33,104 nt of DNA from the NCBI RefSeq assembly GCF_900129315.1, contig NZ_FQUS01000030.1:1-33104 (forward strand), read 5' to 3'. Each line of letters begins with the position of its first letter. The stretch's first letter is position 1. The position numbers and the translations under genes are program-made. Below, piece by piece: positions 1 through 33,104 of the stretch. The notes under the pieces were generated by a model. The model ran no database searches. It saw only the letters and a program-made list of their open reading frames with translations, and had not been told where the DNA came from. The stretch is from Fodinibius roseus (GTDB taxonomy: Bacteria; Bacteroidota; Rhodothermia; Balneolales; Balneolaceae).

Positions 1-102
1 CGGTCAAAATGTTGACGATTATAAAAGCATCAGTTCAACATTCAGCCACAAAAAATAAATCAAAGAACAACAAAAGGTTTTTCAAAGCCTCCTTTATTTA
101 AG

Positions 103-130
103 TATTTAATTAAATAATATAATTATTATA
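103..130 (+). promoter_or_regulatory. AT-rich palindromic leader of arsR, possible operator
   Basis: Positions 103-116 read TATTTAATTAAATA, a perfect 14-base palindrome, followed by a second imperfect AT-rich dyad to about 130. ArsR/SmtB repressors bind AT-rich imperfect dyads near their own promoter, and this one lies 45-70 bases before the arsR start. No clear TAnnTTTG box is visible, so the assignment as operator is an inference. Nothing else is recognisable in bases 1-174. Confidence 0.3.
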
Positions 131-174
131 TGTTGCCTTTATAACACAAACAATTAATCATAGACTAAACTACT

Positions 175-556
175 ATGAGCAAACCAGAATGTATTCGTGA
201 CGTCGCCGATCTAAACCAGATTAACCGGTGTATTGAGTCCCTGGAAGAAGTTGAAGGGTCTATTGACCGGTTAACCGACATCCTGAAGCTGGCAGCCAAC
301 GATGTGCGCCTGAAGATCCTCTACCTGCTGAACCGGGAAGAGCACCTTTGTCCCTGTGACCTGAGCGATATCCTGGATATGAGCGTGCCGGCCGTCTCCC
401 AGCACCTGCGCAAACTCAAAGACGGGGGGGCTGGTGGAAACCGAGCGGGATGGGCAAACCATCTTTTACTCGCTGAATCCACTATTTAATGAGATACTCT
501 CACCAAATTTCGATCAAATTAAAGACAACAATATCCTGGACGTATTAGCCGCATGA
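175..556 (+). pseudogene. ArsR/SmtB-family metal-responsive repressor, frameshifted
   Basis: A winged-helix repressor of the ArsR/SmtB family, expected to release the operon when a thiophilic metal binds. The recognition region reads DMSVPAVSQHLRKLKDGG. Candidate metal ligands are Cys6, Cys19 and the Cys-Pro-Cys pair at residues 59-61, which sits where ArsR has its CxC. The frame breaks in a run of seven G (424-430). As read, the protein ends wrongly after residue 104. Removing one G restores LVETERDGQTIFYSLNP, the expected wing, and a stop at 554-556 that overlaps the next ATG as ATGA. That restored coupling is strong evidence that the G run is the lesion. It could be a sequencing error, a true null, or slippage-based on/off switching. 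Confidence 0.85.
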
Positions 557-1164
557 AGAAGCAAAACCAAGATAACACTGATACGAAATGGATGGGAGCC
601 GGCCTGTTTGCCGCGTTTGTCGCTTCTCTGTGTTGTGTAACCCCAGTTTTTGCCTTTTTAGCGGGTATCGGCGGTGTAGCATCCATCTTTTCGTGGGTAG
701 AGCCCTTTCGCCCGTACCTGATTGGGCTTACCGTTTTATTGCTTGGATTCGCCTGGTATCAAAAGCTGAAACCCCAATGGGATCAGGAGTGCACCTGCGA
801 GGAAGATCCCTCGTTCTGGAACACCAAGGGATTTCTGGGAGGCGTGACCGTACTGGCCGCACTACTGCTGGCTTTTCCCTACTATTCGGATGCCTTTTTC
901 CCTAAACAGGACAAGCAGGTCGTGTACGTGCAGGAAAGCCAAGTGCAAAGCATCACCTGGGACATTAAAGGGATGACCTGCACCGGGTGCGAGGCGACTG
1001 TCGAAAATGCTGCCAACGGTATAGATGGCGTCCTTGAAGCGGATGCTACCTATGATACCGGACAAGCGACCATTAAATACGATCGGGGCAAGACCAACCA
1101 GGAAACAATTAAAGCCGCTATCGACAAAACCGGTTTTACTGTTAATGAGAATCCAAATAATTGA
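553..1164 (+). CDS. merTP: MerTP: mercuric transporter fused to periplasmic-type HMA domain
   Basis: A 203-residue fusion of a MerT-like inner-membrane Hg(II) importer with a MerP-like HMA domain. Three hydrophobic segments are visible, at about 14-40, 52-70 and 92-112. The first carries the paired cysteines Cys27-Cys28 (SLCCVTPV), and the loop carries Cys80 and Cys82, both typical of MerT. The C-terminal domain has GMTCTGCEATVE, with Cys143 and Cys146 as the metal pair. It is translationally coupled to the repaired arsR frame by ATGA. In mer systems such a protein passes Hg(II) to the reductase; here the neighbouring reductase is broken, so import without reduction would be harmful unless another reductase exists. 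The family call is firm; the substrate is inferred. Confidence 0.9.
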   Translation: MKKQNQDNTDTKWMGAGLFAAFVASLCCVTPVFAFLAGIGGVASIFSWVEPFRPYLIGLTVLLLGFAWYQKLKPQWDQECTCEEDPSFWNTKGFLGGVTVLAALLLAFPYYSDAFFPKQDKQVVYVQESQVQSITWDIKGMTCTGCEATVENAANGIDGVLEADATYDTGQATIKYDRGKTNQETIKAAIDKTGFTVNENPNN

Positions 1165-1171
1165 TGCACCC

Positions 1172-1384
1172 ATGAGCACTGTTACCTTAGAATAAACCAT
1201 CACCTGTTCGAACTGTGGACATAAAACAACCGAAACAATGCCCACGGATTCCTGTCAATTTTTCTGGGAATGTCCCAATTGTGGTGAAGTGTTGAAACCC
1301 CAAAAGGGCGATTGCTGCGTGTTTTGCTCCTATGGAGATACCCCATGCCCTCCCATTCAGCAAGATCAAAATTGTTGTTCATAG
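1172..1384 (+). pseudogene. GDCCVxC-type small cysteine-rich protein with in-frame stop
   Basis: Read from the ATG at 1172, codon 8 is TAA (1193-1195). The same frame then continues with TITCSNCG, ETMPTDSCQFFWECPNCG, LKPQKGDCCVFCSYGD and a final cysteine pair, ending at 1384. The intact paralogue at 10340 reads SNVLLKSTITC at the same place, so the TAA replaces a serine codon (probably TCA to TAA). GDCCVxC proteins are small, with two CxxC-type knuckles, and recur in mercury and other metal islands; their function is not established. An internal ATG (1236) could still give a protein keeping the GDCCVFC motif but missing the first CxxC knuckle. Some family members are selenoproteins, but TAA cannot be selenocysteine. 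Confidence 0.8.
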
Positions 1385-1422
1385 AGCTCCAGACTAACAT
1401 AAATCTTCGAATCGGCTAGACA

Positions 1423-2751
1423 ATGACTGATAAAAAATTTGATCTTATTGTTATTGGATCGGGATCAGGTGGCTCCGTTGCGGCAGGAAAGTGTGCAAAA
1501 GCGGGCTGGAAAGTTGCCCAGATCGACTCACGTCCTTTTGGAGGAACATGCGCCCGCCGGGGGTGCGATCCCAAAAAAGTGCTGGTCGGCGCTGCGGAAC
1601 TCATTGACTGGAACCGACGCATGAGCGGCAACGGAGTCCCCGCGGATGCTCACATTGATTGGCCAGCAGCTGATGCAGTTCAAAGAGACCTTTACCCAGC
1701 CGGTACCCGACCACCGCGAAAAGGGGATGAAGAAGCAGAGCATCACCCCCTTTCACGGACGGGCAAAGTTTATAAATGAACAGACCATCGAAGTTAACGA
1801 TGAAATCTTGAACGCCAATCATATACTTATCGCTGCAGGTGCCAAACCTGTTCCGCTTCCCATCGATGGATTTGACCACCTGACTACCAGTACCGAATTT
1901 CTTGAACTGGATGATCTTCCCGACAAGCTTATTTTTGTAGGCGGAGGGTATATATCCTTTGAGTTTGCTTTTATTGCCGCACTGGCTGGCGCTCAGGTAG
2001 AAATTCTGCATCGAGGGAAACGTCCACTGGAAGGTTTTGACGTAGACCTGGTTAATGTTCTGCTGGAGAAGACCGAAGAATTAAATATCAAGGTACAACT
2101 GAATACCGAGGTAGAGTCGATTCCAAATGAACGAAACTCTTACACAGTAAAAACTTCTCAAAAGGGTAACACCAAAAGGTTTACAGGAAACCTGGTCGTT
2201 CATGGTGCCGGTCGCGTTCCTGACATAGATGATATGCAACTGAAGGAAGATAATGTTGAACGAACGAAAGAAGGAATTACCGTAAATGAGTACCTTCAAA
2301 GCAACAGTAATCCCAACGTGTATGCCGCCGGTGACGCCGTTGATTCCAGCGGATTACCACTGACTCCGGTAGCAGGTTATGAATCTCATATTGTTGCTTC
2401 AAATTTGCTGGATGGAAATCACCGAAAAGCACAATATCCGGCCCAACCCACCGTCGTGTTTACTGTACCACCACTGGCAATGGTCGGCTTAACCGAACAA
2501 TAGGCTCACAATATCGGTTATGACATACAGGTTAACTACAAGAAAACAGACGAATGGTATTCCTACCGGCAAACCAATGAATCGCCTGCTGCTTTCAAAA
2601 GATTTTAGGTGCACACGTGCTGGGCAGCAAATCCGAGGAAATCATCAACCTGTTTGCCATGGCCATGAACCAGAACCTGAAAGCAACAGCACTAAAAAAG
2701 ATGGTATATGCTAATCCTTCTCATGCTTCCGATATTCCGTATATGGTTTAA
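1423..2751 (+). pseudogene. FAD/NAD(P) disulfide oxidoreductase (mercuric/glutathione reductase-like), multiply disrupted
   Basis: A class I flavin disulfide oxidoreductase. The FAD-binding VIGSGSGG is at residues 11-18 and the redox-disulfide segment is FGGTCARRGCDPKK. The protein lacks the MerA-style N-terminal HMA domain and C-terminal Cys pair, so it is a MerA relative rather than MerA itself. Three lesions are visible. There is an extra base near 1663-1670 (DWP in one frame, then QLMQFKETFTQPVP in the next). A TAG lies at 2501-2503, after VGLTEQ. A further shift near 2605 separates ESPAAFK from ILGAHVLGSKSEEIIN. The last frame ends at 2749-2751 after IPYMV. The NAD(P)-binding FVGGGYIS and the FAD motif NVYAAGDAVD are retained. 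Several independent lesions make sequencing error unlikely as the only explanation. Confidence 0.85.
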
Positions 2752-2867
2752 CCTACTTTATCTACTCTTGCTTTAGATAAACATATTAAAATTATGCAAC
2801 TTGCTCATGGGTGGTAAAATTTTGGCAATCGCTAAAAACATATAAATTCCTTTAAGTTCTTAGTCAT

Positions 2868-2903
2868 TTTGCTTTTTTCCCTCCCAGCTAATCCCTAACT
2901 TTG
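2868..2903 (+). promoter_or_regulatory. Possible promoter of the RND efflux operon
   Basis: TAACTTTG at 2896-2903 fits the Bacteroidota -7 consensus TAnnTTTG. A TTTG at 2868-2871 is the nearest -33-like element, but the 24-base gap is longer than the usual 19-21. The predicted start would lie about 17 bases before the ATG at 2927. Confidence 0.35.
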
Positions 2904-2926
2904 GGTTTGATTTAAAAGATTCCCAA

Positions 2927-3397
2927 ATGCATCAGATCCAATCCACATACAAGAAAAGTCTCAAGGGCATAACCCTTGCCCTTCTTTTCCTGTTTGGACT
3001 GCATTTTCTGAGCATTCACGGATTTGTTGACAGTCTCGTCTATTGTTTTGAAGAAGATGGGCAGATCAATATCGAGTCTGAGGCCGGCTCCCTCTTGAGC
3101 ATTCCTTCTGAAGATGTGATACACGCCAAAGATGCGCATCAACATACTACTCCTACTCTAAAGGCAGATCTCGACAACCATCATGATTTACCGTTGTCGC
3201 TGAACTGTGCAAAAGAACAACAAACAACACGTTTTGATCAGGATCGCACGCTCAAGTTTCTTGATGGAATTTTGAACAGTAAGGTTGAAAACCTCCCGCA
3301 ATCACGGGTCTTTCAACTTGTTTCTTACACCCCTCCCTTGATTGAGGATACGATAACAGCTTCGCTCAAGACGGTTGTCCGTATTCTATACAACTAA
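2927..3397 (+). CDS. Hypothetical His-containing exported protein preceding the RND operon
   Basis: A 156-residue protein of no family I can name with certainty. Residues about 14-34 form one hydrophobic segment (a signal anchor or signal peptide), and the rest is hydrophilic. It contains a histidine-rich patch (HAKDAHQH, then DNHHD) that could bind metal in the periplasm. The C-terminal part (RFDQDRTLKFLDGILNSK, then VSYTPPLIEDTI) looks like a conserved globular motif rather than random sequence. It lies 120 bases ahead of cusC on the same strand and is probably co-transcribed. A periplasmic metal-binding accessory role is an inference from composition and position. Confidence 0.65.
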   Translation: MHQIQSTYKKSLKGITLALLFLFGLHFLSIHGFVDSLVYCFEEDGQINIESEAGSLLSIPSEDVIHAKDAHQHTTPTLKADLDNHHDLPLSLNCAKEQQTTRFDQDRTLKFLDGILNSKVENLPQSRVFQLVSYTPPLIEDTITASLKTVVRILYN

Positions 3398-3517
3398 GTA
3401 GTTCCAGCCCTTTCCATATCGCCATTTCACTTGCAAGTCATGTAATCAGGTAAGGAATAGTTATATCCTGCCGGTTCTGCTTGCCCCTCTATAACAGCAA
3501 AAATTGGCTGGAAACAC

Positions 3518-4885
3518 ATGAAATTATTAAACCCACTACTGGCCCTCGGCATGCTCGTGCTTGCTGCCGGATGTGCCACAGAAGAAACCGTTATTGAACC
3601 ACCTTCAGAAAGCACGCTGGGAGACCAAACCTATGAGACGTCTCCCGCCTTAAATCAGAATGTGAACCCACAGGATACCGCATCCAAGATTACTATTTCG
3701 GATACGCTGACCTTCTCGGATGCGCTATCCAAAGCCCTGCTCGAAAATCCACGGCTACAAAGCTACGGCTGGCAGGTGCGCGTAAAGGAAGCCGAACGCA
3801 TTCAGGCTTCCCTGCTTCCCAATCCACAGCTTAATGCCGAGATGGAAAACTTTGGAGGCACTGGTCCCTTTGAAGGCTACGAAGGCCGAGAAGTGACCGT
3901 CAAATTGGGACAGAAAATCCTGTTGGGTGCTGACCGACTTAAGCGCAAGAGATTGGCAGGAGCCACCAAAAAGCTGGCCGGATGGGACTATGAAGCCCAA
4001 CGGCTGGACGTGCTAACCGGCGTGACCAAAGCATATATATCAGCACTGGAAGCTCAGCGCCAGTGGCAACAGCAAAAAGAGTTGGTCAGTGTTGCACAAA
4101 ACCTGTACAGCTCCATATCTGCCCAAGTTAAAGCTGGAAAAGTCTCCAAGCTGGCTCAGACCAAAGCACAGGTTGAGCTTTCCCGCGCAAAAATTGATCT
4201 GGAAAATGCCCGCAACCAATGGGAGTCCGCTCGTAGTTCACTGGCCTCCTATTGGGGGAGCGAGCAACCGGATTTCAATCAGTTAAAAGGGGAGCTGAGC
4301 ATGCCTTCTGACATCCCCGAGTACGCCAGAATACAAACCTATATCCAGCGAAATCCGGATGTGGCTCGGTGGGCTACCGAACTCCAACAACGCGAATCTG
4401 CTCTTGGTCTTGAACAGGCAAAAGGCATTCCCGACATCACTGTGAGCGGCGGATACAAACGTGCGGAGGATTTGGGCGCCAGCGCCGCCATTGTTGGCGT
4501 GTCTATCCCACTGCCTTTCTTTGATCGCAATCAAGGGAATATCAAGGCGGCGAAGTATGAGCTCAGTCGCGTGCAGATCCAACGGGAAGCGGCCGTCACC
4601 CAAACCTACAAGGCCCTGCAAGCGGCTTACAACCGGCTGGATGCAGCTGCTCACGAAGTCAATCAGCTGCAAGAACAGGTATTGCCCGGCGCCAAAACGG
4701 CTTTTGAGGCGGCCCAAATTGGCTATCGCCAAGGTAAGTTTGATTACCTGGAAGTACTGGATGCTCAGCGCACGCTTTTTTCGACGCGCACCCGCTACAT
4801 CCAGGCCTTGGCCGAATACAATCGGGCCGTAGCCGAAGTAGAACGCCTCATCGGCACGCCTCTCTCTGAAATTTCTGCAAACTAA
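3518..4885 (+). CDS. cusC: CusC/CzcC-type outer-membrane factor (TolC family)
   Basis: The outer-membrane channel of a heavy-metal RND efflux complex, 455 residues, normal for the family. The N-terminus is a lipoprotein signal with a lipobox ending in Cys19 (VLAAGC). Two OEP repeats of long amphipathic helices follow, at about 65-250 and 270-450. Typical blocks include SLLPNPQLNAEMENFGG, GVSIPLPFFDRNQGNIKAA and FDYLEVLDAQRTLFSTRTRY. It is separated by 8-29 bases from the adaptor gene, depending on the start chosen there, and clearly belongs to one operon with it and the pump. Metal specificity (Cu/Ag or Zn/Co/Cd) cannot be read from this subunit, so the symbol is by similarity. Confidence 0.9.
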   Translation: MKLLNPLLALGMLVLAAGCATEETVIEPPSESTLGDQTYETSPALNQNVNPQDTASKITISDTLTFSDALSKALLENPRLQSYGWQVRVKEAERIQASLLPNPQLNAEMENFGGTGPFEGYEGREVTVKLGQKILLGADRLKRKRLAGATKKLAGWDYEAQRLDVLTGVTKAYISALEAQRQWQQQKELVSVAQNLYSSISAQVKAGKVSKLAQTKAQVELSRAKIDLENARNQWESARSSLASYWGSEQPDFNQLKGELSMPSDIPEYARIQTYIQRNPDVARWATELQQRESALGLEQAKGIPDITVSGGYKRAEDLGASAAIVGVSIPLPFFDRNQGNIKAAKYELSRVQIQREAAVTQTYKALQAAYNRLDAAAHEVNQLQEQVLPGAKTAFEAAQIGYRQGKFDYLEVLDAQRTLFSTRTRYIQALAEYNRAVAEVERLIGTPLSEISAN

Positions 4886-4914
4886 TTTTTTGAATGAATA
4901 TGGAATCACCAACC

Positions 4915-6174
4915 ATGAAGAATTTAACAATCTTAACACTTACCGGACTTCTGTTAGGAAGTCTTTTGACAGGCTGTGGATCTAATTCCGATTCCCAAGC
5001 CCACACGCAAACCGAACAACATCAACAAGAATCGCAACACAGTGAAGAGACTGAGCAGCATACCGAGGAAGCTGGACAACACAATGAAGAATCCGGACAG
5101 CATGCCCGTGAAGTGCATCTAACTCAGCAGCAAGAAGGTAACCTCGGCATCAAAGTGGAAACACTGTCCGAAGGAAGTGCCTCCTCAACCATTTCACGAC
5201 CCGCCAGCGTTGGATACGATCTGGATCAAATTGCCAAAGTCGGTCCCCGTATTGAGGCAAAGGTTGTTGAAGTCATAAAAGACCTGGGAGAACGCGTCAA
5301 AAAAGACGAGCCGATTGCCCTTATGAGCAGCGTGGGACTAGGCAAAGCCAAGGCCGAATATATTCGACTTCGGGCCCGACTCAAAGCCGAAGAGGCACGC
5401 TACAAACGTGAACAGTCGCTGTATGATCAGGAAATATCTTCACAAGCCGAGTTGCTGGATGCCGAAGCAAACTTCCAGGAAGCCAAAGCCGAATTGAACT
5501 CTGCGGCTGAGGCTCTACGCCTCTATGGGTTGTCAAAAAAGGACATCGAAAATATACAAGCGGGCAGCGATGAGCCCTTGTCTCACTTTTACCTGACCAG
5601 TCCGCTCGAAGGGGTTATCCAGGAGCGGGATATTTCACCGGGACAAACCATCAGCCCTAATGAAACACCTATCCATGTGGCGAACCTCTCCAAAATGTGG
5701 GTCATGATCGATGCATACGAGCAGGATATCCGGTATCTGGACAAAGGACAAAGCGTAAGCCTCTCGGTTCGCAGTATTCCCGGACAGACCTTTGAGGGAA
5801 AAACAGACTGGGTCTCTTATAGCCTCGAAAAGCAGACGCGCACCATGCCGGTTCGCGCAGTTGTTGAAAACCCTAATCTAAAGCTACGGGCCGGAATGTT
5901 CGGCACTGCTCGTATATCAACAGGGAAAGAACGGAACGTAGCCATGATTCCCATTGACGCCGTACAAACGATTGAGGGTGAGCAAGTGGTGTTTGTCCCT
6001 GGCAACGAGAATGGCAGCTACAAACCGGTCGAGGTCATGCTGGGCAGTGAAAATGAGGGCTATGTGGAAATTGCATCGGGCCTGAAACCCGGCCAGCAAG
6101 CTGTTATTGCCGGCGCCTTTGATCTGAAGTCCGCTCTTACCGCTCAGGGACGAAGCGCATCTCATGGACATTAA
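4915..6174 (+). CDS. cusB: CusB/CzcB-type periplasmic adaptor (HlyD family) with His-rich heptad linker
   Basis: The membrane-fusion subunit linking pump and outer-membrane channel. I chose the ATG at 4915 rather than 4894 because it gives a clean lipoprotein signal (KNLTILTLTG...LLTGC, Cys21); this makes 419 residues. After the lipobox comes a metal-binding-looking linker with a seven-residue repeat of the form QH-x-EE-x-x. Lipoyl/barrel-sandwich halves surround a coiled-coil hairpin of about 90 residues (KAEYIRLRARLKAEEARYKRE onwards). The beta-barrel and membrane-proximal domains follow (RAGMFGTARI, then AVQTIEGEQVVFV). The protein ends in SHGH. It lies between cusC and cusA in a standard order. 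Confidence 0.9.
   Translation: MKNLTILTLTGLLLGSLLTGCGSNSDSQAHTQTEQHQQESQHSEETEQHTEEAGQHNEESGQHAREVHLTQQQEGNLGIKVETLSEGSASSTISRPASVGYDLDQIAKVGPRIEAKVVEVIKDLGERVKKDEPIALMSSVGLGKAKAEYIRLRARLKAEEARYKREQSLYDQEISSQAELLDAEANFQEAKAELNSAAEALRLYGLSKKDIENIQAGSDEPLSHFYLTSPLEGVIQERDISPGQTISPNETPIHVANLSKMWVMIDAYEQDIRYLDKGQSVSLSVRSIPGQTFEGKTDWVSYSLEKQTRTMPVRAVVENPNLKLRAGMFGTARISTGKERNVAMIPIDAVQTIEGEQVVFVPGNENGSYKPVEVMLGSENEGYVEIASGLKPGQQAVIAGAFDLKSALTAQGRSASHGH
5017..5106 (+). repeat. Degenerate 21-base tandem repeats encoding His-Glu heptads
   Basis: Within the adaptor gene, successive units encode QHQQESQ, HSEETEQ, HTEEAGQ, HNEESGQ and HAREV. One His falls every seven residues (with shared Gln), and most units carry paired Glu. 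The DNA repeats are degenerate, so selection on the protein pattern is likely. Confidence 0.7.
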
Positions 6175-6213
6175 CTGCTCGTTGCAATATCGAATTTCTT
6201 AAATGACAGACTT

Positions 6214-9200
6214 ATGCTTCAACAAATAATTGACAAAGTATTAAAGAATCGTTTGACGATCCTCATTCTGGTGGCGGCCGTTGGCGTCTATGGATACTTC
6301 TCTTTTGAGGATGTCCCCATTGATTCCTTCCCGGACGTATCGCCCACCATGGTACAGGTGTTTACCTCTAGCCCCGGCCTTTCTCCGGTGGATGTGGAGA
6401 CGCAGATCAGCTACCCCATTGAAATCTCGATGTATGGGCTGCCCAAGCTGGATCGCGTGCAGAGTACCTCCATCTTCGGGCTTTCGCGCGTAAACATATA
6501 CTTCGAAGACGGCACCGACATCTATTTTGCCCGGCGGCTGGTCATGGAACGACTCTCCAAAGCCAGGGAATCCATTCCCGACGGACTGGGGCAACCGCAA
6601 CTGGGTCCCATTACTACGGGACTTGGGACCATCATGATGTACGAAGTGACCAACACCGATACTGCCGACCATTCGCTAATGGAGCTTCGTACGGCTCAGG
6701 ACTGGATCGTTAAACCCCAGCTACGAACCGTACCCGGTGTTACCGGCGTACTTTCCCTGGGTGGCGATGTCCGACAGTTCCAGGTCAACGCGGATATGAA
6801 CGCCTTGATTTCACGCGGGCTTACCCTGGAGGATCTGGAAAAAGCCATCAACAGTAACAACCGCAATGTAGGAGCTTCCTTTTTAGAACGAGGCGGCGAA
6901 GAGTATCTCGTCCGGGGCTATGGTTGGATTAAGCCAGACAAAGAAGGCCTTCAGGATATCCGAAACATCATTGTCAAAAACTCTGATGGTACGCCCATTT
7001 ACGTCAAGGATGTCGCCAAGGTGGAATTTGGTTCTGAAATTAAACGCGGTACCCTTATTAAAGACCAAGAGGAATCCGTGGGTGGGTTTGTGTTAAAGCT
7101 CATTGGCACGAACACGCAAGACCTGCTGGCCCAGGTGGATCAGAAGATCGATGCCATTAACAAAGCTCTGCCCGACGGTATGGTTATGAAGCCGTTTTAC
7201 TCGCAAGGACAGCTCGTTAGTAAAGCCGTGGGTACAGTCAGCAATGCCCTGTACATCGGGGCCATTCTCGTGCTGGTCATTCTCTACTTTTTTATGGGGG
7301 ACCTTCGCTCGACGCTTATCATTATATCCACCGTTCCTATTGCCTTTCTCATCGCCTTCATTGGGATGAACCTCATGGGCATTTCGGCGAACTTGATGAG
7401 TCTGGGGGGCTTGGCGATCAGCATTGGTATGATCGGGGACAGTGCCACCGTGATCGTGGAAAACACCTACCGCCTGTTGGAAGAACGAGATACCGAAAAC
7501 GTATCCCTGGTGCGGGTGGTAGGCGAAGCAGCTCGGGAAGTGATACGTCCGGTGATCTTTGCGACTAGCATTATTATCATCGTATTTATTCCCCTCTTTT
7601 CGCTGGAAGGCGTCGAGGGTAAAATGTTTAAGCCACTGGCTTACACCATTACCTTTGCCTTGGCCGGAGCCATCTTTCTGGCCTTGACCTACATTCCGGT
7701 CATTTCCAGTTTTATCCTGCCGGATAAAGGGATGGACAAAGAGCCGTGGTTAGTCCGCAAGGTGAAAGGGTTCAGCCGTCCGCTAATTGAAAAAGCCACG
7801 AAATTCCCCAAGATGGTCTTTGGTGGAGCCTTGGTGCTGTTTGCCGCAAGCATGGCGGTATTCCCATTCCTGGGAACTGAATTTCAGCCGACATTGCGGG
7901 AAGGTACCTTTGCGGTGCGCTCCGTGCTGCCTCCGGGCGCTAACCTCCCCACCACCAAGGAATACACGAAGCGTATTCAGGAGTCGATGCAGACCTTCCC
8001 CGAAGTGCAGGGGATCTATTCCCGCGTGGGACGTGCCGAAGTAGGCGGCGATCCCGAGCCGGTAAATGTGGTGTTTAATGTAGTGAACCTTAAACCACTT
8101 GATGAGTGGGAAGCAGGACGTAGCTATGAAGAACTACAGTCGGCCATGGCTGAAAAACTGAATGAAGATCTGCCGGGCGTGGCTTCCAACTTTTCCCAGC
8201 CGATTCAACTGCGTACCGATGAGCTACTCAGCGGCGTTCGCGCCCAGGTGGTCGCTAGTCTCTATGGGGATGACCTGGATACCTTGGCTCAAAAAGCACA
8301 GGAGATTGCCGAGGTCGCTAAAGGTGTAGAAGGAGCTGTAGATGTCCGTGCCCAACAACAGGGCGGCAAACCGCAAATCCTGGTGCGACCCAATCGCGAG
8401 CAGTTGGCGCGACTGGGCATCAGCATCGACGACTTTCTCAATACCGTGGAAACCGGTATTGGCGGCTCGGTTGCCGGACAGGTATTCGAGGGCATTCGCC
8501 GCTTCGATATCTTCGTGCGCCTGCAGGAGAACCAGCGCAAACGCATTGAACAAGTTCGGGAGTTGCCCGTCCGCACGGCTAAAGGTTCCCTGGTACCGCT
8601 CTCCCAGATTGCAGATGTGGAGGTCTTTACCGGTCCCAAACAAATATCCCGCAACAAAGCCAGTCGACGTACATACGTGCAACTGAACGTACGCGGTCGA
8701 GATATGGGTAGTGTCGTGAACGAGATCAGCCAAAAAGTCGAAGAGCAAGTAGATCTACCGGCCGGATACTTTACCGAATACGGCGGACAGTTTGAAAACC
8801 AACGGCGTGCGATGAACCGGCTGATGGTCGTGGTTCCCATTACCCTGGGACTGATCTTCTTTATGCTGTTTTCCACCTTTGGCAGCTGGCGCTATGCCGT
8901 ATTGATCTTTCTAAACATTCCGTTTGCCACTATCGGAGGGATCTTTGCCCTCTGGATATCCGGGCTGTACCTGTCGGTACCGGCAGCTGTAGGCTTTATC
9001 GCCATTTTCGGTATTGCCGTGCTCAACGGGTTGGTCATTGTATCCTACATCAATCAGCTGCGGGAGGAAGGAATGTCCACCGAAAAGTCGGTCGTACAGG
9101 CTTCCTTGCTGCGCCTGCGTCCCGTACTGATGACGGCCCTGACTACCGGTCTTGGCCTGTTGCCGCTACTGCTGGCCAATGATATCGGCTCCAACGTGCA

Positions 9201-9318
9201 ACGCCCATTGGCCGCTGTGGTTGTCGGGGGACTGTTTACCTCTACCCTGCTTACGCTGGTCGTACTGCCGACCATCTACAAGTGGTTTGCCGAACCAGTC
9301 ACCCACGCCGAACTGTAA
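6214..9318 (+). CDS. cusA: CusA/CzcA-type heavy-metal RND proton antiporter
   Basis: The inner-membrane pump of the tripartite efflux system, 1034 residues, full length for the HME-RND family. It opens with the typical FSFEDVPIDSFPDVSPT, and 12 membrane segments can be recognised. The proton-relay region in the fourth transmembrane helix reads GLAISIGMIGDSATVIVENT, with Asp409 the likely relay residue; Gly-Asp-Ser differs from the common VDG or VDA seen in CzcA and CusA. The second half has IAIFGIAVLNGLVIVSYI and RPVLMTALTTGLGLLPLL. It is the last large gene of the cusCBA operon and is followed by a hairpin and a PII-like gene. The family is certain. The exact metal is not. Confidence 0.93.
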   Translation: MLQQIIDKVLKNRLTILILVAAVGVYGYFSFEDVPIDSFPDVSPTMVQVFTSSPGLSPVDVETQISYPIEISMYGLPKLDRVQSTSIFGLSRVNIYFEDGTDIYFARRLVMERLSKARESIPDGLGQPQLGPITTGLGTIMMYEVTNTDTADHSLMELRTAQDWIVKPQLRTVPGVTGVLSLGGDVRQFQVNADMNALISRGLTLEDLEKAINSNNRNVGASFLERGGEEYLVRGYGWIKPDKEGLQDIRNIIVKNSDGTPIYVKDVAKVEFGSEIKRGTLIKDQEESVGGFVLKLIGTNTQDLLAQVDQKIDAINKALPDGMVMKPFYSQGQLVSKAVGTVSNALYIGAILVLVILYFFMGDLRSTLIIISTVPIAFLIAFIGMNLMGISANLMSLGGLAISIGMIGDSATVIVENTYRLLEERDTENVSLVRVVGEAAREVIRPVIFATSIIIIVFIPLFSLEGVEGKMFKPLAYTITFALAGAIFLALTYIPVISSFILPDKGMDKEPWLVRKVKGFSRPLIEKATKFPKMVFGGALVLFAASMAVFPFLGTEFQPTLREGTFAVRSVLPPGANLPTTKEYTKRIQESMQTFPEVQGIYSRVGRAEVGGDPEPVNVVFNVVNLKPLDEWEAGRSYEELQSAMAEKLNEDLPGVASNFSQPIQLRTDELLSGVRAQVVASLYGDDLDTLAQKAQEIAEVAKGVEGAVDVRAQQQGGKPQILVRPNREQLARLGISIDDFLNTVETGIGGSVAGQVFEGIRRFDIFVRLQENQRKRIEQVRELPVRTAKGSLVPLSQIADVEVFTGPKQISRNKASRRTYVQLNVRGRDMGSVVNEISQKVEEQVDLPAGYFTEYGGQFENQRRAMNRLMVVVPITLGLIFFMLFSTFGSWRYAVLIFLNIPFATIGGIFALWISGLYLSVPAAVGFIAIFGIAVLNGLVIVSYINQLREEGMSTEKSVVQASLLRLRPVLMTALTTGLGLLPLLLANDIGSNVQRPLAAVVVGGLFTSTLLTLVVLPTIYKWFAEPVTHAEL

Positions 9319-9330
9319 ATTTCTAATACA

Positions 9331-9359
9331 ACTTGGCCAGTTTTTGAAACTGGCCAAGT
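9331..9359 (+). other. Perfect 13-bp hairpin between cusA and the PII-like gene
   Basis: ACTTGGCCAGTTT (9331-9343), loop TTG, and AAACTGGCCAAGT (9347-9359) form a perfect stem. No T-run follows on the plus strand, so it is not a classic terminator. It may stabilise the cusCBA mRNA end, attenuate transcription into the PII-like gene, or both. Confidence 0.6.
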
Positions 9360-9375
9360 CTAAACCAAGATTATT

Positions 9376-9696
9376 ATGAAAGAGATCAAAGCTTTTATTC
9401 GAACCAACATGATCGATTATGTTATTGATGCCCTTGAAAACCTTGAGAATGCCCCCGGCATCACGCTCAGTGACGTGCGCGGTTGGGGACATGCCCAAGA
9501 AAAAGAAGCGGCTCAACTGGTCCAACGCATTAAGCTGGAAACTGTCGTACCCACAAATAGAGTTAATGAAATAATTTCGGTGATCGTTGAAAAGGGGCAC
9601 ACCGGAAACTACGGAGACGGAAAGATATTTGTATCTAACGTAGAACAAGCCGTACGAATCCGAACCGGGGAAACCGATGACGATGTCATACGATAA
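9376..9696 (+). CDS. PII-like signalling protein with shortened T-loop, RND-associated
   Basis: A 106-residue GlnB/PII-fold protein. The start (KEIKAFIRTNMIDYVIDALE), the nucleotide-binding B-loop region (EKGHTGNYGDGKIFV, about residues 72-86) and the C-terminal RIRTGETDDDVI match PII. Canonical PII carries a long T-loop with a uridylylated tyrosine between GFG/GWG and the VEIVVP strand. Here that segment is only about 16 residues (GHAQEKEAAQLVQRIK) and has no tyrosine. It therefore cannot signal through the usual GlnD modification. PII-like proteins next to HME-RND pumps are recurrent. A nucleotide- or metal-responsive role at the pump is an inference from position. Confidence 0.85.
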   Translation: MKEIKAFIRTNMIDYVIDALENLENAPGITLSDVRGWGHAQEKEAAQLVQRIKLETVVPTNRVNEIISVIVEKGHTGNYGDGKIFVSNVEQAVRIRTGETDDDVIR

Positions 9697-9720
9697 GCAA
9701 CGTTCCATCACATACCTGAG

Positions 9721-9753
9721 ACTGTCACTGTTTGACCGCAGTGACAGTTTTCT
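9721..9753 (+). terminator. Rho-independent terminator after the RND/PII operon
   Basis: ACTGTCACTG (9721-9730) pairs perfectly with CAGTGACAGT (9739-9748) around an 8-base loop, followed by TTTCTC. It closes the cusCBA-PII transcription unit 25 bases after the stop codon. Confidence 0.8.
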
Positions 9754-9776
9754 CAAATTATCATACCTTTTAAGTT

Positions 9777-10343
9777 ATGGATAACAAACATTTTCATATC
9801 AAAAACATGGTGTGCAGCCATTGCGCTGAAGTGCTACAGGAAAAACTCACCGATGCCGGCTTCGATGTCCAAAAGATTGAACTTGGCGAATTGTACCTAT
9901 CCGAAGCTGTTACCGAGAAAGATTATGAGCGTTTGGTATCCATTATTCGCAACAATGGCTTTGATATCATCGATGATGAAAATAGCCGTATAGTAGAACA
10001 GATTAAGCAGCTTATTATCCGGCAAGTCCGATCAGAAGAACCGTTGGAAAAGAACCTGTCCGATTATCTCTCTGAGAACATTCACAAAGACTACCAACAC
10101 CTTAGCCGCCTTTTTTCGGGAGTCGAAGGCAAGTCTATCGAGCGGTACTTTATCCTGCAGAAAGTTGAACGGGCCAAAGAACTCATTGTCTATGATGAAA
10201 AAACGCTTGGCCAGATCGCTTTGGAACTGGACTACAGCAGCCAACAACATTTTTCCAGGCAGTTTAAAAAAGAAACCGGATTGTCACCCTCCCATTTCAA
10301 AGAGATCAAAGAGAACAAACGAAATTCAATTGACCGACTATGA
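9777..10343 (+). CDS. AraC-family regulator with N-terminal HMA-like metal-binding domain
   Basis: A 188-residue one-component regulator. Residues 1-65 resemble a heavy-metal-associated (HMA) fold: HFHIKNMVCSHCAEVL places Cys13 and Cys16 in a CxxC metal site, and GFDVQKIELG then NNGFDIID fit the later strands. Residues about 85-185 are an AraC double helix-turn-helix (SIERYFILQKVERAKELI, then LGQIALELDYSSQQHFSRQF, then GLSPSHFKE). It has its own terminator-separated unit, and its stop overlaps the start of the GDCCVxC gene as ATGA. This implies that it controls that gene and probably the adjoining pump or ATPase. The domain pairing is visible; the inducer (thiophilic metal) is inferred from the CxxC. 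Confidence 0.85.
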   Translation: MDNKHFHIKNMVCSHCAEVLQEKLTDAGFDVQKIELGELYLSEAVTEKDYERLVSIIRNNGFDIIDDENSRIVEQIKQLIIRQVRSEEPLEKNLSDYLSENIHKDYQHLSRLFSGVEGKSIERYFILQKVERAKELIVYDEKTLGQIALELDYSSQQHFSRQFKKETGLSPSHFKEIKENKRNSIDRL

Positions 10344-10552
10344 GCAACGTACTATTAAAATCAACGATTACCTGCCCTGAATGCAGAGAAGAAGCAACCG
10401 AAACCATGCCAACCAATTCCTGCCAGTATTTTTGGGAATGCCCCAGTTGTGGCAACCTACTAAAACCCCAAAAAGGTGATTGTTGCGTATTTTGCTCTTT
10501 TGGTGATATACCCTGCCCTCCTGTTCAACAAGATGAACAACATTGCTGTTAA
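10340..10552 (+). CDS. GDCCVxC-type small cysteine-rich protein, intact copy
   Basis: A 70-residue protein with nine cysteines. The order is CPEC, then SCQYFWECPSC, then GDCCVFCSFGDIPCPPVQ, and a terminal Cys-Cys. The CPxC and CxxC knuckles look like a zinc-ribbon, and GDCCVFC is the family signature. It is translationally coupled to the HMA-AraC regulator. It is very similar to the broken copy at 1172-1384, so the island carries two, only one intact. The biochemical role is unknown; thiol-based binding of Hg, Cd or a similar metal is a reasonable guess from composition and genomic company. Confidence 0.88.
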   Translation: MSNVLLKSTITCPECREEATETMPTNSCQYFWECPSCGNLLKPQKGDCCVFCSFGDIPCPPVQQDEQHCC

Positions 10553-10615
10553 CAGAAATCAACTTTTCTATCAACCACTGACGGGGCTGCTGACTGCATG
10601 ACATTTTAAAACAGT

Positions 10616-10646
10616 GTGTCCGAAGCCCGTTTTCCGCATAATTTTG
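10616..10646 (+). promoter_or_regulatory. Possible promoter for the SpoIIAA-like/ATPase unit
   Basis: TAATTTTG at 10639-10646 fits the -7 box TAnnTTTG. A TTG-like GTG lies 20 bases upstream at 10616-10618. It sits in the 184-base gap between the GDCCVxC gene and 10737, about 90 bases before the next start, and nothing else is recognisable there. Confidence 0.35.
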
Positions 10647-10736
10647 CACAAGATTCACATAAAGATGCAAGCACTCTTTGCGACCGGCAGTTATCTTGGA
10701 AGTAGAATTTGAAGTCGAAGAAAACAATTTCATGCT

Positions 10737-11105
10737 ATGATTGAAGTAAATGCTCATACCAATGACGATATTCTTGCCATCAAAGCATCCGGCAAGCTTT
10801 CAAAAGAAGATCTGGATGACCTCGAACCGGCTTTAAACAAGTTTGCAACTGCATCTGATGATCCCCATTTAATCATGATACTGGAAGATTTTGGGGGATG
10901 GCAGGATACTGCAGCATTTTGGAAAGACCTACAGCTTGATGCCGAATACATTGGATATTTTGATCGCATTGCTGTAGTGGGAGATAAACAATGGCAAGAG
11001 TGGGGTACGAAGCTTGTCGATCCCATTACCAAGGAAGAAATGCATTTCTTCCCCATTGACAAGGCCGAGGACGCGTGGGAATGGCTCAAACAAAATCATA
11101 GCTGA
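10737..11105 (+). CDS. SpoIIAA-like (STAS-fold) protein
   Basis: A 122-residue protein of the SpoIIAA-like family. The pattern IKASGKLSKEDLDDLEPALNK, LIMILEDFGGW, and the C-terminal DRIAVVGDKQWQEWGTKLVD then AEDAWEWLKQ is typical. Such proteins have a STAS-like alpha/beta fold and are often found with transporters, without a known biochemical activity. It ends 3 bases before the P-type ATPase start, so the two are surely co-translated. A regulatory or docking role on the ATPase is inferred from that coupling. Confidence 0.8.
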   Translation: MIEVNAHTNDDILAIKASGKLSKEDLDDLEPALNKFATASDDPHLIMILEDFGGWQDTAAFWKDLQLDAEYIGYFDRIAVVGDKQWQEWGTKLVDPITKEEMHFFPIDKAEDAWEWLKQNHS

Positions 11106-11108
11106 TTA

Positions 11109-13049
11109 ATGATGACATTTATAAAGAAATATAAAGAGGCCATTGCCAGCGCCTTGTTTTTAGCAGCGGCCTTAATTGTCGAACATGGGGTTTCGTTTGT
11201 TGGTCAGCCCTATGTGTATTTACCACTGTACGGGCTTTCCTACATCGTTGTAGGCGGACCGGTGTGGATGAAAGCATTCAAATCGATAAAAGGCGGCACC
11301 ATATTCAGCGAGTTCTTTCTGATGGGCATTGCCACTGTTGGGGCTTTTGCCATTGGCGAATATGCTGAAGGCGTGGCCGTCATGCTCTTTTACATGGTCG
11401 GCGAATACGCCCAGGATGGAGCGGTGAACCGGGCAAAGCAATCCATTAAGAGCCTGATAGATCAACAACCGGATACGGCTACGGTAGAAAGAAATGGGAC
11501 CACCGAAAGCGTTCACCCCTCAGAAATTGAACCAGGTGAAATCATCCAGGTAAAACCCGGCGAAAAAGTACCACTGGATGGCGAGCTCCTTACCGAAAAG
11601 GGTTCGTTTAATACCGCAGCCCTGACCGGTGAATCAAAACCCATGAGTCGGGAATCGGGTGAAGAGGTATGGGCCGGTTCAATCAACCAGGACCGACCGG
11701 TCCGCATTAAAGTAACCAGCGGCTATGAGGATACAAAGCTATCCAACATTTTAACGATGGTCCAGGAAGCTTCCAAGCGAAAAGCCCCGACGCAACGGTT
11801 TATGACGAGGTTTGCCAGTATCTATACCCCCATCGTCGTTTGGCTGGCGGTAGCTCTTACATTCGTCCCGTATTTTGTGGTTGAAAACTATGTCTTTCAG
11901 GATTGGTTTTACCGAGCCCTTATTTTCCTCGTTGTCTCTTGCCCATGTGGATTAGTTATTTCCATTCCCCTCGGTTATTTCGGTGGTATCGGGGCAGCCT
12001 CCCGAAACGGCATTCTGCTTAAAGGTTCGGATTTCCTTGATCAGCTGCGAAAGATGAAAACCCTGTTCATGGACAAAACGGGCACGATGACCGAAGGCAG
12101 CTTTGAGGTTCGCTATATCCATCCCGTGAATGGATATAGCCAGGAAGAATTGCTTAGACTGGCCGCTTCCCTGGAACAGGACTCCACTCATCCGATAGCA
12201 AAAGCGATCCTCAACCGCACCAATGGGCAACAGCTGCACCCCGTAGAAAATCAGCAGGAAATTTCCGGCAAGGGATTAAAAGGCACCATTAATGGAAAAA
12301 CAGTGATCGTCGGAAACAGAGATCTCTTAGGACAGGAGGGTATCAGCATTTCTTCCACCGATGTTGATGATCCTTATACCTATGTACATGTGGCCGAGGA
12401 TGGCATACATGTTGGTACCATCAGCATTGCCGACCAGATCAAGGAGGATAGTAAACAAGCTATTGAGGCCCTTCGAAAACATGGGGTCAACGAAATCGTG
12501 ATGCTGTCCGGAGATAACCAAGAAGTGGTCGACCATATATCTCGAAAGCTGGAGTTGGATCATGCGTATGGGAGCCTGTTACCTGACGAAAAATATCGAC
12601 ACGTCGAGCAAGCGCTAAGCCCATCCAAAACAGTAGGATTTATCGGAGATGGGGTCAATGATGCTCCGGTCATCACACTGGCTGACATTGGTATAGCCAT
12701 GGGTGGTATTGGCTCGGATGCAACTGTCGAAACGGCTGATGTGGTTATTCAAACCGACCAGCCATCCAAGATACCACTGGCTATTGAGATCGCAAACTTT
12801 ACGCATCGCATCGTATGGCAAAACATTGGTTTTGCATTAGGGATTAAAGTCCTCGTGATGGTTCTGGCTACCTTTGGCATGGCCACTATGTGGGAAGCTA
12901 TATTTGCTGATGTCGGTGTGGCCCTTATTGCTATCGGTAACGCAATCCGCATACAAAATAAGTACTCCGATAAGGGATTTAGCCTTAAAGCTAAAAAGCC
13001 TTCTGCAAGTCAATCGGAGGGGCAACCTAACGCCTGTTGTGAAATCTAA
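11109..13049 (+). CDS. cadA: P1B-type heavy-metal ATPase (Zn/Cd/Pb class), no N-terminal HMA domain
   Basis: A 646-residue metal-exporting P-type ATPase. It has the actuator TGES (173-176), the transmembrane metal site CPC (278-280), the phosphorylated Asp322 in DKTGT, the P1B-specific His-Pro at 361-362 and GDGVND (513-518). In the last helices Lys580 (GIKVLVM) and Asp601 (FADVGVAL) match the P1B-2 signature for Zn(II), Cd(II) and Pb(II). There is no N-terminal CxxC domain. Instead the C-terminus ends NACCEI, a Cys pair that may serve as a metal-binding tail. It is coupled to the SpoIIAA-like gene (3-base gap). There is no evident terminator before the tRNA scar at 13167. Confidence 0.9.
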   Translation: MMTFIKKYKEAIASALFLAAALIVEHGVSFVGQPYVYLPLYGLSYIVVGGPVWMKAFKSIKGGTIFSEFFLMGIATVGAFAIGEYAEGVAVMLFYMVGEYAQDGAVNRAKQSIKSLIDQQPDTATVERNGTTESVHPSEIEPGEIIQVKPGEKVPLDGELLTEKGSFNTAALTGESKPMSRESGEEVWAGSINQDRPVRIKVTSGYEDTKLSNILTMVQEASKRKAPTQRFMTRFASIYTPIVVWLAVALTFVPYFVVENYVFQDWFYRALIFLVVSCPCGLVISIPLGYFGGIGAASRNGILLKGSDFLDQLRKMKTLFMDKTGTMTEGSFEVRYIHPVNGYSQEELLRLAASLEQDSTHPIAKAILNRTNGQQLHPVENQQEISGKGLKGTINGKTVIVGNRDLLGQEGISISSTDVDDPYTYVHVAEDGIHVGTISIADQIKEDSKQAIEALRKHGVNEIVMLSGDNQEVVDHISRKLELDHAYGSLLPDEKYRHVEQALSPSKTVGFIGDGVNDAPVITLADIGIAMGGIGSDATVETADVVIQTDQPSKIPLAIEIANFTHRIVWQNIGFALGIKVLVMVLATFGMATMWEAIFADVGVALIAIGNAIRIQNKYSDKGFSLKAKKPSASQSEGQPNACCEI

Positions 13050-13095
13050 GAATTCACCCACCAATCGGGAAACCGTTTCCCCTTATTCCCTTTCG

Positions 13096-13114
13096 GTACT
13101 ACAAATAGTACTAC
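13096..13114. repeat. Direct repeat GTACTAC x2 beside the tRNA-Arg scar
   Basis: GTACTAC occurs at 13096-13102 and again at 13108-13114, with a 5-base spacer, about 50 bases from the tRNA-Arg remnant. A related GGTACTA appears at about 13494. Short direct repeats flanking a core site can be integrase arm sites; this is only a possibility. Confidence 0.25.
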
Positions 13115-13166
13115 ATGAAATGTCAAAATCGCCGCCCATTTCACGCACAGGAATATCTCGCATAGA

Positions 13167-13208
13167 TTACGGATCAGGAGGTTAGGGGTTCGAATCCTCT
13201 CAGGCGTA
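13167..13208 (+). pseudogene. 3' half of tRNA-Arg(ACG), probable attachment-site scar
   Basis: In order: anticodon loop TTACGGA (13167-13173), 3' anticodon stem TCAGG, variable AGGTT, T-arm AGGGG-TTCGAAT-CCTCT (13184-13200), acceptor strand CAGGCGT and discriminator A (13208). The 5' half is missing: the bases before the loop (CATAGA) do not give the CCTGA needed to pair with TCAGG, and no ACGCCTG acceptor lies upstream. Its own terminator follows. This is what remains when an element integrates at the anticodon loop. Confidence 0.8.
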
Positions 13209-13218
13209 CTTTTACCTA

Positions 13219-13264
13219 AGCCTTTGAATAGCAATAACTTACAGCTACTCAGAGGCTTTTTTAT
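13219..13264 (+). terminator. Terminator of the truncated tRNA-Arg
   Basis: AGCCTTTGA (13219-13227) pairs with TCAGAGGCT (13249-13257) with one G-U pair, followed by a T-rich run to 13264. Confidence 0.75.
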
Positions 13265-13295
13265 TTACTCTTAATCCTGCTCACAAAATCTTTTC

Positions 13296-13314
13296 GGGAC
13301 AAGGCTGGGACAAG
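13296..13314. repeat. Direct repeat GGGACAAG x2 between the two tRNA scars
   Basis: GGGACAAG at 13296-13303 and 13307-13314, 3 bases apart, lie inside the 149-base segment between the two tRNA remnants. Possibly part of an old attachment region; function unknown. Confidence 0.25.
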
Positions 13315-13356
13315 AATCGGGATTGCACCTATTGAAATAGAAGAAATAATCCGATC

Positions 13357-13398
13357 CTGTCACGCAGGAGGTCGCGAGTTCGAGTCTCGTCCGGATCG
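13357..13398 (+). pseudogene. 3' half of tRNA-Asp(GTC), second attachment-site scar
   Basis: CTGTCAC (anticodon loop with GTC, 13357-13363), GCAGG, AGGTC, T-arm GCGAG-TTCGAGT-CTCGT (13374-13390), acceptor CCGGATC and discriminator G (13398), then CA. The layout matches bacterial tRNA-Asp. The expected CCTGC 5' anticodon stem is absent (CCGAT precedes), and there is no GATCCGG acceptor upstream, so the 5' half is gone. A terminator follows. Confidence 0.8.
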
Positions 13399-13403
13399 CA
13401 AAA

Positions 13404-13442
13404 CGATAAGTCGCTATCTCCCATAAAGTTATCGGCTTTTTT
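13404..13442 (+). terminator. Terminator of the truncated tRNA-Asp
   Basis: CGATAA (13404-13409) pairs with TTATCG (13429-13434), followed by GC and six T. A weaker stem than its neighbour, but well placed 6 bases after the tRNA end. Confidence 0.6.
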
Positions 13443-13554
13443 ATTGGCAAGGTGCCTCTCTTTGGATATTCTCTCTACTTCTTGGTTCTAGAATGGTACT
13501 AGGTTTAAATACACGCTCACTAAGCGAATGCTCAAAATAAAGGGATAACTCTTT

Positions 13555-13733
13555 TTATATGAGCTTCATATTTTGTTCAGAACTAACGTGATTAAATAAA
13601 TACTCAACTTTACCAATCAGCAGAATGACCGGTCCCAGGATATAATGCTCAGATAATGGAGAAATAATCGGTTGACTTCTTGATCGCCTGCTGGATAGAA
13701 TTTTTCCTCAATTAAATCCCAGAAAGTCAACAT
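13555..13733 (-). pseudogene. Possible small membrane-protein gene with a one-base deletion
   Basis: This fills most of the gap between the tRNA scars and gdhA (13443-13881). On the minus strand an ATG at 13733 preceded by AGGTTTCT opens MLTFWDLIEEKFYPAGDQEV. A one-base shift near the following Asn leads to IISPLSEHYILGPVILLIG with a hydrophobic segment, ending at 13555. The total of 179 bases is one short of 60 codons, as expected for a single deletion. The same AGGTTTCT-ATG arrangement precedes gdhA. I do not recognise the protein, and this may be chance. Confidence 0.3.
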
Positions 13734-13740
13734 AGAAACC

Positions 13741-13763
13741 TAGAATAGAAGCATTCTATTCTA
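13741..13763. repeat. Perfect 10-bp hairpin in the gdhA upstream region
   Basis: TAGAATAGAA (13741-13750), loop GCA, TTCTATTCTA (13754-13763). It has no adjoining T-run long enough for a terminator. It could be an operator or part of the leader of the small minus-strand ORF. Confidence 0.5.
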
Positions 13764-13801
13764 TTATTTACCCTCCTAATAGGTTGACTCTCTACCCCTA
13801 T

Positions 13802-13833
13802 TTCCCGATGATGCCGCATTTCCCAATCGGGAA
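13802..13833. promoter_or_regulatory. Inverted repeat TTCCCGAT / ATCGGGAA upstream of gdhA
   Basis: TTCCCGAT at 13802-13809 and ATCGGGAA at 13826-13833 are perfect complements separated by 16 bases, 49 bases before the gdhA start. It could be an operator or a leader hairpin; no known regulator is implied. Confidence 0.35.
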
Positions 13834-13881
13834 TAAATCATAATTACAACTTAACTTTAAATATTTTGGATAGAGGTTTCT

Positions 13882-15285
13882 ATGTCCACCTACAATTTTT
13901 TTAACGAAGTAAACAAATCCTTTGATCTGGCAGCCAAGCATTCGAAATATGACGAAGGGTTGCTTGATCAAATCAAAATCTGCAATAATATATATCACAT
14001 CACTTTCCCTTTAGAGCGTGATGATGACTCAATAGAAGTCATACACGGCTGGAGGGTTGAACACAGCCATCACAAGTTGCCTACCAAAGGTGGCATCCGC
14101 TACAGCACAACCGTTAATGAAGACGAAACCATGGCGTTAGCTGCACTTATGACGTATAAATGTGCTGTTGTTGATGTTCCATTCGGAGGTGCAAAAGGCG
14201 GTATCAAAATTGACAAGTCTCGTTTTTCAGATGCTGAGCTTGAACGAATTACCCGCCGTTATACCTACGAGTTGATCAAAAAAGGCTTTATCGGCCCTGG
14301 TTCAGACGTGCCAGCACCTGACTATGGCACTGGTGAACGAGAAATGGGTTGGATCCTTGATACCTATCGTCAGCTGGAATCTGATTTGAATGCTGAAGCT
14401 TGTGTGACAGGAAAACCTATTTCACAGGGCGGCGTTCGTGGACGTTCCGAAGCAACCGGGCGCGGTGTTTATTATGGCATTAGAGAAACTTGCCGTAATG
14501 CTGATGACATGAAAGAACTTGGCCTTAATCCCGGCCTTGAGGGAAAAACATTTGTAATACAAGGCCTTGGAAATGTAGGCTATGCCGCCGCTAAAAACAT
14601 GATCAGTCACGGTGCAAAAATGGTTGGTGTCGCCGAGATTGAAGGTTCGATTTACGATGCCGATGGGATCGATCTCGAAGGTCTTATGGCTTATCGCAAA
14701 GAAAACGAATCCATGATTGGATTTGGTGATACGAAAGAATTAGAGGATAACACGGCCGTACTTAAAGCCGAGTGTGATATTCTCATCCCGGCCGCCCTTG
14801 AGAATCAGCTGCATGATTGGAATGCATCTGAAATTAAGGCTAAAATTATTGCAGAGGCTGCAAATGGACCTACAACCTCTGAAGCTCATCAAATATTTAA
14901 AGAGCGGGGCAAATTGGTAATACCCGACATGTACCTCAATGCCGGTGGTGTTACCGTTTCCTACTTCGAATGGTTGAAAAATCTTTCCCACGTCCGGTTT
15001 GGACGAATGGAAAAACGATTTGAGGAAAACAGCTATCGTAAAATTCTCAAAGTTGTTGAGGACATCTCTGATCGTACTTTTACTGAAGATGAGATGAAAC
15101 AACTTGCTAATGGAGCTGATGAATACGACCTGGTTGATTCTGGATTGGAAGAGACGATGATCAATTCTTATCAGCAACTCAACGAGCTCCGTAAAAAACA
15201 CGATATCGACCTGCGTACATCAGCTTATCTTAACGCCATTAATAAAGTTGGTGTTATCTATGAACAAATGGGTATCTTCCCATAG
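13882..15285 (+). CDS. gdhA: Glu/Leu/Phe/Val dehydrogenase family, likely glutamate dehydrogenase
   Basis: A cytoplasmic enzyme that interconverts 2-oxoglutarate plus ammonia and glutamate with NAD(P)H. The substrate domain has HKLPTKGGIRYS and the catalytic-lysine block VPFGGAKGGIKID, followed by GPGSDVPAPDYGTGEREMGW. The Rossmann domain has FVIQGLGNVGYAAA, and the late block AEAANGPTTSEA is standard. At 467 residues it is somewhat longer than typical 410-450 residue GDHs, with the extra length in the C-terminal region after NLSHVRFGR. It has its own terminator and stands alone. The cofactor preference cannot be fixed by eye. Confidence 0.88.
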   Translation: MSTYNFFNEVNKSFDLAAKHSKYDEGLLDQIKICNNIYHITFPLERDDDSIEVIHGWRVEHSHHKLPTKGGIRYSTTVNEDETMALAALMTYKCAVVDVPFGGAKGGIKIDKSRFSDAELERITRRYTYELIKKGFIGPGSDVPAPDYGTGEREMGWILDTYRQLESDLNAEACVTGKPISQGGVRGRSEATGRGVYYGIRETCRNADDMKELGLNPGLEGKTFVIQGLGNVGYAAAKNMISHGAKMVGVAEIEGSIYDADGIDLEGLMAYRKENESMIGFGDTKELEDNTAVLKAECDILIPAALENQLHDWNASEIKAKIIAEAANGPTTSEAHQIFKERGKLVIPDMYLNAGGVTVSYFEWLKNLSHVRFGRMEKRFEENSYRKILKVVEDISDRTFTEDEMKQLANGADEYDLVDSGLEETMINSYQQLNELRKKHDIDLRTSAYLNAINKVGVIYEQMGIFP

Positions 15286-15298
15286 GTTACCTATTAAG

Positions 15299-15328
15299 AG
15301 GGTCCCAATATCTAGGGACCCTTTTTTT
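15299..15328 (+). terminator. Terminator after gdhA
   Basis: AGGGTCCC (15299-15306) pairs with GGGACCCT (15315-15322) around an 8-base loop, followed by a run of T. It separates gdhA from the convergent folE. Confidence 0.9.
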
Positions 15329-15329
15329 A

Positions 15330-15938
15330 TTACTCAATAGAGGTCAAAAACTCCTTTCTGATTTCCGCCTTTTCAAATTTGCCGCTATAATAACTTGTTT
15401 GCGTAGTACTGTTTGTATCTTTTACGCCTCTTGATGCAACACACAAATGGTCTGCTTCAATCAGAATAGCAATATCATCTGTTTCGAGCGAATCTTTAAG
15501 TGCATCTGCAATTTCCATGGTAAGTTTTTCTTGTACCTGGGGGCGACGAGCAAAATGATGAACCAGTCTATTAATTTTTGATAGTCCCACAACCTTCTCT
15601 GAAGGATAGTATGCCACATGTGCTTTTCCAATAATGGGTACAAAATGATGGGCGCAATACGAAAATAAAGTAATATCCTTTTCAATGAGCATTCCGCTGT
15701 ATTCATAAGAATTTTCAAATGCGGTCATTTCTGGGAAGTTATCGTCATTCAAACCGCTAAAAATCTCATTGACATACATTTCGGCAACCCTGCGGGGAGT
15801 ATCTTCAAATGTGTCATCGGTGAGGTCCAGCTCTAGAACCTGCATTATTTTTGAGAAGTAAAATTGGATGTATTCTATCTTTTCTTGCTCAGATAAATCT
15901 TTTATATCCTTATCAATACCGTTAAGAATTTTCTCCAT
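15330..15938 (-). CDS. folE: GTP cyclohydrolase I
   Basis: Converts GTP to 7,8-dihydroneopterin triphosphate, the first step to folate and other pterins. At 202 residues it is full length. The zinc site is visible as SYCAHHFVP (Cys95, His98) and Cys166 in DHLCVASRGV. KINRLVHHFARRPQVQEKLT is the signature segment of the active site. It lies 29 bases downstream of the ferredoxin-reductase-like gene on the same strand, so the two probably share a transcript, and it converges on gdhA. Confidence 0.95.
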   Translation of the reverse strand: MEKILNGIDKDIKDLSEQEKIEYIQFYFSKIMQVLELDLTDDTFEDTPRRVAEMYVNEIFSGLNDDNFPEMTAFENSYEYSGMLIEKDITLFSYCAHHFVPIIGKAHVAYYPSEKVVGLSKINRLVHHFARRPQVQEKLTMEIADALKDSLETDDIAILIEADHLCVASRGVKDTNSTTQTSYYSGKFEKAEIRKEFLTSIE

Positions 15939-15967
15939 TTCGTAGATAAATTTATTTGTCTAATAAG

Positions 15968-16654
15968 TTATTGTTCAAATACAAGGGCCGATGGTTCTGC
16001 ACCCAACTCTTTTAAATGTTGGATCATTGAATTGTTGAATGGTGGTGGGCCGCAGACATAAAAGTTCTGATCAAAATCATCGATGGCACCTTCCAAGTAC
16101 TCTTTATCGATAAATCCACTAAGGTACGTCAATCGAGGATTACCATGTGCCTCCGGTTTCGTCTGGGTAATAACATTAATAAAATCATCTCCTAATATAT
16201 TATTCAATTCTTCTCTGAGAATAATATCCTGCTCCGACTTATTTGCAAATATAAGCTTATTAGTTGACAGGTTATCCGTTTTATGAAGATGACGGAAGAT
16301 CGCGATAAATGGTGTAACGCCAGCACCGCCAGCCAAGAAAACCCCGGGTCCGTCATACTGGATCGTACCCCAAGAATCGCCAATTAACAACCTATCTCCC
16401 TTCTTAAGTTTGTCAAGCTCATTGGTTACCCCTCCGTGGTCTTGATATATCTTTATCGTAAACTCAAGATTCTCATCTTCCGGAAGAGAGGTAAAAGTAA
16501 ATGGACGCTTTTCTTCTCTCCAGCCTTTTTTGTCAATTGAAACCTCTGTTGCCTGTCCGGGCGTAAAAGTATAGCCGTTGGGCCTGTCAAGAGTAAAACG
16601 TTTTACATCATGTGTTATCTGTTGAATATCTACAATCGTTATTGATTCAGCCAT
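15968..16654 (-). CDS. Ferredoxin/flavin reductase-family oxidoreductase (FAD/NAD-binding)
   Basis: A 228-residue FNR-like protein. The N-terminal beta-barrel binds FAD (EEKRPFTFTSLP corresponds to the RxYS/T motif). The NAD(P) domain has FLAGGAGVTPFIAIFRHL and the C-terminal YVCGPPPFNNSMIQHL. There is no 2Fe-2S domain, so it must pass electrons to or from a separate partner such as a ferredoxin, flavodoxin or haem protein. It sits upstream of folE. Whether it supports pterin chemistry or only shares a promoter cannot be told. Confidence 0.85.
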   Translation of the reverse strand: MAESITIVDIQQITHDVKRFTLDRPNGYTFTPGQATEVSIDKKGWREEKRPFTFTSLPEDENLEFTIKIYQDHGGVTNELDKLKKGDRLLIGDSWGTIQYDGPGVFLAGGAGVTPFIAIFRHLHKTDNLSTNKLIFANKSEQDIILREELNNILGDDFINVITQTKPEAHGNPRLTYLSGFIDKEYLEGAIDDFDQNFYVCGPPPFNNSMIQHLKELGAEPSALVFEQ

Positions 16655-16680
16655 TCTTATAGAATTTAGTTAGCAGTCAT

Positions 16681-16699
16681 TGATCATTTAGATCGATCA
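16681..16699. promoter_or_regulatory. Small dyad in the divergent region before the reductase and DUF4142 genes
   Basis: TGATC at 16681-16685 and GATCA at 16695-16699 form an inverted repeat with a 9-base spacer, 27 bases upstream of the minus-strand reductase start. The 187-base divergent gap shows no clear TAnnTTTG box. Confidence 0.25.
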
Positions 16700-16841
16700 T
16701 TAGTTGGTTGGGTTACAAACTTTTTTGATGACTTAAATGACAGACTATTATTCATAGATGTTTTTTTGTAACCGATTTGCTAAGCATTGATCTAATGGGT
16801 GAGATCAACAAATTACGTTAACCCTAAATCAACAGAAAATT

Positions 16842-17381
16842 ATGGATAGCAAACACAAAATAATGACCAGCTTCGTAATGCTACTTTTAATGTTGGCATC
16901 AAATATACATGCACAGTCCAACAATAAATTCAATGATGCCGAAATTGCCGCAATAGCTGTAACTGCAAACGAGATAGACATCAAGTATGCAGAAATAGCT
17001 AAGGAAAAAAGCAACAATGAGGAAATTCTTGGCTTTGCCAATACGATGATCCAAGACCACAATGCCGTTATTGAGAAAGCCGTCGAATTAGTAAATGAGC
17101 TGGGAGTCAAACCCCAACCAAATGCATTAAGTAAAAAGTTGAATTCGGATGCGGAAGAGACAAGAAAAATGCTGCGTTCAAAAGAAGGAAAAGTGTTTAA
17201 CAAGGCTTACATAGACAATGAAGTGACATACCACAAAGCAGTGATTGACGCCATTCGCAATGTGCTAATACCTGACACTGAAAACAACCAACTTAAAGAG
17301 TTATTGCAGGCTGTACTTCCTGCCTTGGAAACTCACCTGGAGCATGCAAAAACTGTTCAACAAAATTTTGCAGGCCAATAG
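16842..17381 (+). CDS. DUF4142 exported protein (ferritin-like helical bundle)
   Basis: A 179-residue secreted protein with a signal peptide (about residues 1-24, ending ASNIHAQ). The mature part is helical: DAEIAAIAVTANEIDIKYAE, then EEILGFANTMIQDHNAVIEK, then NEVTYHKAVIDAIRNVLIP and ALETHLEHAK. His and Glu residues recur at helix positions typical of DUF4142, whose fold resembles ferritin. Its function is not established. A cupredoxin gene starts 4 bases after its stop, which suggests a shared periplasmic redox or metal role. Confidence 0.85.
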   Translation: MDSKHKIMTSFVMLLLMLASNIHAQSNNKFNDAEIAAIAVTANEIDIKYAEIAKEKSNNEEILGFANTMIQDHNAVIEKAVELVNELGVKPQPNALSKKLNSDAEETRKMLRSKEGKVFNKAYIDNEVTYHKAVIDAIRNVLIPDTENNQLKELLQAVLPALETHLEHAKTVQQNFAGQ

Positions 17382-17385
17382 GTTT

Positions 17386-17715
17386 ATGAGAAGTTTTATT
17401 ATTTCATTCCTTCTTTGTTTAGTGGTACTATTATGCGTCAGCTGCAGTTCCAAACAATCGAATAGTGAAACCCACACTGTTGAAATCAAGCAAATGAAGT
17501 TTGTGCCGGCAAAGATTGAAGTGACTCCAGGTGATTCTGTAAAGTGGATCAACAGAGATATTGTTGCCCACAATGTAGCCGAAGAAACTAATAACCTTTG
17601 GCAATCTACTGAACTACAAAATGGGGATACCTTCACCATTGAGATAAAGGAAAAAGCATCCTATCTTTGCACTTTTCATCCCGTTATGAAAGGAAAAGTA
17701 ATGCTTAAAAAATAG
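17386..17715 (+). CDS. Plastocyanin-like cupredoxin lipoprotein
   Basis: A small blue-copper protein. I use the ATG at 17386 because it gives a lipoprotein signal (RSFIISFLLCLVVLLCVSC) and follows the DUF4142 stop by 4 bases; this makes 109 residues. The copper ligands are visible: His in DIVAHNVAEE, then Cys, His and Met in SYLCTFHPVMKGKV, the type-1 Cu pattern. KQMKFVPAKIEVTPGDSVKW is the standard cupredoxin start. It probably carries electrons at the outer or inner membrane. The partner is not known; the cbb3 oxidase encoded further right is one candidate. Confidence 0.88.
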   Translation: MRSFIISFLLCLVVLLCVSCSSKQSNSETHTVEIKQMKFVPAKIEVTPGDSVKWINRDIVAHNVAEETNNLWQSTELQNGDTFTIEIKEKASYLCTFHPVMKGKVMLKK

Positions 17716-17761
17716 GTTATTTCCTGCACATCCCTACCAGCTAAAGACGAAGCTGGAGCAT

Positions 17762-17790
17762 GGCCCTGGCAATTCCAGTCAGGGCCTTTA
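17762..17790 (+). terminator. Terminator after the DUF4142-cupredoxin pair
   Basis: GGCCCTG (17762-17768) pairs with CAGGGCC (17780-17786), followed by TTTAAT. It lies 46 bases after the cupredoxin stop. Confidence 0.7.
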
Positions 17791-17815
17791 ATATATTTAA
17801 TATCAATTCGTAATA

Positions 17816-18070
17816 ATGTATATCTCAACGATCCTCTTAATCGTTATAGCAACTATCCTTGCTGGATATTTATTTTATTTATCTTTACAAGAATATAACA
17901 ACTTAAGTATCTCCTATATTTTGTCCATTATTGTTATGTATTTTTTTATTCTTTCAAGCTATCTAAAATCTGGAGAATCTTTATTCATTATAACCTCATT
18001 AGCTTTTATTATCATTTCTGAAGCTATAGGTATATTTTTTAATTGGTATTACACTGCTAATAAGTCATGA
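17816..18070 (+). CDS. Small three-helix membrane protein, unknown
   Basis: An 84-residue, very hydrophobic protein with membrane segments at about 3-22, 31-48 and 55-78. Its stop overlaps the marC start (ATGA), so it is translated with marC. I recognise no family. It could be a small partner of the MarC-like protein. Support comes from the coupling and from a clean membrane pattern. Confidence 0.6.
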   Translation: MYISTILLIVIATILAGYLFYLSLQEYNNLSISYILSIIVMYFFILSSYLKSGESLFIITSLAFIIISEAIGIFFNWYYTANKS

Positions 18071-18657
18071 CTCTTGTATCTGCAGCAATTCTTCTTTTCT
18101 TGGTAATGGACCCAGTCGGTAATATATCGTTCTATATAGCCGAACTAAAAAAAGTAAAGCCCGATCGTATAAACGCTATTGTAATAAGGGAACTTTTGAT
18201 TGCCTTAGCGGTACTGTTGGGTTTTCTGTTTGTGGGAAAATTCTTCATGCAAGTACTACCCATCTCACAGCCGGCCCTTACGGTTGGAGGTGGTGTTATA
18301 CTATTTTTGATTGCCATAAAAATGGTCTTCCCGTCCGAAGACAGCTCATTGCAAGTAAATGTAGGAGGCGAACCGTTCATTGTTCCTTTAGCCATACCCT
18401 ATGTTGCGGGTCCGTCAGCATTAGCAACAGAGTTACTTTTAATGAGCCAAGAGCCTGCACGATGGCCCGAGTGGCTCCTTGCTGTATTTTTAGCATGGCT
18501 AGCCAGTAGCATCATCATCTATTTTGGTAGTAACCTCAAACGATTCTTAAGTGAAAAAGGGTTAGTTGCCATTGAGCGACTTATGGGATTGGTGCTTATT
18601 ACGATATCCATCGAAATGTTGATGACAGGAATTCGAAAATTTGTATCTAATATCTGA
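18067..18657 (+). CDS. MarC-family integral membrane protein
   Basis: A 196-residue polytopic membrane protein of the MarC family, a normal length. Signature blocks are FLVMDPVGNISFYI at the start, ALTVGGGVILFLIAIKMVFP and PLAIPYVAGPSALATELLLM. About six membrane helices are visible. The family's physiological role is unclear; the old link to multiple antibiotic resistance was not confirmed. It converges on sugE, with its terminator stem including its own stop codon. Confidence 0.88.
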   Translation: MTLVSAAILLFLVMDPVGNISFYIAELKKVKPDRINAIVIRELLIALAVLLGFLFVGKFFMQVLPISQPALTVGGGVILFLIAIKMVFPSEDSSLQVNVGGEPFIVPLAIPYVAGPSALATELLLMSQEPARWPEWLLAVFLAWLASSIIIYFGSNLKRFLSEKGLVAIERLMGLVLITISIEMLMTGIRKFVSNI

Positions 18658-18701
18658 AATGGCTTAGATACAAATTAGTAATCGGTGAATCAGATATTTT
18701 T
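18649..18701 (+). terminator. Terminator overlapping the end of marC
   Basis: AATATCTGA (18649-18657, containing the marC TGA) pairs perfectly with TCAGATATT (18690-18698), followed by T to 18701. The loop is long (32 bases). Confidence 0.5.
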
Positions 18702-18713
18702 GGGGGGGGGGGG
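18702..18713. repeat. Run of twelve G between convergent marC and sugE
   Basis: A 12-base G homopolymer at 18702-18713 ends one base before the sugE stop (18715) on the minus strand. Such a tract is prone to slippage and to sequencing error. Confidence 0.9.
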
Positions 18714-18714
18714 A

Positions 18715-19032
18715 TTATTCTTGAATTAATTGAAGGCCTACAATACCGATAAGGATCAGGCTAATACAGAAGAATTTGGCCGTAGTGGCTGGTTCATCAA
18801 ATAGATAAATACCAAATATTACGGTACCAATGGCTCCAATTCCTGTCCAAACAGCATATGCTATACCAACCGGCAATGTTTTTAAAGCGAAACCAAGCAA
18901 AGCGACACTGAGAATCATGGAAACTCCTGTAAAAACAGACGGCCAAAATTTTGTAAATCCCTCAGTATATTTTAAGCCTACAGCCCAACCTATTTCAAAT
19001 AATCCGGCAACAAATAAATATATCCAAGACAT
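18715..19032 (-). CDS. sugE: SugE/Gdx-type SMR transporter, likely guanidinium exporter
   Basis: A 105-residue small multidrug resistance protein with four membrane helices. I chose the ATG at 19032 (SWIYLFVAGLFEIGWAVGLKY) because an upstream in-frame ATG would lie inside the leader hairpins. Glu13 in the first helix (in FEIGWAVGLKYTEGF) is the essential proton/substrate residue, and this helix pattern fits the SugE/Gdx branch rather than EmrE. AYAVWTGIGAIGTVIFGI and FDEP are also typical. Gdx proteins export guanidinium in exchange for protons. The two ACGR hairpins just upstream support that substrate strongly. Confidence 0.9.
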   Translation of the reverse strand: MSWIYLFVAGLFEIGWAVGLKYTEGFTKFWPSVFTGVSMILSVALLGFALKTLPVGIAYAVWTGIGAIGTVIFGIYLFDEPATTAKFFCISLILIGIVGLQLIQE

Positions 19033-19047
19033 GTTTCTGTATTTCTT

Positions 19048-19092
19048 TGAGGCCGTCCCCATTGAAAAAAAGAGAGGTAAGGTCGTCCCTAC
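19048..19092 (-). ncRNA. Guanidine-II (mini-ykkC) riboswitch candidate in the sugE leader
   Basis: On the minus strand two hairpins stand in tandem. The first (19092-19077) has a GTAGGG/CCTTAC stem (one G-U pair) and an ACGA loop. The second (19061-19048) has a TGGGG/CCTCA stem (one G-U pair) and an ACGG loop. They are separated by 15 bases. Two short stems, each capped by an ACGR tetraloop, are the definition of the guanidine-II class, which normally precedes guanidinium exporters, exactly as here. The second hairpin ends 15 bases before the sugE ATG, so control of translation initiation is likely. Confidence 0.85.
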
Positions 19093-19106
19093 TTCAAATT
19101 AATTGT

Positions 19107-19136
19107 CAAAATAACGGTATAGTTAATGATAGACAA
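19107..19136 (-). promoter_or_regulatory. Promoter of the riboswitch-sugE transcript
   Basis: Minus strand TTG (19136-19134), 19 bases, then TTATTTTG (19114-19107), one mismatch from TAnnTTTG. The predicted transcript would begin a few bases before the first riboswitch hairpin. Confidence 0.5.
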
Positions 19137-19153
19137 TTGATTTAGTTGTACTG

Positions 19154-19867
19154 CTACTGATTTATCTTCCTCATTATATTAAACACCAACCGATCACATT
19201 CCGTCCCGAGAAAGTTAAATATTTCTGTATCAGTTACCGTTCGCTCAATTTCTTCCTGAAGCATCTTCTTTGCTCGATGAAGTCTTACCTTTACGTTCGA
19301 TTCTGTAAGATCCAGACAGTCGGCTGTTTCTTTGGTATCCATATGTTCCACCTCACGCATTAAATATACTGAGCGATACTTCGGCGGCAAGGTAGCTACA
19401 ACTTGTTCCAGCAGCTGACGAAAATCGTGTTGAATAGTCTTATCCTCAGGCGTGTTATTTCTATTTATCGTATGCTCATTCATAGGAGTATCTCCTTCAA
19501 CTAATTGAAGTTCAGCATTTCGCTTTTTTCCATTCAGATATTTTAGTGCTTCATTAATAGCGATACGAGTGATCCAGGTCGAAAATTTTGCATCACCACG
19601 AAACGAGCATAAATTTTCAAATGCTTTCATATATGTTATCTGAAGCGTGTCCTTGACCGCCTCCTCATCCGATATGTACGATCGCTGGATACGAAATAAT
19701 CGCTGGTTATACCTGCGCATTAATACCTCAAAAAGCTGAGTAGAGCCCTTCAAAATTTTGTGAATTATCTCGCTATCTGATACACCACTATATTTCTCGA
19801 CCGAAACAAAGTTATATTTCTTTATTTTAGATGTTTTATCTACAGATCTTAGCATACGCTTCCTCAT
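19154..19867 (-). CDS. ECF-type RNA polymerase sigma factor
   Basis: A 237-residue sigma-70-family ECF factor. Region 2 spans about residues 28-95: SDSEIIHKILKGSTQLFEVL, then AVKDTLQITYMKAFENLCSF and FSTWITRIAINEALKYL. Region 4 is at about 155-205, with LPPKYRSVYLMREVEHMDTKE and LTESNVKVRLHRAKKML. The N-terminal 26 residues are extra. The C-terminus (TDTEIFNFLGTECDRLVFNIM) resembles a short zinc-finger anti-sigma start and may be self-regulatory. No separate anti-sigma gene is adjacent, so its trigger is unknown. Confidence 0.9.
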   Translation of the reverse strand: MRKRMLRSVDKTSKIKKYNFVSVEKYSGVSDSEIIHKILKGSTQLFEVLMRRYNQRLFRIQRSYISDEEAVKDTLQITYMKAFENLCSFRGDAKFSTWITRIAINEALKYLNGKKRNAELQLVEGDTPMNEHTINRNNTPEDKTIQHDFRQLLEQVVATLPPKYRSVYLMREVEHMDTKETADCLDLTESNVKVRLHRAKKMLQEEIERTVTDTEIFNFLGTECDRLVFNIMRKINQ

Positions 19868-19902
19868 TTATTTATAGCATAATTCCATCCTATTAGATAC
19901 CG

Positions 19903-19910
19903 CAAAGGTA
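19903..19910 (-). promoter_or_regulatory. -7 box of the sigma-factor gene
   Basis: Minus-strand TACCTTTG, a perfect TAnnTTTG match, 36-43 bases upstream of the start codon. The -33 element is not clear. The same TACCTTTG is found in front of fdxA. Confidence 0.4.
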
Positions 19911-20010
19911 AATAAGGTTACAAACCAAAAGTCGATCACCTTAGATAGTTCTTCATCCTCCATCTGCATCATTGAAAATATATCCTAATCAATCATCACG
20001 CACCTTCTCA

Positions 20011-20046
20011 TAAAACTGTGAACAAGATGTTTTACATCCTGTTCAC
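20011..20046 (-). terminator. Terminator of the cbb3 oxidase operon
   Basis: On the minus strand GTGAACAGGATG (20046-20035) pairs with CATCTTGTTCAC (20029-20018) with one mismatch and a 5-base loop, then AGTTTTAT. It lies 39 bases after the ccoP stop. Confidence 0.7.
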
Positions 20047-20084
20047 TTTGTATGTCATTTATCACTTGTTATTTAATAATGCAA

Positions 20085-20909
20085 TTAATTTCCTTCCGCT
20101 CTAACTTCTCCTACTTCCTCAGCAGTTACCGTCGGGGCATCATTTCCCCAGCTGGTCCGTTCGTGATTGATAATAGCCGCCACCTCTTCATCCGAAAGTT
20201 GCTCGGAAAATGGAGGCATTGCTGCGGAATATTCGACCCCCTCTATAGGTTCCCCTTCCATACCAAATAGAATAATTTCTATATGTCTGGTGGGGTCTTC
20301 ATCCGTTACAACCGGATCACCAGCCAGTGGAGGAAAAGCTCCGGTCACCCCTTCACCATTACCCTGGTGACAACTTGAGCAACTGGTTCGATAAAGGGTA
20401 GCACCTAAATTAGCTTTTTCGGTTGCACTATCGGGTGAGGAAGAGCTCGAACTTTGATCACCATAAAACATACTATAGGTAGGGGATTCCGCATACTCAT
20501 CCGGCGCTGTCCATTGTTGGGTAATATAAAACGTACTCCATGCCACAATAACCAATAGTAGCACCCAAGCCCATGTTGGAACTGGTGCAGGTGTCTCAGC
20601 ACGGGAAGGTTGCCAATAAGGTTCCTTTGCTCCACCATATGCATTAAGTAAAATAGGTACCCTACCCTCCAGTACATCGTTTTCTTGTAGCCCATCCACA
20701 TCAATGCCAGGGCCGTTTCGTACTTCAAATGGTATCGTTTTTACTCCCTCCTTACCAGATGAATCAGTCGCAACGACCTTAATTACATGGGGACCATCTT
20801 CTAGTTGCGTTGTATCCAGTTCGAACCTAACGGGGGGACGGTATGATACAATAGGTTCTTCTTGGTCGTCTAAATATACATGTATTAAATTGCTGTTGTC
20901 GGTAGACAT
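20085..20909 (-). CDS. CcoP-like subunit: Ig-like domain, one membrane helix and one cytochrome c domain
   Basis: A 274-residue subunit of the cbb3-type oxidase, last in the operon. Residues 1-90 form an Ig-like beta-sandwich (VRFELDTTQLEDGPHVIKVV, then ATDSSGKEGVKTIPFEV). A single membrane helix lies at about 111-130. A Ser-rich linker follows, then one class I cytochrome c with CSSCH at 177-181 and a Met ligand region (AAMPPF). There is no signal peptide ahead of the Ig domain, so its side of the membrane is uncertain; if the helix is the only anchor, it is probably cytoplasmic. Canonical CcoP has two haem domains. Here one of them seems to have moved onto CcoO. Confidence 0.8.
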   Translation of the reverse strand: MSTDNSNLIHVYLDDQEEPIVSYRPPVRFELDTTQLEDGPHVIKVVATDSSGKEGVKTIPFEVRNGPGIDVDGLQENDVLEGRVPILLNAYGGAKEPYWQPSRAETPAPVPTWAWVLLLVIVAWSTFYITQQWTAPDEYAESPTYSMFYGDQSSSSSSPDSATEKANLGATLYRTSCSSCHQGNGEGVTGAFPPLAGDPVVTDEDPTRHIEIILFGMEGEPIEGVEYSAAMPPFSEQLSDEEVAAIINHERTSWGNDAPTVTAEEVGEVRAEGN

Positions 20910-20921
20910 TTTAAATACCTG

Positions 20922-21146
20922 TTAATTTTCCTCATTTAATATCTTGCGTTTAATATGATCTTCTGACTGCTCCCCCGGCCAAATAAACCATTTAATGGTA
21001 TAGTAGACGACACCAACGACTATTAGAGATGAAACAATTAACACCAGATAGTAAAGAGGTCCATCGGGTGGAGCATATTCACGTCCCTCACTAGAAGTTG
21101 AAAACTCATTTGCTTGTTGTATTAGTGTTAATAGTAATGGAAACAT
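20922..21146 (-). CDS. Small single-helix oxidase subunit (CcoQ-like position)
   Basis: A 74-residue protein with a hydrophobic segment at about 31-53 (PLYYLVLIVSSLIVVGVVYY) and a charged C-terminal tail. It lies between ccoO (3-base gap) and ccoP (12-base gap), the place normally taken by CcoQ, a small cbb3 stability subunit. Sequence alone does not prove homology; the call is from size, topology and position. Confidence 0.65.
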   Translation of the reverse strand: MFPLLLTLIQQANEFSTSSEGREYAPPDGPLYYLVLIVSSLIVVGVVYYTIKWFIWPGEQSEDHIKRKILNEEN

Positions 21147-21149
21147 GCG

Positions 21150-22166
21150 CTACTCCTCCTCGGCAGTAATTTCATTGAGTTCATCATTATTTCTGACTTC
21201 TGCTACATCTTCTGCGGTAATAGTTGGAGCATCATTTCCCCAGCTGGTTCTTTCATGATTAATTACCGCAGCAACTTCTTCATCTGATAATGTCTGTTCA
21301 AATGGCTGCATAATTCCGCTATAATTTTCACCCTCAATTGGCACGCCCTGCATACCGTAGAGCACAGCACGAATATGATCGGTCGGATCCTCATCCGTAA
21401 CTACAGGATCACCCACTAATGAAGGGAAAGCTCCCTGAACTCCCTCCCCATTATTTTGATGGCACGAAGCACAATTATTAGAATAGATAGATGCCCCATC
21501 AATCGTTTTTTTCTGACTTTCTGATATTTCTTTGCTGGTTTCTTCATTAGAAACTGAACTTGCAGGAGCGTCCATAGGTACTTGTTTGAGTGATTGTAGA
21601 TAAGCAACTAATGCCTCTGCCTTTTCTGTTGCTACAAGTTGTCCTTGCTCAGGAGCATAATCTTCCGGCATGGAAACTACAGTCTCATCGGATCCGGGGC
21701 TCTTCTTTACCTCAAAAAGCCAGGGGTATGACGGCATAATAGATTCTTCAACAACAGACCGGGGATTATATAAATGCATATAATGCCAAACAGCACTCGG
21801 TTGGCGCTCTCCAACATTACTCAAATCCGGACCTGTTCGCTCACTACCTAAAACTGCTGGCGTTTGACGCCATATATCCTGCCTGTCAATACGAGCATAG
21901 TCGCCTGGTGCTGAAGGACGGCCCCAGTTTTCATCCATCTCTATAGGTCGTACTTGTTGTGTATGACAATAAACACATCCTTCACCGATAAACACATTAA
22001 GACCTTTTCGTTCTATATCGGTCATTGGCTCACTTGCCGGAAGAGGCTCATTTTCTCTTTGTACCCACAAAGCGGGAAGTACTGAAATAATCAAACTCAG
22101 GAAAATAAACCCCCAAAAAATAGTACCAAACAGCAGCTTATGATTTTTGTGAAAGTCAAACTTCAT
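21150..22166 (-). CDS. ccoO: CcoO-like cytochrome c subunit with an extra C-terminal cytochrome c domain
   Basis: A 338-residue membrane-anchored cytochrome. Residues 1-35 give a membrane helix. The CcoO domain has CVYCHTQQVRPI (haem site 64-68), GRPSAPGDY, RTGPDLSNVG and a Met ligand in IMPSYPWLF. Canonical CcoO ends near residue 210. Here an acidic linker leads to a second domain with CASCH at 232-236, then GVQGAFPSLVGDPVVTDEDP and VAAVINHERTSWGNDAPT. This extra domain is nearly the same as the cytochrome domain of the neighbouring CcoP-like protein, pointing to a duplication within the operon. Both haem motifs are intact. Confidence 0.88.
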   Translation of the reverse strand: MKFDFHKNHKLLFGTIFWGFIFLSLIISVLPALWVQRENEPLPASEPMTDIERKGLNVFIGEGCVYCHTQQVRPIEMDENWGRPSAPGDYARIDRQDIWRQTPAVLGSERTGPDLSNVGERQPSAVWHYMHLYNPRSVVEESIMPSYPWLFEVKKSPGSDETVVSMPEDYAPEQGQLVATEKAEALVAYLQSLKQVPMDAPASSVSNEETSKEISESQKKTIDGASIYSNNCASCHQNNGEGVQGAFPSLVGDPVVTDEDPTDHIRAVLYGMQGVPIEGENYSGIMQPFEQTLSDEEVAAVINHERTSWGNDAPTITAEDVAEVRNNDELNEITAEEE

Positions 22167-22178
22167 TGTATATCAAAT

Positions 22179-23609
22179 TTAAGATTGAGAAACTTGTGTT
22201 AGCTTTTCCCATGTTGAGGGACGCATTTTCCAAACGTTGTAAGCGAATATCAGATGTGACAGGAACATCATAGTACCACCAATAGCTCTCCAAACCCAGT
22301 ATGGGGTCATCAAATTAACAGACTCCATAAATGATTCTCCGGCAATCCAACTTAAACCCTGCAGGGTTCCTCCTATCATCAACGGAATGCTGTAAACGAG
22401 TATACCGATGAGGGCTAACCAGAAATGAGCTCCCACCGCCAGCTGCGGAGGCTCACTTCCCGTCAATCGAGGAATTAATCCATAGATCCCACCCCAAATT
22501 AGAAATGCTACAAATCCATACATGCTCATATGGGAATGGGCGATCGTAAAGTTTGTAAAGTGCCATACTTTATTAAGGGATCGAAAAGCTTCAAGGGTAC
22601 CCTGATAAGACACAATAGCGTAAAATATTACGCCAACAAGTATAAATGGTAACGAATAGCTTCGAGCAAAGGAACGCCAACTACCCTTCATTGTAAGAAG
22701 AAAGTTTCCTGTACCTGCAGTTACAGGTACGATCATTCCAACGCTAAAAACAATAGCAACTGTTTGAATCCACCAAGGGATGGGACTAAATACAAAGTGG
22801 TGTGATCCAATCATGGTGTAAAAAATCATCTGAGTCCAGAATGCTAACACTCCCAGAGAGTATGAATATATCGGCTTGTTAAGCAGCTTCGGAAGGAAAT
22901 AGTAAGTGAGCCCTAATACCATGGGCGTAAACCACTGTCCAACTCCCTGGTGCATATAGTAACCCTGAATAACGGTTTGGCTAATACCATCCTTTTGGTA
23001 ACCCGGTAGATATGCGATACTTACTAATATGATCGTCCATAAACAGGCTGCAAGGATATACCAATTGGAAATATAAATCTCTGTTACCTTTCTATCCGCT
23101 ATTGTTTTATATAGGTTGTAGGCTACCAATATGAGCCCCCCTGCAAATAATGCAAAGATAGGCCAGATTATTTCTCTGTACTCCTGGCCGCCATTATTTA
23201 TACCCATCATTAAGCTTATAACTCCAAAGAGAACTGAGATATTCATCAATCCCAGGCTTGTCCATCCCAGTCGGTAGCTATAGAGTTCGCGTTGGCTTGT
23301 ACGTGGAACGACATAAAGGGCAAGGGCAATCATCGCCTGCGATAGAAATCCCCAAAACAGCACATTAGTGTGAACCGGCCGCAACCTTCCAAAAGAAAGC
23401 CAGGAAACGGAATCTAATTCCGGCCAAACAAATTTAAATCCTACATATTCACCGACAAGCGTTCCAAAAACCAACCAGAAGGCAGATAGAGCTACAAATG
23501 AGAAGATAAGCCTAATCGACTCTAAAGAAGTATCTATTCGTTCTCCCACCTTTGATTTTTCAACCGTCAGTGGTCGTTGTTCAGATAGTACAGCTGATTT
23601 TTTTTCCAT
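22179..23609 (-). CDS. ccoN: cbb3-type cytochrome c oxidase catalytic subunit CcoN
   Basis: A 476-residue, 12-helix haem-copper oxidase subunit. The low-spin haem ligands are His80 (RLRPVHTN) and His360. His358 in FTIAHSH ligates the high-spin haem. The CuB ligands are His220 (GYYMHQGVG) and His270-His271 (GSHHF). Tyr264, six residues before the HH pair, matches the cross-linked Tyr of cbb3 enzymes and argues for an O2 reductase rather than a NO reductase. The FTNFTIAHSH block differs from the proteobacterial HYTDWTIGHVH, so this belongs to a divergent branch. It starts the ccoNOQP cluster. Confidence 0.9.
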   Translation of the reverse strand: MEKKSAVLSEQRPLTVEKSKVGERIDTSLESIRLIFSFVALSAFWLVFGTLVGEYVGFKFVWPELDSVSWLSFGRLRPVHTNVLFWGFLSQAMIALALYVVPRTSQRELYSYRLGWTSLGLMNISVLFGVISLMMGINNGGQEYREIIWPIFALFAGGLILVAYNLYKTIADRKVTEIYISNWYILAACLWTIILVSIAYLPGYQKDGISQTVIQGYYMHQGVGQWFTPMVLGLTYYFLPKLLNKPIYSYSLGVLAFWTQMIFYTMIGSHHFVFSPIPWWIQTVAIVFSVGMIVPVTAGTGNFLLTMKGSWRSFARSYSLPFILVGVIFYAIVSYQGTLEAFRSLNKVWHFTNFTIAHSHMSMYGFVAFLIWGGIYGLIPRLTGSEPPQLAVGAHFWLALIGILVYSIPLMIGGTLQGLSWIAGESFMESVNLMTPYWVWRAIGGTMMFLSHLIFAYNVWKMRPSTWEKLTQVSQS

Positions 23610-23686
23610 TCTTATATTGAATTGAAATCTTACTTGTTAAATAAATTTTGTTAGTAGTTTTAATTGTAACTCATGTAACCTGATTA

Positions 23687-23983
23687 TTACTTCATTTTTT
23701 TCTCTAACTTTTGCAGGAAACTATTGATAGTTTTTATTGGTAAATCGGACTGAGGGCGATCTTTCATAAATGACAATCCAGTTGACGCGGATATCTCACT
23801 TATACCTTCTTTTTGTACGATATGTAGATATAATAGCTCAACCTTTCCAATATCAATACTTAATAAGCCTATGCCTCTTCTTTCCCCAATTTTATACAGT
23901 CCATCCTTTTCAACCACATCATCCACAAGTTCAAATAACTGTTCATTCGAGATGTGATACTTACGCTTAATTGGGGTTGCCAT
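23687..23983 (-). CDS. Hypothetical 98-residue protein upstream of ccoN
   Basis: A small soluble protein, 77 bases before ccoN on the same strand. It is mostly alpha/beta in appearance, with a charged C-terminal helix (INSFLQKLEKKMK), no cysteine and no membrane segment. I recognise no family. The coding pattern is reasonable. Its place between the Fe-S/DUF2249 genes and the oxidase suggests it belongs to the same regulon. Confidence 0.5.
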   Translation of the reverse strand: MATPIKRKYHISNEQLFELVDDVVEKDGLYKIGERRGIGLLSIDIGKVELLYLHIVQKEGISEISASTGLSFMKDRPQSDLPIKTINSFLQKLEKKMK

Positions 23984-24091
23984 CAGGTCTGATCATATCA
24001 AATTTTTGTGACATTTCAATGAAAATCTGTCTTTTTACTGTAATACTTTCGTCCTTGCTATTCTCAACAAATAATCGAGTTAAAATACCCA

Positions 24092-24380
24092 TTAGAATAG
24101 AATGAAAGCCACCGAGATCACCCAATGCAAATCAAATAATTTTAGCTTTATGTATTTGTTCATTAAATCCAATGTTTTCTCGTTCTGTAATTGTAGATAT
24201 CGACGCATAGGATAGCCCGGAGTCGTAGCCGTTAATCCCACAATCACCCTGCCATCGTCACACAGGATGTTGTAGGCCAAACCAAGGTCTACGACGTTTA
24301 CACCGAGCCTGGCGTCAATTATCTCTCAAAGCTTCCGGGCTATCTTGCGCCGATCTATGGAAGTAGAATCTATAATTCAT
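24092..24380 (-). pseudogene. DUF59/MIP18-type Fe-S assembly protein, frameshifted
   Basis: The minus-strand ATG at 24380 follows the DUF2249 stop after 3 bases and reads to SPEALRDN, then stops. A shift inside a GA-rich stretch (24321-24327) restores EIIDARLGVNVVDLGLAYNI and then GLTATTPGYPMRRYL, a clear DUF59 domain (family consensus: alRevIDPElGvNivDLGLvY). A two-base loss in GAGAGA would explain the break. The conserved Cys of the usual TTPGCP is Tyr here, and the C-terminus degenerates. Both point to a decayed gene rather than a sequencing slip. DUF59 proteins act in Fe-S cluster maturation. Confidence 0.75.
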
Positions 24381-24383
24381 TAC

Positions 24384-24623
24384 TCAGCATTTTTTACCGA
24401 TTTGCACTTTCCAAACCTCCGGTCCTTTCTCCAGATAGTCCCAACTAAATTTTCCCTTGCCATGAATGGCAGCCATTTGATAGCGGAGTGGTTTAGGATC
24501 GTGATCATTGATAATGATAAATTTTTCTCCTACTTCAAGAGCATCATACGTATCAAAAATAGTAGAGTGCTTTTTATGAGGTGCTATTTTTCGTACATCC
24601 AATTGTTTTATTGTATCGTCCAT
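24384..24623 (-). CDS. DUF2249 protein
   Basis: A 79-residue protein with the DUF2249 pattern: LDVRKIAPHKKHSTIFDTYD, then LEVGEKFIIINDHDPKPLRY, then GKFSWDYLEKGPEVWKVQIGK. The family is often found beside hemerythrin-like, Fe-S assembly and nitric-oxide-related genes, as here, but has no proven activity. It lies between fdxA and the broken DUF59 gene in one operon. Confidence 0.88.
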   Translation of the reverse strand: MDDTIKQLDVRKIAPHKKHSTIFDTYDALEVGEKFIIINDHDPKPLRYQMAAIHGKGKFSWDYLEKGPEVWKVQIGKKC

Positions 24624-24657
24624 TATCTTGTTTTTTGATTTTTCTTAAAGTGTTAAA

Positions 24658-25017
24658 TCATTTAATAGATTCAGATACATTGTCCCAACTCTCAATCAAG
24701 TGCTCGCGCTTGTTTTCGCGGCCGCTCCATTCATCTACTTCCGGAAGGGCATCCTTTGCCTCATTTATCACATGGTCGGCCCACTCTTCAGACAGCCGCT
24801 CGTTTAGCTCGATATAATCTACCCACTCCATAGGTACTTCATCATCAGGATAAATGGCTTCCTCGGGACATTCGGCCACACATGCATCACAATCAATGCA
24901 TTCAAAGGGATCAATCACTAAAAAATTTGGCCCTTCTCGAAAGGCATCTACAGGACAAACAGCAGCACAGTTTGTGTGCTTACACTGAATACATGGATCG
25001 GTTACGACATAAGCCAT
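24658..25017 (-). CDS. fdxA: FdxA-type 7Fe ferredoxin
   Basis: A 119-residue [3Fe-4S][4Fe-4S] ferredoxin resembling Azotobacter FdI over its full length. The cluster ligands lie in CIQCKHTNCAAVCP (Cys9, 17, 21; Cys12 also present) and ECIDCDACVAECP (Cys40, 43, 46, 50). In FdI the residue after VD is a free Cys next to a cluster; here it is Ala (VDAF), which should not remove a ligand. The long C-terminal region (EWVDYIELNERLSEEWADH) is typical of FdxA. It heads the minus-strand operon and is transcribed from a promoter next to the shared operator. Confidence 0.92.
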   Translation of the reverse strand: MAYVVTDPCIQCKHTNCAAVCPVDAFREGPNFLVIDPFECIDCDACVAECPEEAIYPDDEVPMEWVDYIELNERLSEEWADHVINEAKDALPEVDEWSGRENKREHLIESWDNVSESIK

Positions 25018-25053
25018 AATTACTCATAATTGGTGCTTTTCTTAATTTCATTT

Positions 25054-25084
25054 CAAAGGTATGAGTAGCTAAAATTAATTTCAA
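25054..25084 (-). promoter_or_regulatory. Promoter of fdxA
   Basis: Minus-strand TTG (25084-25082), 20 bases, then TACCTTTG (25061-25054), a full match to TTG/TAnnTTTG. Confidence 0.6.
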
Positions 25085-25086
25085 CT

Positions 25087-25112
25087 ATAAAATCGGTTTT
25101 TACCGATTTTAT
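25087..25112. promoter_or_regulatory. Perfect 11-bp inverted repeat, candidate shared operator
   Basis: ATAAAATCGGT (25087-25097), spacer TTTT, and ACCGATTTTAT (25102-25112). It lies directly between the -33 elements of the divergent fdxA and RIC-like promoters, only 2 bases from one and touching the other. The likely binder is the SufR-like regulator encoded at 25961, or another dimeric Fe-S or NO sensor. Confidence 0.65.
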
Positions 25113-25142
25113 TGACTAATTACATTAATATGTCTATTTTCT
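25112..25142 (+). promoter_or_regulatory. Promoter of the RIC-like operon
   Basis: TTG (25112-25114), 20 bases, then TATTTTCT (25135-25142), two mismatches from TAnnTTTG. A mirror image of the fdxA promoter around the inverted repeat. Confidence 0.45.
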
Positions 25143-25178
25143 AACTGCTGAGCTGATAACACAAAAAGATAGATTATT

Positions 25179-25931
25179 ATGAGTAACAGCCAATCACTCA
25201 AAGGTCTTACAGCCGATGCTACAATCGGGCAAATTGTAAGTGCTGAAAAAAACGCAGGAGAACTGCTTTCCTCTATTGGCTTATCACCTAACAATCACGA
25301 ATCCGAAACCCTGCGATCGGTATGCCAACAAAAGAAATGGAGTGAAGTAGAAGTCTTAAAATGGCTAAAGAAGAACCAACAGAATAATGGCGCACCAAAA
25401 GGAGTAGAGGATGAGGAAGAACCACCAGACTTTGGAAAAAACTTACAGAAGTGGTGTAAGTATCTGGAACGACATTTTCTGACAAGAAATACTGAACTAC
25501 TTGATGATATTAACCGAGATTTTCCCCGAGTCCACAAAATACATGGCAACCAATACAACTGGTTAAAAAATATGCATTGGTATCTTGACAAACTGGAGGA
25601 AAAATTAAACTACTACTTCTATTTCCAACGTCATAAACTATTTCCCCTTCTTGAGATCTTAAAAGACTCAAATAAGAATGTATTACATGGTACCATCAAA
25701 AAGGTAAATAACGGAATTGAAATTATTGAGGAAGATCAAAGTACTATTTTAGAGTTAATTGACACCATTGAGGAAAAGGGACAGGGGTTAAAAAATCCAG
25801 AATGCACATGTTCAACACTTCGTATTCTTAATTATAATTTTAGAACACTATTTTCTTCGCTGAGAAAACAAATAGCCATAGAACGGGAACACCTTATCCC
25901 ATTGGTAAAACAAAAATTAAAATCGGGATAA
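25179..25931 (+). CDS. RIC/ScdA/YtfE-like hemerythrin-family protein lacking most diiron ligands
   Basis: A 250-residue protein with an N-terminal ScdA_N-like segment (ATIGQIVSAEKNAGELLSSI, residues 15-34) and a hemerythrin-like helical bundle (about 88-245). Compared with RIC, His99 (YLERHF) and His119 or His122 remain. The second-helix His-x3-Glu before FP is Tyr146 and Gln150, the EHD histidine is Gln187, and the last His is Gln231 (Glu235 kept). The N-terminal Cys pair of ScdA_N is also absent. This implies no normal diiron site, so Fe-S repair chemistry like RIC's is unlikely. It may be a regulatory or structural paralogue. The alignment was made by eye. Confidence 0.75.
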   Translation: MSNSQSLKGLTADATIGQIVSAEKNAGELLSSIGLSPNNHESETLRSVCQQKKWSEVEVLKWLKKNQQNNGAPKGVEDEEEPPDFGKNLQKWCKYLERHFLTRNTELLDDINRDFPRVHKIHGNQYNWLKNMHWYLDKLEEKLNYYFYFQRHKLFPLLEILKDSNKNVLHGTIKKVNNGIEIIEEDQSTILELIDTIEEKGQGLKNPECTCSTLRILNYNFRTLFSSLRKQIAIEREHLIPLVKQKLKSG

Positions 25932-25960
25932 CCTGACCATTCATATTAAATCCTACTGTT

Positions 25961-26593
25961 ATGTTTACAGGATCAAAAGAAAAACTACTAGAACTTATTA
26001 AGAGGAAAGGTACCATCTCAATAGATGAGGCGGTTAAAAATACCGACTTAGCGAAAACAACTCTTCGAGAACATTTTCTGCAACTGGAACGAGACGGATA
26101 TATAGAGCGCGATTATATACGCTCTGGACCAGGCCGGCCAAGCCTTGAATACCAACTTACCCAAAAGGGAAATAGCCTATTCCCTTCCTATGAATCAGCT
26201 CTCATCAAGGAATTACTTAGTTTTTTAAAGTCAAAAGATGATGATGAAACGATAAAAAAATTCTTCAGAACTTTTTGGGAAGGTCGAATTGAAAAGGCCC
26301 AACACCGTATGGATCAATCCTCAGAAACTGACTTCGATACAAGGGTTGAGGCTTTAGAACATATGTTGGAAGAAGAAGGATTCATGCCCGAAATTAATAT
26401 GGATGAGGAAAGCGAAACCCTCACCATTAAAGAGTGTAATTGTCCATTCAGTGAAGTGGTCAAAGAAACCAGACTTCCTTGCAAACTTGAAGCCATGTTT
26501 TACAAGAAGCTCTTTAATGATAAAGCTGAACGAACCACCCATATTGCCGAAGGAGATTACTCTTGCACTTATAATATCCCAACCAATGAATAA
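25961..26593 (+). CDS. SufR-like Fe-S-cluster transcription regulator
   Basis: A 210-residue regulator. A winged helix occupies about 1-70 (ISIDEAVKNTDLAKTTLREHF, then SGPGRPSLEYQLTQKG, typical of SufR and ArsR-like relatives). The C-terminal domain has Cys159-x-Cys161-Pro-Phe, Cys174 and Cys202 (in EGDYSCTYNI), the layout of SufR-type cluster ligands, plus His194. In SufR a 4Fe-4S cluster controls binding, so NO, oxygen or iron status could be sensed. It is 29 bases behind the RIC-like gene and is the natural candidate to act at the operator at 25087. Confidence 0.85.
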   Translation: MFTGSKEKLLELIKRKGTISIDEAVKNTDLAKTTLREHFLQLERDGYIERDYIRSGPGRPSLEYQLTQKGNSLFPSYESALIKELLSFLKSKDDDETIKKFFRTFWEGRIEKAQHRMDQSSETDFDTRVEALEHMLEEEGFMPEINMDEESETLTIKECNCPFSEVVKETRLPCKLEAMFYKKLFNDKAERTTHIAEGDYSCTYNIPTNE

Positions 26594-26646
26594 ATTTTAT
26601 TACATCATATCCCTAATATTTCCATAAACCTGTAAAGGTGATAACC

Positions 26647-28044
26647 ATGATTGTACATGACCTAGCAAAATTTGTAACCAATGCAACATATAATGATTTA
26701 TCTGATGAGGCAGTTAAGCAGCTTAAAATAAGACTGCTGGATTCCTTAGGAACAGCTATTGGGGCTATTGAGGGGCCGCCTGTTCAATCCATTCGAAAAA
26801 TGATAGACGATTATCTGGGCGGATCGCAATTATCTACTTTAATAGGAGGAGAAAAAACAACCCCTGAGCGCGCCGCTCTTTACAATAGTGCCCTGGTACG
26901 ATATCTCGATTTCAATGACAGCTATTTAGCTAAGGGAGAAACCTGTCACCCCAGCGATAATATTGGCTCTATTCTAGCGGCCGGAGAAACAACTGATCTT
27001 AGCGGAAAAGATTTTCTGACAACTTCGGCTGTTGCCTACCAGATTCAGTGTCGACTAAGTGATGAAGCCCCGGTGCGCGACAAAGGATTCGATCACACCA
27101 CCCAGGGTTCCTATGCCGTAGCAGCAGGCGTATCGAAAGCATTTGGACTCGACGAAGAAAAAACAGCCAATGCCATTGCTATCGCAGGTACCGCGCTGAA
27201 TGCTCTTCGAGTAACTCGAACCGGAGCCCTTTCTAACTGGAAAGGACTGGCATATCCTCACACTGCTTTTGGCGGGACCCATGCGGCTCTTCTGGCAAAA
27301 CACGGAATCACTGGTCCACCTGCTGTTTTTGAAGGTAATAAAGGATTTATGGATTCCATTGCCGGAAAGTTTTCTATTGACTGGTCCGCCGAAAACCTTG
27401 AACGCGTGACTGATACCGTTATCAAAAAGTACAACGCCGAGATTCATTCCCAATCCTCCATCGAAGGGATCATTGAACTGAAGGATAACCACGGTTTTTC
27501 AGCTGATGAGGTAGAAAAGATAGAGATCGATATCTTCGACGTGGCATATCATATAATCGGCGGAGGTGAAGAAGGGGACAAAACCATTGTTCGAACGAAA
27601 GAAGAGGCTGACCATAGTCTTCAATATATGGTTTCTGCTGCCCTTCTTGATGGAGAAGTGATGCCCAAACAGTATCGAAAAAAACGCATTGAAGCTGATG
27701 ATATCCAGTCACTGCTCCAAAAGGTACAGGTATCTCCCAAAAAAGAATACAGTGACCGATTCCCTGATGAAATGCCAACAAAGCTAACAGTACATCTCAA
27801 GAATGGAGTAACACACGAGATTGAAAAACGTGATTATGAAGGTTTCCATACCCGACCTATGAGCTGGGACACTGTTATTCAAAAGTTTGAAGGATTGGCT
27901 AAGCCTTATACCTCGCAAGAACTTCGTGAAGAAATAATAGATCACGTAACCAATTTTGAAAATTATAAAGTAACAGATTTAATGAATCTACTAAAAGATG
28001 TAGAAATTGTTTCTCTAACCACAATCCCCACGATGAATAATTAA
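26647..28044 (+). CDS. MmgE/PrpD-family dehydratase or epimerase
   Basis: A 465-residue protein of the MmgE/PrpD superfamily, which includes 2-methylcitrate dehydratase, cis-aconitate decarboxylase and iminodisuccinate epimerase. I prefer the ATG at 26647 because AAAGGTG lies just before it. Recognised blocks are RLLDSLGTAIGAIEGPP, RYLDFNDSY, HPSDNIGSILAAGE, DHTTQGSYAVAAGVSKAFGL and ADHSLQYMVSAALLDGE. The exact reaction cannot be read from family alone. It is 53 bases from the SufR-like gene and 13 bases from comA, so it belongs with ComA in one transcript. Confidence 0.85.
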   Translation: MIVHDLAKFVTNATYNDLSDEAVKQLKIRLLDSLGTAIGAIEGPPVQSIRKMIDDYLGGSQLSTLIGGEKTTPERAALYNSALVRYLDFNDSYLAKGETCHPSDNIGSILAAGETTDLSGKDFLTTSAVAYQIQCRLSDEAPVRDKGFDHTTQGSYAVAAGVSKAFGLDEEKTANAIAIAGTALNALRVTRTGALSNWKGLAYPHTAFGGTHAALLAKHGITGPPAVFEGNKGFMDSIAGKFSIDWSAENLERVTDTVIKKYNAEIHSQSSIEGIIELKDNHGFSADEVEKIEIDIFDVAYHIIGGGEEGDKTIVRTKEEADHSLQYMVSAALLDGEVMPKQYRKKRIEADDIQSLLQKVQVSPKKEYSDRFPDEMPTKLTVHLKNGVTHEIEKRDYEGFHTRPMSWDTVIQKFEGLAKPYTSQELREEIIDHVTNFENYKVTDLMNLLKDVEIVSLTTIPTMNN

Positions 28045-28057
28045 AGGAAGTTTTACT

Positions 28058-28882
28058 ATGAGTGAAGAAAAAACATTCAATTTCCTAAACAAAAACGAAC
28101 GAGAACCAAAACCCCGAACTACAGGCGTAACAGAAATTCGCGGTCCTTACTATGCTGTAATGGGCAAGCGATACCTGCAGGATATCATGGAAACGATGGG
28201 CGAACATGTTGATTCGCTTAAGTTTTCGGGAGGATCATTCTCCATCATGCCCAAACCGGCCGTACAAGAGCTGATTGATATTGCTCATGATCATGATGCG
28301 CTGGTATCCACCGGCGGATTTATGGAGTACGTCCTGACGCAGGGCAAAGACGCCGTCAATCAATATATCAATACCTGCAAAGATTACGGTTTTGATATCA
28401 TTGAGCTCTCGGCCGGATTCATCACCCTGCCCACCGACGACTGGCTTCGTCTGATCGAAAAGGTGCAGGAAGCCGGACTTAAAGCCAAGCCCGAAATTGG
28501 CATTCAGTTTGGCGCCGGCGGAGACACGGCCCAAGGAGAGCTGGAATCGGAAGGTACGCTCGATACCAGTTATGCAGTCAAGCAAGCCAAGCGGTTTGTA
28601 GATGCCGGAGCCTATATGATCATGATTGAGTCGGAAGGCATTACTGAAAACGCCGACCCGTGGAGAACTGATGTCCCGGCTGCATTTATCAACGAAATCG
28701 GCCTGGAAAAGCTGATGTTTGAAGCAGCCGATCCGGAAGTTTTCGCCTGGTACATCAAAAACTATGGTCCGGAGGTGAACATGTTCGTGGACCATAGTCA
28801 AATTGTGCAGCTCGAAACGCTGCGTCGCGGAATCTGGGGAACCAAAAGCCTTTGGGGACGGGTCCTGACCTATAAAAATTAA
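28058..28882 (+). CDS. comA: ComA-family phosphosulfolactate synthase
   Basis: A 274-residue TIM-barrel enzyme of the ComA family, which joins sulfite to phosphoenolpyruvate to give (2R)-3-phosphosulfolactate. Signature blocks are VDSLKFSGGSFSIMP, STGGFMEYVL, GFDIIELSAGFITLP, LKAKPEIGIQFGAGGD, MIMIESEGITE and VDHSQIVQLETLRRGIWG. The known alternative for this fold is the HSA32-like heat-stress protein. An AAAGGAAG precedes the ATG. Partners for a complete coenzyme M or sulfolactate route (ComB, ComC) are not in the window. Confidence 0.88.
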   Translation: MSEEKTFNFLNKNEREPKPRTTGVTEIRGPYYAVMGKRYLQDIMETMGEHVDSLKFSGGSFSIMPKPAVQELIDIAHDHDALVSTGGFMEYVLTQGKDAVNQYINTCKDYGFDIIELSAGFITLPTDDWLRLIEKVQEAGLKAKPEIGIQFGAGGDTAQGELESEGTLDTSYAVKQAKRFVDAGAYMIMIESEGITENADPWRTDVPAAFINEIGLEKLMFEAADPEVFAWYIKNYGPEVNMFVDHSQIVQLETLRRGIWGTKSLWGRVLTYKN

Positions 28883-28935
28883 ACTACCCTCAAAATTAGC
28901 TTAATATCTTTGATGTATTAAGTCATATCCATGCG

Positions 28936-28972
28936 GAGCTGGTCAGGATAATCCCTGGTCAGCTCATTTAAT
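28936..28972 (+). terminator. Terminator of the RIC-like/SufR/PrpD/ComA operon
   Basis: GAGCTGGTCAGG (28936-28947) pairs with CCTGGTCAGCTC (28954-28965) with two G-U pairs and a 6-base loop, then ATTTAATA. Confidence 0.75.
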
Positions 28973-28997
28973 ATTTAACCTAAATACACATAAAACT

Positions 28998-29342
28998 ATG
29001 AGTAACAATAATTCTGTTTTTCCACCCGCAACACCAATAATGTCACAAAAACGAGCTGACCTTGCACCTGAGCAGGTCGAAGCCTTTCGAAATTTCAGTA
29101 AGGCTGTATTTAAAGAAGGCGCTCTAGATGAAAAAACAAAACAGCTGATCGCCGTGGCTTCGGCTCATATCACCCAGTGCCCCTATTGCATAAAAGGACA
29201 TACCAAGCAGGCGAAGCAAAAGGGCGCAACTAATGAAGAGATTATGGAAGCAATTTGGGTTGCAGCAGAAATGAGAGCCGGTGGTTCTTATGCGCATGCA
29301 GCTTTGGCTATAGATGAAATCGAAAAAATAGACGGATTATAA
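28998..29342 (+). CDS. AhpD-like carboxymuconolactone decarboxylase-family protein
   Basis: A 114-residue alkylhydroperoxidase-fold protein. The redox site is visible as HITQCPYCIKGHTKQAKQKG (CxxC with a nearby His), which fits the AhpD CxxCxxxH motif. Members reduce peroxides through a thiol relay. It begins a four- or five-gene plus-strand cluster with a second AhpD-like protein and NDH-2. The natural reductant is unknown. Confidence 0.88.
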   Translation: MSNNNSVFPPATPIMSQKRADLAPEQVEAFRNFSKAVFKEGALDEKTKQLIAVASAHITQCPYCIKGHTKQAKQKGATNEEIMEAIWVAAEMRAGGSYAHAALAIDEIEKIDGL

Positions 29343-29353
29343 TATACACGATT

Positions 29354-29815
29354 ATGGAACAACGAATTAATTATCAGGAAATAGCACCAAAATCATTAGA
29401 AGGTATGTATGAGATTGAAAAGTATGTCGCGAATTCACAATTGGAAGATTCATTAATTCAATTAGTAAAACTGCGAGCATCTCAAATTAATGGTTGCGCA
29501 TATTGTATCGACATGCATACCAAAGACGCACGACAGGCAGGGGAAAGCGAACAACGATTATATACCCTAAGCGTGTGGAAAGAATCTCCTTTCTACACAG
29601 ATCGTGAACGCGCTGCCTTACGGTGGACCGAGGCACTTACAAAGATTTCAGCAAATGACGTTTCAGATGAACTCTATGAGTCTGTTCGCAAACACTTTGC
29701 CGAGGCTGAGCTAACGGCGCTTACTATGGCGATCATTGCCATCAATGGCTGGAACCGATTGGCTATAAGTTTTCGAAATGTTCCCGGAAGCTATAAACCC
29801 GAACTTGCTAAATAA
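29354..29815 (+). CDS. Second AhpD-family (CMD) peroxidase-like protein
   Basis: A 153-residue protein, 11 bases behind the first. The site is INGCAYCIDMHTKDARQAGE (CxxCxxxH) and the later ERAALRWTEALTKIS is typical of this subfamily. It diverges enough from its neighbour to be a separate family branch rather than a recent duplicate. A probable peroxide or organic hydroperoxide reductase. Confidence 0.88.
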   Translation: MEQRINYQEIAPKSLEGMYEIEKYVANSQLEDSLIQLVKLRASQINGCAYCIDMHTKDARQAGESEQRLYTLSVWKESPFYTDRERAALRWTEALTKISANDVSDELYESVRKHFAEAELTALTMAIIAINGWNRLAISFRNVPGSYKPELAK

Positions 29816-29834
29816 TGAATTTTAGCTACTTATT

Positions 29835-31175
29835 ATGAAGAACAAAAAACAACATGTTGTCATTGTTGGTGGTGGATTTGGTGGAATATCTGCTGCTAAA
29901 CAACTTAAAAAAGCCGATGTGGATGTTACACTTATAGATAAGTCAAATCACCACCTGTTCCAGCCGTTGCTGTACCAAGTGGCCACTGCGGCTCTTTCGC
30001 CGGGTGATATTGCAGCCCCTATCCGAGCCATTATCGGTGAGCAACCAGGTATGCACATATTGCTGGGAGAGGTGACAGACATTCATCCCGAGAAAAAGAG
30101 TCTTGAGCTGGCCGACGGGCGCACAATCTCGTATGATAAGCTTATCATGGCTCCAGGCGCCCAGTACAACTACTTTGGCAATAATAAATGGAAGGAGCAC
30201 GCCACAGGACTAAAATCCATTGCTGATGCCCTGGATACTCGCGAACGCATCCTTCTTTCACTTGAGGAGGCTGAGCAGATTAATGATCCCAAATTGCGTG
30301 AGCCTTATCTGACCTACGTGATCATCGGGGGTGGACCTACCGGCGTGGAAATGGCGGGAGCAATTGCCGAGATCGCCAAACGCAATATGATGCGTGACTA
30401 CAAGAATATCAGCAAAAACGAAACACGCATCTTTCTAGTCGAGGCTGGTCCCAAGATCCTGAACGGCTATCCGGAGGAGCTCTCCGAACGTGCTCGTCAA
30501 ATGCTGGAAGATATGGGGGTTCGCGTGCTACTCAACACACCAGTTACTAATATAGAAGAGAATGCTGTTCAGTTTAGCGAAGGAACCATTAATACACCTA
30601 ATATCATTTGGGCTGCAGGCGTTGTAGCATCACCATTATTAGATACGTTAAATGTGGAGCAAGATCGTACCGGCCGGGTAAAAGTAAATGGCAATCTGAG
30701 CGTGCCCGAATATCCAAATATATTTGTCATCGGCGATGCGGCCCATGTTAAAGGTGAAGACGGAAGTCCGCTTCCCGCCCTGGCACCGGTAGCTATGCAG
30801 CAAGGTAAATTTCTCGGGCAACTTCTTAAAAAGGCCCCTTCCAAAATAAATGATACTCCTACATTCCATTATAAGGATAAAGGAACTATGGCAACCATCG
30901 GTCGAGCTAAAGCCGTAGCTGATATTAAAGGTTTTAAATTTAGTGGTTTCCCCGCCTGGTTTATGTGGTCGTTTGTTCACATTCTGCAATTAATGTGCTT
31001 CCATAATAAAACGCGCGTTTTCCTTGAGTGGATATGGTACTATTTTACATTTAAGCGTGGGGTTCGCCTGATTACTGATCGCCTTGAATGTAAACATTGT
31101 AGCGAAAATGAAGCTTTATCAAACCTAAAAACCGACCATCCAGAGTATGACCTCTCAAAAAATAACCATAACTAA
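29835..31175 (+). CDS. ndh: Type II NADH:quinone oxidoreductase (NDH-2)
   Basis: A 446-residue FAD protein that passes electrons from NADH to quinone without pumping protons. The FAD-binding site is VVIVGGGFGGISAAKQL (residues 8-24), the NADH-binding site is YVIIGGGPTGVEMAGAIAEI, and a second FAD block is PNIFVIGDAAHV. The quinone-site-like APVAMQQGKF is present. The hydrophobic C-terminal region (FPAWFMWSFVHILQLMCF) is the usual membrane attachment. It would feed quinol to oxidases such as those of this chromosome. Confidence 0.92.
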   Translation: MKNKKQHVVIVGGGFGGISAAKQLKKADVDVTLIDKSNHHLFQPLLYQVATAALSPGDIAAPIRAIIGEQPGMHILLGEVTDIHPEKKSLELADGRTISYDKLIMAPGAQYNYFGNNKWKEHATGLKSIADALDTRERILLSLEEAEQINDPKLREPYLTYVIIGGGPTGVEMAGAIAEIAKRNMMRDYKNISKNETRIFLVEAGPKILNGYPEELSERARQMLEDMGVRVLLNTPVTNIEENAVQFSEGTINTPNIIWAAGVVASPLLDTLNVEQDRTGRVKVNGNLSVPEYPNIFVIGDAAHVKGEDGSPLPALAPVAMQQGKFLGQLLKKAPSKINDTPTFHYKDKGTMATIGRAKAVADIKGFKFSGFPAWFMWSFVHILQLMCFHNKTRVFLEWIWYYFTFKRGVRLITDRLECKHCSENEALSNLKTDHPEYDLSKNNHN

Positions 31176-31188
31176 AAATAACAGGATC

Positions 31189-31512
31189 ATGATAAAATAT
31201 ATATCTGGATTCGCACTAGGAATAATGCTGCTTGTAGCTAGCACTGCATTCATAACTGCCCAGGATAGTGATACAACCGATACCACAAAACAAGATGAGC
31301 TTTCGCTTATTACTGAAACGCCTGAAGAAGGTTTTCAGGTGGCGGTACAACTGGCCAGAAAAGGGGTAACTACAACGCAGCCCGACAAGGATGTACTGTT
31401 TATGCTGCGGGATGTCTATTCTAAAGACCCGGACGCGCTTATTGCCAGTTCCCACGTTGTCGCGGTACACTACCAAACGGTAGCGGCAGCTAATAATTAT
31501 TGGCGCGAATAA
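31189..31512 (+). CDS. Small exported protein, unknown
   Basis: A 107-residue protein starting at 31189, with AGGA before the ATG and a signal peptide ending near AFITAQ. The start at 31147 would overlap ndh and put extra polar residues before the signal, so I reject it. The mature part is acidic at first, then helical. I recognise no family. It is 13 bases after ndh and 16 before the sdhC fragment. Confidence 0.6.
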   Translation: MIKYISGFALGIMLLVASTAFITAQDSDTTDTTKQDELSLITETPEEGFQVAVQLARKGVTTTQPDKDVLFMLRDVYSKDPDALIASSHVVAVHYQTVAAANNYWRE

Positions 31513-31528
31513 AGAAAAAGGTGCTGAT

Positions 31529-31816
31529 ATGAAAAGTTCTCTTGTTAATGCTCTGAAATCCCAAGTGGGCCGTAAGATCTTGACCGGCGTAACTGGCCTG
31601 GGGCTTATTGTTTTTATTATTGTCCACTTGGCGGGAAATCTGACGCTCTTTGGCGGTGCAGAAGCATTTAATCGATATACATACAATCTGGAAAGCCTTG
31701 GCTGGATTTTATATATCCTGGAGGGGTTTCTGGCCGTGGCGTTTATCCTGCACGCGGCCATCGGCATATCAATATGGCGCAAACGTCGCCTTCTTGAAGC
31801 AAGAACTGTCGTTTGA
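31529..31816 (+). pseudogene. sdhC: Truncated succinate dehydrogenase cytochrome b subunit (SdhC)
   Basis: The first about 82 residues are a normal b558-type SdhC start: SQVGRKILTGVTGLGLIVFI, VHLAGNLTLFGG and FILHAAIGISIW, with haem-ligand-type histidines. Family members run to about 200-250 residues. Here the homology ends at GISIW, after which the sequence reads antisense to a Crp/Fnr gene, giving a short false tail to 95 residues. SdhA and SdhB are not nearby. It is a deletion or inversion remnant. Confidence 0.85.
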
Positions 31817-31913
31817 GCATCCGCTTTGGACGAAAATTATTTTTACATAGTTCCCACTCTTTATCGGATAGTGAGACGTGCTCCTGAAAACTTGCTTTTA
31901 GTTCCTGATACAT
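31779..31913 (-). pseudogene. 5' fragment of a Crp/Fnr-family regulator
   Basis: On the minus strand an ATG at 31913 opens MYQELKASFQEHVSLSDKEW, then ELCKNNFRPKRMLKRQFLL and QEGDVC, the standard N-terminus of a Crp/Fnr-type protein. It stops matching at about 31779, where it meets sdhC in antisense. Only about 45 of an expected 190-220 residues survive; the sensor pocket and DNA-binding helix are lost. Confidence 0.75.
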
Positions 31914-32000
31914 TCGGGATCTACTATGAGATTATCAGATGTTGACACAAAAATGAGACATTAAAGATTTATAAAAATGTACAGGGAATTATCAGGAAAT

Positions 32001-32037
32001 AAAAAAGCGGATATCCTCCAGAAGAGAATACCCGCTT
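32001..32037 (-). terminator. Orphan terminator facing the Crp/Fnr fragment
   Basis: On the minus strand AAGCGG and CCGCTT (32037-32032 and 32010-32005) form the base of a stem, followed by TTTTTTATTT. It would end a minus-strand gene from the right, but only plus-strand genes lie there now, so the gene it served has been lost. The rest of 31817-32073 holds the Crp/Fnr start and its leader. Confidence 0.6.
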
Positions 32038-32073
32038 ATAGGTGTATGGGACGTTAACCTCAAAAAATTGCCT

Positions 32074-32469
32074 ATGGGTAGCTATATAGATAAACAGGAG
32101 TTGAATCGTTGGATTAGTGAACTGGAGAATCAAGAACAGCTGAATGCTCTACGTTCGATGATATTCAGTGCCAAAGACCATGTAGGATTATGGAGAGAAT
32201 TATCAAAGTCAGCCCTGCAGAAAATCGGGCATGATACTGGAGTTCCAAAGACCGATATTCACTTGACAAATAAACGGTTTTGGGAAGTTGTTTGTTCAAT
32301 GAGAGAAAGCAGCAAACCTTGGAGCTGGGATGAGTTGCCAGAAGAGGTAAAAGCCGGTATACAGAGAGGAAAGGAAGATATTGCTACTGGACGGTATTAC
32401 AGCAATAAAAAAGTATGGAAAGAAATTGAAGAAAAATTTGGATATAAATCCAGATTCCTCGACGAGTAA
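32074..32469 (+). CDS. Antitoxin-like / addiction-module-type protein
   Basis: A 131-residue protein. I start at the ATG at 32074 (GSYIDKQELNRWISELENQE); an upstream TTG would add two residues. The C-terminal WSWDELPEEVKAGIQRGKED followed by VWKEIEEKFGYKSRF resembles the ParD/RelB-like tail found on Bacteroidota addiction-module proteins. A typical member lacks the extra middle segment (AKDHVGLWRELSKSALQKIG). It lies 20 bases before the next gene. No RelE-type toxin is recognisable. Confidence 0.45.
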   Translation: MGSYIDKQELNRWISELENQEQLNALRSMIFSAKDHVGLWRELSKSALQKIGHDTGVPKTDIHLTNKRFWEVVCSMRESSKPWSWDELPEEVKAGIQRGKEDIATGRYYSNKKVWKEIEEKFGYKSRFLDE

Positions 32470-32489
32470 TAACCAAACCTATATAAGTC

Positions 32490-32972
32490 ATGGCAGATAA
32501 AGATTACAACTTTGAGGAATTCCTAACTGAAGAAAAGGTAAAACCTAAAGTTCGGTTGTGGCATGCGGGAGGGACAGGCCTTATCCTTCCTCACAAATCC
32601 GGTATTATATATACAAACCAGACGGGAGGGCGCGGTTGTAGCCACCCAGAGCTTGAAGGATACTATATCCCCTTAGTCGATGAGCAATTAGATCTACAGA
32701 AATTATTTTTCGAATATTTTTCAGGACCTAAATGGAACCGGTGGTGTACTCGTTCTGCAGGAATCGATAAAGAAACAGCCGACTATATCAATACTGTGCT
32801 AAAAAAATCAACCCTTACTCAAGGATTACAAGTTGATAAAGAAAGCCTAGACAAATCCCACGAGGCTTGGATAAAAGTAATCATAGATAAGGAAAAAATA
32901 GACTCTGATTTACCTCTAATGGAAGATGTCGAAAAATCATGGGGCATCTTAACCTGGAAAAACAGCGATTAA
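32490..32972 (+). CDS. Probable DUF6210-family protein
   Basis: A 160-residue soluble protein. The block LILPHKSGIIYTNQTGGRGC followed by SHPELEGYYIPL resembles the DUF6210 signature as I remember it. The function is unknown. No signal or membrane segment is visible. It is paired with the antitoxin-like gene and could be an immunity- or toxin-like partner; that is only an inference from arrangement. Confidence 0.5.
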   Translation: MADKDYNFEEFLTEEKVKPKVRLWHAGGTGLILPHKSGIIYTNQTGGRGCSHPELEGYYIPLVDEQLDLQKLFFEYFSGPKWNRWCTRSAGIDKETADYINTVLKKSTLTQGLQVDKESLDKSHEAWIKVIIDKEKIDSDLPLMEDVEKSWGILTWKNSD

Positions 32973-33028
32973 CTGTGATACTCTAGACGTTCAAAGGATA
33001 TACTTTGTGGAGAGTGTAAATCTAACTC

Positions 33029-33076
33029 TGTCTAAGTTAAATAATACGTACTATCAACATACACTTAACTTAGACA
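33029..33076. promoter_or_regulatory. Perfect 12-bp inverted repeat before the last gene
   Basis: TGTCTAAGTTAA (33029-33040) and TTAACTTAGACA (33065-33076) are perfect complements, 24 bases apart, ending 4 bases before an ATG. It could be an operator for a dimeric or tetrameric autorepressor, or a leader hairpin that hides the start codon. Confidence 0.55.
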
Positions 33077-33080
33077 ACTC

Positions 33081-33104
33081 ATGACACAAGAAGAATTAGA
33101 CCAA
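33081..33104 (+). CDS. Start of a gene cut by the window edge
   Basis: ATG at 33081 opens MTQEELDQ and runs off the end. There is too little to identify. The inverted repeat directly upstream supports it as a real start. Confidence 0.4.

Follow-up and report, generated by a model that had tools for sequence, protein, structure and literature searches.

A putative SufR-like stress unit adjoining a PrpD- and ComA-family enzyme pair in Fodinibius roseus

The described proteins nearest to the four genes studied here are RIC (YtfE/ScdA), the regulator SufR, the 2-methylcitrate dehydratases of the PrpD/MmgE family (5mux, 1szq), whose partners are prpB and prpC, and the phosphosulfolactate synthase ComA (1qwg, 1u83). 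The original prediction of an undescribed system is supported. Among the papers searched, none joins phosphosulfolactate synthase with PrpD or MmgE, and further literature searches yielded nothing relevant. The overall reading that we favor, with some reservation, is that two modules lie back to back under Fe-S/NO-stress control, and that the ComA relative encoded here (ComA-2) is not a phosphosulfolactate synthase.

Gene models of the locus

The locus, in a window of 33,104 nt of F. roseus DNA (contig NZ_FQUS01000030.1), comprises four ORFs, all on the + strand, and three further features:

24658..25017, - strand: FdxA-type ferredoxin, encoded divergently from the RIC-like gene, which is its neighbor in relatives too
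25083..25115, + strand: putative operator or promoter serving fdxA and the RIC-like gene, based on an inverted repeat and conservation in the genus
25179..25931, + strand: degenerate RIC with the YtfE/ScdA fold, lacking the Cys-Cys and His ligands typical of RIC
25961..26593, + strand: SufR-like winged-helix regulator, based on a profile match and a Cys set
26647..28044, + strand: PrpD-2, 465 aa, from a clade of its own in the MmgE/PrpD family
28058..28882, + strand: ComA-2, 274 aa, from a separate clade within the ComA (PF02679) family
28936..28965, + strand: terminator-like hairpin 3' of comA-2, weak and resembling shuffled background

The ORF tool listed GTG 26638 as the start of PrpD-2, giving a gap of 44 bases to the SufR-like gene. 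ATG 26647 was preferred because the upstream sequences of relatives share an MIV- start, and with this start the intergenic gaps are 29, 53 and 13 bases. The four genes were confirmed as real and as lying on a single strand. The single terminator that had also been cited for the locus is weak evidence, because the number of terminator-like hairpins in the region (7 observed, compared with 4.8, sd 2.2, in shuffles) is near background; the hairpin at 28936-28965 has a weak T tract. No RNA family was detected at 22000-31000. PADLOC gave weak Csa3/CARF matches to the SufR-like protein and none to the other three.

The fdxA, RIC-like and SufR-like genes

The FdxA-type ferredoxin scores 129.5 bits with NF045490 (cut-off 135). 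Of the 10 Balneolaceae loci that have both its gene and the RIC-like one, 9 have the two as neighbors, a count in which fdxA is ~1.3 kb off in L041 and L045, and L039 has no upstream sequence. The RIC-like protein matches its families weakly (hemerythrin/RIC Pfam, 19.4 bits, cut-off 25.3; TIGR03652, 51.4 bits, cut-off 204.7), and its only Foldseek matches at E <= 0.001 are YtfE and ScdA, with which it shares a two-part fold. Judged by what we take to be the RIC ligand motifs, an alignment of 11 copies shows that, in contrast to RIC, the Cys-Cys motif is absent and the di-iron His/Glu ligand set incomplete, most of the His ligands being replaced; the two Gracilimonas copies retain more His residues. 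The description of this protein as a degenerate RIC is supported.

The SufR-like protein shares the winged helix and the C-terminal Cys set with SufR, and scores 74.1 bits with the SufR equivalog, below its cut-off of 178.8. C161, C174 and C202 are present in 11/11 copies and C159 in 10/11, the yardstick being what is presumably the Fe-S Cys pattern of SufR. These features agree with the predicted Fe-S-type sensor. Unlike SufR, the gene is located beside fdxA and the RIC-like gene and not in a suf operon, and appears to have a dedicated local operator. The element at 25083..25115 holds a perfect 11-bp inverted repeat (25087-25097/25102-25112). This palindromic site occurs 15 times in 12 genomes of the genus, once per close sufR copy and 832-869 bp upstream of it; it was found nowhere else in these 12 genomes, and the reversed-pattern control gave 0 matches. 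Comparison thus shows fdxA and the RIC-like and SufR-like genes as the first of two modules, a locally controlled, putative Fe-S/NO-stress unit with its dedicated site between fdxA and the RIC-like gene; we propose that the SufR-like protein would bind there. Stress control of the locus is plausible.

The original prediction treated all four genes as a single unit, to be checked by conservation of the neighborhood. Within the Balneolaceae, linkage beyond chance was found, and most Fodinibius-type relatives have retained the four-gene neighborhood: 13 of the 16 ComA-2 copies in 92 genomes lie on the same strand as, and <=5 kb from, a close SufR-like gene, the exceptions being G228 (contig edge), G197 (genes far apart) and G199 (no close SufR). 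Outside the family it was not conserved, with no tblastn match for RIC or SufR near comA-2 in 70 non-Balneolota loci, and the PrpD–ComA pair occurs elsewhere without RIC-SufR. Clustering placed one RIC-family ORF near ComA-2 in L082. Conversely, 5 of the 15 RIC-like–SufR-like units in the genus lack prpD-2 and comA-2, and 25 of the 38 close SufR-like copies in the Balneolaceae have no ComA-2 nearby. The five genus units without the enzyme genes include a second RIC-SufR copy in the F. roseus genome, which is followed by a glutamate dehydrogenase gene.

A functional system in which the RIC-like and SufR-like proteins act on or with both enzymes would fit the Balneolaceae linkage and the short gaps in this strain, yet the SufR-like copies without ComA-2 and the 70 loci without RIC or SufR make it very improbable, and as a general system it is largely refuted. 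One four-gene system was rejected on the separate occurrence of its modules. The comparison argues strongly for two joined modules, a RIC-like–SufR-like unit and a prpD-2–comA-2 unit. Their co-transcription under the SufR-like switch in the F. roseus strain is somewhat favored. The spacing from the SufR-like gene to prpD-2 is 95-135 bp in some relatives, where a separate prpD-2 promoter is possible.

The prpD-2–comA-2 pair

In the comA-2 loci, which are the best 80 of 184 and biased to close relatives, 50 of 79 have a same-strand prpD-2 upstream, separated in 48 by a gap of -23 to +197 bp; the non-Balneolota subset gives 41 of 70. In another three loci the PrpD is partial, split or divergent. 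Record titles name Balneolaceae, KSB1, Armatimonadetes, Chloroflexi, Calditrichaeota, Deltaproteobacteria, Chlamydiae, Planctomycetes, Actinobacteria and Acidobacteria. Among plasmids, 18 of the 20 records with a full-length ComA-2 (53-69% identity) contain a PrpD relative, at <=200 bp in 10, and the pair is present on Salinibacter, methanotroph and haloarchaeal plasmids. A search for ComA in a phage collection gave no match.

Co-occurrence was examined in three phylum samples, with hypergeometric p values that ignore kinship: the phylum of F. roseus (148 genomes; ComA-2 in 6, PrpD-2 in 2; p 1e-3), Acidobacteria (247 genomes; both in the same 4; p 7e-9) and the phylum of a Manganitrophus genome (395 genomes; ComA-2 in 12, PrpD-2 in 4, all among the 12; p 5e-7). 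Pooled (790 genomes), ComA-2 is present in 10/10 PrpD-2 genomes, in 3 of which the genes are unlinked, and PrpD-2 is missing from 12/22 ComA-2 genomes. The divergence matrices of the two proteins correlate (r 0.83 for 53 loci and 0.67 after thinning to 39; none of 2000 permutations reached such a value). Because of this adjacency, co-occurrence and matching divergence, PrpD-2 and ComA-2 are expected to act together, and very likely constitute one functional pair. Of the 26 loci without an adjacent PrpD, 24 were tested genome-wide, and 19 of these 24 genomes have no PrpD of >38% identity; ComA-2 thus appears to work without PrpD-2 in many genomes, and PrpD-2 would depend on ComA-2 but not vice versa. 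Among 63 neighbor proteins scanned, a chosen subset of 141, the recurring ones are regulators only (HTH_IclR 8, LysR 3; 25 of 92 families listed), and no recurrent third enzyme hinting at a substrate was found. Pterin genes occur in single loci.

PrpD-2 has both MmgE/PrpD domains (251 and 151 bits) found in 2-methylcitrate dehydratases, which are its best relatives among solved structures. It keeps the catalytic residues and shares D91, N93, D94, H104, D107, H153, K202, E268, H270, Q272 and Y330 with PrpDs of prpB loci, but differs from methylcitrate-type PrpDs at C103, Q135, K235, N266 and the GGGEEGDK stretch, and its partner is ComA-2 instead of prpB/prpC. It forms its own clade in the MmgE/PrpD tree, a quick version with a long-branch warning. 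Haloarchaeal PrpDs are 42-47% identical to the window PrpD-2, with some signature residues differing. The NCBIfam PrpD models give 153, 150 and 126 bits against cut-offs of 950, 575 and 458, and were dropped as a discriminator because two PrpDs of prpB loci also fall short. No prpB or citrate synthase was found among the 20 window proteins scanned. Other-clade PrpDs in four loci (L120, L121, L125, L127) have prpB above cut-off nearby, and the genome of L120 (G159) encodes PrpD-2 plus a second PrpD beside prpB and citrate synthase. With its own clade and this coexisting prpB-linked PrpD, PrpD-2 was rejected as a methylcitrate enzyme.

PrpD-2 could instead be a stress-time stand-in for Fe-S aconitase or a methylcitrate dehydratase, and ComA-2 would then have an accessory role. 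The solved relatives, the residues kept in common with methylcitrate-operon PrpDs, a match to the NCBIfam bifunctional methylcitrate dehydratase/aconitate hydratase model and the Fe-S-stress setting of the window locus are consistent with such a role; however, most loci of the pair have no Fe-S stress genes alongside, G159 has both kinds of PrpD, and ComA-2 is frequent without PrpD-2, and we consider this role unlikely.

ComA-2 matches PF02679 (277.4 bits) and superposes on 1qwg with Z 28.7 and rmsd 2.0 over 241 residues, as expected for the ComA fold. VIA-align placed further TIM barrels, such as those of pyruvate carboxylase and HMG-CoA lyase, at Z < 16, a likeness read as shared fold only. 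The NCBIfam arch_ComA equivalog (TIGR03849, cut-off 280) gives 96.1 bits, and 86, 101 and 102 bits for other ComA-2 proteins; the ComA-1 of the same genome, at 253 bits, is likewise under the cut-off. Identity to Methanocaldococcus jannaschii ComA is 23% for ComA-2 and 42% for this ComA-1. ComA-2 retains D40, K43, E79, E103, S105, E133, E168, E205, N224 and R240 of ComA. In 85/85 ComA-2 copies, however, K137 of the M. jannaschii enzyme is replaced by Q, R170/E171 are absent and R244 is replaced by W, whereas K, R, E and R are kept at these positions in 25/25 ComA-1 copies; Q211, Q212 and N227 are also replaced or absent in 85/85, and K209 and D246 in 84 to 85. F. roseus ComA-1 keeps K137, R170 and R244, and all 10 plasmid ComA-2 copies read have Q in place of K137 and W in place of R244. 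The plasmid collection labels ComA-2 phosphosulfolactate synthase.

From their conservation, K137, R170 and R244 are likely to have a role in ComA. Because they are missing throughout, the sulfite-to-phosphosulfolactate chemistry of the original prediction is unsupported for comA-2, and a sulfonated product is not indicated, though conceivable. ComA-2 as an ordinary ComA was rejected on the same residues, and it is probably, with good confidence, not a phosphosulfolactate synthase. Bacterial coenzyme M synthesis includes an elimination of phosphosulfolactate, and ComA-2 might be a divergent true synthase whose product PrpD-2 processes as phosphosulfolactate or sulfolactate, for example by elimination to sulfoacrylate, in a short sulfonate pathway. 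The PF02679 score, ComA fold, retained acidic residues and K43, two-gene linkage and plasmid label would suit this pathway, but the residue losses, the TIGR03849 score and a residue-complete ComA-1 in the same genome and most of the family leave it improbable, slightly more so than the stand-in role.

Proposed function and comparison with HSA32

The comparison shows the second module, prpD-2–comA-2, as a mobile two-gene enzyme unit of bacteria and haloarchaea. PrpD-2 may be an Fe-S-free hydro-lyase that adds or removes water on a hydroxy-carboxylate. ComA-2, retaining the TIM barrel and acidic core without the basic residues of true ComAs, may act on the same unsaturated carboxylate by an enolate-type addition or elimination aided by a metal. 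This proposed chemistry is speculative. In the Balneolaceae, the enzyme module would have been captured behind the SufR-like unit and would therefore be expected to be made under Fe-S cluster damage, during which an Fe-S-free hydro-lyase would stay active.

Both labels of the pair, as coenzyme M enzyme and propionate enzyme, are probably wrong, and reconstructions of coenzyme M or sulfonate synthesis may err because the phosphosulfolactate synthase label is doubtful. The dependence runs one way, PrpD-2 occurring only where ComA-2 does, and this indicates the first enzyme to study.

Plant HSA32, a protein of heat-stress memory, is related to phosphosulfolactate synthase according to a reference title. 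What we take to be the HSA32 sequence shares 42% identity with ComA-2 and 22% with ComA-1; this tentative likeness is no more than a lead. A search of papers for HSA32 peptides found none. It is conceivable, though we hold it only tentatively, that ComA-2 is the microbial counterpart of HSA32, and that prpD-2–comA-2 is an undescribed stress-metabolism module of bacteria, archaea and, as ComA-2 alone, land plants. If so, plant, bacterial and haloarchaeal 'phosphosulfolactate synthase' genes would need renaming, and the ComA-2 substrate would provide a biochemical function for HSA32. Through the pair, a two-step reaction, and perhaps plant HSA32 as well, becomes accessible to study in bacteria and haloarchaea.

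The four-gene locus and its fdxA/ric-like/sufR-like module

The window is an entire 33-kb contig of a genome totalling 5.08 Mb. The original prediction placed four ORFs on one strand, separated by 29, 53 and 13 bases; all were found in place, and the gaps hold with ATG 26647, the start common to relatives, as the PrpD start:

25179-25931 (+), ric-like
25961-26593 (+), sufR-like
26647-28044 (+), prpD-2
28058-28882 (+), comA-2

The predicted families were recovered with Pfam and NCBIfam (weak RIC, SufR-like regulator, MmgE/PrpD, ComA). We use ComA-2 for the clade of the window's ComA, and ComA-1 for the true-ComA-like clade.

The RIC-like protein has a YtfE/ScdA-like fold (AlphaFold pLDDT 86.5; Foldseek), but in the alignment other residues stand in place of the RIC Cys-Cys motif and of most His ligands. 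The aligned SufR-like proteins contain C161, C174 and C202 in 11/11 copies and C159 in 10/11. A perfect 11-bp inverted repeat lies between ric-like and the divergent fdxA (-), within an element common to relatives. A search of 12 genus genomes with a 33-base pattern of this element (≤3 mismatches) gave 15 sites, each 832-869 bp upstream of one of 15 close SufR copies. No sites were found with the reversed pattern, or in the one genome lacking a close SufR (G180).

ComA-2 lies downstream of 10 of the 15 genus ric-sufR units and is absent after 5, including a second fdxA/ric-like/sufR-like unit in the F. roseus genome (contig C18, L119 5430-7364), which lacks prpD-2 and comA-2 and is followed by an NADP glutamate dehydrogenase gene. 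Across the family, 25 of 38 close SufR copies have no ComA-2 within 5 kb, and a SufR-like gene lies within 5 kb of 13/16 ComA-2 copies. In some relatives, DUF2249, Cu-oxidase (presumably NirK-like, by our own reading), SCO1, Crp-type regulator or nadA genes are found near the unit, which fits a nitrosative-stress island.

In Gracilimonas, nadA (quinolinate synthase) lies behind sufR-like (L041 5977-6912), and one Aliifodinibius MAG has two copies of the full ric-sufR-prpD-2-comA-2 locus (L042 and L046). By eye, an apparent DUF59/SufT-like gene remnant lies at 24092-24360 (-) of the window, between DUF2249 and a cytochrome oxidase-like gene; an intact relative is at L119 5098-5433 (-).

Linkage, co-occurrence and one-way dependence of PrpD-2 and ComA-2

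A genome scan for ComA-2 gave 184 relatives, of which the best 80 (64-96% identity) were kept; removing one duplicate left 79 loci. Full-length PrpD-2 was encoded upstream on the same strand in 50/79 loci (41/70 outside Balneolaceae), with gaps of -23 to +197 bp in 48 and of 476 and 851 bp in the other two; 3 more had a partial, split or divergent PrpD. Among the 26 loci without adjacent PrpD, 24 were examined genome-wide: 5 genomes contained an unlinked PrpD (60-66% identity), and 19 had no PrpD above 38% identity. In three phylum samples (790 genomes), PrpD-2 occurred in 10 genomes, all containing ComA-2 (unlinked in G155, G159 and G673), while 12 of the 22 ComA-2 genomes lacked PrpD-2; dependence thus runs one way, from PrpD-2 to ComA-2. 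The distance matrices of the two proteins agree.

ComA matches were present in 30 of 72,556 plasmid records, 20 of them ComA-2 at 53-69% identity; the remaining 10 were 24-26% identical or a fragment.

Plasmid records with ComA-2 (n = 20)
Salinibacter ruber pSR116: 1
Methylosinus OB3b: 2
Methylocystis: 1
Haloarchaea: 16

A PrpD relative was on the same plasmid in 18/20 (<200 bp away in 10, 0.7-7.2 kb on the same strand in 7, ~34 kb in 1), and 2/20 had none at E ≤ 1e-60. These ComA-2 are labelled phosphosulfolactate synthase in 19/20; one record is unannotated. A further 17 plasmid records have a PrpD (32-43% identical) and lack full-length ComA-2. Because haloarchaeal PrpDs have Y at the window's H270 and also differ at C103, Q135 and N266, they are only candidate members of the PrpD-2 clade.

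In pSR116 (L129 5225-10163), the pair has DsrE-family genes on one side and a DNA-starvation (Dps-type) gene on the other. On a Halorussus pelagicus plasmid (H45, NZ_CP035120.1), all that is present of ComA-2 is a fragment close to a PrpD relative; the pair seems to have decayed.

The regulators adjoining the pair vary by lineage (IclR 8 and LysR 3 among 63 neighbour proteins; SufR-like in the window), and this variety points to an inducible step in metabolism more than to a fixed role in stress. PrpD-2 may be a hydro-lyase lacking an Fe-S cluster, with ComA-2 as an enolate-type enzyme that acts on the same carboxylate; in Balneolaceae this step would have been brought under an Fe-S/NO switch. 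None of the open-access papers searched mentions phosphosulfolactate synthase together with PrpD or MmgE, and an earlier description may exist elsewhere.

In Fodinibius sediminis, metE immediately follows comA-2 (L038 10898-13234). In the window, the unit is followed at 28998-31509 (+) by two CMD/AhpD-type genes, an NDH-2-type dehydrogenase and a hexameric tyrosine-coordinated heme protein.

Comparison with methylcitrate-locus PrpD, ComA and HSA32

The best solved relatives of PrpD-2 are 2-methylcitrate dehydratases. It was compared with five PrpDs of methylcitrate-type loci (4/5 beside prpB above cut-off, 5/5 beside citrate/methylcitrate synthase). The site is conserved, with D91, H104, H153, K202, E268, H270 and Y330 among the shared residues, but PrpD-2 departs at C103, Q135, K235 and N266 and forms its own clade (support 97 in a quick tree with a long-branch warning). 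NCBIfam cut-offs do not separate the two kinds, and one genome has both (L120).

The ComA-2 model, with pLDDT 84.4, aligns to M. jannaschii ComA over 241 residues at Z 28.7 and rmsd 2.0, compared with Z <16 for other TIM barrels. ComA-1 of F. roseus, which adjoins glycogen-metabolism genes (C23:38376-39086, L002), has 42% identity with the M. jannaschii enzyme; the common Bacteroidota ComA-1 is 23-29% identical to ComA-2. Against the archaeal ComA model, F. roseus ComA-1 scored 253 bits and ComA-2 96 bits, both under the 280 cut-off. Of the residues that M. jannaschii ComA shares with 25/25 ComA-1, those kept by ComA-2 are mainly acidic or structural (D40, K43, E79, E103, S105, E133, E168, E205, N224, R240). 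The site has diverged: 85/85 ComA-2 copies have lost K137, R170, E171, Q211, Q212, N227 and R244 by replacement or absence, K209 is P in 84/85 (one S), and D246 is T in 84/85 (one N). ComA-2 would probably act on another substrate and may do so through a similar metal-assisted enolate chemistry; the roles of the lost residues are judged from conservation. A lead comes from plant HSA32: a provisional sequence of it, whose peptides appeared in none of the papers searched, shows 42% identity to ComA-2 and 22% identity to ComA-1.
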